A DNA stretch of 64,000 nucleotides from Candidatus Zixiibacteriota bacterium. GTDB taxonomy: Bacteria; Zixibacteria; MSB-5A5; GN15; JACZUZ01. Below the pieces are notes generated by a model. That model was given only the letters and a program-made list of their open reading frames with translations, did not search any database and was not told the origin of the DNA. This document shows, piece after piece, positions 1 through 64,000 of the stretch (its first letter is position 1; the number at the start of each line of letters is the position of its first letter). Both the position numbers and the translations under genes were made by a program. The DNA lies in NCBI GenBank assembly GCA_024280835.1, contig JAJRPJ010000015.1, positions 1-64,000 of the forward strand, read 5' to 3'.

Positions 1-1
1 T

Positions 2-727
2 GGCTTTGACGATTTAGTTGACTCAGACGGTGATGGTGTGCCAGACGGTTGTGATATATGCAACGGGTTTAATGATTCTATTGATTCTGATGGCGATGGT
101 GTACCTGATGGTTGCGATGTTTGTCCTGGCTTTGACGATTTGGTTGACTCAGATGGTGATGGTGTTCCAGACAGTTGTGATATATGTAATGGTTTTAGTG
201 ATTCTATTGACGCGGATGGTGATGGTGTGCCTGATGGTTGTGATGTTTGTCCTGGCTTTGACGATTTGGTTGACTCAGATGGTGATGGTGTTCCAGACAG
301 TTGTGATATATGTAATGGTTTTAGTGATTCTATTGACGCGGATGGTGATGGTGTGCCTGATGGTTGTGACGTGTGCCCTGGCTTTGACGATGGCATAGAT
401 ACCGATGGCGACGGTTTCGCCGATGGTTGTGACAATTGCCCTGTAAATGCCAACCCGACGCAGCAGGATACAAACAACAACGGAATCGGCGATGCTTGCG
501 ATGTTTGTTGCACGCTAGCAGGTGATGCAGACAACAGCGGAACATTCAATATTGCAGATGTAACGTTTGGGATTGCCAGAATATTTAATAGTGGCCCTGC
601 TCCTTTATGTTTGGATGCTGCAGATGCAAATGGTGATAACTCCTTCAACATCGCTGACGTAACTTATGGTATTGCAAGGATATTTGGTGGTGGGCCTGCG
701 CCTGTTTGCGGAGTTAATGGGTTTTGA
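2..727 (+). CDS. Secreted TSP3-repeat protein with C-terminal dockerin-like tail (5' end outside window)
   Basis: The frame is open from the left edge, so the N-terminus is missing; 241 residues are visible. The first ~150 residues are 21-residue thrombospondin type 3-like calcium-binding repeats of the form D-x-D-G-D-G-V-P-D-x-C-D with regular cysteine pairs. After a linker the protein ends in two EF-hand-like loops (GDADNSG..NIADVTFGIARIF and ADANGDN..NIADVTYGIARIF), each followed by APxC, preceded by a CC pair. TSP3 repeats are known to bind Ca2+ and act as rigid extracellular linkers. The same tail ends the next three genes and a gene at 49-51.5 kb. Function of the missing N-terminal part is unknown. 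Extracellular or surface location is inferred. Confidence 0.85.
   Translation, partial: GFDDLVDSDGDGVPDGCDICNGFNDSIDSDGDGVPDGCDVCPGFDDLVDSDGDGVPDSCDICNGFSDSIDADGDGVPDGCDVCPGFDDLVDSDGDGVPDSCDICNGFSDSIDADGDGVPDGCDVCPGFDDGIDTDGDGFADGCDNCPVNANPTQQDTNNNGIGDACDVCCTLAGDADNSGTFNIADVTFGIARIFNSGPAPLCLDAADANGDNSFNIADVTYGIARIFGGGPAPVCGVNGF
116..369 (+). repeat. Perfect 126-bp tandem duplication inside the TSP3 region
   Basis: Bases 116-243 are identical to 242-369, a 126-bp period equal to two 21-residue repeats (one CPGF-type plus one CNGF-type). A more diverged copy precedes it. The identity at synonymous positions indicates recent unequal crossing-over or slippage, so copy number may vary between strains. 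Confidence 0.9.
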
Positions 728-793
728 GTTCACATTAGGTTTATTGCAATGGGGGGGCATTGTAGTCGTGTACCTCGGTGGACGACAATCCGC

Positions 794-821
794 TTGACTT
801 TAGATTGATTCAGAGTATATT
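794..821 (+). promoter_or_regulatory. Candidate sigma70-type promoter for the first FG-GAP gene
   Basis: TTGACT (794-799) and TATATT (816-821) are separated by 16 bp, in the 287-bp gap before the gene at 1015. The gap otherwise shows no supported gene. The predicted leader would be about 185 nt. The assignment rests on consensus matching only. Confidence 0.35.
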
Positions 822-1014
822 TATTGGGTTGGATTTGAAATCCTGTCAGGTTTTGTCGTTTCCGTTTTGCAGTTCCGTCTATTTCAACTTCATAGCTGCG
901 ACAACTTTCCGTCAGAAAATGTACTTATATGCAACGTTTCCTTCACATAGCTCAATTGAGTAAGAAAAGGAGATGTCTTGCAAGCGCTTAGACATACATT
1001 TAATGAGGGTTACC

Positions 1015-2541
1015 ATGAATCTATACTCAAGAATACTTACAGGAGGTATCAGCATATTATTGGCGTGTGTGGTTTTATTTCCACATGGCGTAAATGCACA
1101 GTGTGCACCGGCGTTTGTATTCACTGGTGAAGCGGAGTTCAACTATTTTGGCGACGCAGTTTCAGGAGCTGGGGACGTCAATAGTGACGGATTTGCAGAT
1201 ATAATAGTCGGCGCACATAGTGTCAACCTGGCTTATGTGTATTCAGGGCAGACTGGAGAGCTCTTGTACGTTTTCGACGGTGTGGGGCAGTTTGGAAGAT
1301 TTGGGCGATCTGTTTCAGGGGCAGGAGATGTCGATAATGACGGATATGCTGATCTAATAGTTGGGGCGGATGTTCAAGGTGTCTTTGGTAATCTGTCAGG
1401 CAGAGCCTATGTGTACTCTGGCCAAACGGGATTGGTTTTGTACGTTTTAAATGGCGAGAATAACAACGATGTTTTTGGAATAAGCGTTTCAGGCGCTGGG
1501 GACGTTAACGCTGATGGGTACGCCGATCTAATCGTAGGCGCTCCGGCCAACGCCTCTGCCGCTATGAATGCTGGCAGAGCGTATGTCTATAGTGGAAAGA
1601 CTGGTGAGCTAATGTACACATTCACTGGCGAAGCGAAATACGACGGCCTTGGTTTTACAGTTTCAGGCGCTGGCGATGTGAATAGTGACGGATTCGACGA
1701 TCTGATTGTTGGCGCTCCCAATCAAGATGCTGGCGGCTCAGACGCGGGTGGAGCATACGTCTATTCAGGACAAACGGGCGATCTGTTGTATAAGTTTATA
1801 GGAAAAGTGGCTGTTGATAAGTTTGGCTATTCTGTTTCCGGAGCCAACGATGTTGATAATGATGGGTATGACGATTTATTGATTGGGTCACGTTTTAGCG
1901 ATATTGGAGGAAGATCATCTGGTAGAGCTGACGTGTATTCGGGGCAGACTGGTGAGATATTATATACTTTTGTGGGGGAGACGCCTGGTGACCAGTTTGG
2001 TTGGTCGGTTTCGGGAGTCGGTGATGTAGATAAGGATTTGTATGCCGATGTTCTCGTTGGCGCTAACTTTAGTGATGCAGCTGGCGCCAACGCTGGGCGG
2101 GCATATCTCTACTCAGGTCAGACCGGTGAGTTGTTACAAATGTTTACTGGCGAAGCCAAAAGCGACGCCTTTGGAATTTCTGTTTCTGGAGCGGGCGATA
2201 TCGACAGCGACGGATTCGCAGATATCATAGTTGGGGCGAGGCAGAATAGCGCAGGCGGAGGAGCCGCTGGGCGAGCATACGTATACTCATCCAGTGATAT
2301 TAACGGCACGTCTTGTAATTGCTGTAATACGCCAGGAGACGCTGATAGTGATGGAGTGTTCAACGCCGCTGATGTGACATTTGGATTAGCGAGAATATTT
2401 GGCTACCAAGCGGCTGCTATTTGTTCCGACGCCGCTGATGTTAATGGTGATGGCGCCTTCAATATCTCCGATGTGACTTATGGAATTGCTCGGATATTTA
2501 GTGGTGGCCCTGCGCCTGTCTGTGGGACTAATGGGTTTTAG
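1015..2541 (+). CDS. Secreted seven-repeat FG-GAP propeller protein with dockerin-like tail (paralogue 1)
   Basis: Protein of 508 aa. I chose ATG 1015 because a signal peptide (MNLYSRILTGG.. to VNA|QC) starts there and GAGG lies just upstream; ATG 973 would put the ribosome site against the start codon. Seven repeats of FGxxVSGAGDVNxDGxxDLIVGA type follow, each with a DxDxDG-like Ca2+ loop, and each followed by AYVYSGQTGELLY. Seven such repeats form the beta-propeller of integrin alpha chains. The last ~75 residues are a CC pair and two EF-hand-like loops ending in APVCG. It is the first of three tandem paralogues. Ligand is unknown; extracellular adhesion or scaffolding is an inference from the fold. 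Confidence 0.88.
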   Translation: MNLYSRILTGGISILLACVVLFPHGVNAQCAPAFVFTGEAEFNYFGDAVSGAGDVNSDGFADIIVGAHSVNLAYVYSGQTGELLYVFDGVGQFGRFGRSVSGAGDVDNDGYADLIVGADVQGVFGNLSGRAYVYSGQTGLVLYVLNGENNNDVFGISVSGAGDVNADGYADLIVGAPANASAAMNAGRAYVYSGKTGELMYTFTGEAKYDGLGFTVSGAGDVNSDGFDDLIVGAPNQDAGGSDAGGAYVYSGQTGDLLYKFIGKVAVDKFGYSVSGANDVDNDGYDDLLIGSRFSDIGGRSSGRADVYSGQTGEILYTFVGETPGDQFGWSVSGVGDVDKDLYADVLVGANFSDAAGANAGRAYLYSGQTGELLQMFTGEAKSDAFGISVSGAGDIDSDGFADIIVGARQNSAGGGAAGRAYVYSSSDINGTSCNCCNTPGDADSDGVFNAADVTFGLARIFGYQAAAICSDAADVNGDGAFNISDVTYGIARIFSGGPAPVCGTNGF

Positions 2542-2600
2542 GGGGCTGTTTAAATAACTGTCTTTGCGCTAGTTCAATTCGAGGGTAAGAGTGTAAATTC

Positions 2601-2628
2601 TTGATATTGACTAGAAAATCTTTATATT
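2601..2628 (+). promoter_or_regulatory. Candidate sigma70-type promoter for the second FG-GAP gene
   Basis: TTGATA (2601-2606) and TATATT (2623-2628) are spaced 16 bp. Both spacing and -10 hexamer match the candidate upstream of the first paralogue. A weak hairpin (GAGCTG/CAGCTC, 2638-2654) follows in the leader. Confidence 0.35.
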
Positions 2629-2809
2629 ACAATAGCTGAGCTGTTGGCCAGCTCATTCCTTTGCTTTTCAGCAATTGTGCCATTCCGTCAGAAATTGGAT
2701 TGAGAAAGTTTCAACAGCTTCTTAGCCGTTTGATTTATGTATCGAACTAGCGATCATAATTAGTTTGTCACCTTAGTACGTGGACGTAGAATGTTTTGAA
2801 AGAGAGTGT

Positions 2810-4339
2810 ATGATGCACTACAGAACGCGAGTATTTGGTACTTACCTATTCTTGGCAGTTGCAACTGGGTTAATGTACGCGCCCGCTTCATCTCATTCAC
2901 AGTGTTCACCTTTGATGACCTTTACAGGTGAAGGGGAATACAATTACTTTGGTAGTTCTGCTGCAGCCGCTGGAGATGTCAATAACGATGGATACCCTGA
3001 TCTAATTATTGGAGCTAGTTCTAATGATGCTGGTGGAAACGGCGCTGGTCGAGCTTATGTCTATTCTGGGGAAACTGGGCTATTGCTTTACACTTTCACT
3101 GGTGAGGGGCCATCCGAGTACTTTGGGAGTTCAGTCTCAGGAGCTGGTGACGTTGATGGTGATGGCTATAGTGACTTAATTATCGGCGCTTATGCGAGTG
3201 ACTCAGGCGGCAACGCCGCTGGAAGAGCGTATGTCTATTCTGGGCAGTTTGGAACTCTAATATACACTATTACTGGTGGCGCAGATATAGATTATCTGGG
3301 GTGGTCAGTCTCTGGCGCTGGAGATGCTGATGGCGATGGATTCGATGACTTTATCGTTGGAGTTCCTGGTTTTGGAGCCAATAACGGTGGGGCCTTCGTC
3401 TATTCTGGGAAGACCGGCGCTAGAATGTACACGATATTTGGTTCGAAACCGTATGCAGGTTTAGGTAAATCACTCTCAGGCGCTGGAGATGTTAATCAGG
3501 ATGGATATGCGGATTTTATAGTTGGTGCGAGTAACAGCCCAACAGCGGGCGGAGGTTTGGGTAGGGCGTTCGTGTATTCAGGGCGAACTGGAACGCCGTT
3601 GTACACATTCGAGGGGGAAGGAGCTGGCGGCGATTTTGGAAACTCTGTTTCGGGCGCTGGAGATGTTGATGGCGATGGCTATCCTGATTTGATAGTTGGG
3701 GCCAAGAATGATGCTGAGGGTGGAATAAGTTCGGGTAGCGCTTACGTCTATTCTGGGAAAACTGGATTGCTTCTACACAAATTTGTCGGCCCATCAATTA
3801 GCGCCCAATTCGGTTCGACGGTTTCTGCTGCCGGAGATGTGGATAATGATGGTTTCGATGACTTGATAGTAAGCGCTCATTATATTCTGATTGGCACAGA
3901 GACTGTCGGCAAGGCTTATGTGTATTCGGGGCGTAACTGGGAACTATTGTATGAACTCGCTGGCGAATTGGGTGGTGACCATTTCGCTTTCATGGTTGCT
4001 GGGGCTGGTGATATTAACAAAGATGGCTTCGATGATTTGCTAATAGGCGCCGAGACTGCTGATGTTGGCGGGAATAGCGCCGTAGGACGAGCATTTGTCT
4101 TCAGCGCCTATTGTGGTTGCTGTGTCACTCCTGGGGATGCGGACAATGACGGCTCATTCAACATCGCCGATGTCACATTTGGCATTGCCAGAATTTTCGG
4201 CGGCGGTCCCGCTGCGGCTTGTCAGGATGAAGCCGACGCTAATGGCTACAACTCTTTTAATATCGCTGATGTGACTTATGGTATTGCTCGGATATTTGGT
4301 GGCGGAGCGGCTCCTGTTTGTGGTAGCGATGGGTTCTGA
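2810..4339 (+). CDS. Secreted seven-repeat FG-GAP propeller protein with dockerin-like tail (paralogue 2)
   Basis: Protein of 509 aa starting at the tandem ATG codons 2810/2813, after an AGAGAG stretch. A signal peptide ends at SHS|QC. Seven FG-GAP repeats follow (FGSSVSGAGDVDGDGYSDLIIGA type) with the AYVYSGxTG linker between blades. The tail has CC, two EF-hand loops (second loop reads ADANGYN, so one Ca2+ ligand position is Tyr) and two APxC/AAxC cysteines. Length and repeat number nearly equal its neighbours, which points to gene duplication. No enzymatic motif is seen. Outer surface or secreted location is inferred from the signal peptide and repeats. Confidence 0.88.
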   Translation: MMHYRTRVFGTYLFLAVATGLMYAPASSHSQCSPLMTFTGEGEYNYFGSSAAAAGDVNNDGYPDLIIGASSNDAGGNGAGRAYVYSGETGLLLYTFTGEGPSEYFGSSVSGAGDVDGDGYSDLIIGAYASDSGGNAAGRAYVYSGQFGTLIYTITGGADIDYLGWSVSGAGDADGDGFDDFIVGVPGFGANNGGAFVYSGKTGARMYTIFGSKPYAGLGKSLSGAGDVNQDGYADFIVGASNSPTAGGGLGRAFVYSGRTGTPLYTFEGEGAGGDFGNSVSGAGDVDGDGYPDLIVGAKNDAEGGISSGSAYVYSGKTGLLLHKFVGPSISAQFGSTVSAAGDVDNDGFDDLIVSAHYILIGTETVGKAYVYSGRNWELLYELAGELGGDHFAFMVAGAGDINKDGFDDLLIGAETADVGGNSAVGRAFVFSAYCGCCVTPGDADNDGSFNIADVTFGIARIFGGGPAAACQDEADANGYNSFNIADVTYGIARIFGGGAAPVCGSDGF

Positions 4340-4428
4340 TAGGAGCATACGGTTAATTCTGGCAAAACCTGTTTTGACAGATATTATTGTCTGACAATAG
4401 AAATTCAGTATGGGATGCTTGAAAAGTC

Positions 4429-4458
4429 TTGCTTTTGGGTGGGGCGGCGCTTTATATT
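4429..4458 (+). promoter_or_regulatory. Weak candidate promoter for the third FG-GAP gene
   Basis: TTGCTT (4429-4434) and TATATT (4453-4458) are 18 bp apart. The -10 sits in CTTTATATTA, a decamer shared with the candidate before paralogue 2. The -35 is poor. Confidence 0.25.
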
Positions 4459-4532
4459 AACCTTCAGAGAGAATCGCATTTGTGCGTTGGAAATTTGGCC
4501 TAACCTTTCGGATTCCATACTTGGAGGAAATT

Positions 4533-6062
4533 ATGTTCCGCGACCTAATTAATCAAAAAACGAATTTCAGCGTTTTGGCTGTCTTGGGCATTGTTTTGAT
4601 TTTTCAATCAGGGGTGTTGGCACAATGCCCTGGGATTATTACTGGTTCTGTGACCGATGGGGTTGCGTTTGGGATGCAGGTTGGAGCCGCAGGTGATGTT
4701 GATGGGGATGGTGTGCCTGACTATTTGGTCGCTACGCGGAATTTCCCTGGTTATCCAGCAGAGGTCAGAGTTTTTTCAGGCAGTAGCGATCAGATATTGC
4801 AGACCTACCGTCAATTATATGATTACTATTACAAATCTGGCATTGCTGGTCTCGGTGATGTCAATGGCGATGGCTATGGCGATATACTGATTGGTACAGT
4901 GATATTTTCTGGTTTGGACAAATCGGTTTTGTTTTCTGTTGATGACGTGGTGGTTCCAAGCTCGGCTCCAGCGATAAGCTATAGGGTGGGACATGTTTTA
5001 GGTGACCTAGATCAAGACGGTGTCAAGGATTTCGCAATTTCTTCCAGGTTAACTGATGCCAACGGGGCCGACTATCGCGAAATCGTCTTTTATTCCGGCG
5101 CTTCAAGGGCTGTTCTGCATGTGATGACGAGCGAACTGGGAGATGCTTTGTTTGGGAATCGGGTGGTAGACGCTGGCGATGTCAACGGCGATGGTAGCTC
5201 CGATTTTCTCCTTCAGACTCTGGTTGATAATGGAGGAGTTCTTGATTTTCGGATATTGGTTATTTCAGGCGCAGATGCCAGCGAATTGTATTCATTTTCC
5301 GAGGCTGATGTCTCGGGCAGTTTCAATCGAGGGATGAGCGGGGTTGGTGATTTCAATGCAGATGGTTTTGATGATTTTGCTTTTGTTTCGTCAACATTTA
5401 CTGGAGAAAATGATCCAATTCTAGATACACTGCATATTCGGTCAGGTCGGGATGGAGTTTCGTTGATGAAAATTGTTCCTGAACCAGCTAGCGTTGGTTT
5501 GTCGTATTTTGGCTACGCTTTGGCGGGTGGTGGGGATATCAATGGTGACGGTGTTCCCGATGTTGTTGTTGGGGGGCATTATTACGGTCTTAGCGCGGAT
5601 TCGAGAAATGGCGCCGTATTTGTCTATTCTGGCATTGATGGTGAGTTGATTGGACGCATGTTCGGCGAGGAGAGTTTTTCTGAATTTGGCCGTGCTGTGG
5701 CTATTGTCGGCGATGTCAACGGTGACGGTCGAGATGATATATTGGTAGGCTCTCATCATCTCGGAACTTTATCGACAGGAACTCTTGAGGAAAAATATCT
5801 GCACACTGGTAAGACATATCTTTTTAATTGCTTAACGCCTTGTTGTATTGTTGCAGGGGACGCTAATGGTGACAAATCTATGAATGTAGCTGATGTTACT
5901 TTTGGGATACAGCGGATATTTGGCGGTGGGGCTGCTCCTGCATGTATGGATGCCGCGGACGCTAATGGTGATCATGCTTTTAATGTTGCAGATGTGACGA
6001 TGAATATCTCCAGAATATTCTCTGGTGGCCAAGCTCCAATTTGTGGTGAAATGGGGTATTGA
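4533..6062 (+). CDS. Secreted seven-repeat FG-GAP propeller protein with dockerin-like tail (paralogue 3)
   Basis: Protein of 509 aa. ATG 4533 is preceded by GGAGG with good spacing and opens a signal peptide (..SGVLA|QC). The blades are more diverged than in the other two copies, but seven GDVNGDGxxDxLxxS-type loops can still be counted, the last two being GDINGDGVPDVVVGG and GDVNGDGRDDILVGS. The tail contains CC, two EF-hand-like loops (second ends MNISRIF) and two APxC motifs, ending MGY. The mature N-terminus again begins Gln-Cys. Role unknown; probably a surface or secreted partner of the two upstream paralogues. Confidence 0.87.
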   Translation: MFRDLINQKTNFSVLAVLGIVLIFQSGVLAQCPGIITGSVTDGVAFGMQVGAAGDVDGDGVPDYLVATRNFPGYPAEVRVFSGSSDQILQTYRQLYDYYYKSGIAGLGDVNGDGYGDILIGTVIFSGLDKSVLFSVDDVVVPSSAPAISYRVGHVLGDLDQDGVKDFAISSRLTDANGADYREIVFYSGASRAVLHVMTSELGDALFGNRVVDAGDVNGDGSSDFLLQTLVDNGGVLDFRILVISGADASELYSFSEADVSGSFNRGMSGVGDFNADGFDDFAFVSSTFTGENDPILDTLHIRSGRDGVSLMKIVPEPASVGLSYFGYALAGGGDINGDGVPDVVVGGHYYGLSADSRNGAVFVYSGIDGELIGRMFGEESFSEFGRAVAIVGDVNGDGRDDILVGSHHLGTLSTGTLEEKYLHTGKTYLFNCLTPCCIVAGDANGDKSMNVADVTFGIQRIFGGGAAPACMDAADANGDHAFNVADVTMNISRIFSGGQAPICGEMGY

Positions 6063-6106
6063 GGGCGAGATTCTTGCCTAGTTTCCTGAATCGTCATAAG
6101 GAAATG

Positions 6107-6736
6107 TCATAGAGGTATCAAGTAGCCGAGGGTTACTCGGGCTACTGAGAATGTGCCGTCGATGTTTTGTTCGCTGAAAGTTTCGGCGTTGATTTGGCGT
6201 TTGTAGATATATTGTGGGTTTGATTGTTGGAATGACATCTCGAAAACTATTTTTTCTGCGAACCGCATCCCTACGAAAACTCGATAGCCATAGTTATTAG
6301 TTAAACCCACTTCATCGATATCCAAGGTTCGTTTTAGAGAATCGCGCGTAGAGCTATTTATGTCTATTGAGTTTATGCCATAAGTTACGCCGAGCCCCAT
6401 GTAGCTGATTATCCCATTCTTGCCAATATAGACCAGCGCCTCTGAACTGAGGGTTAAGCTGGATTTTGTTCCAGCTGGAGCGAATGGATCAGTGACAGTT
6501 GATTCGCTGTAGTCGAGTCCGAAACGCAGGATATAGGGATGAATTACTAGGTATTCGAACTTTGCGCCCGCCTCGAAGCCAGCCAGCAAATCACGATTTG
6601 GGCTTTGTATGCCTCCGTAGAGCTGAATTGAGGCATCCTGCGCTGTGTCATATTCAGGTGGAGTTATGGAAATGATGGGTAAGGAAATGGTCAATGCCAG
6701 TAGAGCTTCAAACATATATTTCCAATAATTGTCCAA
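6107..6736 (-). CDS. Predicted outer-membrane beta-barrel-like protein, function unknown
   Basis: 209 aa, convergent with the FG-GAP genes. The N-terminus is hydrophobic (MFEALLALTISLPIISI), consistent with a signal peptide; translation may begin at an internal Met (6715) rather than 6736, and neither has a convincing ribosome site. The rest alternates polar and hydrophobic residues and ends in GYLIPL, as in small outer-membrane barrels. Alternating glycine/aromatic strands such as YRVFVGMRFAEKIVFEMSF support this. I do not recognise a named family. Confidence 0.6.
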   Translation of the reverse strand: MDNYWKYMFEALLALTISLPIISITPPEYDTAQDASIQLYGGIQSPNRDLLAGFEAGAKFEYLVIHPYILRFGLDYSESTVTDPFAPAGTKSSLTLSSEALVYIGKNGIISYMGLGVTYGINSIDINSSTRDSLKRTLDIDEVGLTNNYGYRVFVGMRFAEKIVFEMSFQQSNPQYIYKRQINAETFSEQNIDGTFSVARVTLGYLIPL

Positions 6737-7293
6737 TAATTGATTGTTTAGCCCAGTTAATCATTGAACTAGAGCTAAGTTTACCTTCATCAAAGACGCC
6801 TATTCTCAGCGAACTACAAACTATAACCTAGTTTTTGCTAAAAAGTTACGGCTATATAGCTAGTAATATAGAAAAAGTAATAGTACAGATTTACATCTTC
6901 AGCCGACGCTGAGGTTCACGTGGCTATTGTAGTTAGAAAACTTGCAAAATACTAGCCAATTGGCCAAGAGGAAGCGCGGGGAATGCGGTTGACAAGGTCA
7001 GTGATGGACTATATTCTGCCAGTCGTTCTGTTTTACCACTTAAGCAGGACAATAGTTGTGAATTTCTTCACAACTTGTGTCGTATGTTTTTTTGAGGCGG
7101 TCACACAATAGAGGCCAACTTGCAAGAGAATAGTGGCTAGCAATAAGTAGAATCTGCGTTGACTCGTAGAATTAAACGAAGCAGCGCGGTTTTGATTTGT
7201 CTTAGGAATAGTCATAGAAAATAATAGAATTGAAAACAAGAGCTAATGGGAGTTAATCCCGAAAAACTCCCAACAATTAGGTATAGGTAGAAC
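6737..7293. other. 557-bp non-coding stretch before the aldehyde dehydrogenase
   Basis: AT-rich. It holds a candidate promoter on the plus strand (TTGACA 6989-6994, TATATT 7010-7015, spacer 15), a perfect 9-bp inverted repeat with a 4-base loop (AGTTGTGAA 7054-7062 and TTCACAACT 7067-7075), and a 7-bp hairpin (7248-7254 with 7265-7271) close to the next start codon. No gene is supported; a 68-codon minus-strand frame lacks a ribosome site. Confidence 0.4.
7054..7075. promoter_or_regulatory. Operator-like perfect inverted repeat
   Basis: AGTTGTGAA-TTTC-TTCACAACT lies about 40 bp downstream of the candidate promoter at 6989-7015, a position suited to a repressor site or a leader hairpin. No adjoining T-run, so a terminator is unlikely. 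Binding factor unknown. Confidence 0.3.
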
Positions 7294-8790
7294 ATGGCTG
7301 CAAAGAAAGTAAAGACTTACAAGAATTACATCAACGGCGAATGGGTGTCATCACACTCCAAGAAAACATTTGTGAATTGCAACCCTGCTGACACTACTGA
7401 TATTATTGGTAGGTTTCAGTATTCAAATGAGCAGGATGTTAATGACGCTGTGGCTGCCGCTAAGGCTGCATACCCTGCCTGGCGGATGATGCCGGCGCCT
7501 GTTCGCGCTGAGATTTTGTTCCGCGCTGGCGAGATGATGATTAAGCAGAAAGAGCAAATCGCACAGGATATGACTCGCGAAATGGGTAAAGTGCTCAAAG
7601 AGACTCGTGGTGATGTTCAAGAAGCGATTGATATGACATTTTTCATGGCTGGTGAGGGTCGTCGGATGTTTGGCGCGACTACGCCGTCAGAATTGGCTAA
7701 CAAGTTCAATATGACTGTTCGTCAGCCGATTGGTGTTGTGGGTATGATTACGCCTTGGAACTTCCCGATTGCGATTCCTTCTTGGAAGATTTTGCCGGCT
7801 TTGATTTGTGGTAATACCGCAGTTATCAAGTCTGCTCCAGATACACCGCTTTCGGTGCATGCGTTGGTTAAGATTCTTCATGACGCTGGTGTGCCTAAAG
7901 GTGTTATCAATCACATCTCTGGTGAGGGTGTTGAGGCTGGTCAGCCATTGGTTCAGCATAAAGATGTTAAGATTGTTTCCTTCACTGGTTCTTCGGCGAC
8001 AGGCCGTTTGATCTCTGAGTTCTGCGCGCCAACATTCAAGCATTGTTCACTTGAAATGGGCGGTAAGAACGTGATTATGGTGATGGATGACGCTGATTTG
8101 GATTTGGCGGCTGATGGCGCAGTTTGGGCGGCATTTGGCACGACAGGTCAACGTTGTACAGCCGCATCGAGATTGGTTGTGCATAAGAAGGTGATGAAGA
8201 AGTTCACCGCGAAGTTGCTTGAGCGCGCTAAGAGTCTTCGGATTGGTAATGGTCTTGACGCTAAGACTGAAATGGGACCAGTTATTAACGAGTCTCAGAT
8301 GAAGAAGATTTTGGGTTATATCGAGATCGGCAAGAAAGAGGGCGGTAAGCTTCTTTGTGGTGGTAATCAATTGAAGACTGGTAAATACAAGAACGGTTAC
8401 TTTATTGAGCCGACAATCTTTGGTGGTGTCACTGAGAAAATGACCATTTTCAAAGAAGAGATTTTTGGCCCTGTGACTGCTTTGATTGAGTGTAAGAGCT
8501 TGGAAGATGGTATTCGGATTGCTAACAATACTTCTTATGGTCTCTCGGCTTCGATTTATACTAAGAGTGTCAATAGTGCGTTCACGGCGATTCGTGATAC
8601 ATACACTGGTTTGTTCTATGTGAATGCTCCGACAATTGGCGCAGAAGTACATCTGCCGTTTGGTGGCACTAACGATACTGGTAACGGACATCGTGAGGCT
8701 GGCCAGCAAGTTCTGGATATCTTCTCAGAGTGGAAATCGGTTTATGTCGATTACTCTGGTGTGATTCAGAAGGCGCAGATTGACGATTAA
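7294..8790 (+). CDS. NAD(P)-dependent aldehyde dehydrogenase
   Basis: 498 aa, full length for the ALDH superfamily, cytosolic. The [17 protein letters not shown] segment, catalytic Glu254 (LEMGGKN) and nucleophile Cys288 ([11 protein letters not shown]) are all present, as is the Rossmann motif FTGSSATGR. It oxidises an aldehyde to its acid with NAD(P)+. The C-terminal [19 protein letters not shown] stretch resembles enzymes annotated as alpha-ketoglutaric or aminoadipic semialdehyde dehydrogenases, but substrate cannot be fixed from sequence alone. It stands as a single gene with its own terminator; AGGT precedes the ATG. Confidence 0.93.
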
Positions 8791-8876
8791 TTCGCCGTAT
8801 TTTTGGTAGATAGTTTACGTATGATTTAGCCGAGACTTACCGATACTGATACGGTGAGGTCGGCGCTAAGGCGCAG

Positions 8877-8925
8877 GCCGGTTCAGAGGGGATTTTTGCC
8901 TCTTTGGGCCGGCTTGGTCTTTTTT
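8877..8925 (+). terminator. Rho-independent terminator after the aldehyde dehydrogenase
   Basis: GCCGG (8877-8881) pairs with CCGGC (8909-8913) and AGAGG with CCTCT inside it, separated by an internal loop; TCTTTTTTG follows. Confidence 0.75.
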
Positions 8926-8968
8926 GCAATAGGAATATTGTTAGAAGATTTATTGGAAGAACTAGGTA

Positions 8969-9913
8969 ATGTCGAATAAGAAAGCAGTTATAGCTCTTGG
9001 CGGGAATGCGATTACGCTTCCTGATGTCGAGGATTCAGTCACCAATCAATTTGCCAATACACGCAAGGCTTTGCGTGGGGTTTTGTCTTTGGTGGCTGAG
9101 GGTTATCAAATTGTAATTACACATGGTAATGGACCACAGGTGGGTAATGCGTTGTTGCGCGTTGAGGCGGCCACAGGCAAGGCGCCAGAATTGCCACTTG
9201 GGATTTGTGTCGCGGATACCGAGGGCGGTATGGGTTATATGATTGAGCAGAGTTTGCTCAATGTTATGTATGACGCGGGGATTGTTCGTGACGTTGTGAC
9301 ATTGGTGACGCAGGCTTTGGTTGATAAGAATGACCCCGCTATTAGTAATCCGACTAAATATATTGGACAGTTTTATAGCGCTGAACAGGCGGAGAAGTTT
9401 AGAGTTAATCGTGGCTGGAGTATGAAAGAAGATGGTCAGCGTGGCTGGCGTAGGGTTGTTGCTTCACCGACTCCGATTGGTTTAGTGGGTTCTTCTATTA
9501 TTCGTAAGCTAGTTGACGAGAATGTGATTGTTGTTGCCGCTGGCGGAGGCGGAATTCCTGTCTTTACAGATGAGCATGGTTGGCTTGAAGGGATTGATGC
9601 GGTCATTGACAAGGACTTGGTTAGCGCGGTTGTGGCTAAGGATATTGGCGCTGATACTTTGTTGATTCTGACGGCTGTTGAGCAGGTGGCGATTAATTTT
9701 GGTAAGCCGAATCAGGAAAACCTTACGGCTGTTCATCTTGATGAGATTCGAGAATTGTTTGAGCAAGGGCATTTTCCAGTGGGCTCAATGGGGCCGAAAA
9801 TTCGGGCGGCCATGAAGTTTATTGAAGAGGGTGGCCAGCAAGCGATTATTACCTCATTTGAGTTGGCTGCTGAGGCGGTGACTGGGTCGGCTGGGACTCG
9901 GATTATTGCCTGA
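8969..9913 (+). CDS. arcC: Carbamate kinase
   Basis: 314 aa, the usual length. Amino-acid-kinase fold motifs are clear: ALGGNAI (residues 9-15), THGNGPQVG (51-59), and the C-terminal GSMGPKIRAA. The enzyme converts carbamoyl phosphate and ADP to carbamate and ATP in the cytosol, commonly as the last step of arginine deiminase or purine/allantoin breakdown. Here it is alone, with no arcA, arcB or other carbamoyl-phosphate gene nearby, so its pathway is not shown by context. It is followed by a large imperfect hairpin. Confidence 0.93.
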   Translation: MSNKKAVIALGGNAITLPDVEDSVTNQFANTRKALRGVLSLVAEGYQIVITHGNGPQVGNALLRVEAATGKAPELPLGICVADTEGGMGYMIEQSLLNVMYDAGIVRDVVTLVTQALVDKNDPAISNPTKYIGQFYSAEQAEKFRVNRGWSMKEDGQRGWRRVVASPTPIGLVGSSIIRKLVDENVIVVAAGGGGIPVFTDEHGWLEGIDAVIDKDLVSAVVAKDIGADTLLILTAVEQVAINFGKPNQENLTAVHLDEIRELFEQGHFPVGSMGPKIRAAMKFIEEGGQQAIITSFELAAEAVTGSAGTRIIA

Positions 9914-9951
9914 TAGATGCTTTCAGAGTTTCTTTAGAGGGTCTGGATAGC

Positions 9952-9998
9952 GCATCGGGTCACACAATGGCCAAAAGCGCCATTGCAAGACCCGACGC
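9952..9998. repeat. Large imperfect hairpin after arcC
   Basis: Twenty-base arms 9952-9971 and 9979-9998 pair at 16 of 20 positions around a 7-base loop; the inner CAATGGC/GCCATTG and the outer TCGGGTC/GACCCGA are perfect. A short T-rich stretch (TTGTTTTTA) follows 8 bases later, so it may act as a weak terminator or be an intergenic repeat unit. Confidence 0.55.
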
Positions 9999-10103
9999 AA
10001 CGGTTGTTTTTAGCTTCCTTGGTTTCTTGCCAATTGATTTTTCTTGACCATTTCCAAACAAATACTTGAAAGTTGAGGGTCTAGCGACTACTCTCCTGAG
10101 AAT

Positions 10104-11528
10104 ATGAGCAATGCTAATCCACATATATCCGCTTTGGCGCTTGAGGCCATCGAAGCTGTCGGTTCGATTTATGAAGTCGGAGGGGCGGTTCGTGACAGAT
10201 TACTCGGAATAGTAAATCCATTGGCTGATAAAGACTATTTGGTCTGTGGTGTGCCAATCAATGATCTGATTAAGATTCTGCGTAAGACTGGTCGTGTGGA
10301 TGTTGTTGGGAAGTCTTTTGGAGTTATCAAGTATACCGAATTTAGTAAGGATTCTGAAGGCCTGAAAGTCTCTCGGACTTTTGATATTGCTTTGCCACGG
10401 GTTGAAAAGAGTACAGGCTCTGGGCATAAGGAGTTCGAAGTTGATTTTGATCCGTTGATTCCGATTGAGGATGATTTGTATCGACGTGATTTTACTATCA
10501 ATGCGATGGCCGAGTCTGTGCGGGACAAAGTTCTGATTGACCCTTATGGTGGTAAAGCGGATTTAGAGAAACGATTATTGCGGATTGTTGCGCCAGATTC
10601 TTTTAGTGAAGATCCACTGCGGATGCTTCGGGCTGTGCAGTTTGCCGCGAGATTTGAATTTGAGATCGAGCCAGAGACCTTGCGGTCGATGGAAAAGAAC
10701 GCGGCTTTGATAAAAACTATTTCGGCTGAACGTATCTCTGAAGAATTGAATAAATTATTGATTCGTTCAGAGAGGCCCTCGATTGGCTTGCGACTGATGC
10801 GCGAGACTGGGCTTTTGGGGTATGTCTTTCCAGAAATGATTGCGACTGTCGATTGTGATCAGCCTGGGCCATATCATCGCTGGGATGTTTTTGAGCACAC
10901 TTTGCATGTGATTGACGCGGCTCCACAAAAGTTGCGGATTCGCTTGGCTTGTTTGTTTCATGATATCGAAAAGCCGCGCGCCAAACAGGTGATTCCAGAA
11001 GAGAAGCGTGATGGCCCCAATTCCAAGGCCGCCACATTTTATGGGCATGAGGCGCTTGGCTCTAGAACCGCTAAAAGGATAATGAAGCGTTTGCGGTATT
11101 CTCGTGAATTGACCGAAGAGGTTTCGCTTTTGGTTGATAAGCACATGTTTACGACAGATGTGACTCCGCGAGGACTGCGGCGGTTGGTTCGTAAGTTGGG
11201 TGTTGAGCTGATTTTTGACTTGTTGGATTTGCGCCGCGCAGACGTTGTTGGGCAGGGGATGGATGGAACCACTGACGATGTGGATGTCTTTGAGCGTGAA
11301 ATCCGTGAAGAATTGGACCGTAAGCCGCCATTTTCACGTGGTGATTTGGCGCTTGACGGACATGACATTATGAAGGAGTTCAATCTGGAGGCAGGGCCGA
11401 CTTTGGGGCTGGCAATTGACCATTTGATGGAAAAGGTCCTTGATAATCCTGATGACAATACGCCTGAACGCCTGCGAGAATTTGTCGCCGAGTTTTTGCA
11501 GAATAATCCTGCGAAATCTGGCGAATAA
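10104..11528 (+). CDS. CCA tRNA nucleotidyltransferase / poly(A) polymerase family protein with HD domain
   Basis: 474 aa. The class II polymerase head has VGGAVRD (25-31), the metal-binding Asp42-x-Asp44 pair and RRDFTINAMA (from residue 127). A helical tRNA-binding segment follows, then an HD phosphohydrolase domain with His286-Asp287 (FHDIEKP). This is the layout of bacterial CCA-adding or repair enzymes that also carry phosphatase activity; these add or mend the 3' CCA end of tRNA. A poly(A) polymerase or an A-adding-only role cannot be excluded by sequence. Start ATG has a weak ribosome site. Confidence 0.85.
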   Translation: MSNANPHISALALEAIEAVGSIYEVGGAVRDRLLGIVNPLADKDYLVCGVPINDLIKILRKTGRVDVVGKSFGVIKYTEFSKDSEGLKVSRTFDIALPRVEKSTGSGHKEFEVDFDPLIPIEDDLYRRDFTINAMAESVRDKVLIDPYGGKADLEKRLLRIVAPDSFSEDPLRMLRAVQFAARFEFEIEPETLRSMEKNAALIKTISAERISEELNKLLIRSERPSIGLRLMRETGLLGYVFPEMIATVDCDQPGPYHRWDVFEHTLHVIDAAPQKLRIRLACLFHDIEKPRAKQVIPEEKRDGPNSKAATFYGHEALGSRTAKRIMKRLRYSRELTEEVSLLVDKHMFTTDVTPRGLRRLVRKLGVELIFDLLDLRRADVVGQGMDGTTDDVDVFEREIREELDRKPPFSRGDLALDGHDIMKEFNLEAGPTLGLAIDHLMEKVLDNPDDNTPERLREFVAEFLQNNPAKSGE

Positions 11529-11714
11529 ATCCGTTCAAATTCTTGCCACAATCCAGAAAATAGATTACATCACAGTTGGGTATTGCCAGCGCTTTGTCGC
11601 TTTTGCGAGACGGCGAGAGGGAGTATCATTGAATGCGATACTAGATTCTTTTGAAAGAAATTGTACAACAAAGCGCCGTGGAGAAATACGGCATAAAACA
11701 CAGGGATAGGTAAC

Positions 11715-12890
11715 ATGAAGATTCATGAGTATCAGGCCAAGGAGCTGTTTATCGAGGCTGGTATTACGGCGCCGAGCGGCAAAGTGGCGACAACTGCCCA
11801 GCAGGCCGAAGAGTTTGCGCGTGAAATTGGCGCGCCAGTGATGGTCAAAGCGCAGGTGCATGTTGGTGGACGCGGCAAAGCTGGCGGCGTCAAGTTTGCT
11901 AAGACAGTTGAAGACGCACGCATGCACGCTGAGAACATTCTGGGCATGGATATCAAAGGGCTGACTGTCAAGAAGGTTTTGATTACTTCAGCTGCTGAGA
12001 TTACCAGCGAATGTTACGTCGGAATCATTTTGGATCGTGTGACTAAGCGACCAGTCTTTATGGTTTCATCAGCTGGTGGAATTGATATTGAGGAAGTCGC
12101 TGAGAAGACTCCTGAGAAGATTCATAAACTTGCGGTGGATCCGATTGTTGGATTGCGCGATTTCGAGGCGCGTGAGTTGGCTTCGAAACTCTACAAAGAC
12201 ATCAAGCAAATTCGCCAAGCCAGTGTGATACTCAAGAAACTCTATGAAGTTTTTTGGAAGTATGACGCATCGCTAGTTGAAATCAATCCTTTGATCACAG
12301 ACGAGACTGGTAAAGTTGTTGCGTTGGACGCCAAGTTCAATATCGACGACAATGCGCTTTATCGTTTGCCGAATATTGAGAAGATGCGTGATTTGGACGC
12401 AGAAGAGCCGAGTGAGATTGAGGCTCGTGAGGGTGACCTTTCGTTTGTTAAGCTTGATGGCAATATCGGTTGTATTGTTAATGGCGCTGGACTGGCGATG
12501 GCGACTATGGATTTGGTTAAGCGCTATGGTGGTGAGCCAGCGAATTTCTTGGATATTGGTGGTTCATCGAATCCGCGAAAAGTTGTGACGGCTATGAAGA
12601 TTATCCTTAGTGATCCAAAGGTTGAGGCGATATTGTTTAATATCTTTGGTGGTATTACTCGTTGTGATGATGTGGCCAATGGTATTGTGATGGCTTTTAA
12701 GGAATTGAATCCTCAGGTGCCTGTGGTAGTGCGTTTGACGGGCACCAATGAGAAAGAGGGAGCCAAAATTCTGAAGACTGTTCCGATTGATACAGGCGCA
12801 AAGACTCTTGACGAAGTGGTTAAACGAGCGATCGCATTGGCCGCAAAAAGCGCTAAGAGTGTTGCGCAGGAAGAATTGGTGTTAGCATGA
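11715..12890 (+). CDS. sucC: Succinyl-CoA ligase (ADP-forming) beta subunit
   Basis: 391 aa, standard length. The N-terminal [12 protein letters not shown], the ATP-grasp segment [16 protein letters not shown] and the C-terminal ligase motif [16 protein letters not shown] are characteristic. It forms, with SucD, the TCA-cycle enzyme that interconverts succinyl-CoA and succinate with nucleotide phosphorylation. The stop overlaps the start of sucD by 4 bases (ATGA), so translation is coupled. The order sucC-sucD-ndk-mdh makes a coherent TCA cycle group; ndk may equilibrate the nucleotide product. Confidence 0.97.
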
Positions 12891-13897
12891 GCGTTTTCAT
12901 AAACAAGAGAACTAAACTAGTTGTGCAAGGAATAACAGGTCGTGACGGCTCATTGCACACGAACTTGATGAAGAAATATGGCACGCAAGTTGTCGCTGGT
13001 GTGACGCCTGGTAAGGGTGGCTCGAAACTTAAAGGCATTCCAGTGTTTGATAGTGTTGCGGAGGCTGTGGCAAAGACTAAGGCTAATACATCGGTGATTT
13101 ATGTTCCGCCGCCATTTGCCGCTGACGCGATTTATGAAGCTGCGGACTCTGGTGTGAAGACAATTATTTGTATTACCGAAGGTGTGCCAGCTAATGAGAT
13201 GATGAAGGTCTATGAGTATATCCGTGAGATGGATGTGCGTTTGATTGGGCCGAATTGTCCGGGGTTGATTTCTCCGGGACAGTCTAAGGTTGGCATTATT
13301 CCTGGACAGATCTGCAAGCAGGGTGGAGTTGGAGTTGTTTCTCGTTCGGGTACTTTGACGTATGAGGCGGTTTGGGCATTGACCGACGCTGGACTTGGGC
13401 AGTCGACTTGTATTGGTATTGGTGGTGATCAGGTTATTGGCACAAACTTTATCGATTGTCTTGAGGCCTTTGAGAATGATCCGCAGACCAAAGCTGTGGT
13501 AATGATTGGCGAAATTGGTGGCGACGATGAACAGAAAGCCGCGATGTATGTCAAAAAGAAAATGACTAAGCCGGTGGTTGGTTTTATTTCTGGCCGCACA
13601 GCGCCTCCTGGGGTGCGGATGGGACATGCCGGGGCGATTATCTCTGGCAGTTCTGGCACCGCTGAAGAGAAAGTTGCGGCTTTCAACAAAGCTGGAATTC
13701 CTGTGGCGGATTCGCCGACTGAAATTCCTGGTTTGATAGCTGAGGCTTTGAAAAAACTCAAAACCAAGGCCAAAGCGAAGTCTCCCAAAAAGACAGGCAA
13801 GAAGGTTGTGAAGAAAGTTGCAAAAAAGGCGACCAAGAAGAAAGTGGCCAAGAAAAAAATTACTAAGAAGGTCGCCAAGAAGAAGAGCCGAAAATAA
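12887..13897 (+). CDS. sucD: Succinyl-CoA ligase alpha subunit with a 47-residue lysine-rich C-terminal extension
   Basis: 336 aa, against about 290 in the family. The CoA-binding N-terminus ([14 protein letters not shown]), GGTPGKGG-like VTPGKGGS, and phosphorylated His247 ([10 protein letters not shown]) are intact, so the enzyme should work with SucC. Residues 290-336 (13754-13894) form an extra tail with 25 Lys in 47 positions, built of KKVAKK/KKATKK-type steps like histone H1 or bacterial AlaLysPro-rich nucleoid proteins. The tail is in frame and continuous, with no stop or frameshift to explain it. Its role (nucleic acid, polyphosphate or partner binding) is not known. Confidence 0.95.
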
Positions 13898-13987
13898 GCG
13901 CGGCTGTACTTTCTAGGCGTAGTGGCGTCCCTTGGGGCGCCTTGTCAAGATTCACTTGGTAAACTCACACAAGAAAGAAACGTATTG

Positions 13988-14437
13988 ATGAGTAATAAGA
14001 CTTTAATGATTATGAAACCTGATGCGGTTAAGCGTCAGGACATGGGTTATATACTTAGTCGTGTTGAATCCGCTGGATTTACTGTTCGTCGTTTGGAGAT
14101 GAAGCAGTTGACCGAAAAAGAAGCCCAAGAGTTTTACAAAGTTCACGCCGAGCGTCCTTTCTTTGGCTCACTTGTGTCATTTATGACTTCGGGGCCTGTC
14201 GTAGTTGGTTGGCTCGAACGTGACAATGCGGTTGAGTCATGGCGCCAGTTGATTGGCGCTACCAATCCTGCTGAGGCGGCGGTTGGCACAATTCGAGCGG
14301 ATATCGCAGAGTCACTTGAGGCCAATAGCGCTCATGGTTCAGATTCTGATGAGAACGCGGAGATTGAGTTGAACTTCTTCTTCGGTTCGAAAGGTTTTTC
14401 ATTCCAGAGATTGTTCAAGAGTTTCGGAGTTAAATAG
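13988..14437 (+). CDS. ndk: Nucleoside diphosphate kinase
   Basis: 149 aa from ATG 13988; the longer upstream reading adds residues unlike the family. It begins KTLMIMKPDAV, contains RPFFGSLVSFMTSGPVV and ends with the active-site His116 in NSAHGSDS. The enzyme passes the gamma phosphate between nucleoside triphosphates and diphosphates through phospho-His. It lies 90 bp after sucD and before mdh, probably in the same transcript as sucCD. Confidence 0.96.
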   Translation: MSNKTLMIMKPDAVKRQDMGYILSRVESAGFTVRRLEMKQLTEKEAQEFYKVHAERPFFGSLVSFMTSGPVVVGWLERDNAVESWRQLIGATNPAEAAVGTIRADIAESLEANSAHGSDSDENAEIELNFFFGSKGFSFQRLFKSFGVK

Positions 14438-14474
14438 TTATTAGTGTCGCACTGACGCCAAACGGATTTTGGTC

Positions 14475-14557
14475 GTAGGGGCACAGCGTGCTGTGCCTTC
14501 TATGATTCGAGTATGAAGTTGTTTAGTCGAAACAGGCACAGCACGCTGTGCCCCTAC
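14475..14557. repeat. Long perfect inverted repeat (REP/MITE-like)
   Basis: Arms of 24 bp at 14475-14498 and 14534-14557 are perfect reverse complements around a 35-bp loop. Each arm is itself a palindrome: GGCACAGC-GT-GCTGTGCC. Such TAGGGGCACAGC..-type palindromes are seen between genes in many unrelated environmental genomes. It lies between ndk and mdh and may end or stabilise the ndk transcript; no T-run follows. Confidence 0.8.
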
Positions 14558-14627
14558 TTTGGGTAGGCAATCAGGGCATTAAGAAAGAGTTAACTTTACA
14601 AAGATTTTATCAAGAAAGTAGTACAGC

Positions 14628-15554
14628 ATGAACAAGAAAATTGGTGTTATCGGGGCTGGCAATGTTGGCGCGTCTTGCGCACAGTATATTGCCGAGGCGA
14701 ATCTTGCCGACGTAGTGTTACTCGATATTGTTGAGGGTATTCCTCAGGGCAAGGCGCTTGATTTAACTCAGGCGGGACCAGTTCGTGGCTATAATAGCAT
14801 GATAACTGGCACTAACAGTTATGATGATTTGAAAGACGTTGATGTTGTCATCGTCACGGCCGGGTTGGCTCGCAAGCCAGGCATGTCTCGCGAGGATTTG
14901 CTCAATAAGAATGCGGCGATTGTTGGCTCGGTTGCCGAAAACATTGCCAAGGTTGCGCCCGAGGCCTATGTGATTGTTGTTTCCAATCCGTTGGATGTTA
15001 TGACCTATCATTTCCGTGTCAAATCTGGTTTCCCGTCACATCGCGTTGTTGGGCAGGCCGGTATTTTGGATTCGATTCGTTTCCGTGCGTTTGTAGCGAT
15101 GGAATTGAATGTGGCGATGAGTGATGTTCAGGCATTGGTCATGGGCGGGCATGGCGATACAATGGTTCCGTTGCCGCGTTATAGCACAGTCTCTGGTATT
15201 CCGATTTCTGAATTGATTTCGGCTGACAAGATCGAGGCAATGGCGCAGCGCGCTAAAGTTGGTGGTGGAGAGATTGTTAAGTTGCTCGGCACTGGTTCAG
15301 CCTATTACGCGCCTGCGGCGGCTTCGGTTGATATGGCTCGCGCTATTTTGACTGATGAAAAGAAGTTGATTCCAGCCTCGGCATTGTGCGAGGGGCAGTA
15401 TGGAATTAGCGATTTGTATATCGGTGTGCCGATTATCATTGGCGCAGGCGGTGTGGAGAAAATTGTCGAGTTGAAGTTAACCGACGAAGAAAGCTCCATG
15501 CTTCAGAACTCTGCCAAAACCTACAAAGAGACATTGGCGATTTTGGGTTATTAG
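14628..15554 (+). CDS. mdh: Malate dehydrogenase
   Basis: 308 aa, LDH-like MDH type. The NAD site GAGNVGASCA, substrate-loop Arg pair in ARKPGMSREDLL, NPLDVMTYH and catalytic His175 (GGHGDTMVPLPRYS) are present. Arg rather than Gln in the ARKPGM loop fits malate over lactate. It oxidises malate to oxaloacetate with NAD+ in the TCA cycle. It follows sucCD-ndk and is closed by a strong terminator. Confidence 0.96.
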   Translation: MNKKIGVIGAGNVGASCAQYIAEANLADVVLLDIVEGIPQGKALDLTQAGPVRGYNSMITGTNSYDDLKDVDVVIVTAGLARKPGMSREDLLNKNAAIVGSVAENIAKVAPEAYVIVVSNPLDVMTYHFRVKSGFPSHRVVGQAGILDSIRFRAFVAMELNVAMSDVQALVMGGHGDTMVPLPRYSTVSGIPISELISADKIEAMAQRAKVGGGEIVKLLGTGSAYYAPAAASVDMARAILTDEKKLIPASALCEGQYGISDLYIGVPIIIGAGGVEKIVELKLTDEESSMLQNSAKTYKETLAILGY

Positions 15555-15580
15555 AGATAAACGCATCAATTTGTGATAAT

Positions 15581-15614
15581 GGCGCCGGAGGATTAGTCTT
15601 CGGCGCCTTTTTTT
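15581..15614 (+). terminator. Rho-independent terminator after mdh
   Basis: GGCGCCG (15581-15587) pairs with CGGCGCC (15601-15607), extended by G-T, A-T and G-C pairs, and is followed by seven T. Confidence 0.9.
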
Positions 15615-15696
15615 ATGTTCGACTGAGTATTATACTGTTTTTTGCAATTCAGCCGATTACAGAATTCGGTTGGATAATACAAAGGAGATTTCTGAA

Positions 15697-17052
15697 ATGT
15701 CCATAGAATTAGGTATAGCGGTCATAATTGGATTGGCGCTTGGCGTAGGTCTTGGTTGGCTTTTGGGTAGCAGAAAAGCAGCTGTTGCTGAAGGAAGAGT
15801 GAAGGAACTACAGCGAGTTCGTGACGATGCTGACAAAAATTTCAAAGCTCAACGAGAACAGTATCAAGGAAAGTGTGATGATGCTATAGGGAAATTAGGT
15901 TCGCTTAAGACTGAGTTGAAGTTAAAGGAAGAGAGCTTTAAATATCTGAAGGATTCAATTGATAAGGCCAAAGAGTCGCTAAGTCAAACTTTCAGTGTGC
16001 TTGCTTCGGATGCACTGAAAGATTCAAAAACAGAACTTGTGAAGCTGGCGGTTGAAAAGATTAATGATTCACAGAAGACAGCGGATTCTGGCCTCAAAGA
16101 GATTATGACTCCATTGAAAACGAAGCTCGCAGAATTTCAAGAGGCGACGAGACAGTTAGAGTTAACGCGGCTTGAAGACAAAACTACAATTGGTTTGACT
16201 CTAGAATCACTCTCTAAGCAAACAAGGAAACTTTCGGAGGTGCTTGGAGCGCCGAAAAGCAGAGGAAATTGGGGCGAAATACAACTGAAGAGAACCCTCG
16301 AACTAGCAGGGATGTCCGAGCATTGGGCTTATGACGAACAGGTGTATGTTCGTGATGAAGATGGTAAGGGCAGCTTGGCGGATATTATCATTCGCCTCCC
16401 TAATGGACGCAATATTATTGTAGATTCAAAAGTGCCAAGAAATGACTTTGACGCAGCCAACGAATCTTCAGACGATTCAGAAAGAGTTGTTGCTCTGAAG
16501 GCGCATGCGACTACCGTTCTTGATCACGTTAATGGATTAGCGAGTAAAGAGTACTGGAGGAAGTTTGAGTCTGTTCCTGAATTTGTAGTAATGTTCGTTC
16601 CTGATGATTCTTTTCTTGCGTCTGCCGCGGTGATTAATCCTGACATATTTGAGCGCGCTATTAAGAGCAAAGTTGTCTTGACAACCCCATCGACTCTATA
16701 TGCACTATTGCGGGCTGTTGAAGCGGGTTGGAAACAACAACAGATTGAAGAGTATACAAAATTGATTGCGAAGCACGGGCAGGAACTGTACGAACGTTTG
16801 TGTAAAGCAATTGTGCTTTTCAACGAGCTTGGTGATAAAGTGGGATCCACAGTAACTAAGTATAATGAATTGGTAGGTTCAGTCGACAGTATGTTGATTC
16901 CTGGCGCCGAGAAATTTGTTAAGTTAGGTATACGAGAAACAAAGAAAATTTCACAAACAAAGGCAATCGACAGACCAATAAGGAGAATCAAAGAGCGTAT
17001 TAGCTCAGATATAGATTCTACCATAGAAATAAATATCGAAGATCATAAGTAG
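15697..17052 (+). CDS. rmuC: RmuC family DNA recombination protein
   Basis: 451 aa from ATG 15697, which has AAAGGAG 8 bases upstream. A single N-terminal membrane segment (IAVIIGLALGVGLGWLLG) is followed by a long coiled coil (about residues 25-150) and the RmuC nuclease-like core with GNWGEIQLKRTLE and IIVDSKVP. RmuC proteins limit inversions at short repeats in E. coli and are predicted PD-(D/E)xK-type nucleases. It is spaced 17 bp from the selenoprotein gene, so co-transcription is likely. Confidence 0.93.
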   Translation: MSIELGIAVIIGLALGVGLGWLLGSRKAAVAEGRVKELQRVRDDADKNFKAQREQYQGKCDDAIGKLGSLKTELKLKEESFKYLKDSIDKAKESLSQTFSVLASDALKDSKTELVKLAVEKINDSQKTADSGLKEIMTPLKTKLAEFQEATRQLELTRLEDKTTIGLTLESLSKQTRKLSEVLGAPKSRGNWGEIQLKRTLELAGMSEHWAYDEQVYVRDEDGKGSLADIIIRLPNGRNIIVDSKVPRNDFDAANESSDDSERVVALKAHATTVLDHVNGLASKEYWRKFESVPEFVVMFVPDDSFLASAAVINPDIFERAIKSKVVLTTPSTLYALLRAVEAGWKQQQIEEYTKLIAKHGQELYERLCKAIVLFNELGDKVGSTVTKYNELVGSVDSMLIPGAEKFVKLGIRETKKISQTKAIDRPIRRIKERISSDIDSTIEINIEDHK

Positions 17053-17069
17053 GGACAGATAGGAGTAAA

Positions 17070-17606
17070 ATGGCTTATATCAAGTACATTGACTATGCAG
17101 ACGCTGATGCACATCAGAAGAAAGTTCTAGAAAAGTATGGCGGCGAAAATAATCAGCCAGATAACATTATTCGCATATCGAGTGTGAATCCTGCGGCTAT
17201 GGAAGGGCATATTTCTCTTTACCGCAATACTCATCGAGGATCGTCGCCCGTTACGCGTTTGCAGCGGGAGATGATTGCGGTGACGGTTTCAGGTATTAAC
17301 TCTTGTCACTACTGAGTGGTTCACCATAGTCGGGGCTTTATCGCTCTGGGAGGGTCGGAGACCCTCATCGCTCAAATTGCCGACGATTATACTTCCGCTG
17401 AGATTAGTGACGCGGAAATGGCTATGCTTGGCTTTGTCGCAAAACTTACGCATGAGCCTTGGGAGATGGATGAAGATGATGTTGAGATCTTGCGTAGTCA
17501 TGACTTCGATGATCGCGCGATTCATGATATCACACAGGTTGCGGCATATTTTAACTATGTCAACCGTATCGCTGATGGTCTCGGTGTGGAATTAGAAACG
17601 AAATAA
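17070..17606 (+). CDS. AhpD-like peroxidase-related selenoprotein, CxxU active site (in-frame TGA)
   Basis: Read through the TGA at 17313-17315, the frame gives one 178-aa protein. Without read-through it breaks exactly inside the active site: SGINSCHY-U-VVHH. Homologues of the AhpD/carboxymuconolactone decarboxylase-like 'peroxidase-related' family have CHYCVxHH here, so the TGA sits at the second redox cysteine (Cys79, Sec82, with His85-His86 after it). Both halves match the family: LIR..NPAAMEGHISLY and REMIAVTVSG before, FDDRAIHDITQVAAYFNYVNRIADGLGVELE after. AhpD-like selenoproteins are an established group. The likely role is thiol-dependent peroxide or thiol-disulfide chemistry. A point mutation is possible, but the intact downstream frame argues against decay. 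No sel genes are in the window. Confidence 0.88.
17350..17366 (+). promoter_or_regulatory. Candidate bacterial SECIS hairpin downstream of the Sec codon
   Basis: GAGGGTC-GGA-GACCCTC is a perfect 7-bp stem with a three-base loop whose first two bases are G, as SelB-recognised loops usually have. The loop starts 41 bases after the TGA, slightly farther than typical bacterial elements, so its role is less certain than that of the Sec codon. Confidence 0.5.
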
Positions 17607-17640
17607 CGCCAGAACATTGTGGTTTTATGAGAGAGGATCG

Positions 17641-18240
17641 ATGAAGCCAGAAATCGAAGATTGTTTCAAGGCTCTGGAGAGTAGTTGCTCTGAGATAGTT
17701 AAATTGGTAAAGAGTCTGGACGAATCCCAATTACACTGGCGTTCTGATGCAGGTGTTTGGTCGGTTTGTGACTGTGTGAAGCACTTGATTAGTAGCGCTG
17801 AGGCGGTGCTTCCAGTTCAACGAGAGGCGATTGCCAAAGGTAGAGAGCGCAATATTCTTGGTGAGGGGCCGTTTCGGTATGGTTTTATCGGCAGGAAGTT
17901 TTTGGAGATGTTGGCGCCTCCACCTAAGAGGAAGTTCAAGGCGCCCAAGATGTTTTCCCCAGATGAAAGTGTCAGACCGACCTGCGCTGATTTGTTGGAA
18001 CGATTCAGTTCGATGCAAGTAAGAGCGCTGGAAGTTGTGAGCAGCGCCGACGGTCTGGATTTGCGGCGTGTTCGGGTTTCATCGCCAGTTACAAGTTTGT
18101 TGCGTTTTAATTTGGGGGTTTCACTGATGATACTTTCGACTCATCAGAGGCGGCATTATTGGCAAATGTGTCGTGTCATTGAAAATCTACAATTCCCGAA
18201 AACTACAATAACGCTGCCTGCAGATACTTCCAGCCAGTAG
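17641..18240 (+). CDS. DinB-like four-helix protein
   Basis: 199 aa from ATG 17641, preceded by GAGAGG; 34 bp after the selenoprotein gene. The pattern of a His after helix 2 (CVKHLISSAE) and a late THQRRHYWQ fits the metal triad of DinB/YfiT-like proteins, and W-x-VCDCVKHL is typical. Members are metal-dependent thiol transferases or hydrolases, often for bacillithiol or mycothiol; the substrate here is unknown. The context next to a thiol-redox protein and a flavin reductase suggests redox or detoxification work, which is inference. Confidence 0.75.
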   Translation: MKPEIEDCFKALESSCSEIVKLVKSLDESQLHWRSDAGVWSVCDCVKHLISSAEAVLPVQREAIAKGRERNILGEGPFRYGFIGRKFLEMLAPPPKRKFKAPKMFSPDESVRPTCADLLERFSSMQVRALEVVSSADGLDLRRVRVSSPVTSLLRFNLGVSLMILSTHQRRHYWQMCRVIENLQFPKTTITLPADTSSQ

Positions 18241-18282
18241 TTGAACAATTACAAATCAACAGATGATGGAGAGTTAGATATA

Positions 18283-18864
18283 ATGAGTCACACACCAAAG
18301 ATTTTAGCTTTTGCGGGTAGCGCTCGCAAAGGCTCGTTTAATAAGACCTTAGTGAAGATTGCCGCAGAGGGGGCTAGAGCGGTCGGGGCGGAAGTTACTT
18401 TCGTAGATTTTTCGGACTTTCCGATGCCAGTTTACGACCAAGACTTTGAGAGTGATAATGGCCTCCCAAAGGAAGTGTTGAAACTAAAAGAGCTAATGAA
18501 GGCGCATGATGGTTTTCTGATTGCCTCACCTGAACACAATGGAGCGCTTTCGGCTCTATTGAAGAATGTTATTGATTGGGTGTCCCGTCCTGCTGAGGGT
18601 GAATCGAGCTTGGAATGTTTCAAAGGTAAGGTTGCTACTTTGATGGCTACTTCACCTGGTGGGCTTGGTGGATTGCGTGGTTTGAACTCTGTCAGAGTGA
18701 TTCTTTCAGGTTTGGGAGTTATTGTTCTGCCAGATCAATTGGCGATTTCTGAGGCGCATGCCGCATTTGATGATAACGGGTCATTGAAGGATAGCAAAAA
18801 GCAAGAGCGAGTTGAAGCGTTGGGGAAGACTTTGGCAAAGACAATTGCCAAATTGAAGGCCTAG
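18283..18864 (+). CDS. NADPH-dependent FMN reductase family protein
   Basis: 193 aa from ATG 18283 (GGAGAG upstream); a TTG at 18241 in the same frame is less likely. The flavodoxin-like fold shows FAGSARKGSFN, the SPEHNGALSALLKNVIDW flavin/subunit motif and SPGGLGGLRG. Members reduce FMN, quinones or azo compounds with NAD(P)H. It follows the DinB-like gene by 42 bp and probably belongs to the same transcript as the selenoprotein. Confidence 0.9.
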   Translation: MSHTPKILAFAGSARKGSFNKTLVKIAAEGARAVGAEVTFVDFSDFPMPVYDQDFESDNGLPKEVLKLKELMKAHDGFLIASPEHNGALSALLKNVIDWVSRPAEGESSLECFKGKVATLMATSPGGLGGLRGLNSVRVILSGLGVIVLPDQLAISEAHAAFDDNGSLKDSKKQERVEALGKTLAKTIAKLKA

Positions 18865-18912
18865 GCAGTGATGTCTTAGGCAGCGTTGTCTTAGGAAATT
18901 GTGGAGGGAATT

Positions 18913-19281
18913 ATGACTCTAGAGAAGAGTAATTTGCCAAGAGTGTATTTCATTTTGGCAGCCTATTTCGTGATTGTGGGTGTCTTTGGCTGGCTGCGAA
19001 GCGGTTCGGTTGTTCCGTTCTTGATAACTGGAGGCGCTGGAACCATCACCGCGTTCTTGGGTTGGAAGTTAAGCTCGGATACTATTCTTGTGAGACGTTT
19101 AGGAATGGGTTGGCTAGGAATTTTTGCGGCTGCTAGTTTATACAGCGCTTTTGGAAAAATTAGCGCCCATACAGAGGCGCGGCCTGAGGCGATTTATATA
19201 TTCTTGTCAATGGCTACTCTTGGTGTGGTAGCGTTTATTTTTACCTTTCTTGATCTTAAGAAACGCAAACAAGTTCGCTAA
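18913..19281 (+). CDS. Small membrane protein, weakly TMEM14-like
   Basis: 122 aa with GGAGGG just before ATG 18913. Four hydrophobic segments alternate with GWLRSGSVVPFL and GWLGIFAAASLYSAF; the VGVFGWLRSGSV..L..G pattern resembles the TMEM14/UPF0136 family. The end is basic (LKKRKQVR), consistent with a cytosolic tail. Function is unknown. The 48-bp gap from the FMN reductase contains two imperfect copies of GTCTTAGGCAG/GTCTTAGGAAA. Confidence 0.6.
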   Translation: MTLEKSNLPRVYFILAAYFVIVGVFGWLRSGSVVPFLITGGAGTITAFLGWKLSSDTILVRRLGMGWLGIFAAASLYSAFGKISAHTEARPEAIYIFLSMATLGVVAFIFTFLDLKKRKQVR

Positions 19282-19484
19282 TAGGGTTCTTGACTTGGGT
19301 GACTTGCGCCTATAGCTTCTGTGCGGACAGCGGTCCACGGAAGCTCCAAGAGTTGGGCTGAATTTGGGCTGAGTCGCTGGATAGGGAAGAGTTCGTTTTT
19401 GCGGCTCTTTTGCATGACAGAATGACACACGACACAATAGCAGATGACACGATAATTATTTAGGGATTAATAGGAAGAGTAATT

Positions 19485-20750
19485 ATGTCAAAGATAGCAC
19501 AGAACCCTTTTGAGATAGCTCAGGCGCAACTGGATAAGGCCGCGAAGCTTCTCAACCTTGATGAGGGCACTCATCAAGCCTTACGCGAGCCATTGCGTGA
19601 ATTAGTGGTTTCTTTGCCAGTTCGAATGGACGATGGCAAGGTGAAAGTTTTCAAAGGATTTCGAGTCCAATACAATGATGCGCGTGGCGCCTGTAAGGGT
19701 GGAATCAGGTTTCATCCTGAAGAGACAATCGATACAGTTCGCGCTCTTAGCGCTTGGATGACCTGGAAAACCGCTGTGGTTGATGTTCCTTTAGGAGGCG
19801 GCAAAGGCGGCATTATTTGCAATCCTAAGGAGATGAGTCAGGGTGAACTTGAGCGTCTTAGCCGCGCTTATATTCGTCAAGTTGGCAGGATTCTAGGTGA
19901 GAAAATGGATTCTCCTGCGCCAGATGTCTATACAAATGCGCAAATTATGGCATGGATGGTTGACGAATATTACTGGATGAACGGCGAGAATCAGTTTGGC
20001 ATGATTACAGGCAAGCCGATTGCTCTTGGTGGATCATTGGGTCGTCATGACGCAACCGCTCGCGGTGGTGTTTACTGTGTGCGTGAAGCGGCCAAGAAAC
20101 TTGGTCTTGATAATAAATCAGCGACATATGCGATTCAAGGGTTTGGTAATGCCGGACAGTATGCGGCGGTTCTGCATCAGGAAATTCTGGGCGGTGGCAA
20201 ATTGGTAGCGGTTTCTGATAGCCGTGGTGGAATCTATAACGCCGCTGGGCTCGACCCGCAGGCGATTGTTGATCATAAGTTGAAAACTGGCGCTGTCAGC
20301 GGTTTTCCCGGAGCCAAAGCTATTACCAATGATGAGTTATTGGTTCTGGATGTTGATTTGTTGTACCCTGCGGCGCTTGAGCAAGTGATAACTGGGGCCA
20401 ATGCCAATGATATCAAAGCCAAGGTTGTTTGCGAGTTAGCTAATGGTCCAACGACACCTGAAGCCGATGAGATTTTGCTGAAAAATGGTGTTTTTGTTAT
20501 TCCTGACTTTTTGGCAAATGCGGGTGGAGTGACGGTTTCGTATTTTGAAATGGTGCAGAATCATTATAATTACCATTGGGATATTGAGTCAGTCTATGAA
20601 CGACTCGACAAGAAAATGACAGAGGCTTTTACTGGCGTCTATGCGATGCTTGAGGAACGCAAAGCCGACAGTATCGATATGCGCACAGCGGCATATTTGG
20701 TGGCTGTCAGCCGAGTCGCTGAGGCGATGAAGTTACGTGGTTGGGTATAA
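19485..20750 (+). CDS. gdhA: Glutamate dehydrogenase (GluDH family)
   Basis: 421 aa, hexameric small-type length. Substrate-binding KGGIRFHPE, the catalytic-lysine region MTWKTAVVDVPLGGGKGGI, and the nucleotide-binding IQGFGNAGQYAA are present. It interconverts glutamate and 2-oxoglutarate with NAD(P)(H), linking nitrogen to the TCA enzymes encoded upstream. AGGAAGAG precedes the ATG and a strong terminator follows, so it is a single-gene unit. Cofactor preference cannot be read with confidence. Confidence 0.95.
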   Translation: MSKIAQNPFEIAQAQLDKAAKLLNLDEGTHQALREPLRELVVSLPVRMDDGKVKVFKGFRVQYNDARGACKGGIRFHPEETIDTVRALSAWMTWKTAVVDVPLGGGKGGIICNPKEMSQGELERLSRAYIRQVGRILGEKMDSPAPDVYTNAQIMAWMVDEYYWMNGENQFGMITGKPIALGGSLGRHDATARGGVYCVREAAKKLGLDNKSATYAIQGFGNAGQYAAVLHQEILGGGKLVAVSDSRGGIYNAAGLDPQAIVDHKLKTGAVSGFPGAKAITNDELLVLDVDLLYPAALEQVITGANANDIKAKVVCELANGPTTPEADEILLKNGVFVIPDFLANAGGVTVSYFEMVQNHYNYHWDIESVYERLDKKMTEAFTGVYAMLEERKADSIDMRTAAYLVAVSRVAEAMKLRGWV

Positions 20751-20796
20751 AGGACGCTTGGAGTTCTTGAACTGATATAGAATTATTAAAAAGAGG

Positions 20797-20831
20797 GCCC
20801 GAAGCGTTTGTTCGCTTCGGGCTTCTTTTTT
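20797..20831 (+). terminator. Rho-independent terminator after gdhA
   Basis: A perfect 10-bp stem GCCCGAAGCG / CGCTTCGGGC with a 6-base loop is followed by TTCTTTTTT. Confidence 0.92.
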
Positions 20832-20985
20832 GAATAGTCAATTAACTTGGAACTACCTATTTCGGAACTACTGGATGGGCATGGGGTTATATAGAACAGC
20901 GACTTTTGTGTTCATATTTGAAGTCATCTATTAGCCAATCGCTTCATACCAGAAATTTACTTACTCTTGATGTTTATCGAATTTA

Positions 20986-21588
20986 ATGACCACACTGAAC
21001 AATACATATAGATACCTGGCCCTAGTTTTTATTCTAGGTGCAGCTGCTATCATTTTCTCAGGGAATAGGGCATTTGCAGCCTCTTTGCCAGGTGATGGTG
21101 GTTATGTCAAGGTCGGTGTTGGCTATAGTCCATATGCGCGGACTGCTTTGGATCTTAGCGATCTTTCTATTGTCTCAAGTGGGCTAGCGCCGACGGTCGT
21201 GGTTGGGGTGGTTTGGGCGCGGATTCACTCTTTGGATTTGCGTTGGCAGAGCGTTTTTCTAGCCGATGGTGACGGCCAGAGTCAAGGTTTTCTGGCGGTG
21301 ACTTATACGCGCTACTTACAGTCCCGAGGTCCAGTTCCTTTTTTTGATATTGGGTTTGGGCTGCAGCATGGCCCACAGCTTGGTAGTGGAGCGCTTGGCG
21401 GAGAATTTGAGACCACCAACGGTTTTAGTTTCGTTATTGGAGCTGGAGTTCGCTTCTCTAGTAGGTTTGAAGTTGCTGTTGATTATGCTACCGGAGCGAC
21501 TAGTCGATTCTTTTCGGCCAATAATAACTTTGACTTCTCACATCAACAATTGGCGTTTTCAGCGCGCTATACGATTTTGGGTGGTTGA
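20986..21588 (+). CDS. Predicted outer-membrane beta-barrel protein
   Basis: 200 aa with a signal peptide ending NRAFA|AS. The mature part is a series of amphipathic strands (GGYVKVGVGYSPY, GFLAVTYTRYL, FFDIGFGLQHG, FSFVIGAGVRFSSRFEVAVDY) ending in an aromatic strand (AFSARYTILGG), as in OmpW/acyloxyacyl-type small barrels. Function is unknown. No clear ribosome site precedes the ATG. The stop overlaps the next ATG by one base, so the two barrel-like genes are coupled. Confidence 0.72.
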   Translation: MTTLNNTYRYLALVFILGAAAIIFSGNRAFAASLPGDGGYVKVGVGYSPYARTALDLSDLSIVSSGLAPTVVVGVVWARIHSLDLRWQSVFLADGDGQSQGFLAVTYTRYLQSRGPVPFFDIGFGLQHGPQLGSGALGGEFETTNGFSFVIGAGVRFSSRFEVAVDYATGATSRFFSANNNFDFSHQQLAFSARYTILGG

Positions 21589-22313
21589 TGCAGGTGTCGT
21601 TGAAAAGGGAAATCGCTAAGACAGCTTGGTGGATAGTTGGGTTTAGTGTACTGATGTTCGTCGTTTTCTTTGGGGCGCCGGCATGGGGGCAAGATGGTGA
21701 CTCTGGTGAGAGTAACTATAGCCTCAAGTTTTTTGGGGTTGATCTTGGTTTGGTAAAACCCATTGGTAGCGCGGAGGCGTTTTACTTGCCTAATACGATT
21801 GCTCTCTCCGGCGGGGCGCCAGCTCCTTATTCGGATTATTTTAGCGCTGGGATTACGACAAATTTTTATGCTGGAGTGATGACTGATGAGGGTTTTGAGG
21901 CATCGATTTCGTTTAAGATTACCAAAGTGAACTATACCAATTTTGCCGAAGGAATTGTTCAGTCTGAGGTTAGTGAGTTTTCTCGCGGCAGTTCATTTAC
22001 GTCCTATTTACTTGGTTCGCAGATCTATCTGGGGCAACGAATGAAGCCGTTTAAGGGTGGACAGGAATCACTCTATTTCGGCGTCGCGGGTGATTTTAGC
22101 TCTTTGAAGCATTACTCTACTGGACTGACAATTCCAGAAGATCAGACCTTGAGTGTTAGCTTCATTGCTGGTCAGGAGATTCCCTTGATTAAAGACAAGC
22201 GTGGAGAGCGAATTTTCACTTTTCGCGTACAGACAGAGTTTGTGGCTCTGGCTAGCTCATCGCGGCCACGCTATATTGGCCTAACATTCGGAATACGCCA
22301 ATACTTTCCCTAA
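21588..22313 (+). CDS. Predicted outer-membrane beta-barrel protein, coupled to the preceding gene
   Basis: 241 aa; the ATG shares its A with the previous TGA. A signal peptide ends APAWG|QD or nearby. Beta-strand-rich sequence follows, with a repeated pattern of SLKFFGVDLGL, AGITTNFYAGV, EASISFKITKVNY and a final strand GLTFGIRQYFP ending in Phe-Pro. A terminal aromatic is usual for BAM substrates, although the final Pro is atypical. No named family is recognised. Confidence 0.7.
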   Translation: MQVSLKREIAKTAWWIVGFSVLMFVVFFGAPAWGQDGDSGESNYSLKFFGVDLGLVKPIGSAEAFYLPNTIALSGGAPAPYSDYFSAGITTNFYAGVMTDEGFEASISFKITKVNYTNFAEGIVQSEVSEFSRGSSFTSYLLGSQIYLGQRMKPFKGGQESLYFGVAGDFSSLKHYSTGLTIPEDQTLSVSFIAGQEIPLIKDKRGERIFTFRVQTEFVALASSSRPRYIGLTFGIRQYFP

Positions 22314-22397
22314 AGCTGAGTTTTGGAACTAGATTCAGACTTCAATGCCAAGTGTTAGTTGACTCATTTACAGGCTAGGGGCTATATTGGTTTCTTG

Positions 22398-22437
22398 GCG
22401 CGGTTGTCGAGTTTACTCGATCCGCGCGCTGTTTTTT
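22398..22437 (+). terminator. Rho-independent terminator after the barrel-gene pair
   Basis: GCGCGG (22398-22403) pairs with CCGCGC (22422-22427); inside, TCGAG pairs with CTCGA. GCTGTTTTTT follows. Confidence 0.85.
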
Positions 22438-22586
22438 ATGATAAAAGTGGTTTTAGTTACGCATCAAAATTGGCACAGGCCCATAAAAATAGAAGAAGTC
22501 ATAACTACCTATATTTCGTAGCGAACTCGCTATGTACAATCCCAGAGAACGTTTTGATTCTCAAATCACACAAAGGAAAAGTTGTA

Positions 22587-23369
22587 ATGAAGTCAGTCGT
22601 GAAAACAGTATACAAATCTGGAATTAATATGATCATATCTGGCGCCTTGGCATTGGCCTTGGTTGGCATTGGTTGTTCGTCGACAAAGGCTGAGCGCGAG
22701 CCTCAGTCAGACACATCAGACAAGATGGAAATGGTTTTGGCCTCGGCTGATTCTACAAAATCGGGCAGCGCCAGCAAATCTGATACAATGAAAACAAGAG
22801 CCGGTAAAACATCAAAAGCGAAAGCAAAAATGACTGCTATGGAAGGCAAATACGAAGCCGAAGTACGTGATGAAAAGAATCACATTGTTAAAATTGAAAC
22901 TAACTTTGGGGATATGATTCTTGAGCTTTATCGCGATGTCGCTCCAAACCACGCTGATAGTTTCTATGCTCGCGCCGAAGAAGGTTTCTATGATGGAACT
23001 ATTTTTCATCGTGTGATAAAAGGCTTTATGATTCAGGGTGGAGACCCAACTGGCACAGGAATGGGCGACCCCGAAAAACCAGGATACATGTTGGACGCCG
23101 AATTCTCTAAACTCAAGCACAAGCGCGGCACACTTTCAATGGCTCGCATGGGTAGAGGTCCAGCTAGTGACCCACAGGGTTTCAATACAGCTTCATGCCA
23201 GTTCTTTATCTGTCATGGGGATGCGTTCTTTCTTGATGGAAAGTACACAGTCTTCGGCAATTTGTTAGCTGGCTATGATGTTATGGACAAAATTGCAGAT
23301 ACTAAAAAAGGCGCTAATGACCGTCCTGTCGAAGAGGTTAAGATAATAAAAGTTTCAATCATCAAATAG
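22587..23369 (+). CDS. Exported cyclophilin-type peptidyl-prolyl isomerase
   Basis: 260 aa from ATG 22587, with AAAGGAAAA upstream; the longer upstream frame runs through a terminator and is not used. A hydrophobic signal ends LVGIGC, a weak lipobox, so it may be a lipoprotein or a periplasmic protein. A Ser/Thr/Lys-rich spacer (to about residue 90) leads to the cyclophilin domain with FHRVIKGFMIQGGDP, SMARMG..PQGFNTASCQFFI and GKYTVFGNLLAGYDVMD. It catalyses proline isomerisation during protein folding in the envelope. It precedes dxr by 29 bp. Confidence 0.9.
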   Translation: MKSVVKTVYKSGINMIISGALALALVGIGCSSTKAEREPQSDTSDKMEMVLASADSTKSGSASKSDTMKTRAGKTSKAKAKMTAMEGKYEAEVRDEKNHIVKIETNFGDMILELYRDVAPNHADSFYARAEEGFYDGTIFHRVIKGFMIQGGDPTGTGMGDPEKPGYMLDAEFSKLKHKRGTLSMARMGRGPASDPQGFNTASCQFFICHGDAFFLDGKYTVFGNLLAGYDVMDKIADTKKGANDRPVEEVKIIKVSIIK

Positions 23370-23398
23370 GGACCAGTAGCTAGTTGTGATTAGTGATT

Positions 23399-24610
23399 AT
23401 GTCAGAACGTAAGAACAAAGATAAGCAAAATATCAAGCAGAGCGTTTCGAGTAATAGCTCGAAGCGCTCACTTGTTATCCTTGGGTCGACTGGTTCAATT
23501 GGTCGGTCAACTTTGCGTGTGCTCGATGAGCACCCTGGGCGTTTTGATGTTATTGCTTTGGCGGCCTATTCGGATGTGACACGGATTGTTGAACAGGCGG
23601 CGAAAGTTCACCCGAAATATATTTACATGGGTGACCCAGTGGCTGCGGAGTTTTTGCAAGGAGAGCCAATTAGTCAGGAGTGTGAAATCCTGACAGGCAA
23701 AGAAAATATCACGATGTTGGCTGGCTTGCCTGAGGTTGACATGGTGGTTAACGCTCTGGTCGGCGCTGCGGGTTTGATGGCGTCTTTGACAGCGGTTGAG
23801 AAGGGCAAATATTTGGCTTTGGCTAATAAGGAGTCCTTGGTGGTTGGCGGCTCTCTTTTTGAAGAGATCGCTAATCGCACTGGAGCGCATATTCTACCGA
23901 TTGATTCTGAACATAGCGCAATTTGGCAATGCCTTTCGGCGGGTAAAGACTCCGAGGTCAGGCGTTTGATTCTGACTGCTTCTGGTGGCCCGTTTCGAGA
24001 GCTGGACAAGAGTATGTTCAAAGATGTGACTCGCGAGGATGCTTTGAATCATCCGACTTGGAAAATGGGCCCGAAGGTCACTATTGATTCGGCGACGATG
24101 ATGAATAAAGGCTTGGAGTTGATTGAGGCGGTTTGGTTGTTTTCGATTCCACCTGAGATGGTTTCGATTGTGGTTCATCCACAGTCGATTGTGCATTCGA
24201 TGGTTGAGTATGTCGACTCTTCGATTGTGGCCCAGATGTCAGCCCCTGATATGAAATTGCCAATCAACTACGCGCTGTTTTGGCCAGAACGTCTGCCATC
24301 AGATTTTGGCCGCTTGGACTTCACGGAATTGGGAGAGTTGACCTTTGCCAAGCCTGATGTCGATAAGTTTCCGGCAATCAACTTGGCTTACAATGCCGCC
24401 GTTATGGGCGGCACAGCTCCTGCTGTTTTGAACGCCGCCAATGAGGTGGCTGTGGATGCTTTTCTCTTGGGGCGTATTGGGTTCACGGATATCACCGACA
24501 TAATAGAGAAGACTCTAACGAGTCATAGTTTGGTGGAAAAGCCTTCACTGTTGGATATAATGGAGGCCGACAGCCGTAGTCGTGAGGTGGCGGAGACTTT
24601 TATTCAGTAG
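23399..24610 (+). CDS. dxr: 1-deoxy-D-xylulose 5-phosphate reductoisomerase
   Basis: 403 aa from ATG 23399; GTG 23393 is an alternative. NADPH-binding LGSTGSIGRSTL, ANKESLVVGG, the metal/substrate motif LPIDSEHSAIWQCL, and GPKVTIDSATMMNKGLE are diagnostic. The enzyme makes 2-C-methyl-D-erythritol 4-phosphate in the non-mevalonate isoprenoid pathway. A polar 20-residue N-terminal extension (KNKDKQNIKQSVSSNSSK) precedes the Rossmann fold. In many genomes dxr and rseP are adjacent, as here, but cdsA and uppS are not in the window. Confidence 0.97.
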   Translation: MSERKNKDKQNIKQSVSSNSSKRSLVILGSTGSIGRSTLRVLDEHPGRFDVIALAAYSDVTRIVEQAAKVHPKYIYMGDPVAAEFLQGEPISQECEILTGKENITMLAGLPEVDMVVNALVGAAGLMASLTAVEKGKYLALANKESLVVGGSLFEEIANRTGAHILPIDSEHSAIWQCLSAGKDSEVRRLILTASGGPFRELDKSMFKDVTREDALNHPTWKMGPKVTIDSATMMNKGLELIEAVWLFSIPPEMVSIVVHPQSIVHSMVEYVDSSIVAQMSAPDMKLPINYALFWPERLPSDFGRLDFTELGELTFAKPDVDKFPAINLAYNAAVMGGTAPAVLNAANEVAVDAFLLGRIGFTDITDIIEKTLTSHSLVEKPSLLDIMEADSRSREVAETFIQ

Positions 24611-24770
24611 TCTGTGATTAGAAATCAGTGAGTTTTATTTGCGGAATGAGTGGGAAACCGCGAGCATGTGACGACTTTGGTCGATGTGCTAAGTCGATGT
24701 ACTAGAGAGTATGGCTACAAAATAGCCAACATGTCCCTGAACAAATGAGTGATTAAATCGTAAGAGAATT

Positions 24771-25844
24771 ATGCTGACTACACTTTATACAATCATGTCT
24801 TTCGTTGTCCTGCTTGGAGTTTTGGTATTCATCCATGAATTAGGACATTTCCTTGTTGCCAAAAAAGTGGGTATCCGAGTCGATAGTTTCTCACTCGGAT
24901 TTCCGCCGAATATTATCTCTAAAAAATATGGTGATACTGTCTATAGTATTGGCATGATTCCTTTGGGTGGGTTTGTTAAGATGGCGGGTGAATCGCCAGA
25001 TGAGGAGCCCACAGGTAACAATGACGAATTCTCCTCAAAGAAAGTCTGGCAGAGGTTCTTGGTGATTTTTGCTGGTCCATTTATGAATTACGTTCTGGCC
25101 ATTTTTGTGACCGCAGGACTACTCTTTAGCTATGGTATCCCGACCACTAGTCAGGATGAGGCGACTATCGGTGGTGTGGCTTCCGATAAGCCAGCTGGAC
25201 AGGCTGGTTTGCTGGCCAATGATGTAGTTATTGCGATTGATGGCGCTCCAGTGAAGAACTTTGACGAACTGAGAGTATTGGTCCAGCCGAACGCTGGTAA
25301 ATCTTTGAATTTTACTTGGTTGCGCGGCGTTGATACGATTTCAGCCGATGTGGTTCCCTTGGCTACCCCTGTTGCAAGCCCTGATGGTATTCTTGATACA
25401 ATTGGCCAGATTGGTGTGATGGCTAAAGAGATTTATCCTGGTGGGATAGGGTTGGTGGAGTCACTCTCACTTGGTCTCAAGGCGACCAATAATATGATTT
25501 GGCAAATCTTGCTCTTTTTGAAGAGTCTAGTTTCTGGCAATGTCGCGGCGAATTCAGTGGGTGGTCCAATTTATATCGCTCAACAATCAGGCGCCGCCGC
25601 ACAGCAAGGTTTGTTTGCATTCTTGCAGTTGATGGCGGTTCTCTCTGTTAATCTTGCGGTGCTCAATGTTCTGCCAATACCTGTTCTGGATGGTGGTCAT
25701 ATGGTCTTTCTAGCGCTAGAAAAGATTAAAGGCTCACCAGTGAAAATGAAAATACGCATGATTGCACAGCAAGGAGGTATGCTCTTTTTGCTGGGGTATA
25801 TTCTCTTTGTCTCATGGAATGATGTCGTGCGCTGGCTAGGCTAG
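24771..25844 (+). CDS. rseP: Site-2 zinc metalloprotease RseP
   Basis: 357 aa. The catalytic zinc motif HELGH is at residues 22-26 in the first membrane segment; a PDZ domain (GGVASDKPAGQAGLLANDVVIAIDG) lies in the middle, and the third zinc ligand is in NVLPIPVLDGGHMVF near the C-terminus, followed by a last membrane segment. RseP cuts membrane-bound anti-sigma factors and signal-peptide remnants. It sits between dxr and lepB, a conserved envelope group; AAGAG precedes the ATG. Confidence 0.95.
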   Translation: MLTTLYTIMSFVVLLGVLVFIHELGHFLVAKKVGIRVDSFSLGFPPNIISKKYGDTVYSIGMIPLGGFVKMAGESPDEEPTGNNDEFSSKKVWQRFLVIFAGPFMNYVLAIFVTAGLLFSYGIPTTSQDEATIGGVASDKPAGQAGLLANDVVIAIDGAPVKNFDELRVLVQPNAGKSLNFTWLRGVDTISADVVPLATPVASPDGILDTIGQIGVMAKEIYPGGIGLVESLSLGLKATNNMIWQILLFLKSLVSGNVAANSVGGPIYIAQQSGAAAQQGLFAFLQLMAVLSVNLAVLNVLPIPVLDGGHMVFLALEKIKGSPVKMKIRMIAQQGGMLFLLGYILFVSWNDVVRWLG

Positions 25845-25904
25845 AGGTACGATTGATCACGAGAGAGCAAAGACAATACAACATTAAGCTGGAACTATAA
25901 AATA

Positions 25905-26675
25905 ATGGCGAAACAAGGAAAATTGAAGACAAAGGGACAACCAACTCCAGCCAATTCCCAATCGGGAGATCAGCAGGATTTTATTTGGGAGAACCTGAAG
26001 ATTGTTTTGATTGCCCTGACGATGGCTTTTGTTATTAAGGCTTCTATTGTTGAGGCCTATAAGATTCCAAGCGCTTCAATGGAAGACACACTCTTGGTTG
26101 GTGATTTCCTTTTGGCTAACAAGTTTCTGTATGGCGCTCGCTTGCCGATTGTCGGTTGGCAATTGCCTGCTGTTCGTGATCCTGAGCAGGGTGACGTGTT
26201 CATTTTTCGCTATCCTCGTGATCCAAGCATAAACTACATCAAGCGTTGTGTCGCTGTCCCTGGGCAAACAGTTCAAGTAATTGATAAAGTGCTGTTTGTC
26301 GACGGCAAGGTCTTCAAGGATCCAGATGGGGCTAAGTATTCCCAGCCGTTTGTCAGGCCGAATTTGCATCCTGCGCCCAATGGTGGTGATTGGGGGCAGC
26401 CTGATAATTTTGGGCCGTTTACGATTCCACCAGGGCAGTATTTTGCGATGGGTGACAATCGGGACAATTCACTAGATTCGCGGTTTTGGGGAACTGTCCC
26501 TCGCGAAAATGTTCTTGGCAAAGCTATGATGATTCATTGGTCATGGCGCCCTGATAGTAACTCGCCTGAAATTGCTCTTGATAATCCTCTGTCTGTGCCA
26601 CAATTGGTTATTTACAATACGATACACTTCATCCAGCGCGTCCGTTGGGGACGTTTGTTTAGCGTTATTAACTAG
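25905..26675 (+). CDS. lepB: Signal peptidase I
   Basis: 256 aa. One N-terminal membrane segment (LKIVLIALTMAFVIKASIV) is followed by catalytic Ser58 (PSASMEDTL) and Lys113 (YIKRCVAVPG), and the GDNRDNSLDSRFWG box E. It removes signal peptides from the many exported proteins predicted in this window. Residues 150-180 contain an insertion rich in Pro/Asn between the Lys box and box E, within the range of the family. Confidence 0.96.
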   Translation: MAKQGKLKTKGQPTPANSQSGDQQDFIWENLKIVLIALTMAFVIKASIVEAYKIPSASMEDTLLVGDFLLANKFLYGARLPIVGWQLPAVRDPEQGDVFIFRYPRDPSINYIKRCVAVPGQTVQVIDKVLFVDGKVFKDPDGAKYSQPFVRPNLHPAPNGGDWGQPDNFGPFTIPPGQYFAMGDNRDNSLDSRFWGTVPRENVLGKAMMIHWSWRPDSNSPEIALDNPLSVPQLVIYNTIHFIQRVRWGRLFSVIN

Positions 26676-26828
26676 ATCTTCTTGTTAGATTTGTTGTATC
26701 GATTTAGTGAGATTGCTATGTTGTTTCTCTCCTTGCAAAGACAAGTGGGGGATTGTTGTGTTGATGGATTCAGCTTCTTCTCGCTTGTGAGAAATAAGTC
26801 ATTACTACCCTTAGAATTGCGCTTTATC

Positions 26829-26855
26829 TTGACAGTTCCACTGGCGGTCTGTACT
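26829..26855 (+). promoter_or_regulatory. ccmA: Candidate promoter placed right at ccmA
   Basis: TTGACA (26829-26834) and TGTACT (26850-26855) with a 15-bp spacer lie so close that transcription would start at or within a few bases of the ccmA ATG (26864). No ribosome site is seen there, so a leaderless mRNA is possible. Confidence 0.3.
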
Positions 26856-26863
26856 CTTTCCGC

Positions 26864-27478
26864 ATGTTAACTTTCAAGACAGATAAGCTCGCCAAACGGT
26901 TCGGCAAGAGAGGTATTTTCAGAAATCTGTCTTTGGAGGCTCAAACTGGGTCGGTGATTGCCTTGACTGGGCCCAATGGTTCTGGCAAATCGACACTTTC
27001 GAAAATCCTGATGGGTATTTTGCCCGCTAGCGCAGGCAGTGTGACTGTTACAGTTGATGGTCGTGAGCTGACACTGCATGAACGTATGACACGCACGGCT
27101 GTTGTGACTCCCTATTTCAATCTCTATGAAGCGCTGACGGGGTATGAGAACTTTGAGTTCTTTGCGCGTTTGCATGAGAAGAGTTTTGATAATGAGTATG
27201 CGGAGAGATGGCTTGAGACTTTTGGATTAGCTGGACGTGGGGAGGATGCTCTTGGTGATTATTCTTCGGGAATGCGTCAACGATTGAAGTTTGCGATTAG
27301 TTTTGCAATGGAGCCAGATATGCTGTTTTTGGATGAGCCCGGGAGTAATCTGGATCAATCGGGAAAAGCGATTGTTTTTGCGGAGGCGCAAAAAATCAAA
27401 GAGAAAACCTTGATTTTCTGGGCGACAAATGAACCCGAAGAGTTACAGTATGCAGATAGGGTGGTGCGTCTTGTTTAA
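26864..27478 (+). CDS. ccmA: Haem exporter ATP-binding subunit CcmA
   Basis: 204 aa, the length of CcmA. Walker A GPNGSGKST (36-44), signature YSSGMRQRLKFA and Walker B MLFLDEPGSNLD are all present. With CcmB and CcmC it forms the ABC complex that drives release of haem-loaded CcmE during cytochrome c maturation. It overlaps ccmB. The ATG has no Shine-Dalgarno sequence. Confidence 0.88.
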   Translation: MLTFKTDKLAKRFGKRGIFRNLSLEAQTGSVIALTGPNGSGKSTLSKILMGILPASAGSVTVTVDGRELTLHERMTRTAVVTPYFNLYEALTGYENFEFFARLHEKSFDNEYAERWLETFGLAGRGEDALGDYSSGMRQRLKFAISFAMEPDMLFLDEPGSNLDQSGKAIVFAEAQKIKEKTLIFWATNEPEELQYADRVVRLV

Positions 27479-28139
27479 ACAGGCTCTGGCAATTGTCGCT
27501 AAGGATATGCGGGTTGAGTTTCGCACGCGCTATGCGCTTAACGCACTCTTGATGTTTGCGCTAGTGACTTTAACGGCGGTTTCTTTTACGACATCTTCGT
27601 CGTCGACTATCTCTGGCGATACTAACTTACTGTCGGCGCTGTTTTGGATAGTGTTATTTTTCTCGACGATGACTGGCGCCTCGCGCTCTTTTGTTGCTGA
27701 GGAGGACGCTCATACGGCGCCTTTGCTGCGTTTGAGCGCTGGTGGAACTGTGGTTTATTGGGGGAAGTTTGCTGGTAATTTGATGCTCCTATCGGTTTTG
27801 GGAGCGGTGACGTTTCCGCTGTATGTGTTCTTGATGAGCGCGGATGTTGGAAATATTGGTTTACATATTGTGGGAATTGTTCTTGGTACAATCGGTCTAA
27901 GTGGTGGCGCTACTATTGTTGCGGCGATTGTCGCTCAAAGCGCTGTTCGCGGAGCTTTGTTTACTGCTTTATCGTTTCCTGTATTGTTGCCGTTTTTGGT
28001 TTTGGCGATTCAAATAAATGCTGCGGCGTTCGCAGGATTGCCAATGGTGGAGGTTTACTCTCAAATAATGGGGCTGGTAGCTTATTCTGGTGTTCTAATT
28101 ACAACCTCAGTTTTGCTTTTTGACTTTGTTTGGCGCTAG
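27450..28139 (+). CDS. ccmB: Haem exporter membrane subunit CcmB
   Basis: 229 aa with six membrane segments. FKQALAIVAKDMRVEFRTR at the N-terminus and SFVAEEDAHTAPLLRLSAGG between segments 2 and 3 are typical of CcmB. The start at ATG 27450 overlaps ccmA by 29 bases; TTG 27471 is an alternative with a shorter overlap. A 327-bp gap without a gene separates it from ccmC, unlike the tight operons of other bacteria. Confidence 0.87.
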   Translation: MQIGWCVLFKQALAIVAKDMRVEFRTRYALNALLMFALVTLTAVSFTTSSSSTISGDTNLLSALFWIVLFFSTMTGASRSFVAEEDAHTAPLLRLSAGGTVVYWGKFAGNLMLLSVLGAVTFPLYVFLMSADVGNIGLHIVGIVLGTIGLSGGATIVAAIVAQSAVRGALFTALSFPVLLPFLVLAIQINAAAFAGLPMVEVYSQIMGLVAYSGVLITTSVLLFDFVWR

Positions 28140-28466
28140 AATCGGTCGATTTCAAAGCACTACAAATCCCTCAATAAATGAGTTGTTTCTCATAAGTATG
28201 CGGTCGTATATTTGGATGTTGGCTCTTGTGAGAGCAAGCGCCTAGGAATGGTTGTTTGTGTCGGCTGATATTTTTGAAATCAGCAAAGTGGAGTGAATTG
28301 GTTACGCATTGGTGACATTCGGGATAATCGAGTTGGGTATAGTTGACCGTAGAGTCGGCAAAGATTAGCCCTCTTGGGAGCCGATAGAGTATAGTAGCTG
28401 GAAAGCATTCTTTTAGAAGAAAATGCTGTTTAGAAGAAGAGATTTCAGGGAAGAAGAGATTTGAAA
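28140..28466. other. Gap between ccmB and ccmC
   Basis: No supported gene in 327 bp. A small hairpin (GCTGAT 28264-28269 / ATCAGC 28279-28284) is the only structure I see. A separate promoter for ccmC is likely but not identified with confidence. Confidence 0.3.
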
Positions 28467-29252
28467 ATGTCTACTGGGAAGCAAAAATCAAATACTTTGA
28501 GAGTGGTCCTAACTTGGGGATTGTTTGTCTTGATGTCCGCAGCAATTGTCGCTGTGTTCTTGACACCTTCACCAATGTCAAAAGCCGCGGCGTTGGTGAC
28601 GGGCGATGTTGGAGTTGATCCATCGAAGATTTACAGGATCATGTATTTCCATGTTCCGCAAGCGATTACCGCGACAGTTGCGTTTTTGATGGCGATGTTT
28701 TTTGCGGTTCGGTATTTGATGACTCGTTCACTTGATAATGACATAAAATCATTCCATGCAAATCAAGCGGGGATGGTATTTGCGATTCTGGCATTGGTAA
28801 CTGGGTCAATATTTGCTCGTTATACATGGGGTTTTTGGTGGAGTTGGAATGAAATACGCATGACCTCGATCTTTATTATGGTCTTGATGTACGGCGGGTA
28901 TTTTGCGCTTCGTTCATCAATTCCAGACGCAGAGAAGAGGGCGTCTCTTTCTGCTGTGATGTCGATACTCTTTGGCATAGCGGCGATATTTTTGATGTTT
29001 GTAGCCCCTAGAATAGCCGCGACGAGGCACCCTACTGATTCGATAGTTAGTGAATCCGGTGATGCCGCCATGTCGGCTTTAGTGGGGGGCATTTTCGGTA
29101 CATTTATTCTGGCCTACGTCGGTCTCTTTATTTGGATTTGGATGGTGTCGGTTCGCATTGGACGAATTGAACATAATCGGGCTGAAAGCGCGATTGAAGA
29201 GAGTGGGATTACTCCAGTCATTGAGGATGTGGGGGCGGGTTCTAAGGCCTGA
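28467..29252 (+). CDS. ccmC: Haem-handling protein CcmC
   Basis: 261 aa from ATG 28467, with GAAGAAGAG upstream. Six membrane segments carry the conserved periplasmic haem site: MYFHVP with its His, the tryptophan-rich WGFWWSWNEIRMTS, and a second His in RIAATRHPTDSIV. CcmC loads haem onto CcmE. ccmD and ccmE follow; ccmF and ccmH are not in the window. Confidence 0.92.
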   Translation: MSTGKQKSNTLRVVLTWGLFVLMSAAIVAVFLTPSPMSKAAALVTGDVGVDPSKIYRIMYFHVPQAITATVAFLMAMFFAVRYLMTRSLDNDIKSFHANQAGMVFAILALVTGSIFARYTWGFWWSWNEIRMTSIFIMVLMYGGYFALRSSIPDAEKRASLSAVMSILFGIAAIFLMFVAPRIAATRHPTDSIVSESGDAAMSALVGGIFGTFILAYVGLFIWIWMVSVRIGRIEHNRAESAIEESGITPVIEDVGAGSKA

Positions 29253-29314
29253 TTTGTGCGGCAAGAATCAATTGGTAGTTGAATATCTAGGTTTCGTCTA
29301 AGGGAGAATAGAAA

Positions 29315-29419
29315 ATGGATTCAAATATTATTGTGATGGTGGTGACTTTAGTCATCTGGATTGGGATTTTTGTGTATATGAAACGAGTGGATGCTAGAGT
29401 CTCAGAACTTGAGAAATAG
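29315..29419 (+). CDS. ccmD: CcmD-like small membrane protein (34 aa)
   Basis: A 34-codon gene that is too short for most ORF lists. GGGAGA precedes the ATG. It has one membrane segment (IIVMVVTLVIWIGIFVYM) followed by a basic-acidic helix (KRVDARVSELEK), which is the general layout of CcmD. Its place between ccmC and ccmE is the standard position of ccmD, which helps release holo-CcmE. Identification rests on layout and position as CcmD is poorly conserved. Confidence 0.8.
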   Translation: MDSNIIVMVVTLVIWIGIFVYMKRVDARVSELEK

Positions 29420-29514
29420 ACTTCGCTGAGTTGGCTATAAGGCGAGATGGCTTTATGGTTTTGGGGCTAGAGAGAGTTCTTTAGAAGAAGCTTTTAGTGG
29501 AATTGAGGAAAAGT

Positions 29515-29964
29515 ATGAATGCAAAATTGATTATTGGTTTGGTTTTAATCGCATCTTTTATGGGATTGGGCGTGTTTTCATTTGTTGACCATCAGGTGGC
29601 TTCGATGTCGATTGCACAGGCGCGAGAGACTAGCAAGACTGTCCAGATTCAGGGTGTTATAGATTTTGAGACGGTCAATTATGACGTCGAAAAACAACAG
29701 ATGACATTTGATTTACTCGAGAAAGAAGAGAACTCAAATACCGCAGTTGAGAATCCTGAGCGCGTAAGAATTATTTATCACGGTGAAGTGCCTGGGAATT
29801 TTGACCAGGCCCAGTCAGTGACGGTTATTGGTGTTAATGGCTCAGAAGGTTTTGTCGCTGAAAACATGCTCGTCAAATGTCCGTCGAAATATCAAGGCGA
29901 AGACGGTGAAGAGGAAGTTGATCCTGATAATATGGAAGTACGTTCGTATTCAGCTCCCACTTGA
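29515..29964 (+). CDS. ccmE: Cytochrome c maturation haem chaperone CcmE, Cys-type
   Basis: 149 aa from ATG 29515 (GAGGAAAAGT before it). N-terminal membrane anchor, then an OB-fold domain with VQIQGVIDF..VEKQQMTFDL and RIIYHGEVPGNF. The haem site that reads HxxxY in E. coli is here Cys122-P-S-K-Tyr126 (ENMLVKCPSKY). Cys-type CcmE is known from archaea and Desulfovibrio-like bacteria. A short acidic tail (GEDGEEEVDPDN) follows. It receives haem from CcmC and passes it to apocytochromes c. Confidence 0.92.
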   Translation: MNAKLIIGLVLIASFMGLGVFSFVDHQVASMSIAQARETSKTVQIQGVIDFETVNYDVEKQQMTFDLLEKEENSNTAVENPERVRIIYHGEVPGNFDQAQSVTVIGVNGSEGFVAENMLVKCPSKYQGEDGEEEVDPDNMEVRSYSAPT

Positions 29965-30032
29965 TCTGACTTATTCGATTTGTTTTGATCCTTTTGTTCC
30001 ACATTTGTCGTCACACACTGGTGTGGCGCTAT

Positions 30033-30072
30033 AACGCCGACAGGCTGTACAGTCTGTCGGCGTTTCTTTTTT
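30033..30072 (+). terminator. Rho-independent terminator after ccmE
   Basis: A perfect 11-bp stem, AACGCCGACAG (30033-30043) with CTGTCGGCGTT (30054-30064), is followed by TCTTTTTT. Confidence 0.92.
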
Positions 30073-30200
30073 GTTCTACTTTTTCATTGAATATTGCACT
30101 GAAATCATGTCTTGATTGAGATTCTGACTTTCTCAGCCGATAATGAATTAGAGGCTAGAATTGATACGGCCGTACTAATTGTTTTTCAAATTGAGATGAA

Positions 30201-31064
30201 ATGATGAAATATAGCAATAAATCAAGAGCAGTTATGGGCGCCTTAGCGTTGGCTTTGATACTTGTAGCTCTGCCTGTCAGTGGCTCTCAATTTGCCTTTG
30301 ATCCATCGCGTGGATTGGTCGAACTAGAGGCGACTATCAATGGTTATATGGTGGGACGGTTCGGGATTGACACTGGCGCCGATAAATTCTATCTCGACCG
30401 AGCTTTTGCGAAACGTGCGCGAGTTGCGGTTACTGAGAGTGATAGAGGCAGTGTCGTTCGCGGTATCGATGGTTCTTCTTCGGTTGGAAAAGCTACTTTA
30501 CGTTCGCTTGATATTCAAGGTGAACGTATCTACAATGTGCCAGTTGATATTATTGATTTGAGCGCTTTGACTGGTGGAAAATGGCAGGCTCCAGATGGGT
30601 TGATTGGCTTTCCTGTTTTGCGTCGTTTCTATGTGACGGTTGATTATCCAAAGCAAACGCTCGAACTGTATTCACATGAAAAGAATTATGAATCCGATGA
30701 AGTCTTTGGAGTTCCGTTTACTTTGCAGGGGTATTTGATTGTTGTCAATGTGACAATTGATGGCTCTGCGCCACTTCGCTTTATTCTCGATTATTGCGCT
30801 TCAATGACGATTCTCACGCCCGAAGCCCTGAGCCGAATTGGTCTGAAAGGTAATGTAAATGAATATCAAGTTGCCACTGAGATAAAGATTGTTGAAGTAG
30901 ATGAGAGCGCTACGCCGAATGTAACTTTCTATATCAAGTCCTTGAATGAACTAGGTGAGAGTTCGAATTTTGCTGGAATTGACGGAATTCTCGGTTATTC
31001 ATTTCTGGCCTCGCACAAAATTACAGTTGATTATCTACGCGAAGTTTTACTTTTCCACCGCTAG
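30201..31064 (+). CDS. Exported retropepsin-like aspartyl protease homologue, two domains
   Basis: 287 aa with a signal peptide ending about VSGS. Two copies of the retropepsin-like fold are visible. The first has Asp57-Thr-Gly-Ala (FGIDTGADKFYLD) and a second-half GLIGFPVLRRFYVTVDYPKQTLEL. The second has Asp197-Tyr-Cys-Ala (RFILDYCASMTIL) and GILGYSFLASHKITVDY. A functional dimer needs D-T/S-G in both halves; the altered second triad may reduce or change activity. Family members are periplasmic or outer-envelope proteases. No neighbour explains a substrate. Confidence 0.82.
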   Translation: MMKYSNKSRAVMGALALALILVALPVSGSQFAFDPSRGLVELEATINGYMVGRFGIDTGADKFYLDRAFAKRARVAVTESDRGSVVRGIDGSSSVGKATLRSLDIQGERIYNVPVDIIDLSALTGGKWQAPDGLIGFPVLRRFYVTVDYPKQTLELYSHEKNYESDEVFGVPFTLQGYLIVVNVTIDGSAPLRFILDYCASMTILTPEALSRIGLKGNVNEYQVATEIKIVEVDESATPNVTFYIKSLNELGESSNFAGIDGILGYSFLASHKITVDYLREVLLFHR

Positions 31065-31083
31065 CGCTACAATCTTGGTGGGC

Positions 31084-31112
31084 TTGACCAAGCTCCAACA
31101 AGCGAATATACT
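31084..31112 (+). promoter_or_regulatory. Promoter of the cobalamin-riboswitch transcript
   Basis: TTGACC (31084-31089) and TATACT (31107-31112) with the ideal 17-bp spacer. Transcription would start near 31119, shortly before the riboswitch. Confidence 0.65.
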
Positions 31113-31154
31113 ACAATTGATAATGTCTCGGCGCCATATCGTGTTATCTACTTA

Positions 31155-31322
31155 GAATTAGTGCGATTGGCTAAGAGGGAAGTTCGGTGAAAATCCGACG
31201 CAGCCCCGCTACTGTAAGCGGCTACTGACGAAAGCATAGTTTGCCACTGGAGGTGTTTCTACTCTCTGGGAAGGCGCATTTGTCAGGTTTGAAGCCGCAG
31301 AGCCAGGAAACCTGCCTTGATA
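31155..31322 (+). promoter_or_regulatory. Cobalamin (B12) riboswitch
   Basis: The conserved core is read in order: GAGGGAAGTTCGGTG, AAATCCGACGCAGCCCCGC, TACTGTAAGCGG, GCCACTGG, GGGAAGGCGC, and GAAGCCGCAGAGCCAGGAAA-CCTGCC. This matches the adenosylcobalamin riboswitch family, including the B12 box (AGCCAGGAAACCTGCC). It lies directly upstream of a btuB-type receptor. Outer boundaries are approximate. Confidence 0.96.
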
Positions 31323-31368
31323 CAACCCTATAGGTCAGGAGATCCGCGCTGGGCGGTGATAATGACTA

Positions 31369-31414
31369 CTCTATGTTTCATGAATTTACATGTCCTACAT
31401 GGAGTTTTTCTTTT
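31369..31414 (+). terminator. Putative riboswitch-controlled terminator
   Basis: CTCTATGT (31369-31376) pairs with ACATGGAG (31397-31404), with a CATG/CATG inner stem, followed by TTTTTCTTTT. Its place between riboswitch and btuB suits a transcription-termination expression platform. The alternative pairing that would relieve it is not worked out. Confidence 0.65.
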
Positions 31415-31437
31415 ACCACACAAATTATTGCGGACTC

Positions 31438-31469
31438 TTCTGATTTAATCAGAAAGGAGTGATTTCTGA
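31438..31469 (+). promoter_or_regulatory. Two mutually exclusive hairpins at the btuB ribosome binding site
   Basis: Hairpin A: TTCTGAT-TTA-ATCAGAA (31438-31454), leaving GGAG free. Hairpin B: TCAGAAA-GGAGTGA-TTTCTGA (31449-31469), holding GGAG in its loop and pairing up to the A of the ATG. Both have perfect 7-bp stems and share bases 31449-31454, so only one can form. This could give translational control in addition to the terminator. Confidence 0.5.
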
Positions 31470-33499
31470 TGAAGTCATTCTGTTTTTTCAATTCGTGTGA
31501 AAACGCCACGTGGGCGGCGCTTTCTTCATCAACAGCTTCACCAACAATCTTCTCATATCTAGCCGTAACCAAGGGCCTAGCGCTGTTTGTCATGATGCTT
31601 ATCCCTCTAATCGGTGGGTTTGCTAGTAGGTCATTGGCAGATGTCCCCGATACTACGAGCGTGCACCAGCTTGAGGGTATCGTCGTCGTTGCCAATAGTG
31701 AAAACACGCCTGTGCGTGAAGTTGGCAGCTCGGTAACTGTCATTACAGCCGAGGAAATTGAACGCTCCCAACAACAATCTGTCACAGAGATATTGCGCAA
31801 TGTCCCAGGACTTGATGTCGTGCAAACTGGCGCTAGAGGTGGATTGACTTCGGTGTGTATGCGTGGCTCCAATTCGGGGCACACTTTGGTGATTGTCGAT
31901 GGGATTGAAATGAATGATCCGTCGTCACCCAATGGCGCTTTCGATTTTGCGGATTTGAGTGTTGATAATATTGAGCGGATTGAAGTGTTGCGCGGTTCGC
32001 AGAGTATTCTCTATGGCTCAGAGGCCATTGGGGGAGTGATAAGTATTATTACTCGCACTGGGGCTGGGGCCCGCAAAACAACATTGAGCGCCAATTACGG
32101 CGCCTTTTCCACATCCAAAGTTTCGGCTGTAACTAGCGGTTCAACAGCGCGAGTAAGCTATTCTCTTAGCGCCTCCCGCACTGATTCAAAAGGTTTCTCG
32201 GCGACGGAGTCTTTGGTATCTAATGAACGTGATGACTATGGCTTGACGTCGCTCTCTGGGAAACTTGTAGTGCGTCCGAGTGACTATTCGCAAGTGAAAC
32301 TGACTGTCCGTTCATCTGATTCAAAGACTGACCTCGACAAGGGGTTTAGTAGTTTTACTAATTTCGGAGTCTTTGATGATTTGAATAACCTGCAGAGCTC
32401 CCGTAAAATATTCCTCAAAGCCGAAGCTGATATTAGTGACAGTAGTCAAGTTTGGCGCGGAAAAGTATCCGCTAGTTTTGCAAGTACTGATCGAACCGCT
32501 ACTGACTCTACCGATGCTGCCTTCGGAGCTGGTTTTCAGGACTCGAAATATGACTCAGAAACATTACATTTTGGCTTGAAAGGTATTCTCACTCCAATTG
32601 ACAATCAGCGCCTAATAGTTGGTGTGGAGACCGAGCGTGAATCTCTATCGCAAAACACGGATTTCGGTTTTGGCGCAAGCTCTTTAAGCAATATACATGC
32701 GATTACAACTGGTGTGTATGCTTTGGCGCAGTTGTCCGCTTCCGACAAACTCTTTGTGACCCTAGGAGTGCGTAATGACGATCATGAACGCTTTGGGAAT
32801 CATGCCAGCGCACGGGCAACTGCCACTTTGGCGCCTAGAGGGTTTGGTACACGCATCAAGGCTTCATTTGGGGGCGGTTTCAACGCGCCAACATTGTTTC
32901 AGTTATTTGATCCACTCTATGGCGATCCGACTCTTCAACCTGAGGAAAGCGAAAGCTGGGACATTGGGATTGAACAAAGGCTATTTGCTGGTAGAGCCAA
33001 TATGGGGGTGACTTGGTTTCATCAGTCTATCAACAATATCTTTGGTTTTGATCCAGCAACATTTAGGACAATCAATATTGCTTCTGCTTTGAGTGAAGGC
33101 GTCGAAGTCTTTGCCGATGTCAAATTGAATCAGTTCTTTGCTCGACTCGACTATACATATACTGATGCGATTGATAAGGTAGATGGTTCGTCTTTACTGC
33201 GTCGCGCAAAAAACAAAATTGTGTTTCGAGCGACATACACGCCGAATAAATTGACTAGCGCTAGCGTTCGTGTTCGTCATATTGGGGCAAGGTTTGATAA
33301 CGATTTTGAAATGTTTCCTGCTCAGAGAGTGACGCTTGGATCATATACAGTGGTTGGTTTGACCGCTCAACGAAAAGTCTTTGAGGGATTGACAGTCACA
33401 GGGCGAATTGAGAACCTTTTTGATAAGCAGTATCAGGATGTGTGGTATTATGCCACCAGTGATAGAGCTGTGTATTTTGGCGTGCGGTATTCGTTATAG
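31469..33499 (+). CDS. btuB: TonB-dependent outer-membrane receptor, BtuB type (vitamin B12 uptake)
   Basis: 676 aa. An unusually long N-terminus (about 57 residues, hydrophobic at GLALFVMMLIPLIGGFASRSLA) precedes a TonB box-like HQLEGIVVVA and the plug domain (SVTVITAEEIERSQQQSVTEILRNVPGLDVV, VIVDGIEMNDP, IEVLRGSQSILYGSEAIGGVISIIT). The 22-strand barrel follows and ends VYFGVRYSL. The ribosome site AAAGGAGTG lies in the hairpin region described separately. Regulation by the cobalamin riboswitch makes corrinoid transport the best call; energy would come from TonB/ExbBD. Confidence 0.93.
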   Translation: MKSFCFFNSCENATWAALSSSTASPTIFSYLAVTKGLALFVMMLIPLIGGFASRSLADVPDTTSVHQLEGIVVVANSENTPVREVGSSVTVITAEEIERSQQQSVTEILRNVPGLDVVQTGARGGLTSVCMRGSNSGHTLVIVDGIEMNDPSSPNGAFDFADLSVDNIERIEVLRGSQSILYGSEAIGGVISIITRTGAGARKTTLSANYGAFSTSKVSAVTSGSTARVSYSLSASRTDSKGFSATESLVSNERDDYGLTSLSGKLVVRPSDYSQVKLTVRSSDSKTDLDKGFSSFTNFGVFDDLNNLQSSRKIFLKAEADISDSSQVWRGKVSASFASTDRTATDSTDAAFGAGFQDSKYDSETLHFGLKGILTPIDNQRLIVGVETERESLSQNTDFGFGASSLSNIHAITTGVYALAQLSASDKLFVTLGVRNDDHERFGNHASARATATLAPRGFGTRIKASFGGGFNAPTLFQLFDPLYGDPTLQPEESESWDIGIEQRLFAGRANMGVTWFHQSINNIFGFDPATFRTINIASALSEGVEVFADVKLNQFFARLDYTYTDAIDKVDGSSLLRRAKNKIVFRATYTPNKLTSASVRVRHIGARFDNDFEMFPAQRVTLGSYTVVGLTAQRKVFEGLTVTGRIENLFDKQYQDVWYYATSDRAVYFGVRYSL

Positions 33500-33511
33500 A
33501 GTAGGTTTGCA

Positions 33512-34606
33512 TTAAGTAGTGTAGCGGGATTGCTGTAAGAATCTTTCGCGCCATTTGTTTGGTTCTGTTTGCAGGAGATATTGTTCTGCTAGTTCGGTGA
33601 CTTGCTGACGCGGCGGTAAAGTATTATTGAGGCCTTGTTGGATTCTGGTTCGCAGAGCTTTGGCGAAAGATAGCGGTGATTTGGTTGGATAGCGGTATTC
33701 GGTTGGGAAAAGCTCTGGATATGAAAGAGCGTCAGGGACAACTGGTATCGCGCCGCTAGCTACCGCTTCAAGAATTGAAAGTCCATAGAACTCTTGGGCG
33801 GTGGTTGAAACGACAATGTCCGACTGTGCGAGCAGCGCTTCGTAGTCCGCTCGTGATTCTGCGAAACCGAAATGAATTGTTTGTTCTGCTAGACGTTCTT
33901 TGGCTTCTGCGAAAATCTCGGGGGCTCTGTCGAATTGCTCGCCAAGGACAATAAGTTTGAAATCAAGTCCCTCTGCGGCAAGTCTAAATAGCGCCTCGAA
34001 GAATACTTCGGGGCGTTTGTCGTGTTCCCAACGATGATTCCAGAGGATTACGGGCGGGTTGTTGCGGGGTTGTGTATAGCCGGGAAGTATTTGAAGTGGT
34101 ATGGGGAAGATGTTGGCTTTGTTCTGGATGTTCTCGATGATTCGTGGTTGGTCTAGTTTTACTGGTAATTGATTCAGAAATGCTGTGGCGCCTTCAAGGA
34201 AGGTTGTTCGATTGAAGTCGCTATTGAAGAGCACAGAGTCTGCGGCAAGAGCTGTTGTGATGCTATTGTACATGGTTTGTTTTTCGGAGTCGCTGATGTT
34301 TGTGCGGAACGGATAATGGAATTGGTTCTCATGAAAATAACAGACGCAATGCGCCTTTTTCAAATTGGGCGAGAGGGCCAGTAGTTCGGTCAGGGGTGTC
34401 AGTGAGCCGATTAGCGCTATGTCGTATTCTATGCTTGGGTCAATCATCTGCGAGAATTGAAGTCCCGAGAGACGACTGCGCCATTTCCATTGACGGTCAG
34501 GCAATGTGTTGACAGTCCACTCCCAATCACAGAAGAGCGCTTGGAGCGCGTCGATTAACGCCATGTGCGAGAGGCAGGCGAAGGGTTCGAGGAAGAGGGC
34601 TTTCAT
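33512..34606 (-). CDS. Queuosine-tRNA mannosyltransferase-like glycosyltransferase (DUF3524/GTDC1 type)
   Basis: 364 aa. The N-terminal domain has the hallmarks of the DUF3524 family: LEPFACLSHMALIDAL, TLPDRQWKWRSRLSGLQFS, and CYFHENQFHYP (residues 88-99). The C-terminal half is a GT-B glycosyltransferase domain with NHRWEHDKRPEVFFEAL and the nucleotide-sugar motif EFYGLSILEAVASGAIPVVP. Human GTDC1 (QTMAN) mannosylates queuosine in tRNA-Asp. A bacterial homologue may do likewise or modify another target. It overlaps its upstream neighbour by 4 bases and converges on btuB, 12 bp apart. Confidence 0.85.
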   Translation of the reverse strand: MKALFLEPFACLSHMALIDALQALFCDWEWTVNTLPDRQWKWRSRLSGLQFSQMIDPSIEYDIALIGSLTPLTELLALSPNLKKAHCVCYFHENQFHYPFRTNISDSEKQTMYNSITTALAADSVLFNSDFNRTTFLEGATAFLNQLPVKLDQPRIIENIQNKANIFPIPLQILPGYTQPRNNPPVILWNHRWEHDKRPEVFFEALFRLAAEGLDFKLIVLGEQFDRAPEIFAEAKERLAEQTIHFGFAESRADYEALLAQSDIVVSTTAQEFYGLSILEAVASGAIPVVPDALSYPELFPTEYRYPTKSPLSFAKALRTRIQQGLNNTLPPRQQVTELAEQYLLQTEPNKWRERFLQQSRYTT

Positions 34607-35484
34607 TTATTGTCGGTAGGGTTGTTACGACCCCTGTGTCGAGCGGTCACCTTACCGCTCAACCAGTCATGCACACCGGCCTCTTTGGCACAGGCGTTGA
34701 TACTCTCGTGTAATTCAGGGTCACCGCGCGCTTGAGTTGCATCGATTATTGCGTTGAGGGCACGGCTTTGTCGGCGCCAGTAACCAAAAGCCATAGCGCC
34801 AATACCAAGTACGAAAACTAAACTTCCGCCGTAGATTGCATATTGGAGGCCGACGAAAGTTTTTGATTGTGCAAAGGTTGTGTCAACCTGGCGGATACGA
34901 ATGCGCAGTGAGTCAGTCACTTCGACCATAATCTTGTGAAGCGCCGGTTCCAGCGCATCACGTAGTCCGATAGCTAATCCTTCAACCAAGCGTTTGCCTA
35001 ATGTGTCCCCGACTACAGCGAAGGCGCCAGGTAGAGTGCGACTAAGCTCCAGAGCTAACTCTCGGGCGGTGTTGCGTGCGAGAAGAGTAGCGCGTCCTTC
35101 CAATAGGTCGAGGTTTTCTGTTAGAAGTTGGTGTACTGATTCGTTTAATTCGGTTCTGACACTTCGGGCAAAACGCAGGGCAATGCTATCTGAAACACCA
35201 CCAATAGCAATAGTCAGGCTGTCCATTTGATTGCGCACTGGCTCCATGACAATTAACTGAAAAGTCCTATCCAGATGTGCGCTCGCCGAGTCCATCAGGC
35301 GCCTTTCCAACTCCAACAGTGTAGAGTCTTTCTTTGCCACTACCTCCAAAGCGCCAGAGCCGATGCTGCGACCAATCGAGCGACCGGCAAAACATCCGGT
35401 GGCTCCGAGTCCTAGTGTTATGAGAAAGCCGTATGTGAGGGGACTAAAAACGATTTGTCGATAATGTTTTACAATTCTAGTCAT
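34603..35484 (-). CDS. Unrecognised membrane-anchored helical protein
   Basis: 293 aa. A hydrophobic N-terminus (PLTYGFLITLGLGATGCFAG) could be a membrane anchor or a weak lipoprotein signal. A long helical stretch rich in Asp/Ser/Leu/Arg with heptad-like spacing follows (residues 45-225), then a second membrane segment (YAIYGGSLVFVLGIGAMAFGYW) and a basic tail. No enzymatic motif is seen. The 4-base overlap with the glycosyltransferase gene shows translational coupling. Confidence 0.7.
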   Translation of the reverse strand: MTRIVKHYRQIVFSPLTYGFLITLGLGATGCFAGRSIGRSIGSGALEVVAKKDSTLLELERRLMDSASAHLDRTFQLIVMEPVRNQMDSLTIAIGGVSDSIALRFARSVRTELNESVHQLLTENLDLLEGRATLLARNTARELALELSRTLPGAFAVVGDTLGKRLVEGLAIGLRDALEPALHKIMVEVTDSLRIRIRQVDTTFAQSKTFVGLQYAIYGGSLVFVLGIGAMAFGYWRRQSRALNAIIDATQARGDPELHESINACAKEAGVHDWLSGKVTARHRGRNNPTDNK

Positions 35485-35622
35485 ATAGTTAATATGTCGG
35501 ATATGTGTGTGAGTTGCAAGGTTGTCGTAGGAGCAGGGCGATGACAGCTATAAATTGGCACATGAAGAAATAGCCGCATTGAAAGTGTAAAGTCGAAACC
35601 GCAAGGGTTTGGACCTATGATA

Positions 35623-36108
35623 CTAAGACCGTGACTTGCCAGATTCATTGGAAATGTTGTTAGGAATCTTTTTCGGGAAGGACATCTTAACCAATCCATA
35701 CCAGAGAGGAAGGAAAAATGTACTCATGACCCAAACCATTCGATTTGGTCTAGTTTCAAAACTTAGATATTCGAATTTGAAGAAGTAGAGACTAAGAGAA
35801 GTTAAGAAAGTAGTCACTGTGACTAGAATTAGCCATGGTTTGTGTCTCCAATAAGGTGGGAGGTTTTCAATTGAGGATTCGTTCCTGACGTCATATCGCC
35901 AGCATTTGAAAGTCGTTGTGATTAGTATCGATTGGCCTGAACCTAAGTACATTGGAACAATCTGATTGTAAAACCGAACAGCCCATTCGCTGTTTGGATA
36001 TATCAATGCAAAAGTCATAGGTGTCAGGAAGAGTCCCGCAGCGCAAAGAATTAAGATCGCATCTTCGTAAGAAACGCCAATTACGGAGCGTTTTTGCATA
36101 TTTATCAT
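35623..36108 (-). CDS. Unrecognised four-segment membrane protein
   Basis: 161 aa with hydrophobic segments at about 15-37, 48-66, 92-113 and 126-146, and a polar C-terminus (KKIPNNISNESGKSRS). It follows rnhA by 24 bp on the same strand. No family recognised. Confidence 0.6.
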   Translation of the reverse strand: MINMQKRSVIGVSYEDAILILCAAGLFLTPMTFALIYPNSEWAVRFYNQIVPMYLGSGQSILITTTFKCWRYDVRNESSIENLPPYWRHKPWLILVTVTTFLTSLSLYFFKFEYLSFETRPNRMVWVMSTFFLPLWYGLVKMSFPKKIPNNISNESGKSRS

Positions 36109-36132
36109 TATTCTATCGTGCGCACAATCTAT

Positions 36133-36591
36133 TTACTTGTATTTCTCAAGCTCCGCAACTGCTAGGGAGTCTACTAGTTCGTTCATTTCGTTGCCGGAGT
36201 GGCCTTTGACCCATTTCCAGGTTACTTCGTGGGTGGAGGCGATTTGGTCTAGTTCTTGCCAAAGTTCTTTGTTGATGACTGGTTTTTTGGCGGCGGTTTT
36301 CCAGCCGTTCTTCTTCCAATTGTGAATCCAGCTTTCGATACCGTTCTTGACATAAGTTGAATCAGTGATGAGTGTCACACGGCAGGGGAGTTTCAGCTTC
36401 TTGAGCGCTTCGATGGCCGCGGTTAGTTCCATGCGGTTGTTAGTGGTGTTCTTGGCGCCGCCGCTGATGCTGTCACGTTTGGCGCCAGACTGTAAAGCCG
36501 CCGCCCATCCGCCGGGGCCTGGATTACCACTGCAAGCGCCGTCAGTGTAAATTGTCACTGACGGCGCATTAAGTAATTTGTTTTCGGTCAT
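36133..36591 (-). CDS. rnhA: Ribonuclease HI
   Basis: 152 aa. The four catalytic carboxylates are in place: Asp17 ([14 protein letters not shown]), Glu55 (NNRMELTAA), Asp77 (LITDSTYV) and Asp141 (NELVDSLA), with His131 in [10 protein letters not shown]. It removes the RNA strand of RNA-DNA hybrids. It lies 6 bp after the haem-binding protein gene, presumably in one transcript. Confidence 0.96.
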
Positions 36592-36597
36592 GTAATT

Positions 36598-37248
36598 CTA
36601 GTCACCGTCTTCGTCATCATCGTCATCGTCATTGTCACCGTGCTCATTCTCTGTTGGCAACTGCATTTGATGGAGAGAATACACCTCTTTGATTGAGGTT
36701 GCGCTATTTTCAATCCAGTTAAAGAGCTTTTGTTGTTTCTCACCTTCAATCAATGTGCCCCAATGCATCATGCGATAGGCGAAAATTGGCATCTCACCTT
36801 CGCTGACTTCTTCCTTAATTTCTTCCAGTTGTGCCAATTGCGTGGCGTGTCCGCCGAAGGGAAAGTCCTTTTCCATATCCAAATGTTTGCGGGCTTCTTC
36901 GATGTCGTCCATAATCATTTGTTTGATTATGGGCAATGACTGGTACCATGGAAGCTTTCCTTGGGCGCTGTGGCAGTCATAGCAACTTGTTATCAGCATC
37001 GGTTTAACCGTGTTGTATGACACTCCGATTGCGGCGTAGACACTATCGAGAGCCGCGCTGAAAAGGGCGAGTTCTTCGTCAGTTTTGCTGCTTGAATCTG
37101 AAGAGGATATTGTAGTTGTCGTTGCGTCGGTTGCGCCATGTTCTTCATCGCCGTGCGAGTATCCGATTGTGATAAGTATGCTCCATAATAATATGGGGGC
37201 GAAGACTGCTTTCCATTTGCTGGTCTTGTGCTTGATTATGTGTTGCAT
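36598..37248 (-). CDS. Exported haem-binding (CxxCH) protein with aspartate-rich tail
   Basis: 216 aa with AAAGGAC before the ATG. A signal peptide (AVFAPILLWSILITIGYSHG) is followed by an acidic spacer and a Haem_bd-type domain: one haem site in TSCYDCHSAQGKLPWYQSLP, DDIEEARKHLDM, and a GEMPIFAYRMMHW motif whose Met is a likely axial ligand. The C-terminus is extremely acidic (HGDNDDDDDDEDGD). It is probably a periplasmic monohaem cytochrome-like protein matured by the Ccm system. Redox partner unknown. Confidence 0.85.
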   Translation of the reverse strand: MQHIIKHKTSKWKAVFAPILLWSILITIGYSHGDEEHGATDATTTTISSSDSSSKTDEELALFSAALDSVYAAIGVSYNTVKPMLITSCYDCHSAQGKLPWYQSLPIIKQMIMDDIEEARKHLDMEKDFPFGGHATQLAQLEEIKEEVSEGEMPIFAYRMMHWGTLIEGEKQQKLFNWIENSATSIKEVYSLHQMQLPTENEHGDNDDDDDDEDGD

Positions 37249-37269
37249 ATTCGTCCTTTCGTTGAGTGA

Positions 37270-39348
37270 TTATTTTAGATATTTATCGAACCATTTGGAA
37301 ATCCAGTGTAAGCGCGCGACACGTCTGTCTGGCCGTCCGTGCCGTGAGAGTCCATGCGGCTCTTCTGGGAAGCGCACCATCTCGACCGTTTTGCCAAGCC
37401 ACTTTAGTTTTACAAACATTTGCTCAGCTTGTTCAATGTGACAGCGCAAGTCTTGTTCGCTGTGAATAATCAAAACGGGTGTTTTGACATTCTTGCCGAG
37501 ATAAGTGATTGGTGAACACTTGCGATAGTTTTCTGGGTTTTCCCACGGTTGGCCGTCGAACTCGCGATACAATTCAAAGCCGATGTCCGATGAGCCAACG
37601 AAGCTGAACAAATCGACTACTGAGCGTTGTGTGACCGCGGCTTTGAAGCGGTTGTTATGTCCGATAACCCAATTGGTCATATAGCCACCATAGGAGCCGC
37701 CTGTGATTCCGAGTTTGTTTTGGTTGACGAATTTCAAATCCGAGAGATAGTCAGTGGCGGCCATCACGTCTTTGTAATCCAAATCACCCCAGCCTCCACA
37801 GATAGCCGCGGCAAAAGTTTCACCGCGTCCGTTGCCGCCCCGTGGGTTGGTATAGAAAACAACATAGCCTTTGGCGGCGAGATAATTCATTTCATGGAAA
37901 AACGTATTGCCATACTGAGCGCGCGGACCGCCATGTACATTTAGAATCGCAGGGTAGCGCTTATTGGCGTTGAAATTTGGAGGCAGTGTTAACCAGCCCT
38001 GAATTCGAGTACCGTCGAAACTCTTGAACCACTTTTCAGTCGTTCTACCAAGGTTGATTTTCGCCAGAGTGTCAGCATTGACACCAGTGCAGCGCTGGAT
38101 GTTTTCGTCGCCATGATATTGCGCGGGGAGAGTGTAGAGTTCAGGCGTGTTTTTCAAATTGGACATGACAACCGCGGCTGTGCGAGTCTTGCCATTGAGT
38201 GAGAAGGCTTTGATGTGCATCGGCTTCTCTGTTACACGTGTCGGCATGTCGCCTGAGCGAGTGGCATAGAATAGATGTGTGTTACCTGTGTCACTACCGA
38301 CGAAGTAAATGCGTTTACCGTCGGCTGAGAATTTTAGCGCTCCAGAGAAGCTGGCATCGCCGATGTCGCCGATAGTTTGGTCGGTGGCATGACGGTCGAA
38401 TTTGGCAATGATATTTTTGGCAGTGGTTGAGCCAGCGCTGGGCATCAGCCAGATATGCGTATTAGTGACGCCCCAGCCGTCATCGATGTCGTCGTGACCG
38501 AGGAAAGCTAGTGTTTTGCCGTCAGGTGAGAGCGCCAGCGCCATTTTGGGGCCGACTGGTGATTTCAGTTTTTTGATTTTGCCACCTGAGGCAGGGAAGA
38601 CGAAAATATCCGAGAAGGCTGAGTAGCGATCGACATCCTTTTTGTCACAGGCGATGAAGTAGACTTTCTTACCATCGGGTGAGAGGGTCACGGCTTCATG
38701 GTTTAGTTTGCCACGGCTAATTTGTTTGGCAGAGCTGTCGGCGGTATTGACTGTCCAAACTCCTGTTGGTGAGTTGGGTAGGTAACCCGCGCCGTCGAGA
38801 CGGTAGAAGAAGCGTGTGACATGCCGAAAGAGTGGAGCTTCCTTCTTTTTCTTTTCGTCTTTTTCATCGAAGGAATCACTTTTTGTGAATGAAAAGAGTA
38901 AACGCTTGCCATCGGGGAACCATTGCAGTTGGCCGAAAGAGCCATCGAGTTCGAGAAGTTTACGCTCAGAGCCGCCGTCGGGTGAGATTAAATAAATAGC
39001 GGTCTTCTTGTCGCGTGTGGAAACAAAGGCCAGTGTTTTGCCGTCAGGTGACCAAGACAAATTACGGTCATTGACTTCGCCGAAAGTATATTGACGGCAG
39101 GACTGATTTTCTAAGTCGTGAATATGAATACAGGTGAAATAGCGTTTGTGTTCGGCGTTGATTGTCTCGACAGTATAGGCGACTCGTTTTTCATCGGGGC
39201 TGATAGCTGCCTCGGCGACAATTGAGAAATCATATAAATCTTCAGCAGTTAAGGTATGCTTGGATTTCATCGCGGAAGACTTGCGAGAAACTTTTGGCGC
39301 TTTTGCGGCGGTTCTGGCTTTGGATTTTGTTTTTGCCTTGGGAGTCAT
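37270..39348 (-). CDS. S9 family prolyl oligopeptidase / acylaminoacyl peptidase
   Basis: 692 aa. The N-terminal propeller is made of WD40-like PD40 blades (SPDGKTLAFVS, SPDGKKVYFIA, SPDGKTLAFLG, SADGKRIYFVG). The C-terminal alpha/beta hydrolase has nucleophile Ser552 in GGSYGGYM, acid in HSEQDLRCHIEQ and His in EEPHGLSRHG. It cleaves short peptides or N-acylated amino acids. The first 25 residues are Lys/Ala-rich (TPKAKTKSKARTAAKAPK) without a signal peptide, so it is probably cytosolic. The next gene starts 21 bp downstream. Confidence 0.94.
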   Translation of the reverse strand: MTPKAKTKSKARTAAKAPKVSRKSSAMKSKHTLTAEDLYDFSIVAEAAISPDEKRVAYTVETINAEHKRYFTCIHIHDLENQSCRQYTFGEVNDRNLSWSPDGKTLAFVSTRDKKTAIYLISPDGGSERKLLELDGSFGQLQWFPDGKRLLFSFTKSDSFDEKDEKKKKEAPLFRHVTRFFYRLDGAGYLPNSPTGVWTVNTADSSAKQISRGKLNHEAVTLSPDGKKVYFIACDKKDVDRYSAFSDIFVFPASGGKIKKLKSPVGPKMALALSPDGKTLAFLGHDDIDDGWGVTNTHIWLMPSAGSTTAKNIIAKFDRHATDQTIGDIGDASFSGALKFSADGKRIYFVGSDTGNTHLFYATRSGDMPTRVTEKPMHIKAFSLNGKTRTAAVVMSNLKNTPELYTLPAQYHGDENIQRCTGVNADTLAKINLGRTTEKWFKSFDGTRIQGWLTLPPNFNANKRYPAILNVHGGPRAQYGNTFFHEMNYLAAKGYVVFYTNPRGGNGRGETFAAAICGGWGDLDYKDVMAATDYLSDLKFVNQNKLGITGGSYGGYMTNWVIGHNNRFKAAVTQRSVVDLFSFVGSSDIGFELYREFDGQPWENPENYRKCSPITYLGKNVKTPVLIIHSEQDLRCHIEQAEQMFVKLKWLGKTVEMVRFPEEPHGLSRHGRPDRRVARLHWISKWFDKYLK

Positions 39349-39694
39349 TTGTTGTTTCCAATCTATTTTTGCTGAATGTATCTACAGTAAATTGTTTGTG
39401 GGAGAATCTGCCCCTACTAACTTTTGGGGTGAATTCAAATTTTGTCGATGCGCCGACTTAGAACTGTCGGTAATGGGAATGTATATCGCATTTTATGACT
39501 GACGCAAGTGTTTAGCGGGATGAAGGTCACGTTAATGGAGTCAAATGTCTCAATTTCAGTACTAAAATGTACTGTTTTGGTTGCCAGAGGCTGGAACTTT
39601 CATATATTATCTGCCGTTGTATTGGGGGTTGATACGACAGCAAATATAGACCGTTACGCTCTATTGTTGTAAACAACATTGTTGATTGGAGTGT
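39349..39694. other. Divergent intergenic region before the fused E1 gene
   Basis: Gap between the S9 peptidase (minus) and the E1 unit (plus). It should hold promoters for both directions, but I see no convincing hexamer pair. Short palindrome TGTTG-TAAA-CAACA near 39667 is the only structure. Confidence 0.25.
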
Positions 39695-39814
39695 ATGTGG
39701 AAAACAATAGAACTTACATTGTTTGTTATTGTGTTTATAGTAATTCTGGTTTGTCAAGATTCTGGTAAGAAACACCGTAACAATCATTTAGCTCTAGTAA
39801 TATTAGGAGAGTAG
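39695..39814 (+). CDS. Putative 39-aa single-span membrane peptide upstream of the E1 gene
   Basis: ATG 39695 is preceded by GGAG at 39688-39691, rather close. The frame encodes MWKTIELTLFVIVFIVILVC then a basic stretch (GKKHRNNH) and ends two bases before the TTG start of the E1 gene. One membrane span and tight position are suggestive; length alone is not. Could be a chance frame or a leader peptide for the E1 gene. Confidence 0.3.
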   Translation: MWKTIELTLFVIVFIVILVCQDSGKKHRNNHLALVILGE

Positions 39815-39816
39815 TT

Positions 39817-42117
39817 TTGGAAACTCTGGCTTTAATAGAATCAGTAACACACTACGACGCCAAGAATAAGAAAAAGGCGCCAGCAAAAAATCAGCGTTTA
39901 GCTGACTATGCGAATTTAACACCACCTGAGGTTCAGAATATGCTTCGCTCTATGCTAATAGCGAGACGTATTGAACGCGAAGAGAAATTGCTCTTGAGAC
40001 GCGGCTATACCCGATTTTTCATCGGTTGTGGTGGTAAGGAATTGGCTGATGTCAGCATCGCTCAATTCACAACTCTGACAGATCCGTTTATGGGCTACTA
40101 TCGCGATAAGGCGCTGGATATGCATCGGAATCAGGGTTTGATTCGCGAGAAAATCTATGAAGCGATTGGTGATGCTCGCGGGCGCTCTTCGGGTGGAGTT
40201 TCGATTCCAGCCCATCCAGCTTTTCCTGAACTTGCTATTCTACCAACGGCATCCTGCACAGGTTCACAGGCAATGCCAGCTATGGGCTTGGCTTGTGCTA
40301 TCAAGAATCCAACACCTGTGTCAGCACAGTCTCAATATCCAGGTGGAGCCTATCCGAAGGACGCAGTTTCGGTTTGTTCGATTGGCGACGGCGCTACTTC
40401 TTCAACTGAGTATCATCGCGCTGTTTTTAACTCTGTCCAAGATAAGGCCAGCATAGTTTGGAGTATTCTCAATTGTGGCTGGGCGATTTCGGTAGCAGTT
40501 GATGAGCAGTATCCAGACGGAGACCCGACGACGCAGTTTAAGGGCTATGAGAAGTTTGGTTTGAAGATTTATCATATCGATGGAACTGATATTAAAGATA
40601 CGCTCAAGCAATTGCCAGAAGCGATTAAGTATACGCGTGATGGTAATGGTCCTGTTGTTATTAATTTTAAGGTGACTCGTGAGGGCAGCCATTCGGGTTC
40701 AGATGATCAGGCGTTTTATATGCATCCTGATGAACAGGCCTGGCACACCGATAATGATGCGATTCTCAAAACGTGCAAGACATTGATTGAAGACCGCATT
40801 ATCACAAAAGATGAAATCTCCGCTATGTGGGACGAGATTGATAAAGAAGTCTCGACAATCGCCACTGAAGTTCTGGATTCATTCCAGACCAAGACTCTTG
40901 ATGGAATCATGGCGACGGTCAACAGCTATGACTGGGATAAAACCCAAGCGACTTGGAGTAGGTATCGCACGGCGATGAAAGATTCTCGCGAGGACTTATT
41001 CAAGAAGTATCACAAAGCTGGTTATTTTAGTTCACCTGAAGTTCCAGAGAAACTTGGGCCGATGACTTTCCGTCATGCTGTTAACTATGCTCTTTTTGAT
41101 ATTTTCTCAATGACCACTGATGCGGTTCTCTTTGGTGAGGATGTTGCTGATTGGTCGGGTCGGATGATTAAAGAGAAGAAACTTCGCAAGAATATGAAAG
41201 GCAAAGGCGGCGTGTTTCTGATGAGTAAGCATCTACAAGATGCTTTTGGAAACGACCGTTGCTGGAACTCTTCGCTTGATGAATCTGGAATTCTTGGCCG
41301 CGCTGTGGGACATTGTTTCCAAGGGCGTCGTCCATTGCCAGAGATTCAGTTCTTAGACTATATGTCACCAGCTTATCAAGTGTTGAAAGATAGAATCGCG
41401 ACAATGAATCAACTTTCCAATGGACAGTGGTCATTGCCAATGGTTATCCGCACAACATTCGGTGGCTATAAGCAGGGCGCTGGAGCTTTCTGGCATTCTG
41501 AGTCTAATATGGGAACTTGGATGCAAATGCCTGGATTGCAGATTGTGACGCCATCGAACGGACGTGATGCGGTCTTGTTATTGCGTAGCGCTTGGGCGTC
41601 CGATGATCCAGTTTTGTTCTGTGAGTCAGTGGCTTTGTACAATCGTCACGATTGGGAAGGTATTCCTCTGGAGACAGAGTATCCTGATATCGATGAGATG
41701 TTACCGCTTGGCGTTGGCGCCACATATTTGGCCGAAAATACTGATTGCGCAGTTATCACCTACGGTGCGACTGTGGCAATGTCACTCAAAGTTGCCGAAG
41801 TTATGCGCGAAAAGGGTGTTGGATTGCGAGTGGTTGATTTGCGCACTTTGGCTCCACTGGATAATGATATTATTCGCAAAACCGCTGAGGAGTGTGGTCG
41901 CGTTGTGATTGTCACTGAAGATAGGTTCCATGGTGGTTGTGGACCGACGATTGCGGCAGTTATCACCTCAGGTGAGACTATTGATTCGCTTGAGGCTCCG
42001 ATCGAGATTGTGCATGCTGTTAATGCTCGTGTCGCTTATGGCGAAGACGGTGATGAGGCTTGTTTGCCGACAGTCGATAAGATTGTCGCGGCAATTACCA
42101 AGACGGTTAACTACTAG
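39817..42117 (+). CDS. Fused alpha/beta E1 component of a 2-oxoacid (branched-chain type) dehydrogenase
   Basis: 766 aa. Start codon is TTG with AGGAGAG 7 bases before. The alpha part (to about residue 395) has the TPP/Mg motif GDGATSS...NCGWAIS; the beta part begins near LGPMTFRHAVNYALFD and includes EDVADWSG, the central GGYKQGAGAFWHSE and the C-terminal VVDLRTLAPLD. E1 decarboxylates a 2-oxoacid and passes the acyl group to the lipoyl E2. Single-chain alpha-beta fusions of this type are common in Bacteroidota-related lineages. E2 and E3 genes are not in the window. Substrate could be branched-chain oxoacids or pyruvate. Confidence 0.9.
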   Translation: METLALIESVTHYDAKNKKKAPAKNQRLADYANLTPPEVQNMLRSMLIARRIEREEKLLLRRGYTRFFIGCGGKELADVSIAQFTTLTDPFMGYYRDKALDMHRNQGLIREKIYEAIGDARGRSSGGVSIPAHPAFPELAILPTASCTGSQAMPAMGLACAIKNPTPVSAQSQYPGGAYPKDAVSVCSIGDGATSSTEYHRAVFNSVQDKASIVWSILNCGWAISVAVDEQYPDGDPTTQFKGYEKFGLKIYHIDGTDIKDTLKQLPEAIKYTRDGNGPVVINFKVTREGSHSGSDDQAFYMHPDEQAWHTDNDAILKTCKTLIEDRIITKDEISAMWDEIDKEVSTIATEVLDSFQTKTLDGIMATVNSYDWDKTQATWSRYRTAMKDSREDLFKKYHKAGYFSSPEVPEKLGPMTFRHAVNYALFDIFSMTTDAVLFGEDVADWSGRMIKEKKLRKNMKGKGGVFLMSKHLQDAFGNDRCWNSSLDESGILGRAVGHCFQGRRPLPEIQFLDYMSPAYQVLKDRIATMNQLSNGQWSLPMVIRTTFGGYKQGAGAFWHSESNMGTWMQMPGLQIVTPSNGRDAVLLLRSAWASDDPVLFCESVALYNRHDWEGIPLETEYPDIDEMLPLGVGATYLAENTDCAVITYGATVAMSLKVAEVMREKGVGLRVVDLRTLAPLDNDIIRKTAEECGRVVIVTEDRFHGGCGPTIAAVITSGETIDSLEAPIEIVHAVNARVAYGEDGDEACLPTVDKIVAAITKTVNY

Positions 42118-42140
42118 TTTTTAGGTTTTTTGAGTATTTG

Positions 42141-42193
42141 GAGCCGTTTCAAGTGGTGCATTTTTGCTACCGCATGAAACGGCTCTTTTTTTT
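42141..42193 (+). terminator. Rho-independent terminator after the E1 gene
   Basis: GAGCCGTTTCA (42141-42151) pairs perfectly with TGAAACGGCTC (42175-42185), followed by eight T. Confidence 0.92.
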
Positions 42194-42316
42194 GCGTTCA
42201 AGTCCGATGAGACGTGTAGAATCATTGATTGAGATAGAATTCAAACCCGAACAATTTTGATTGACAGTGTCTGGGTAACTGCTCGATATTAGTTGTGTAG
42301 AGTGGGAAAGCTATCC

Positions 42317-43765
42317 GTGACCCGCAAACTATTCAAACAAAGTATGTATAGAGAGCAACTAGAGACACATAAGGGAATTCAGAGCATTCATTTGCTGTGG
42401 GTGGCGATGATATTTCTTACTCTAGCTATGGCGGTTTTGCAATTCTTTGTCCCTCCGATGGCTTTAATCGGCGCTATTATCGCGATTGCTTTCGGTACTT
42501 ACACAATGACAAAGCCTTATCTTGGCCTATTGCTCTATTATTTCATTATGGAACTTAGACCTGCGGAGCTAATACCTGGTTTGGCCTCGGTTGGTATCGA
42601 GAAAGTTGTTGTTGGGATGTTGGTCGTTTCGTATGCAATTGTTTCGTTGCTGAGGGACAAAAAAATATCAATCGTTATGCACCCAATTCTGTGGGCTATT
42701 CTGGCATTCTTTCTGGTCCAAGTGATGTCTGGGTTTGTGTCGGTCGAGTTAACTCTGACATTTGAGCATAATATTGAATACGTCAAAGGCATCGTCTTGG
42801 TAATTCTGGTAGTGCAGATTCTAAATCGTCCAGAGCGATTTCGTGGCTTTGTTTGGTTATATATTACTATGATGGCTTACTTAGCGATTTCTGGCGTGAT
42901 TGCTTACATGACAGGCAATGTAATTGTCGCCCAAGGAATCGAGAGAATCCAAAGCTTGACTAGCGCAGGTGGGGATCCTAATTCGTTGGCGACTTCGATT
43001 GACATTTCACTGCCGTTCGTTTTGATTCTAATCAGTCGCGCCAAGACGCTTTGGCTTAGGGGCGTGCTGGTGATGTTCGCGGGATTCATGGCCTATGCCG
43101 TAATCCTGTCTGGATCCCGTGGTGGGTTGCTAGGTTTGCTTGTGGGCATGTTTCTGTTGTGGCTCACTTCAAAAAAGAAAATTACTTACGGCGCTATTGC
43201 GGTTGTTGTTATCTTTGGCGCAGCTTCCCTCATGCCCAAGCAGTATATTGAGCGTTATTCGACAATCGCTTCTTATGCCGAAGGTGGTGAAGTTGATGCC
43301 TCTACACAAGGCAGATATGACGCTTGGGAGGCGGGTTGGAATATGTTTACCGACCATCCAATAATGGGAGTTGGCGCCAATACATTCGGATGGGCGCATG
43401 CCGAAATGTACTCGCCACAGTTTCAGCGAAGCAGCCTCAAAGCGCATAGTATGTATTTTCAGATTATTGCAGAGCTTGGATTAGTAGGTGTGCTGAGTTT
43501 TGTTACACTGCTAGTCATGGTAGTTCTTTATAATCTTAGAATACAAAAAATTCTGAAGCGTATTGGTGGAGAAGACGCGGAATGGTACTTGGGAGTTTCT
43601 AGAGCTATCGTTATCTCAATTTTTGTTTTGTGTTTTACCGCGATATTCGGTCATTCACTATATCGTTTTCATTGGTTGTTTGTGGGGGCTTTGACAGTTG
43701 CGATGTATAGAATTGCTATTTTGAGGGTTCATAGCGAGGACGAAGATGTAGCTATAAGAGTTTAG
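42317..43765 (+). CDS. O-antigen ligase/polymerase-like membrane protein
   Basis: About 482 aa; start is uncertain between TTG 42293, GTG 42317 (GGGA upstream, chosen) and ATG 42344. Ten or more membrane segments and a large loop with SRGGLLGLLVG, GRYDAWEAGWNMFTDHPIMGVGANTF and KAHSMYFQIIAELG match the Wzy/WaaL (PF04932) signature. Members join O-antigen or other polysaccharide to lipid A core or polymerise repeat units in the periplasm. It starts a surface-polysaccharide region with a methyltransferase and a flippase farther on. Confidence 0.85.
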   Translation: MTRKLFKQSMYREQLETHKGIQSIHLLWVAMIFLTLAMAVLQFFVPPMALIGAIIAIAFGTYTMTKPYLGLLLYYFIMELRPAELIPGLASVGIEKVVVGMLVVSYAIVSLLRDKKISIVMHPILWAILAFFLVQVMSGFVSVELTLTFEHNIEYVKGIVLVILVVQILNRPERFRGFVWLYITMMAYLAISGVIAYMTGNVIVAQGIERIQSLTSAGGDPNSLATSIDISLPFVLILISRAKTLWLRGVLVMFAGFMAYAVILSGSRGGLLGLLVGMFLLWLTSKKKITYGAIAVVVIFGAASLMPKQYIERYSTIASYAEGGEVDASTQGRYDAWEAGWNMFTDHPIMGVGANTFGWAHAEMYSPQFQRSSLKAHSMYFQIIAELGLVGVLSFVTLLVMVVLYNLRIQKILKRIGGEDAEWYLGVSRAIVISIFVLCFTAIFGHSLYRFHWLFVGALTVAMYRIAILRVHSEDEDVAIRV

Positions 43766-43932
43766 TGTCTAAAGACTTGCGAGGAACATGCTTTGTCCGA
43801 TACTAGGAAAGAGTAACTAGATTCCTCAATAGGAGAATCTACTACTTTGATGCTAAGTATAATCTTTGTAGGTTATATTTAGTTTAGGCAACTCGCCGAA
43901 TTCACTTCAGTGACCAGTTCAAGGAGATAGTT

Positions 43933-45060
43933 TTGGAAACACAAGGCATAGAGTCGTATGCAGATATATACCGGTGTCCTGATTGTAGAGGGAAGCTGGT
44001 TCTTACTTCAAATGCAGATGGATACAGTTGCCATGACTGCAATAGAGAGCATCCTATACAGTCAAATGTAATGCGATTTGTACCCACCTCGCTTGACCAG
44101 AAAGCGGAAGAAAGCTGGTTACCGCAAGACGTTCCTAAGCCCTTGATTCCATATCGTGTGGCCTATGTGCTTTCTAACTTAATTGGCGCAGTATTTTCTC
44201 CGTTTTTTGCGCTCTTTGGATGGTCAATTGACGCATACATGGCTATTAGGGGGATGTCAGGAGATTTTCGCATAGCAGACGTTCGCGGATTGATTTTCTG
44301 GCACATTAACGCCGCTTGTCCTTACAATCATCTAAGGATGATTGAACACGCATTGGCCCTTCAGATGGTCAGAACTATTGTCACTGATCGTTCTGTGCCA
44401 ATTGCTGATTTGGGCGCTGAGAAGTCACTGTTTGCTTCATACTTGGCGCGATTGGGATATCGAGTCATGGTTTTGGACTTAGATGGTAAGCAAATGCTTT
44501 GGCAGGAGAATCTGCTTCGGCAAAGGCAAAAGGGCTTTACTTACCCAATGGAGTTTGTCATAGGGTCAATTACTGATCTACCATTGGCGGACAATTCATG
44601 TCACCTACTTGCGATTTCCGTAATTGAACACATTGAGGATGACAAACGCGCGTTCGAAGAAATCGGTCGGGTTATTGGAAGTGATCACGAAGCGGTAGTA
44701 TCTTTTCTCTATCAGGATACTCCAGTAACTGAGCGCCAACATCAAACTGCGTGGCGCCGCGCCTGTGAATATCATCCCGCATACGGTCTCTCACGCGACC
44801 CAGAAAGTCACATACTTACTCCTTCGGGTTGTGAGTTTTCTGAAGAAAATTACTTCTGGAAGCGATACTGCCGAAGAGCCAAAGGGTTCTTCAAGCATTT
44901 CAAGGTCTTCAAGCACTCAATCCTGTTTGATTATTTTGTGTTGGTACGATTGGCTAGGTTGGAAGGTGCGGTTTTACCAGGTAAGCAAGCCAATAGGTAT
45001 GCAGGGGTTGAACAGGCCTTTCAATGGATTTTCCGGCTTAAGCGCAAACAAGGTCAGTAA
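43933..45060 (+). CDS. SAM-dependent methyltransferase with N-terminal zinc-ribbon
   Basis: 375 aa with a TTG start and AAGGAG upstream. Residues 14-45 form a Trm112-like zinc ribbon (YRCPDCRGKL..YSCHDCNREHP). A hydrophobic segment (about 78-100) follows, then a class I methyltransferase core with IADLGAEKSLFASYLARLG, LDLDGKQML and LLAISVIEHIEDDKRAFEEIGRVI. The glycine-rich motif I reads DLGAEKS rather than DxGxGxG. Substrate unknown; proximity to polysaccharide genes suggests a glycan or lipid carrier. Confidence 0.8.
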   Translation: METQGIESYADIYRCPDCRGKLVLTSNADGYSCHDCNREHPIQSNVMRFVPTSLDQKAEESWLPQDVPKPLIPYRVAYVLSNLIGAVFSPFFALFGWSIDAYMAIRGMSGDFRIADVRGLIFWHINAACPYNHLRMIEHALALQMVRTIVTDRSVPIADLGAEKSLFASYLARLGYRVMVLDLDGKQMLWQENLLRQRQKGFTYPMEFVIGSITDLPLADNSCHLLAISVIEHIEDDKRAFEEIGRVIGSDHEAVVSFLYQDTPVTERQHQTAWRRACEYHPAYGLSRDPESHILTPSGCEFSEENYFWKRYCRRAKGFFKHFKVFKHSILFDYFVLVRLARLEGAVLPGKQANRYAGVEQAFQWIFRLKRKQGQ

Positions 45061-45128
45061 TTAGTGTTTTTGGGAGCCACCAACTATTCTGGGCTTGCAT
45101 GTAGTATTAGTTTTTTATTCAATAAATG

Positions 45129-45151
45129 CGACAATTATTGAATAATCGTCG
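45129..45151. promoter_or_regulatory. Operator-like palindrome before the large secreted protein gene
   Basis: Eleven-base arms 45129-45139 and 45141-45151 around one central base match at 10 of 11 positions (CGACAATTATT and AATAATCGTCG). It lies in a 296-bp AT-rich gap otherwise without gene. Confidence 0.35.
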
Positions 45152-45356
45152 ATTCTATGTAAGTCGGTGTGCTGGAAGACGATAGTAAATTTTTTCTTGA
45201 GAAATTACACATGTTCTAATTTTCATTCTCTTTTCATCCGAAGTACTACAAAGGGATAGCTACATATCAGAAATATCCCTATTGTAGCTATAGGGTTGTA
45301 TGAGAATAAAAAGCATGCTTTAGGTGACAATAACGAATCATAAAGAGAGAATTAAT

Positions 45357-48300
45357 ATGGCCGGAATAAATTTAGCATTACGTGGGCGAGCCGCCCTTCT
45401 CATTTTCCTGATTGCGCTGATTGGAATCCCTGCGATTTCCTATGCGGGACCAGGAAGCGTGCGACTCACAACAGCTCAACAAGGTATTGATGGCACCTGT
45501 GACTTCGGCTATGGCACGTCCACAACGAATGCCGTTGACACTATGGCCAAATATTTCGACCTGATTGGCCCGTATGGTGAATGTGGCGCACCCTCAAATG
45601 CTCTCTATGCTTCGAATCCGAATCTAAGAATTCTCGTGTATATTTCGCTTTTGGATATGCCACCGACTAGCCCATCAACCTGGGCGACTAGCGGACCATA
45701 TTGGGGAAATCGCAAAGTGGGTTGGTATCGCAACTACTTGCAGACTACTCATAGTTGGAACAGTGACCAGCTAGAAAAGCTGTACTTGCATTTCTATGAT
45801 AACACGTCCTTTATTTCTAGTGGGAGCACACAGAATATTCCTGGTTGTTTCAAAGATAGCTCTCAAATAACAGCTGCAGACTCAGTCTCCCGTGTCCCCA
45901 ATGGATATGCAAGTAGTACATCGTATTGGAGTGGAAATCCATATAGTGGCTCTTCACGATTGCTTCCAAATCTTACTACGCCAGAAGTTCGAGATGCCCT
46001 TCAGCAGTATGTGTCGTTGGCTTGCACTACTGTGACTGGTGGCTCGCTGAATTTTTGGCCAGGGAAGACAAATTCTTTTCAGGGAGTGTTTTTTGACAAC
46101 TCTGCGGATATAGGATTGGGACTTCGCGCAGTTACTGGGGGACACATAGTTGAAAGCTATGATGTGTCTCAAGGACCAATAGCTTCAAATATTAGTTCAA
46201 TGGTTGTTTCAAATATTACATCAGGAGCATTCTTGCCAGTAAATCGGACTGAGTTTGACCTTTGGTGGTGGTCCGATAACATCAAGCCGTTCTTAATGGG
46301 GCTGGATACACTTCTTGATACTTTGGTCACACCTAGCGGAACGCGAGCGCGTTATATGCTCAATGCCGGTTTTCATGATGCCGCTGATCATTTCCACGAT
46401 CCTGAACTGGGTCCTCATGATAACTTGCTTGAGTGGGGTGGTCCCAATAACCGTGGGCATGGAAATGCGGACTATGATATGTCTGGCGCTTTTCCCAACA
46501 GTCTTGATATTCAAGTGGCCTTGGATTCTATCTGCGAGGCGCGTGGCAACACACGTCAGGTGTGGGTGCGAAGATTCATTGGAAGTTATCCAGGTAGTTA
46601 CACAACGGACGCTGGCGGTGGAACGCAAAGCTGGCACGAAGGGTGGATGAATAATTATTTATACTTCCTCTTGCTCAATGGTGATAGTACATATTATGAC
46701 CTTTGGGACAATCATGTTGGATACCTTGGGTCTGGCAATTCGTCGGCGGCTACTTCTGATTTTGACTCTACCCATTTTGGACCACAAGGAACATTCAATT
46801 TTAGAGCGACACTCAATAGAAACTTTGGGACTAAAATCGGTGAGAGGCCAGTTCAATTCGCTACAGGCACAGCTGATGGGGACACTTATAAAATCTGGTC
46901 CAGAGCTTATGGCGGTGATACGCAATTCCCTAATGGTTGGCTGTTGTTATTCCGCCAGCGGTCCTGTGGGGGGTGCGAATTTATGTCGAATTCAACTGCT
47001 GTGCCAGTAACTCTTGGAGGGTCATATAAGACCTATGGTAGCGCCTACGCCCAGACCACTGGCGGTCAAATGACGAACTGGGTGGATGATGTAAGCGGAA
47101 GCACGGTGACGACTGTTTATCTTCGCGCTGGCGAAGGAGTGCTGCTCTACCCTTCACAGGCGACACCGAACACACCACCAACTACGCCATCGCCGACATC
47201 GCCAACAGGTGGAGCGACAACTTCAACTTCACCGACATTGACTACAGGCGCTTCGACTGACGCGGACAACAGTTCTTTGACCTACACATTCCAAGTGTCT
47301 AAGTTTCAGAACTTTTCGTCAATTGCCGTTTCTGGTTCAGTGACAAGTTCTTCGTCGTCTTCAATTACTTGGCAGGTGAGTCCGGCTCTTGAGGGTCAGA
47401 CAACCTATTGGTGGCGTGTCAAAGCCGCTGATTTTATTGAGTCATCAGCTTGGTCTGGAGCGTTGTCGTTTGTGACTGATGTTGCAGTAAATTCTCCACC
47501 GTCAGTACCAGGGATTTCATCACCGCCTAGTGGTTCAAATATCTCGCAAACATCAGTGACACTAGTTGTCTCTAATTCAAGTGATGTTGACGGTAATACA
47601 CTGACCTATGATTTCGAGCTTTACAATAGTGGTGGTTCAACTCTATTGGCCTCACAAAGTGGAGTAGTCTCTGGAACTGGTACAACATTGTGGGCATCAT
47701 CATTCACATTGACTAACGGGATAGGTTATTCCTGGAGAGCTCGTGCAAACGATGGCGCGGCTTTTTCTGGGTGGACAACGTTGGCGACTTTCAGCGTTTC
47801 TGTTGGAGGTGGTAACACTGTTCCAAGTTTGCCGATAGCTCTTACTCCAGCCAATGGTGATACACTTATTGGTTCGAGTATCACCTTTACTTGGCAAAAC
47901 AGTTTTGATCCTGACAATGATGCAATCGGATATGATGTTTGGCTAATGACTGATTCAAGTGGCGGTTCTGATCTTGATTCAGCGCGTAATATCCCGGAGG
48001 CAGGAACAGGTACGACCACCAGCCGCACGTTTTCAACGTCACTGACTAGCGGACAACGCTATTGGTGGTCATTGCGGGCCAATGACGGCCAAGCCTGGAC
48101 ATCTCGTTCGGCTGCGACGTCTTTCGATTTCATAGATTTCACCTTAGGCGCCGGTGATGGAGAGGCGGCTGTTGACGCACCGCCGAACGGCGCTGTTGTC
48201 AATTCTACACGTCCAACATTAGTAGCCACCAATAGCTCTGCTGCAGGTACTAATCTGTATTACTTCGAAGTTGCGACAGATTCATTCTTTGCCGCTACTA

Positions 48301-48701
48301 TTGATGTCTCTAGCGCAATACCAGAAGGAGCGGGTGGAAAGACTGCTTGGACTTTGGACAACGCCTTGCAGGTTGATGTGACCTACTTTTGGCGTGTCAA
48401 AGCCAATGACGACTTGTTCTCAGCCGCGTCGTCGTTTACGGTTTTGCCGATCCCACATGCCTCACCAGTTCCATTTAAGCCCGCTGAGCATAGCGCCGTC
48501 ACTTTCCATGACTTACCAGAAGGCTCTGATCTGGTCATCATAACTCTCAACGGAGAGACTGTATGGCGGATTACCAATGTTGTCGGTGGCACTGCCCTTT
48601 GGGATGGGACAAATTCTTCAGGAAATGGTGTTTCTTCGGGTGTTTACCTATGGTTCATTGAAGGTTCTTCAATGAAGGGGAAACTAGTTGTGCAGCGTTG
48701 A
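45357..48701 (+). CDS. Very large secreted multidomain protein with FN3/Ig-like repeats and FlgD-like C-terminal domain
   Basis: 1114 aa from ATG 45357, with AAAGAGAG upstream. A signal peptide ends ISYA|GPGS. Residues ~25-600 are a region I do not recognise; pieces such as FQGVFFDNSADIG and ARYMLNAGFHDAADHF recall TIM-barrel glycoside hydrolases, which is weak evidence. A Pro/Thr linker (about 615-630) leads to four fibronectin/Ig-like modules with the TYWWRVKAAD / YWWSLRANDG / YFWRVKANDD signature. The last ~75 residues resemble the FlgD Ig-like fold (WDGTNSSGNGVSSGVYLW..GKLVVQR), often a C-terminal export or anchoring domain. No dockerin-like tail here. Confidence 0.8.
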   Translation: MAGINLALRGRAALLIFLIALIGIPAISYAGPGSVRLTTAQQGIDGTCDFGYGTSTTNAVDTMAKYFDLIGPYGECGAPSNALYASNPNLRILVYISLLDMPPTSPSTWATSGPYWGNRKVGWYRNYLQTTHSWNSDQLEKLYLHFYDNTSFISSGSTQNIPGCFKDSSQITAADSVSRVPNGYASSTSYWSGNPYSGSSRLLPNLTTPEVRDALQQYVSLACTTVTGGSLNFWPGKTNSFQGVFFDNSADIGLGLRAVTGGHIVESYDVSQGPIASNISSMVVSNITSGAFLPVNRTEFDLWWWSDNIKPFLMGLDTLLDTLVTPSGTRARYMLNAGFHDAADHFHDPELGPHDNLLEWGGPNNRGHGNADYDMSGAFPNSLDIQVALDSICEARGNTRQVWVRRFIGSYPGSYTTDAGGGTQSWHEGWMNNYLYFLLLNGDSTYYDLWDNHVGYLGSGNSSAATSDFDSTHFGPQGTFNFRATLNRNFGTKIGERPVQFATGTADGDTYKIWSRAYGGDTQFPNGWLLLFRQRSCGGCEFMSNSTAVPVTLGGSYKTYGSAYAQTTGGQMTNWVDDVSGSTVTTVYLRAGEGVLLYPSQATPNTPPTTPSPTSPTGGATTSTSPTLTTGASTDADNSSLTYTFQVSKFQNFSSIAVSGSVTSSSSSSITWQVSPALEGQTTYWWRVKAADFIESSAWSGALSFVTDVAVNSPPSVPGISSPPSGSNISQTSVTLVVSNSSDVDGNTLTYDFELYNSGGSTLLASQSGVVSGTGTTLWASSFTLTNGIGYSWRARANDGAAFSGWTTLATFSVSVGGGNTVPSLPIALTPANGDTLIGSSITFTWQNSFDPDNDAIGYDVWLMTDSSGGSDLDSARNIPEAGTGTTTSRTFSTSLTSGQRYWWSLRANDGQAWTSRSAATSFDFIDFTLGAGDGEAAVDAPPNGAVVNSTRPTLVATNSSAAGTNLYYFEVATDSFFAATIDVSSAIPEGAGGKTAWTLDNALQVDVTYFWRVKANDDLFSAASSFTVLPIPHASPVPFKPAEHSAVTFHDLPEGSDLVIITLNGETVWRITNVVGGTALWDGTNSSGNGVSSGVYLWFIEGSSMKGKLVVQR

Positions 48702-48731
48702 TATACTGTAGGAAAAATGCTTTTTATTAGG

Positions 48732-48763
48732 AGCGTCGGTTCTTCGGAACCGACGCTTTTTTT
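48732..48763 (+). terminator. Rho-independent terminator after the large secreted protein
   Basis: AGCGTCGGTTC (48732-48742) pairs with GAACCGACGCT around a stable TTCG tetraloop, followed by a run of T. Confidence 0.93.
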
Positions 48764-48768
48764 GTGGG

Positions 48769-48948
48769 TCAAAGTGTGACAATTAATTGGCCGCCAGTTG
48801 TTCCACAAATCGGGGCAGAGCCGCCGCTGCTGCTGGGTTGGTCATCCGGTCGCATTTCGACTGTCGCAGTGACTTTTCCCGTTACACAGACGTCATTGAC
48901 AGAACAGACTCTGGGAATACCGACCTGCCGGCCTAGAAGAATGTGCTC
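48769..48948 (-). pseudogene. Possible remnant of a secreted-protein C-terminus
   Basis: A 59-codon minus-strand frame without usable start reads LLGRQVGIPRVCSVNDVCV..MRPDDQPSSSGGSAPICG and ends GGQLIVTL. It looks protein-like, has more GC than its surroundings, and carries APICG like the dockerin-like tails. Just upstream, a second frame (VVSLKPEST) would join after a one-base shift. It lies between two large secreted-protein genes, so it may be the leftover of a third. A plus-strand reading of the same bases exists and is not excluded. Confidence 0.3.
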
Positions 48949-48991
48949 TCAGGTTTGAGCGACACAACTTGAGGTATTTGTTCCGCAGTTT

Positions 48992-51526
48992 TTATGAACC
49001 TGTGGCTCCGCAGATTGGGACTAGGCCGCCAGCAAAAATCCGTGAGATTCCATATGTGATATCAGCGATATTGTAACTGTTGTCGCCGTTGGAGTCCGCT
49101 TGGTCTTGGCAGCTGGGCGCTGGGCCTCCAGAGAATATCCTGGCAATCCCGAATGTAATATCTGCTATGTTAAAGGCTTGATCTCCATTGGCGTCTCCCT
49201 GAATTATGCAGCAGCCAATTCCAAGAGCGCCTATATCATTCTGTGATCCGTCATCGTCACTAAAGATGGGGTCAGGATCTCCTGCATCGATTGCTGGTGA
49301 TCCTACAGCGAGAAGGAAATCTCCAGCGCTTGGGGCATTGAAAAGCGGGTCGGCAAAAATGTCGTTGGGGCCACTTACAGCGCCGGTGGTGAAGTCAGAG
49401 AGGTTGTTCCAGTAGAGATTGTAATCATTTTCATCTGGCGCTCCAAAAAGTCCAAAGTTAAGTGAATTTGAAACGATGTTGTTTTTGAAAGTTGATGCTA
49501 CGTGATTGTCGAAGATGACAGTAGAGGTGTTACCATAGAAGGTATTATCAGTAGCTGAAGCTGAGGCGCCAATGTTAACAAACAGGCCAGTTTCACAATT
49601 AGAAAATACATTATCGGTGACTGTCGCGTGAGAGCCTGTTCCTGTAATTTGGATTGCTATGAAGATATCAGGGAAAACCAAATCTACAAATTCATTGTTT
49701 GTTATCGTTGGTGATGATCCGTTTGTTATTTGGATAGCAGTGTTTTCGCCGACGGAAAATTCATCATGTGTTGAAATCCTGAAGCCGCTTATGCCAGAAG
49801 TTGAGTCTTCACCACTGTCGAATATTATGACACCTGAAGAAATTACTGGTTTGGCGGAGCCTAGCTCTCCGACTATATTAATTGACTTGCCGTTGAAGTC
49901 AAAGCCTATGTAATTACCAGCGCCCACAAAAACCGAATCGCCATCTGTGGATGCTAATACTCCCTCTTGGATACTGGACCACTCAGTTGGTACATGAACT
50001 TTACGCCCTGTTCTTATAGAGAAAGATTCGAGAGTCGACCATGAGGAGAATTCGAAGCCGTCGAAAGTGCGAGATCTCCACCAATAGGTTTCTCCGACTG
50101 GTAGAGTTGAGAGTACACTAGTTGAGTAGAAGTTTTCGAAGGCAAGTAATGTTGGCCCAGTTGCAACTGGATTCGTTGTTTCTTGATCATCATAAATCTG
50201 TATTTCGTAAGATAAGATGTCTCCCTCTGGATCATTGCTTTGTTCGATAAATAGTTTTAAGTCATTTGAATTTGCCTCACCAAAGGCTTGAGGGAATTTA
50301 TGGTTTGGGATAGTGGCGGCTTGATTAAGGTGCATTGCTGAATAAGACCAGCTACCCCAAGTGACACCATTACTCAAGCGCACCCTAACTGCGATATCAT
50401 CTCCATCTATTAGGGTTATTCCGTCATAAGTCACTTGACTATCTGTCGAAGAAACGATTCCAGTTGACCATAGTTCAGCTAAAGACCAATCAAAATCTGT
50501 TCCTACCTCGAGTTCAAAAGCTATTTGGACTCCTATTGTGTCACTGAAGCTCCAGCCAAATACGGGAACGTTCGTTATCAGGTGAGATACCGTTTCTCCC
50601 TGGACAGACAGCTCTTCTGGAAAGGGCAGTAGTTTCAAGAATGGTATAGCGCCCATGTCATTTCTTGTACCATCAGGGTCAGCAAAGCTGGTGTTTGGGT
50701 CTCCAGCGTCGATGGCAGGAGAAAAAGGTAACAACTCGAAATTGCCGGCTTGTTCGTCAACAAAAAATGGATTAGCTGATGATGAATATATATTTGTTGA
50801 GTCAATATCCTCGTTAATTAATTCAGACGCAGTAGGTTTTAGTAAGTTGTATTTAATCGAGGAAAACTCACCGACTAGAGTCCTATTTATAACAATGTTA
50901 TTGTTGAATTCTGTTCCTAGGTTGTTGCTCCATGCGCCAATGTAATTTCTAAAAGTGTTGTTGAGTATTATTGCAGAAGCGCCGAATGCTTTAACACCAG
51001 CAATCGCTCCAGATGGTGATGGTCTGTCAAAAATGTTATTCATGACGGAAGCGTTTACGCTATCACGAATATATACGGCATCAGTAAAATAGTCGAGGAA
51101 GAGGTTGTTTCTAATAATTACATTACCTCCTCCGTTCAGCACGACGTCTCCGTCTGTGGAGCTTGGTAGAAATGTGAATCCATCAATAATGAACTCGTTT
51201 CCTATGTCTATATCAGCGTCGATTATTTTCTTAGTACTGAATTTCGTGGTTAGAAAGGTTGAATCTTTACCAAATTTTGAGAGGAGGATAGATCCCTGTC
51301 CCATTGGGTTGAGACTAAATACTTCGTAAACACCAGGGCTAACGAGCACTGTATCTCCAGTGGTTGCTATACTTAGCGCTACTTCAATAGAAGGTTGATC
51401 GGCGGGAACATTTATCAATGTTGCGTATGAAGAAGAAAACATAAGAAAGTAAAAAACAGAAAATAGCAAGATTCCAGAAATCCACCGCTGGATTGGAAAT
51501 TGGGTGGAAATACTGTTTGAATACAT
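48992..51526 (-). CDS. Secreted right-handed beta-helix protein with dockerin-like tail
   Basis: 844 aa from ATG 51526, which has AGGAG upstream; a longer frame to 51580 is not used. Signal peptide, then a beta-helix region opening INVPADQPSIEVALSIATTGDTVLVSPGVY with repeats such as NGGGNVIIRNNLFLDY and NASVMNNIFDRP, an FN3-like middle (ETYWWRSRTFDGFEFSSW), and a second beta-helix set opening VHVPTEWSSIQEGVLASTDGDSV. The two LAIDAGDP-type closings (FSPAIDAGDPNTSFADPDG; GSPAIDAGDPDPIFSDDDG) mark repeat ends. The last 75 residues are the CC plus double EF-hand tail shared with the 0-6 kb genes. Extracellular polysaccharide binding or cleavage is possible; no catalytic residues identified. Confidence 0.85.
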   Translation of the reverse strand: MYSNSISTQFPIQRWISGILLFSVFYFLMFSSSYATLINVPADQPSIEVALSIATTGDTVLVSPGVYEVFSLNPMGQGSILLSKFGKDSTFLTTKFSTKKIIDADIDIGNEFIIDGFTFLPSSTDGDVVLNGGGNVIIRNNLFLDYFTDAVYIRDSVNASVMNNIFDRPSPSGAIAGVKAFGASAIILNNTFRNYIGAWSNNLGTEFNNNIVINRTLVGEFSSIKYNLLKPTASELINEDIDSTNIYSSSANPFFVDEQAGNFELLPFSPAIDAGDPNTSFADPDGTRNDMGAIPFLKLLPFPEELSVQGETVSHLITNVPVFGWSFSDTIGVQIAFELEVGTDFDWSLAELWSTGIVSSTDSQVTYDGITLIDGDDIAVRVRLSNGVTWGSWSYSAMHLNQAATIPNHKFPQAFGEANSNDLKLFIEQSNDPEGDILSYEIQIYDDQETTNPVATGPTLLAFENFYSTSVLSTLPVGETYWWRSRTFDGFEFSSWSTLESFSIRTGRKVHVPTEWSSIQEGVLASTDGDSVFVGAGNYIGFDFNGKSINIVGELGSAKPVISSGVIIFDSGEDSTSGISGFRISTHDEFSVGENTAIQITNGSSPTITNNEFVDLVFPDIFIAIQITGTGSHATVTDNVFSNCETGLFVNIGASASATDNTFYGNTSTVIFDNHVASTFKNNIVSNSLNFGLFGAPDENDYNLYWNNLSDFTTGAVSGPNDIFADPLFNAPSAGDFLLAVGSPAIDAGDPDPIFSDDDGSQNDIGALGIGCCIIQGDANGDQAFNIADITFGIARIFSGGPAPSCQDQADSNGDNSYNIADITYGISRIFAGGLVPICGATGS

Positions 51527-51830
51527 GGCTTCTCCTAGGCCCGTGGCCTGTAAACAGTATATCGGAGACCGTAACACCAAAATTCTTCTTGGGGGAATTT
51601 TGTCTCCAGTTCAAAATCGCTATATGTAAAGTAGTTCCTTGGGTCAGAATGTGCAAGCGGAATTTGTAAAGCCAAAGCAGTGTGGTAGTCTTACATTATT
51701 ACTATTAAAGGAGTTGTGGGGGGGGGATTATTTCAAGCAGACGCTCTTGAATTAGGTAGGAAATTGGCAAATTTTAATCAAGAAGTGTATTTACGACAAT
51801 TCATATCTGGAATTTGTCGATAAGGTCTTG
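51527..51830. other. Leader and gap upstream of the beta-helix gene
   Basis: A perfect 8-bp hairpin CAAAATTC (51578-51585) / GAATTTTG (51595-51602), extended by GGAGAC (51564-51569) / GTCTCC (51602-51607, alternative), lies 40-80 bp before the minus-strand start and could fold in its mRNA leader. Nine consecutive G occupy 51718-51726. No gene is supported. Confidence 0.35.
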
Positions 51831-53357
51831 TTATTGAGAATTAGAAGTTGAGCCTTTTGATTTTATTAAGTCAGCCAGACGGGTTTTGTCGTCGGATTCT
51901 AGAATCATATAACCAACACCTGCCGAAGCGACGAGAATCAATGTGACATGGCTAAAGAAAGAGAGCCAATTGTCGGGTGTGACAAAGTTGATCATCAGAG
52001 CCGCTATTGGAGCGGCGGTGATACCGCCAAGTAATGCGGATTTGATCCATGTGAAATAGATACGACCGATTGAAACATTGACGATGCGTCGGATGACTTG
52101 AGGATAGACGAGTCCATAGAGCAGGACCTGCGGAATTGCAGTCCCATAGGCTAGGCCAATCATGCCATATTTGTCTACGAGAACAATCGAAAGAATGATT
52201 TTCAGTATTCCTTCAGCAAGCAAGACATAGAGCAATTTGTCGTGTTTGCTGAGACCGAACATAATTGAGTTGCCCACGATTTGCGGCATGAAGATAACTG
52301 CTGGTATAGCTAAGACAACCATGATATCAGCAGCTGGCGCATATTCGGGCGCTAACCATAGTCGTATAAATTCATGGGCATAGAAGAAGCAGCCAGTGGC
52401 AAAAACCGCGGTGACAAACGAGATATATTTTATGCCTTTGAGATAGATTTTCCCAAGAGTCTGTTTGTCATCGTTAGATTCAAGGTGTGAAATAACTGGC
52501 ACCAGCGGAGTGCCGATTGCGTTGATCAAATTTCTGATATAATAGAATATTTGCCCTGCGGGGGCATAGATTCCGGCGGCGGCGACCGTGATTAGTCCGC
52601 CAAGTATATAGGCGTCGGCTCGAAATATTACCAGCCACATAATAACTATCAGAAATGAGATTTTGGAATAACCCAACAAATCTTTCGCGATGGATTTGTC
52701 GAGCGATTTCATTTGTAGGCGGATTTCGGGATGCATTCGTTTGAGTGTGATAATCGACCAGATTTGACGCAAGAAACTTATGATGAAAATTGCCCAAACA
52801 AGAGCGACAAGTCCGTAGCCAGCTTTTAGCAAGTAGACTAGCGCAATGACTCTGACTACTTCAGCGACCATGTTCTGTGCGTTGCTGATATCGAAACGAT
52901 GAAAGGCGCCGAGTGTGTTGGCAAATGGGAGCAAGAGGAAAAAGACAACTACTTCAAAACTTATGACCAATAAAGTGTCTTTGGTTTCTTGCAGCAATAT
53001 AGGGTCGGGTATGACAATTATGCTTTCAAGATTGGCAATCACAAGCAACGCTATAACCATTGCGATTGCCGCTAGAACCAAATAGATAGCTGTGGCGGTG
53101 TTGAGAATGCCGTTGACTTTGTCCATGCGCTTTTCGCCGAGCGCCTTCGAAATGAATCGCACCAGTGACTGCTTCATGCCGATATCGGCCATCGATAAGT
53201 AGTCCAACGTCGCAAAGACTATTACCCAAGCGCCATACCGCGCCTCTCCGAGTATACTTGTGATGAAAGGAGTGAAGAAAAAGGTGATTCCCACGCGCAG
53301 GCCGAACCCCGCCCAAGAGGTGAAGATGTTCTTTAATAGTTGACGACCGACTAACAT
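51831..53357 (-). CDS. Polysaccharide-type flippase (MOP superfamily, Wzx-like)
   Basis: 508 aa with about fourteen membrane segments. The N-terminus (LLKNIFTSWAGFGLRVGITFFFTPFI) and ADIGMKQSLVRFISKALGEKR are typical for Wzx/polysaccharide exporters of the MOP family. It would turn lipid-linked oligosaccharides across the inner membrane and may work with the ligase/polymerase-like protein at 42.3 kb. Transcribed away from the gene at 53574, with about 215 bp between them for divergent promoters. Confidence 0.9.
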   Translation of the reverse strand: MLVGRQLLKNIFTSWAGFGLRVGITFFFTPFITSILGEARYGAWVIVFATLDYLSMADIGMKQSLVRFISKALGEKRMDKVNGILNTATAIYLVLAAIAMVIALLVIANLESIIVIPDPILLQETKDTLLVISFEVVVFFLLLPFANTLGAFHRFDISNAQNMVAEVVRVIALVYLLKAGYGLVALVWAIFIISFLRQIWSIITLKRMHPEIRLQMKSLDKSIAKDLLGYSKISFLIVIMWLVIFRADAYILGGLITVAAAGIYAPAGQIFYYIRNLINAIGTPLVPVISHLESNDDKQTLGKIYLKGIKYISFVTAVFATGCFFYAHEFIRLWLAPEYAPAADIMVVLAIPAVIFMPQIVGNSIMFGLSKHDKLLYVLLAEGILKIILSIVLVDKYGMIGLAYGTAIPQVLLYGLVYPQVIRRIVNVSIGRIYFTWIKSALLGGITAAPIAALMINFVTPDNWLSFFSHVTLILVASAGVGYMILESDDKTRLADLIKSKGSTSNSQ

Positions 53358-53573
53358 TCTCTTTACACTGTCCTACGGAGTATGCTGATTGTGGTTTGCC
53401 TTGTAATGGCTGACTCTTTGATGATTATACCAGCGCTAAAATAATCACCGATACGGAAACCAGTATAGACTCCCAAGAGTACAACTGATAGTTTTATTCT
53501 CGGTATCTGGCGGTATAATTTGAGAAATCGCTGAAACTCAAAAAACACGACTATACGTAACACAACTACTAAA

Positions 53574-54860
53574 ATGATGAAATCGAAATTGACCCAAGTT
53601 TTGACAGCAAGCAAGAGAATCCGATCGGCGAATAGTCGTCTCTTCCTTTCTGTAGTGATCTGCTCTGTGATGATTGGAGCCTTGGTGGTTCTAATTGCGA
53701 CTCCTATTAGCGCCAAAAAACGGGTCAAGCTTTTTGATATTACAGTCCCGCAACCGAAAAAAGGGCAGATGGAGCGTCTGAGTGATATTAGGATCCGAGG
53801 ACGGTATATTTCTCCACAGGTTTTTGCTTCGACTGAAGTGATATTCTACTTGAACAAGAAGGGCACAGTTGATTCGTTGGGTTGGTCTCATCCTGAAGAT
53901 GATTCATTGGTCTTTCGACCTTATCGAGATTCCTTATTGGCAACAAAATTTGAAGCGGGAAAAATTCAAGGAAAGAAATCGAGCTTTGCCTTGGTAGTCA
54001 GGTTCTTTGCTTTGGGAGGCAGGCTTGGTGACCGTGGAGTCGCTGATTTTCCAGTCAATGCAGATGGGGAGCTTCTTGATTATGCCCTAGCGCTCAAGTC
54101 TTTGGCCAACTATGGATGCAAAGCTCCAGAACTTGTGGTTTGCCCTCCATATTACTTTCGCAAACCAGACATTGAAGACAGTCACAAGCGGCTCTATGAT
54201 TTTGCTGTTATCCATGTCACACTAGACTCGACTGGTTCTCCAAGAGAACGAAGCATTTATTATGCGAGCGATGAGGGACTGGGAGAGATGGCATTGATTA
54301 CTTCTGGTTGGGCGGAGTATTCTCCTGCTTCAGCAAATGGAAGTAATGTGGAGAGCGAAGGGTTCTTGTTCATACGTTTCTTTCGCGAAATTGCCTATCC
54401 CGTTGAGAGCTGGAAGCTCGCCGACTTAGATTTAAGTAATGATGATTTGGAACAGATGCGTGTCATGTGGATTCCTGGAAGGCAATTTGGTGATATTGCT
54501 CCAGTTCAAAGGGCCAATCAGGACTTGTCTATTAGGATACCACTTTCGTTTTCACAAGGAAGCGCTAAGAAAGCGCAACTGCGAGTTGATAGTAAGGGGC
54601 GCGTCCAAATTAACCAGCTCAGCGGTTTGACAGGGAAGGTTGACATGCAGATAACGTTGGATAAGCTTAAGTCAATACCATTCTATCCTGCGTTTAGATT
54701 GTCAACCGATCCGTCGATTGATATGGTGACATTGAAGTTCCTTAGTGTTCTTGGGCGTCTGAATCTTTTGCCACAGGACTCGACGACATATCTCTTGCAG
54801 ACAGAGTTCATTGACAAATACAATGTCGTTGAGCGAAATAGGGCACAGAGACGCCGTTGA
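53574..54860 (+). CDS. Exported protein with three TonB-C-terminal-like modules, function unknown
   Basis: 428 aa starting at tandem ATG codons. A membrane segment or signal (LFLSVVICSVMIGALVVLIATPISA) is followed by three segments with the TonB C-terminal rhythm (strand, x-G-x-V, turn, helix ending in F-x-P-A/Y, strand): FYLNKKGTVDSLGW..LLATKFEAGK, HVTLDSTGSPRERSIYY..GWAEYSPA and RVDSKGRVQINQL..KSIPFYPAFR. Repetition is my reading of a weak pattern. Genuine TonB needs one such domain; three suggest a periplasmic scaffold or receptor. No close family recognised. Confidence 0.6.
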   Translation: MMKSKLTQVLTASKRIRSANSRLFLSVVICSVMIGALVVLIATPISAKKRVKLFDITVPQPKKGQMERLSDIRIRGRYISPQVFASTEVIFYLNKKGTVDSLGWSHPEDDSLVFRPYRDSLLATKFEAGKIQGKKSSFALVVRFFALGGRLGDRGVADFPVNADGELLDYALALKSLANYGCKAPELVVCPPYYFRKPDIEDSHKRLYDFAVIHVTLDSTGSPRERSIYYASDEGLGEMALITSGWAEYSPASANGSNVESEGFLFIRFFREIAYPVESWKLADLDLSNDDLEQMRVMWIPGRQFGDIAPVQRANQDLSIRIPLSFSQGSAKKAQLRVDSKGRVQINQLSGLTGKVDMQITLDKLKSIPFYPAFRLSTDPSIDMVTLKFLSVLGRLNLLPQDSTTYLLQTEFIDKYNVVERNRAQRRR

Positions 54861-54946
54861 ATTTTCCCAGACATGTTTTTCGTTTTGTGAGTTTCCAAGA
54901 AAACTATTCTGCGGGTTCTTCATTATAGCATTTAGTTGTATCCAAA

Positions 54947-55780
54947 TTGACACGGCGCGAATCAAAATATGTACTTTCGGTTGATGGAGAATTGGTTTCA
55001 GTGAAAGCTACTGTTTGTGGGGCAGGTCCCGTCATTCTCTTTGTCCACGGCCTGATGGGTTCCGCTGGTGTTTGGGACTCAGTGGTTTCCAAGCTTCCTG
55101 AGGGATATAGGGCCGTGGCTGTCGATCTGCCAGGCTTTGGAGAATCGCCGCCATTCTCAAGTGACAAACAAACTATCCATGATTATGGAATACTTCTCCG
55201 AAATCTAACTGAAGAGCTGTCTGAGAAGCAACCATTAGCGCTCATAGTGGCCGACTCGTTCGGGGCGAGAGTTGTTTTGGACATGCTCAAGGGCGATACA
55301 TTGCGCGCGGATAGTATTGTTCTCAGTGGATGCTTTATTGAAGGTGTACCTAAAATGTTTTCATTTTTGAAGAGAAAACGACTAGTCTCGAATTTGCTTA
55401 AATTCGCTAGGCTCGTTCCAGCTTCTTTCATTGTTGCCACTCTGAAAGTAATCCCTATCTCACAGTTGAGACACCTTCGGAAAATAGACTCTCAGGTTGT
55501 CAACTTGGCTTTACGTTCAGACCCAGAAACAGTGGAAAGTCTACTGAGGGAACTTTTTTGTCCGTTTATGCTTAGTAGCATTAAGGCAAACTTGAATAAT
55601 CAGATTGTCTTGATAAGAGGGGAGTTAGATAATATCGTCAGCGAGGGGAGCGCGAAGCAATTGGGTAAGGTCCTTGGCGCCCAAGTTATTGGGCTACCGA
55701 AAGTGGGACACACCTCAATGCTAGAGGATCCGCAGGCCTATGCCGAAGCGCTTTGCCAGCTACTACCTGATGTCGGGTAA
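54947..55780 (+). CDS. Alpha/beta hydrolase
   Basis: 277 aa. The only start before the fold begins is TTG 54947, without clear ribosome site; the first strand (KYVLSVDGELVSVKATVCG) belongs to the domain, so later starts are unlikely. Oxyanion region FVHGLMGSAGVWD, nucleophile elbow VADSFGARV (the usual GxSxG reads A-D-S-F-G), acid near RGELDNIV and His in KVGHTSMLEDP are consistent with an active hydrolase. Substrate unknown. Confidence 0.82.
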   Translation: MTRRESKYVLSVDGELVSVKATVCGAGPVILFVHGLMGSAGVWDSVVSKLPEGYRAVAVDLPGFGESPPFSSDKQTIHDYGILLRNLTEELSEKQPLALIVADSFGARVVLDMLKGDTLRADSIVLSGCFIEGVPKMFSFLKRKRLVSNLLKFARLVPASFIVATLKVIPISQLRHLRKIDSQVVNLALRSDPETVESLLRELFCPFMLSSIKANLNNQIVLIRGELDNIVSEGSAKQLGKVLGAQVIGLPKVGHTSMLEDPQAYAEALCQLLPDVG

Positions 55781-55965
55781 TGGCATACGGCGCTAGGGTT
55801 TGCTGGCTACGGCGCAATTTTCGTAAATTGCTACGAAAGTGTGACCCCTTGTCGCAGAATGTGCGACTTAGTTAGCCGGAGTTTCGACAGGGCAGTCTTT
55901 ATCACAGCGTTATTTGGCGGACGATATGACTTATCATAAAAAACAACAGTAATGGACGCAAAATA

Positions 55966-56229
55966 ATGCGAGAGAGTAGATTACGGAATTTAGAAAATAG
56001 GCGGGTGGTCGCAAATCGTCGAATTGGCGTCTATTTCCTTTGGATTATCCCTGTTGGTGTGGCTTTTGCATTATTTTTCTTCGGAGGTGGGATAACCGCT
56101 GGAAAACGGTGGGGGATTTTCGCTTTTGCCATAGTCTATGTTGCTGTCCGATTGGCAATTATGCGCTATCGGACAAAGAGGCGCGAGCAGAAGAAGTCCG
56201 AAGAGGGGGCAAGTTTCACTCAACAATAA
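55966..56229 (+). CDS. Small two-span membrane protein
   Basis: 87 aa with an N-terminal basic stretch, two hydrophobic segments (IGVYFLWIIPVGVAFALFFFGGGI and WGIFAFAIVYVAVRLAIM) and a charged C-terminus. No clear ribosome site and no family recognised. It contains the inverted pair GTCCGAT/ATCGGAC at 56146-56174. May be genuine because of its coherent topology. Confidence 0.4.
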   Translation: MRESRLRNLENRRVVANRRIGVYFLWIIPVGVAFALFFFGGGITAGKRWGIFAFAIVYVAVRLAIMRYRTKRREQKKSEEGASFTQQ

Positions 56230-56549
56230 TTGAACTTTCGGTGAAGTTACTAGCCAATAATCACTTGCGAGGCAATTTCTCTCTTGACAAGTCCGTATTT
56301 GCGGCTATAATTGTTGCGCCTACTGTAATTCGACATGATGCAGTAGCGTCCTCTAATTGTATAACCATCAAGTTGCATTACCGCGCAACTCTATAACCAC
56401 AGAGCATAATCACAGAGCAAATATCTGAGGCAAAAGCAAAAGTTTGTAAGGTTAGCTTGGAACAAAAGGTACTGAAAATCGAAATGATGAAAATCAAGAT
56501 GACGCAAATTAATATGACAGAACGAAATGTAAATTTGGGTGACAATAAT
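56230..56549. other. Long leader region of the TPR gene
   Basis: 320 bp without a supported gene. It carries one perfect consensus promoter, listed separately, and then about 230 bp of predicted untranslated leader; an in-frame TTG-initiated extension from 56457 has no ribosome site and is not used. Confidence 0.4.
56284..56311 (+). promoter_or_regulatory. Consensus sigma70-type promoter for the TPR gene
   Basis: TTGACA (56284-56289), 16-bp spacer, TATAAT (56306-56311). Both hexamers match the consensus perfectly, so strong constitutive transcription of the following gene is expected. Confidence 0.75.
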
Positions 56550-58889
56550 ATGTCATCGAGCAAACCTTTCAAGGCGATGTCCTTGCAAGGACTCAGTGTT
56601 GCTTTTGTTGCAACTCTTATGTTTGGAATTGTTCTTACCAATCTTTCGCAAGCCAAATTTGATGAATCAACTGTTTCTAGGGCTTTGAAAAATGGTGACA
56701 CTACCCAAGCTTTAGAGTCATTGAACAGTGCCGTTTCCAATGATAGCAAAGACTATAAAGCTATCTACTGGCTCGGACGAATCGCTTACGCTCAAGGCAA
56801 GTATGTCGACGCCAAGGGGCATTTCGCTAAGACCTATAAATTAAAGAAGAATTACTACCCTAGCTTGTACTTTCTAGCCATGACTCACATGCATTTGGCT
56901 GAATTTGACGAAGCCAAGCCATTGGTGCGCAAAGGGCTAAAGAAAGCTCGTACAATGCGAATCGAGTTTAATGGAGCGCAGGATTCGATTCGTACGATGA
57001 AAGACAACTATGCTCGAACTGGGAATCCAGCTGGAGTCACTGAGGTCGATGGTGATGGGACAACTGAGGTGAAGGTCTACAAGAAGGTCACCGAAGCTGA
57101 GCTTAAAGAGAAGATCGCACAAAACCCAAAAGACCCAGTGAACTATTTCTCGCTGGGTAAAATGTATTTCGATTCCAGCCGTTATGAGGAAGCGAAAACT
57201 CAATTAGAACTAGCGCTGAACCAGAAGCCTGATCATGATCTGTCTAATTATCAATTAGGCCTAACGTTGCTCAAACTTGGTGATCTCGCAGGCGCTCGCG
57301 CTACATTCTTGAGTCGTATTGAAGCCAATGAGTCATATAAAGCCGAATACAATTATGGATTGGGCGCTGTTTTTCTTGCCGAGGCAAAAAACGCTCAACA
57401 GGCGGAAGGCTCTAAAGAACTTGTAGATTCTCTGGCTGGTTCGGCGGATGCAAAGTTCAGGATAGCAGTGGCCTATGACGCTTATAATCCAAAGTTCCAT
57501 TTAGGATTGGCGGAAGCTAACTTTATGCGAGGAGCTTACGGTCTCGCTAAGGATGGCTATGAAACAGCCCTTGAGCTATCTCCAGGTGACAATCTTGAGA
57601 TTATCAACAATTTTGCTGAGACATGCTATGAAGTCAAAGACTATACATGCGCGCTTGAGCAATTCGGAAAAGTTCTCAAACAAGATTCTCTTAATGTTCG
57701 TGCTTGGCGGAGAGTCGGGTCTATATATTTCGGCGCCGCTACTGGAGCCGCTTCAGCTGACGCAGCAACCGAGAATTACAAGAACACGATTGCCGCATAC
57801 CGTAAGTACATCGAACTGTCAGACTCGCGTATCGATAGTTCAAACGCGCAAGTCTATTATGATTTGGCAGAGTCGTTGGCTAAGTTAAAAGGGTATCCTG
57901 AGGCGGTTGCCAATTACGAACTTGTCTTATCAATCCCAGTTATCCCTGATGAAATCTACTTGGATGTCGCTCGTGGATATTCGATTATGCAGAAGTGGGA
58001 AAAGGCAATTGAATATTATGAACTGCATGCCAAGTGGGCCTTGGAACAAGGGGCTGATTATACCGCTTCGATGTCATCAATAGAGATTGATAAGCGCATT
58101 GGCGAGGCGTATTACGGACTCAAGGACAATGCTGCTGCGATTCCATATCTGCAGCGTTCTTATGCCGCTGATACATCCCAGACAAGATTGTTGATTAACA
58201 TCGCATTGGGTTATCACAACCAAAAGAAATATCTTCACGCTTTCCCATATTACCAGCGTCTCCTTTCAAGTGATTTGGGCGAGGAAATTTGGAAGCTCTA
58301 TCTCAACGGCGCTTTCTGTGCTATGCAATTGGCCAAAGGCGAAGGTAAAGACAAGGACCTCAAAGACATTATTGGTGTCCCACTTGAGCCATCGGGTAAA
58401 TTGTCCTCAAAGGGATATTACAAAATTGGCCTTGGTTGGCTAGAGCAGGTGCTGGTATATCAACCTGGGCATGAACGTGCAACTTCATTGTTGGCTTCCA
58501 CCTATCTCTGGGAGTTGAATGACTGCCAAAATGGTGTGCTTTGGTATACAAAAGTTAATGAGATTAACCCGAATGATTGCGAAGCGTTGCGTTCTCTTGG
58601 GTATGCTTACTTTGGTGGAATTTGCAAAAAGAACTACGGGAAAGCGATTAGTTATCTCGGCAAAGCCCTGAAGTGTTTGGGTGGAGATCCTTGTAAGGCC
58701 AAGGAAATTACTCTTTGGACAGCTCAGGCCTATCACACCCGCGCTGTTGATTACTCTGATGCCAAAGAGCCTGAGAAAGCTCGCACAGCATTCAAGAGCG
58801 CTTTTGATTGGTACTCCAAAGTCCTCAAATGCGATCCAGGTAACAAAGATGCTTTGCAGGGTAAAGAGGATGTTGAATTCGAGTTTTAA
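56550..58889 (+). CDS. Exported TPR-repeat protein
   Basis: 779 aa from ATG 56550 (GGGTGA upstream). A signal or anchor (SVAFVATLMFGIVLTNLSQA) precedes about twelve TPR-like helical hairpins, for example DYKAIYWLGRIAYAQGKYVDA, DPVNYFSLGKMYFDSSRYEEA, NPKFHLGLAEANFMRGAYGLA, LNVRAWRRVGSIYFGAATG and DCEALRSLGYAYFGGICKKN. TPR arrays bind partner proteins; location is periplasmic if the signal is cleaved. Downstream lies the ExbB/ExbD/TonB cluster, and TPR proteins often accompany such clusters. Partner unknown. Confidence 0.85.
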   Translation: MSSSKPFKAMSLQGLSVAFVATLMFGIVLTNLSQAKFDESTVSRALKNGDTTQALESLNSAVSNDSKDYKAIYWLGRIAYAQGKYVDAKGHFAKTYKLKKNYYPSLYFLAMTHMHLAEFDEAKPLVRKGLKKARTMRIEFNGAQDSIRTMKDNYARTGNPAGVTEVDGDGTTEVKVYKKVTEAELKEKIAQNPKDPVNYFSLGKMYFDSSRYEEAKTQLELALNQKPDHDLSNYQLGLTLLKLGDLAGARATFLSRIEANESYKAEYNYGLGAVFLAEAKNAQQAEGSKELVDSLAGSADAKFRIAVAYDAYNPKFHLGLAEANFMRGAYGLAKDGYETALELSPGDNLEIINNFAETCYEVKDYTCALEQFGKVLKQDSLNVRAWRRVGSIYFGAATGAASADAATENYKNTIAAYRKYIELSDSRIDSSNAQVYYDLAESLAKLKGYPEAVANYELVLSIPVIPDEIYLDVARGYSIMQKWEKAIEYYELHAKWALEQGADYTASMSSIEIDKRIGEAYYGLKDNAAAIPYLQRSYAADTSQTRLLINIALGYHNQKKYLHAFPYYQRLLSSDLGEEIWKLYLNGAFCAMQLAKGEGKDKDLKDIIGVPLEPSGKLSSKGYYKIGLGWLEQVLVYQPGHERATSLLASTYLWELNDCQNGVLWYTKVNEINPNDCEALRSLGYAYFGGICKKNYGKAISYLGKALKCLGGDPCKAKEITLWTAQAYHTRAVDYSDAKEPEKARTAFKSAFDWYSKVLKCDPGNKDALQGKEDVEFEF

Positions 58890-59040
58890 TGGATAGTCGC
58901 ATCTTGTTAACAAGCTCGTAATATAGAAAACTAATAAACAATAACATTTTTTGGAGTGATGCTTTTTTGTGGAATTTATGGTGTTTTTTGGCGGGAATCG
59001 GCCTTGACCTTTTCGCTGGGAAGCATACATTAGCGGACTA

Positions 59041-59058
59041 TCGGACGTAACTGTCCGA
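59041..59058. promoter_or_regulatory. Operator-like palindrome TCGGAC-N6-GTCCGA (site 1)
   Basis: TCGGACgtaactGTCCGA, perfect 6-bp arms, lies 130-147 bp before the gene at 59188. A near copy is at 61106-61123. Next to it, ATTTGGCC (59059-59066) pairs with GGCCAAAT (59080-59087). Confidence 0.45.
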
Positions 59059-59099
59059 ATTTGGCCAAGAGTGGTTTTCGGCCAAATGTAAACTTCAAA

Positions 59100-59117
59100 G
59101 TTTCATGGTCATGAAAC
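59100..59117. promoter_or_regulatory. Operator-like palindrome GTTTCATG-GT-CATGAAAC
   Basis: Perfect 8-bp arms around two central bases, about 70 bp before the ATG of the following gene. Confidence 0.4.
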
Positions 59118-59187
59118 AGCGACATAACTAGTCTGATGGTACAAGCTGATGATAATATCTGTTGGTAAGAGGGTAAGATAAGATAGA

Positions 59188-60147
59188 ATGGCTGATAACG
59201 TCGATAAAGATCAACGTGCAGGAGCGGGTAGCGCTCCTACTTCAAAACTCAATGTTGAGGATGATATTCGGTTACAGTATATCGGATTTGACGTTGGCGC
59301 TAGCAAGACAGGTGAGCTGTACAAGAACGGCGGCGAGCAGGAAAAGTTCTTGTCTCGTGTTCGTGAAAAACGTGAGCGAAATGACATTCTAAGAGACACC
59401 AGCGCATTTCGCGTCGATCGCATCAGCGGCGCTGAAAAATATGTCCTACTTGCCGCATCAGTGCTCGTCTTATTGACTTTCTTCCTGCCAGCCACGCCAT
59501 GGATTGCAGGCTATTTTGAAACCAGAACTGAAGTTAGTGTTAGTGGGACACCAAAGCCCGTTGACAGCGGTTTGTTAGCTGACTCAAGCGCGTTAGAAGG
59601 CGATAGCGCTAACGCTGGTATGGGAACAATCGAAGATGTCCCAATCGAAGAGGCGGCGCCAGTTACCAAAGACAGAAGTGGCTTCCAAGAATTAGTCGTA
59701 AAGAGAACACGTATAGTTATCGAAAGAACACCTTTCAGCCGTAGCGGTTTACAAGTCTTAACAAATTTTGGAAGTGTTAGCTCTGATGTACTTTCTTCAG
59801 GGATCATTCTCAAGATTACAGGCGCGCTGTTTATCCTCTTGATTCTTTCAGTTTTTGCCACACCACTTTTTATTATCTATAGCGTTTTGACTATCAAAGG
59901 TGATCCCGATGCAGTTGCGTTGCAACTAAAGAAGGCTCTGAAATTTGGTTGGTATCCCACTATGATTTGGCTTGCGATGTTAGTACTTTCGATTTTTGGG
60001 GCGGAATATGGTTTTGATTCAACCACTGCATTGCACCAGCTGGGTGCAACGTATGGCATGTCGAGTTTCTTAGGATTAACCGGAAGCGGTTTATATATCA
60101 GTTTAGCGGGTTGCATGTTTGCTGGAGCCAAGTCGATAGAGATTTAG
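59188..60147 (+). CDS. Unrecognised four-span membrane protein upstream of exbB
   Basis: 319 aa. A long polar cytosolic N-terminus (residues 1-90), membrane segment at about 90-112, an acidic periplasmic loop (about 115-205), then three segments to the C-terminus. No named family recognised. Ninety-two bp separate it from exbB, so it probably belongs to the same transport unit. The loop begins ETRTEVSVSG and is rich in Glu/Asp/Ala (GTIEDVPIEEAAPV). Confidence 0.65.
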   Translation: MADNVDKDQRAGAGSAPTSKLNVEDDIRLQYIGFDVGASKTGELYKNGGEQEKFLSRVREKRERNDILRDTSAFRVDRISGAEKYVLLAASVLVLLTFFLPATPWIAGYFETRTEVSVSGTPKPVDSGLLADSSALEGDSANAGMGTIEDVPIEEAAPVTKDRSGFQELVVKRTRIVIERTPFSRSGLQVLTNFGSVSSDVLSSGIILKITGALFILLILSVFATPLFIIYSVLTIKGDPDAVALQLKKALKFGWYPTMIWLAMLVLSIFGAEYGFDSTTALHQLGATYGMSSFLGLTGSGLYISLAGCMFAGAKSIEI

Positions 60148-60239
60148 AGCTTTGATCGTGAACTTCAATTTGGATATCAGTTATTACATAAGAAAAAAAT
60201 AGCATAAATAATATTTTCTGTACAGGAGGCGCCACACAA

Positions 60240-61010
60240 GTGAAACAATCAATTTTTATCACACTTATCACCGTAATCTCGGTTGCAGTATCAGTTGCGA
60301 TTTTTGTTTATCTCGGCGGCCAGCCTAAGAACACAATCATGCACAACGTTCATGAGGGTGGCCCTTTGGTCGTGGTTTTGTTTACTGTTTTGCTGATGCT
60401 TATCGCTTTTGTTATCGAGAGATTCTTCTCACTTGCCAAAGCTAAAGGCACAAGCTCTGTCCAGGTGTTCTTTAAGAAGTTCATCATCATGGTTCAGAAG
60501 GGTGACTGGGACGGCGCATTGGCCGCTTGTGACAAACAGCGTGGTTCAACTGCAAATGTTCTGCGAGCTGGTATTGAAGCCTACCGTGGAGTCGAGAATG
60601 ACGCATCTGTCGACGCCGATAAGAAAGTTGCCGCAGTGCAGGCTGGAATCGAAGAAGCCAACGCACTTGAAGGCCCGCTCTTGGAGCGTAATTTGATTGC
60701 TATGTCCACTATCGCTTCGATTGCGACAATGGTTGGTTTGCTAGGAACAACACTTGGTATGATTCGCGCGTTTGCCGCGACTGGTAATGTCGAAGGTGGT
60801 GTAATTGACGCGACAGCTCTGGCGACAGGTATCTCTGAGGCCTTGGTTAATACAGCTGGTGGTTTGATCTCTGGTATTTTGGGTATTTTCTTCTATAACT
60901 ACTTTGTGAACAAGGTTGACACATTCAACTATGTCACTGACGAAGCGTCATTCGAGACGATTCAGGTCATAAAAGGTCGTATGGCTGCCCAAAAGAAGGC
61001 CGCCGCGTAA
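60240..61010 (+). CDS. exbB: MotA/TolQ/ExbB proton channel family protein
   Basis: 256 aa with a GTG start and AGGAGG 10 bases upstream. Segments at about 5-25 and 40-60, a cytosolic region, and the conserved hairpin IATMVGLLGTTLGMIRAFAA..LATGISEALVNTAGGLISGI define the family. With ExbD it forms the proton-driven motor that energises TonB. ExbD genes follow at once. Confidence 0.95.
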   Translation: MKQSIFITLITVISVAVSVAIFVYLGGQPKNTIMHNVHEGGPLVVVLFTVLLMLIAFVIERFFSLAKAKGTSSVQVFFKKFIIMVQKGDWDGALAACDKQRGSTANVLRAGIEAYRGVENDASVDADKKVAAVQAGIEEANALEGPLLERNLIAMSTIASIATMVGLLGTTLGMIRAFAATGNVEGGVIDATALATGISEALVNTAGGLISGILGIFFYNYFVNKVDTFNYVTDEASFETIQVIKGRMAAQKKAAA

Positions 61011-61024
61011 GTTAGGGTATTCAT

Positions 61025-61054
61025 CGACAAACCGCTCTAGAGTGTGGTTTGTTG
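61025..61054 (+). promoter_or_regulatory. Hairpin between exbB and exbD
   Basis: CGACAAACC (61025-61033) pairs with GGTTTGTTG (61046-61054, one G-T pair) around a loop containing CTCTAGAG. No T-run; it may set relative mRNA levels of exbB and the following genes. Confidence 0.4.
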
Positions 61055-61105
61055 AAGAATCGCCCAAATTGGCGCCGAATTTGTATAACATAAGACAGGG
61101 CATAG

Positions 61106-61123
61106 TCGGACAATTTTGTCTGA
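61106..61123. promoter_or_regulatory. Operator-like palindrome TCGGAC-N6-GTCTGA (site 2)
   Basis: TCGGACAATTTTGTCTGA has the same half-sites and 18-bp length as the site at 59041-59058, with one transition in the right arm. It lies 77-94 bp before exbD. Confidence 0.4.
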
Positions 61124-61199
61124 ACAATATTATCTGACAGTTGAGCCACGTTTGAGGTAGTCACTCGTTTAGGGTAGATAAACTAAAATTTAGATAATC

Positions 61200-61682
61200 A
61201 TGGCGATAAAGAAAAAAAGACGGGTCAATATCGTTACCGATATGACACCCATGGTAGATATCGCGTTTCTGTTGCTGATTTTCTATATGGCGACGACGAC
61301 ATTCAAACCGCCAGAGACAAAAGCGGTGACATTGCCGTCTTCACATTCGGAAATCAAGTTGCCAGATCAGGACATCATCAATATCACAGTTACGAAGCTC
61401 GATTCGGTTTATGTCGATTACTTGGCGCCGACGATGGTTGAAGTTGATGGTGTTGAATTCAAGTCGACGGTAAGAAAATATGCTGAAACTGACGCTACGT
61501 CAGTGGCCTTCTATATCAACAAGGCTCGCGAAAAGAATCTTCGAGCTCTAGTGGTTATCAAGGCTGATAAGGATGCTAGTTTTGGCACCATGGAACGCGT
61601 TATGAAGTCCATGCAAGAGAATAATCTGACGAAGTTTCAGGTCGTCACAGATATGATAGTTGAGCAGATAGATGGCGAGTAA
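61200..61682 (+). CDS. exbD: ExbD/TolR family protein (first copy)
   Basis: 160 aa. A single membrane helix with the essential Asp in TDMTPMVDIAFLLLIFYMATTTF, followed by a periplasmic domain. Together with ExbB it couples proton flow to TonB. A second exbD follows 70 bp later, which is a usual arrangement in FCB-group bacteria. Confidence 0.94.
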   Translation: MAIKKKRRVNIVTDMTPMVDIAFLLLIFYMATTTFKPPETKAVTLPSSHSEIKLPDQDIINITVTKLDSVYVDYLAPTMVEVDGVEFKSTVRKYAETDATSVAFYINKAREKNLRALVVIKADKDASFGTMERVMKSMQENNLTKFQVVTDMIVEQIDGE

Positions 61683-61751
61683 TTTGACGATGATTACAAC
61701 TACGAGTGTAATCAGCAAGCGCCTTCTTGATCCGCAAAAGGAGTCTATGTA

Positions 61752-62405
61752 ATGGCAGGAAATGTGGTACAAAAAGCCGCCAAGACAGGGAAGAAGGGTC
61801 TAAGACGTCCTAAGAGACGTATTGCGGTCCTTATCGATATGACTCCTATGGTTGATATCGCTTTCTTATTGCTGATTTTCTACATGGTCTCGACTGTGTT
61901 CAGTCAACCACAGGCGATGGAAATCAATCTGCCAGATCCTGATGAACAGGATACGGAGATTCCTGTAGCGGAATCTAACCTGCTGACCATCTGGGTCGAT
62001 GCAGACAATACTCCTTTTTGGCTGGTCGGTAAGCCCACAGGCAAGCATTTGCCAATACCGTTTGCGCAAGATTTGGAAGCGCATGATTCCTTGGGATTCG
62101 TCGTTGATTCGGATTCATTGATTCACATATTGGCTAATGAGAACCGTTCAAACAGTAAGTTGAATACTCTTATATACATTCATCCTGAGGCAAATTTTGC
62201 CTCAATGATAGAATTGCTAGATGATATTGATTTGCTTGAGCGTTCATGGAACAGCGCCTTAGCCGAGAAACTGGGTAAGCCACTTAATGAACTAACTCGA
62301 AAAGATGGCAAGTTCTCTTATCGTTATGCGATGGACACTTGGGAAGTTGGCGGTCGAATCGACAACATTATCCGCGCCGCGAAACGCAAGGCCGCCGGGC
62401 AATAA
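61752..62405 (+). CDS. exbD: ExbD/TolR family protein (second copy)
   Basis: 217 aa, longer than the first copy. The same helix motif IDMTPMVDIAFLLLIFYMVSTVF with essential Asp is preceded by a Lys/Arg-rich cytosolic tail (KAAKTGKKGLRRPKRR). The periplasmic domain is larger (about 160 residues) and includes a stretch with LIYIHPEANFASMIELLDDIDLLE. AAAAGGAG precedes the ATG. Two different ExbD subunits may assemble in one motor. Confidence 0.93.
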   Translation: MAGNVVQKAAKTGKKGLRRPKRRIAVLIDMTPMVDIAFLLLIFYMVSTVFSQPQAMEINLPDPDEQDTEIPVAESNLLTIWVDADNTPFWLVGKPTGKHLPIPFAQDLEAHDSLGFVVDSDSLIHILANENRSNSKLNTLIYIHPEANFASMIELLDDIDLLERSWNSALAEKLGKPLNELTRKDGKFSYRYAMDTWEVGGRIDNIIRAAKRKAAGQ

Positions 62406-62422
62406 AAGAGGGGGAATAATTT

Positions 62423-63160
62423 ATGCTATTAGCGCCGAAATTTTCAGGAAAATTGCCCTATGGAGCTTTTGAGCTCAAGGTTGCCTATCAGAATAATATG
62501 CTTTTGGCTACGATAATTACCGCCTCAGCCGTTGGTTTGATTTGGTTGAGCATTTTCATCTATCAAAAAGCCACCTATATCGAAGCTACGGAGATTCCAG
62601 TAGTGATGATTGAGTCGATTATGGATCTCGGCCCACCGCCGACGATTGTTAAGAAGCCACCACAAATTGAGATTTCGACACAGAAAATAGCCCAGCCAAA
62701 AGTTGGTATTCCGAAACCAGTCGCTGACGATGAAATCACCGAAGATGTAGTCCTTGCGACCAAGGAAGAGTTGGCGGACATTAACGTCTCTGATCTGGAC
62801 TTTGGTAACGATGGTGATGCTAGAATCGAAATTCGAAATGAAATTTTACCTGATCGCACAGCGTTTGTTAAGCGCGAGATTGAACCAGCCTTTATTGAAA
62901 GAGTTAGTCCAGTATATCCTGAACTCGCCAAACGAGCGGGTCTTGAAGGTGTAGTGTGGGTTCAAGTGCTCGTTGATAAAACTGGTAAAGTTCGCGATGT
63001 CAAAATCGGCAAAGCTTCTGGAGCTAATGCTGGTTTTGAGCAAGCCGCCATTGACGCCGCTTGGAAATGTAAGTTCTCACCTGCTATTCAGAATGGTCGT
63101 CCAATCGCTGTCTGGGCGAGCTTTCCTTTTCGCTTCACGCTCAAAGCCGCAGGTGGTTGA
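62423..63160 (+). CDS. tonB: TonB family energy transducer
   Basis: 245 aa. A short cytosolic part (LAPKFSGKLPYGAFELKVAYQNN), one membrane helix (LLATIITASAVGLIWLSIFIY), a Pro/Lys-rich periplasmic linker (LGPPPTIVKKPPQIE) and a complete TonB C-terminal domain (RVSPVYPELAKRAGLEGVVWVQVLVD..GKASGANAGFEQAAIDAAWKCKFSPA). It contacts TonB boxes of outer-membrane receptors such as the BtuB-type protein at 31.5 kb. Closed by a terminator that overlaps its stop codon. Confidence 0.95.
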   Translation: MLLAPKFSGKLPYGAFELKVAYQNNMLLATIITASAVGLIWLSIFIYQKATYIEATEIPVVMIESIMDLGPPPTIVKKPPQIEISTQKIAQPKVGIPKPVADDEITEDVVLATKEELADINVSDLDFGNDGDARIEIRNEILPDRTAFVKREIEPAFIERVSPVYPELAKRAGLEGVVWVQVLVDKTGKVRDVKIGKASGANAGFEQAAIDAAWKCKFSPAIQNGRPIAVWASFPFRFTLKAAGG

Positions 63161-63185
63161 TCAGGCTGTCAGGGCCTGATTTTTG
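63160..63185 (+). terminator. Rho-independent terminator overlapping the tonB stop
   Basis: ATCAGGC (63160-63166) pairs with GCCTGAT (63174-63180), followed by TTTTG. The first base is the last of the TGA stop. Confidence 0.75.
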
Positions 63186-63343
63186 TTGAAACGCAGGTTG
63201 TTGTTGAACAAAAATTGCTGTTGAGCGCATTGCGTCCTCACATTATGTAGTCTCTCTCCATATACGATTTATAGATAGTTTGATTGTATGTCTTGGTCCC
63301 GTTTAAAGAACGGGAGCTTAGGCATGCGCACATCTGAAATTGT

Positions 63344-63366
63344 TCTGCGCTATCCTATAGCGCAGA
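63344..63366 (+). promoter_or_regulatory. Leader hairpins before the second tonB-like gene
   Basis: TCTGCGCTAT-CCT-ATAGCGCAGA has a perfect 10-bp stem ending four bases before GGGGAGG, the ribosome site of the gene at 63381. An upstream hairpin TCCCGTT-TAAAG-AACGGGA is at 63297-63315. They may control stability or translation. Confidence 0.45.
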
Positions 63367-63380
63367 GAGGGGAGGCTGTA

Positions 63381-64000
63381 ATGCTGTTGAAGCCAAGAAT
63401 TACCTGTCAGGTTCCGTATGGGGCTTTCGACCAAAAGATTCACTATCAGTACAATCTCTTGCGAGCGTTGCTACTAACTTTCGCATTGGTTGGCGCCATT
63501 TTGGGTGCGCTATTTATCGGGGCAAATCCCACCAGTGCTAACGGAGGCAAGCCGTTTGAGGGGTGTGTATTGGATTCAGTTATTGTGTCAGTCGATTTCT
63601 CCCATAATACTGGAGGGACAAGAACTGCTACAGGGCCTAAGGTTTCTATTGATGTGGGCGCCATAAATGGTATCCCCGTGCCTGTCGCAGTCGATGACCT
63701 GCAAGGTTCTTCTGGTAATTTTGAGGCAACTTTTGGAGTTGCTCTTGGCAATTTGCCATTTACTGGGATTATAGGCTCAGGTTCCAATGGCCTTCGCGCT
63801 AGAAGTGGTAGAGGAGGCTTGGGCTATCCAGACGCCTCCAAATTCATTCCACATGAAATCGCCCCTCAGGGGCTTGAATGGGCTATACCAGAGTATCCTC
63901 GTTTGGCAAAAGCCGCTGGTCTTGAGGGAGTTGTTTGGATTGCCGCTTTTGTGGATGAGAGAGGCAAGGTTCAGGCAGTTCAGATAGCTAAGGCCTCTGG
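63381..64000 (+). CDS. Second TonB-like protein, 3' end outside window
   Basis: Open to the window edge; 206 codons visible from ATG 63381 with GGGGAGG upstream. The N-terminus (LLKPRITCQVPYGAFDQKIHYQYNLLRALL) parallels that of the preceding tonB, as does the start of a TonB C-terminal domain (AIPEYPRLAKAAGLEGVVWIAAFVD). The linker differs: it lacks the PPP/KPP stretch and has a Gly/Ser/Thr-rich part (NTGGTRTATGPK, GSGSNGLRARSGRGG) of lower charge. Likely a paralogue serving another set of receptors. Confidence 0.88.
   Translation, partial: MLLKPRITCQVPYGAFDQKIHYQYNLLRALLLTFALVGAILGALFIGANPTSANGGKPFEGCVLDSVIVSVDFSHNTGGTRTATGPKVSIDVGAINGIPVPVAVDDLQGSSGNFEATFGVALGNLPFTGIIGSGSNGLRARSGRGGLGYPDASKFIPHEIAPQGLEWAIPEYPRLAKAAGLEGVVWIAAFVDERGKVQAVQIAKAS

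Follow-up and report, generated by a model that had tools for sequence, protein, structure and literature searches.

AhpD-like selenoproteins carrying a CxxU redox motif were found in the Sargasso Sea (27 sequences of an 'AhpD-like protein, CxxU'; PMC1088965), were counted 299 times in the GOS data under the name AhpD-like 1 (PMC2398784), and have been listed as COG2128 (PMC9312934) and, in a 2026 review, together with TIGR01926 (PMC13188914). The initial annotation of the DNA analysed here had stated that AhpD-like proteins with Sec in the CxxC motif exist, and these four papers agree with it. The gene described below belongs to that same family (Sargasso Sea/GOS AhpD-like 1, COG2128 YciW, TIGR01926; for example MCB9421940.1), with the same CxxU motif, in which Sec takes the second redox position; the clade formed by its genus and one further relative, L052, differs from the known family by a divergent SECIS arrangement. 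On the strength of the comparisons presented here, we regard it as a genuine and well-supported selenoprotein gene in a family known since 2005. Neither Sec in Zixibacteria nor a Zixibacteria member of the AhpD-like selenoproteins is mentioned in the papers that we found, which cover the literature in part and whose silence is a weak sign of newness. The interest of the locus is that it corrects a gene model which ordinary annotation would split, and that it points to very probable Sec decoding in an uncultured lineage of Zixibacteria type.

An AhpD-like reading frame that continues through a TGA

The window, that is, the whole stretch of 64,000 nucleotides that was analysed, opens contig C17 of a genome of 3.31 Mb that is 96% complete and was searched family by family. 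On its forward strand a reading frame opens with ATG at 17070, ends with a TAA stop at 17604-17606 and, when its only in-frame TGA is translated, gives a product of 178 residues in which the TGA stands at residue 82 (NSCHY-U-VVHHSRG). The features of the gene are:

17061..17065, + strand: probable ribosome-binding site AGGAG, judged from the sequence
17070..17606, + strand: predicted AhpD-like selenoprotein gene of the TIGR01926 family (reading frame, profile matches, AlphaFold2 model and Foldseek)
17268..17270, + strand: Glu67, whose spacing matches that of Glu118 in the proton relay of M. tuberculosis AhpD (alignment; PMC3141380)
17304..17306, + strand: Cys79, the invariant CxxU partner of Sec82 (homologue alignment)
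17313..17315, + strand: in-frame TGA, predicted Sec82 (46 of 75 homologous loci also have TGA here)
17325..17327, + strand: His86, whose spacing matches that of His137 in the same relay (alignment; PMC3141380)

With ordinary ORF calling this frame becomes two ORFs, one of 81 aa at 17070-17315 and one of 96 aa at 17316-17606, just as the initial annotation had anticipated when it described two same-frame halves parted by a single TGA that gene callers would separate. Both halves belong to one family, as the TIGR01926 'peroxidase-related enzyme' profile runs from residue 3 to residue 174 across the TGA, at 124.8 bits against a cut-off of 81.8. The arrangement is more than chance. The 178-aa product also matches Pfam CMD (36.3 bits, cut-off 23), and among known structures 2pfx aligns with it over residues 30-170. 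A residue-by-residue alignment with 2pfx, 3c1l and 6k40 likewise passes through the TGA, and all three structures have CxxC, with Cys at position 82, where the window protein has CxxU. In contrast, the product falls far below the cut-off of the classical AhpD profile TIGR00777 (15.1 bits against 191.95), and it is a member neither of NF041238, AhpD_rel_CFYUT (seleno)protein (55.5 bits against 175), nor of NF053654, YciW-related (seleno)protein (28.2 bits against 310), two related groups of (seleno)proteins to which its whole-length similarity is weak.

The AlphaFold2 model of the 178-aa product is an all-helical AhpD fold (mean pLDDT 91.8, pTM 0.88). Its best Foldseek matches are 6k40, 2pfx, 2prr and 3c1l, and with these and 2oyo, all peroxidase-related AhpD-like structures, it shares the fold at TM 0.83-0.91 (6k40 up to 0.91) and 26-32% identity; PA0269, the debrominase Bmp8 and sestrins come after them. 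Taken together with the evidence on codon 82 given below, we put at about 95% the probability that 17070-17606 encodes a Sec-containing AhpD-like thiol/selenol oxidoreductase of TIGR01926 ('peroxidase-related', COG2128). A scan of the window for read-through ORFs brought up other TGA-containing frames; homologues support 17070-17606 alone, and no other read-through ORF of the window has a redox motif at its TGA. The scan gave no further selenoprotein candidate.

Codon 82 in the homologues and the Sec machinery of the genome

Whether position 82 holds Cys or TGA in other members of the family, the comparison proposed with the initial annotation, was followed through 147 related genomes and the GTDB genomes, which yielded 75 distinct loci in the alignment. 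At codon 82, 46 of these have TGA, 21 have Cys and 8 have Ser; the Cys row L081, a misaligned fragment, was later dropped. Cys79 is invariant among the aligned homologues. One homologue, L039, had been considered as a double selenoprotein with two TGA codons and was rejected, since its second TGA ends the aligned stretch and is most likely the terminal stop.

In a maximum-likelihood tree of 71 sequences, all 46 Sec forms lie on one side of a single branch (96/82; recovered in 96% of bootstrap trees), where shuffling would lead one to expect about 21 changes. This Sec group takes in assemblies of Zixibacteria, Planctomycetota, Acidobacteriota and Chloroflexota. Adjoining it is a small group of Cys forms that come from related bacteria, and the other Cys and Ser groups, mainly from Pseudomonadota, are placed further off. 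The eight Ser-82 (CxYS) homologues (L078, L080, L084, L085, L086, L088, L091 and L095) are all from Pseudomonadota, form one supported clade (100/98) and keep C79, E67 and H86. The tree agrees with one old and stable Sec state, in a sampling that is centred on the query and with a root that is not fixed. The family offers a clear case in which Sec looks long and stably kept over several phyla, and the Cys and Ser forms fall outside the Sec group.

In the independent assembly of a relative, a gene that is 85% identical shares this TGA and shows no other disruption; because the TGA recurs in independent assemblies, a sequencing error at 17313-17315 is spoken against. The same observations bear on whether the TGA might be an ordinary stop, which would make the locus a pseudogene or two split genes whose 3′ half is either dead or started at GTG 17316. 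Standard ORF calling does return two ORFs, the second opening with that GTG directly after the TGA. However, such a split would part C79 from H86 of one active site, the relative's gene is otherwise intact, the TGA stands at the same position with intact flanks in 46 homologues of several phyla, the genome has the Sec machinery, and strict SECIS hairpins are found in the TGA forms only (see below), so that we consider an ordinary stop very improbable.

The initial annotation had deduced that this lineage has a Sec insertion pathway, and the search of the genome found its parts. A tRNA-Sec scores 65.7 bits, over the cut-off, and ARAGORN reads its anticodon as TCA; selA (499.5 bits) and selB (287 bits), both over curated cut-offs, lie side by side on contig C12; and selD (387.3 bits, over the cut-off) is on contig C8 (C8:144518-145438), with an in-frame TGA of its own in the active-site motif AGU-ASK (L018:1531-1533). 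A third gene, a further selenoprotein candidate that is deiodinase-like and located on contig C14 (C14:36560-36991; L109:1336-2067), matches PF00837 with 101.9 bits and has an in-frame TGA in SYT-U-PPF. A search of the genome for a SelW-like (Rdx) gene found none. To judge from the genes that are present, Sec is very probably decoded in this organism and built into three proteins or more (AhpD-like, SelD and deiodinase-like). Across the relatives, selA and/or selB exceed the cut-off in all TGA-bearing genomes except one that is fragmented (G050). Sec machinery is nearly universal among them, and because the Cys-form genomes have selA/selB too, its co-occurrence with the TGA adds little, providing consistency rather than discrimination.

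A TGA read as some residue other than Sec, such as Cys or Trp, through near-cognate suppression or a changed code, would also leave the frame open. UGA is reassigned in some lineages, and other homologues have Cys at position 82. Against this stand the dedicated tRNA-Sec(UCA) with selA, selB and selD in the genome, the standard code of the neighbouring window genes that were checked, several of which end in TGA, and the fact that in-gene UGA was found here only at redox positions of the AhpD-like, SelD and deiodinase-like families. We hold the chance of non-Sec decoding to be minimal. We infer instead Sec insertion at residue 82, as the initial annotation proposed, from the codons of the homologues, the machinery and the SECIS-type hairpins considered next; those of its proposed checks that are computational all spoke for it.

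Hairpins downstream of the UGA

The published bSECIS model asks for a stem of 4-16 bp and a loop of 3-9 nt with a G in its first two positions, at 16-37 nt from the UGA and with an energy of at most -7.5 kcal/mol (PMC13188914). Applied strictly, with uninterrupted stems, it is matched by 25 of the 46 TGA genes and by none of the 28 Cys/Ser genes, a clean separation. Looser scoring of hairpins against synonymous-codon shuffles gives a weak one, with a mean z of -1.03 in the TGA forms and of -0.08 in the Cys forms. Covariation is seen in 20 sequences from the window's order and its close kin, which share a seven-pair hairpin with a GUU loop at +20: all 126 of 126 cells are paired and three pairs are compensated. 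None of 500 shuffles equals it in percent paired, in doubly changed cells or in covariation score, and sliding the partners lowers the pairing to 43-57%. A second group of homologues has a GACCUCCG...GAGGUC-type hairpin at about +24. In the same genome as the window, selD has a hairpin with a C-GGU-G loop at +20 that agrees with the published model, and the deiodinase-like gene has an A-GGU-U loop hairpin about 17 nt 3′ of its TGA; aligning the genome's three SECIS regions directly with one another yielded no information. We also observed that a lower stem, beginning within the UGA codon, closes around the GGU-loop hairpin of selD. The Rfam scan of the window matched a cobalamin riboswitch alone and no SECIS.

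The arrangement in the window gene and its two nearest relatives (the window genus and L052, three sequences in all) is a different one, with two hairpins in a row:

17331..17348, + strand: hairpin 1, six bp, with a UUUAUC loop that starts 21 nt after the UGA and has no G in its first two positions (three clade members)
17350..17366, + strand: hairpin 2, seven bp, with a GGA apical loop (17357-17359) that starts 41 nt after the UGA; putative SECIS

Hairpin 1 has normal spacing and lacks the apical G; it is paired in 18 of 18 cells in the three clade members, with one compensated pair. Hairpin 2 agrees with the published model in everything except spacing, where 41 nt against 16-37 places it 4 nt too far. 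Both hairpins pair in all three sequences, a number that cannot exclude chance, as 165 of 500 shuffles were as good. Five codons over hairpin 2 are identical at synonymous sites in all three sequences (permutation p 0.037). Folding of single sequences gives modest z-scores, between -0.6 and -2.7 according to the stretch folded, so that we relied on comparison. Because a GG loop is common to the selD and the deiodinase-like gene of this genome, we chose hairpin 2 as the SelB site, and it is most likely the SelB-binding SECIS loop. SelB with Sec-tRNA(UCA) would accordingly be recruited by a stem-loop just 3′ of the TGA, most likely hairpin 2 helped by hairpin 1. How a loop at 41 nt might work is a matter for a more tentative proposal, whose odds we place clearly below even: in the window genus the upstream hairpin may have lost the SelB-binding G, and the GG-loop hairpin may have become the functional one, brought within reach of SelB by stacking of the intervening helix. 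The UGA stretch of the window gene can even form a lower stem with 17367-17374 that would close a three-way junction. The divergent SECIS of this clade may in this respect serve as a small test case for the rigidity of the SelB spacing rule.

Active site, probable activity and genomic neighbourhood

In M. tuberculosis AhpD the proton relay has been defined as E118, C130, H132, C133 and H137 (PMC3141380), and E67, C79, Y81, U82 and H86 of the window protein stand at the same spacing. Indeed, the E-(x11)-C-x-[HY]-C-(x3)-H spacing of the two-helix active-site motif in AhpD and in P. aeruginosa PA0269 is that of the window protein, with Cys in both where the window protein has Sec. In the homologue alignment, Glu67 is invariant in the Sec and Ser rows and in all Cys rows bar one that is gapped, and His86 is invariant across the Sec, Cys and Ser forms; all five positions, with U or C at 82, are invariant or nearly so in the Sec and Cys forms, and the Ser forms differ at 82. 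The five relay positions being kept, Sec would therefore replace the second Cys of the AhpD pair, the cysteine beside the relay histidine.

As in the AhpD relay, Glu67, Tyr81 and His86 would assist Sec82, paired with Cys79 in the all-helical fold. The analogy suggests that Sec82 would attack a peroxide or another electrophilic substrate; the resulting selenenyl species could be resolved by Cys79 as a selenenyl-sulfide and then re-reduced by an electron donor. Peroxide reduction is, on this analogy, the most likely activity. A real selenoprotein might instead catalyse some other reduction, such as reductive dehalogenation in the manner of the AhpD-fold debrominase Bmp8, or disulfide or adaptor chemistry. 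Bmp8 (6ohi, 6ohj) is among the structural matches at TM 0.75-0.78, the TIGR01926 structures are mostly annotated as merely 'peroxidase-related', PA0269 has the same fold and weak peroxidase activity (PMC3141380), and within the genus an FMN reductase is a close neighbour. Nevertheless, in sequence the window protein stands closer to the AhpD proteins annotated as peroxidase-related (TM up to 0.91), its five relay residues are all kept, and dehalogenation genes were not seen among the neighbouring genes examined. We judge a non-peroxidase role unlikely, a good deal less so than the two readings without Sec, and retain peroxide reduction as the preferred assignment.

The genes closest to the AhpD-like gene are:

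15670-17052: rmuC, upstream
17641-18240: DinB-like gene, downstream
18280-18864: FMN reductase, downstream of the DinB-like gene

Beyond the FMN reductase follow a small membrane-like protein and glutamate dehydrogenase. The same-genus relative (L051) has rmuC, the AhpD-like gene and the FMN reductase in the same order, and at the short locus of L052 just rmuC was found beside the AhpD-like gene, upstream of it, among the genes tested. No neighbour among the genes tested is common to the wider Sec group, and for this reason we claim no functional link for the neighbours, among which an operon partner was sought. In L051 the DinB-like gene (here delimited as 17640-18240) found no match between the AhpD-like gene and the FMN reductase, which makes it a candidate for recent insertion or loss.

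Two observations concern the window farther downstream. The cobalamin riboswitch (RF00174, 96.3 bits), at 31112-31333, lies upstream of a gene for a TonB-dependent receptor (31469-33499), which is probably a B12 or corrinoid transporter. The gene at 33512-34606 encodes a glycosyltransferase of the tRNA-queuosine alpha-mannosyltransferase family (PF12038 QTMAN_N, 156.7 bits).
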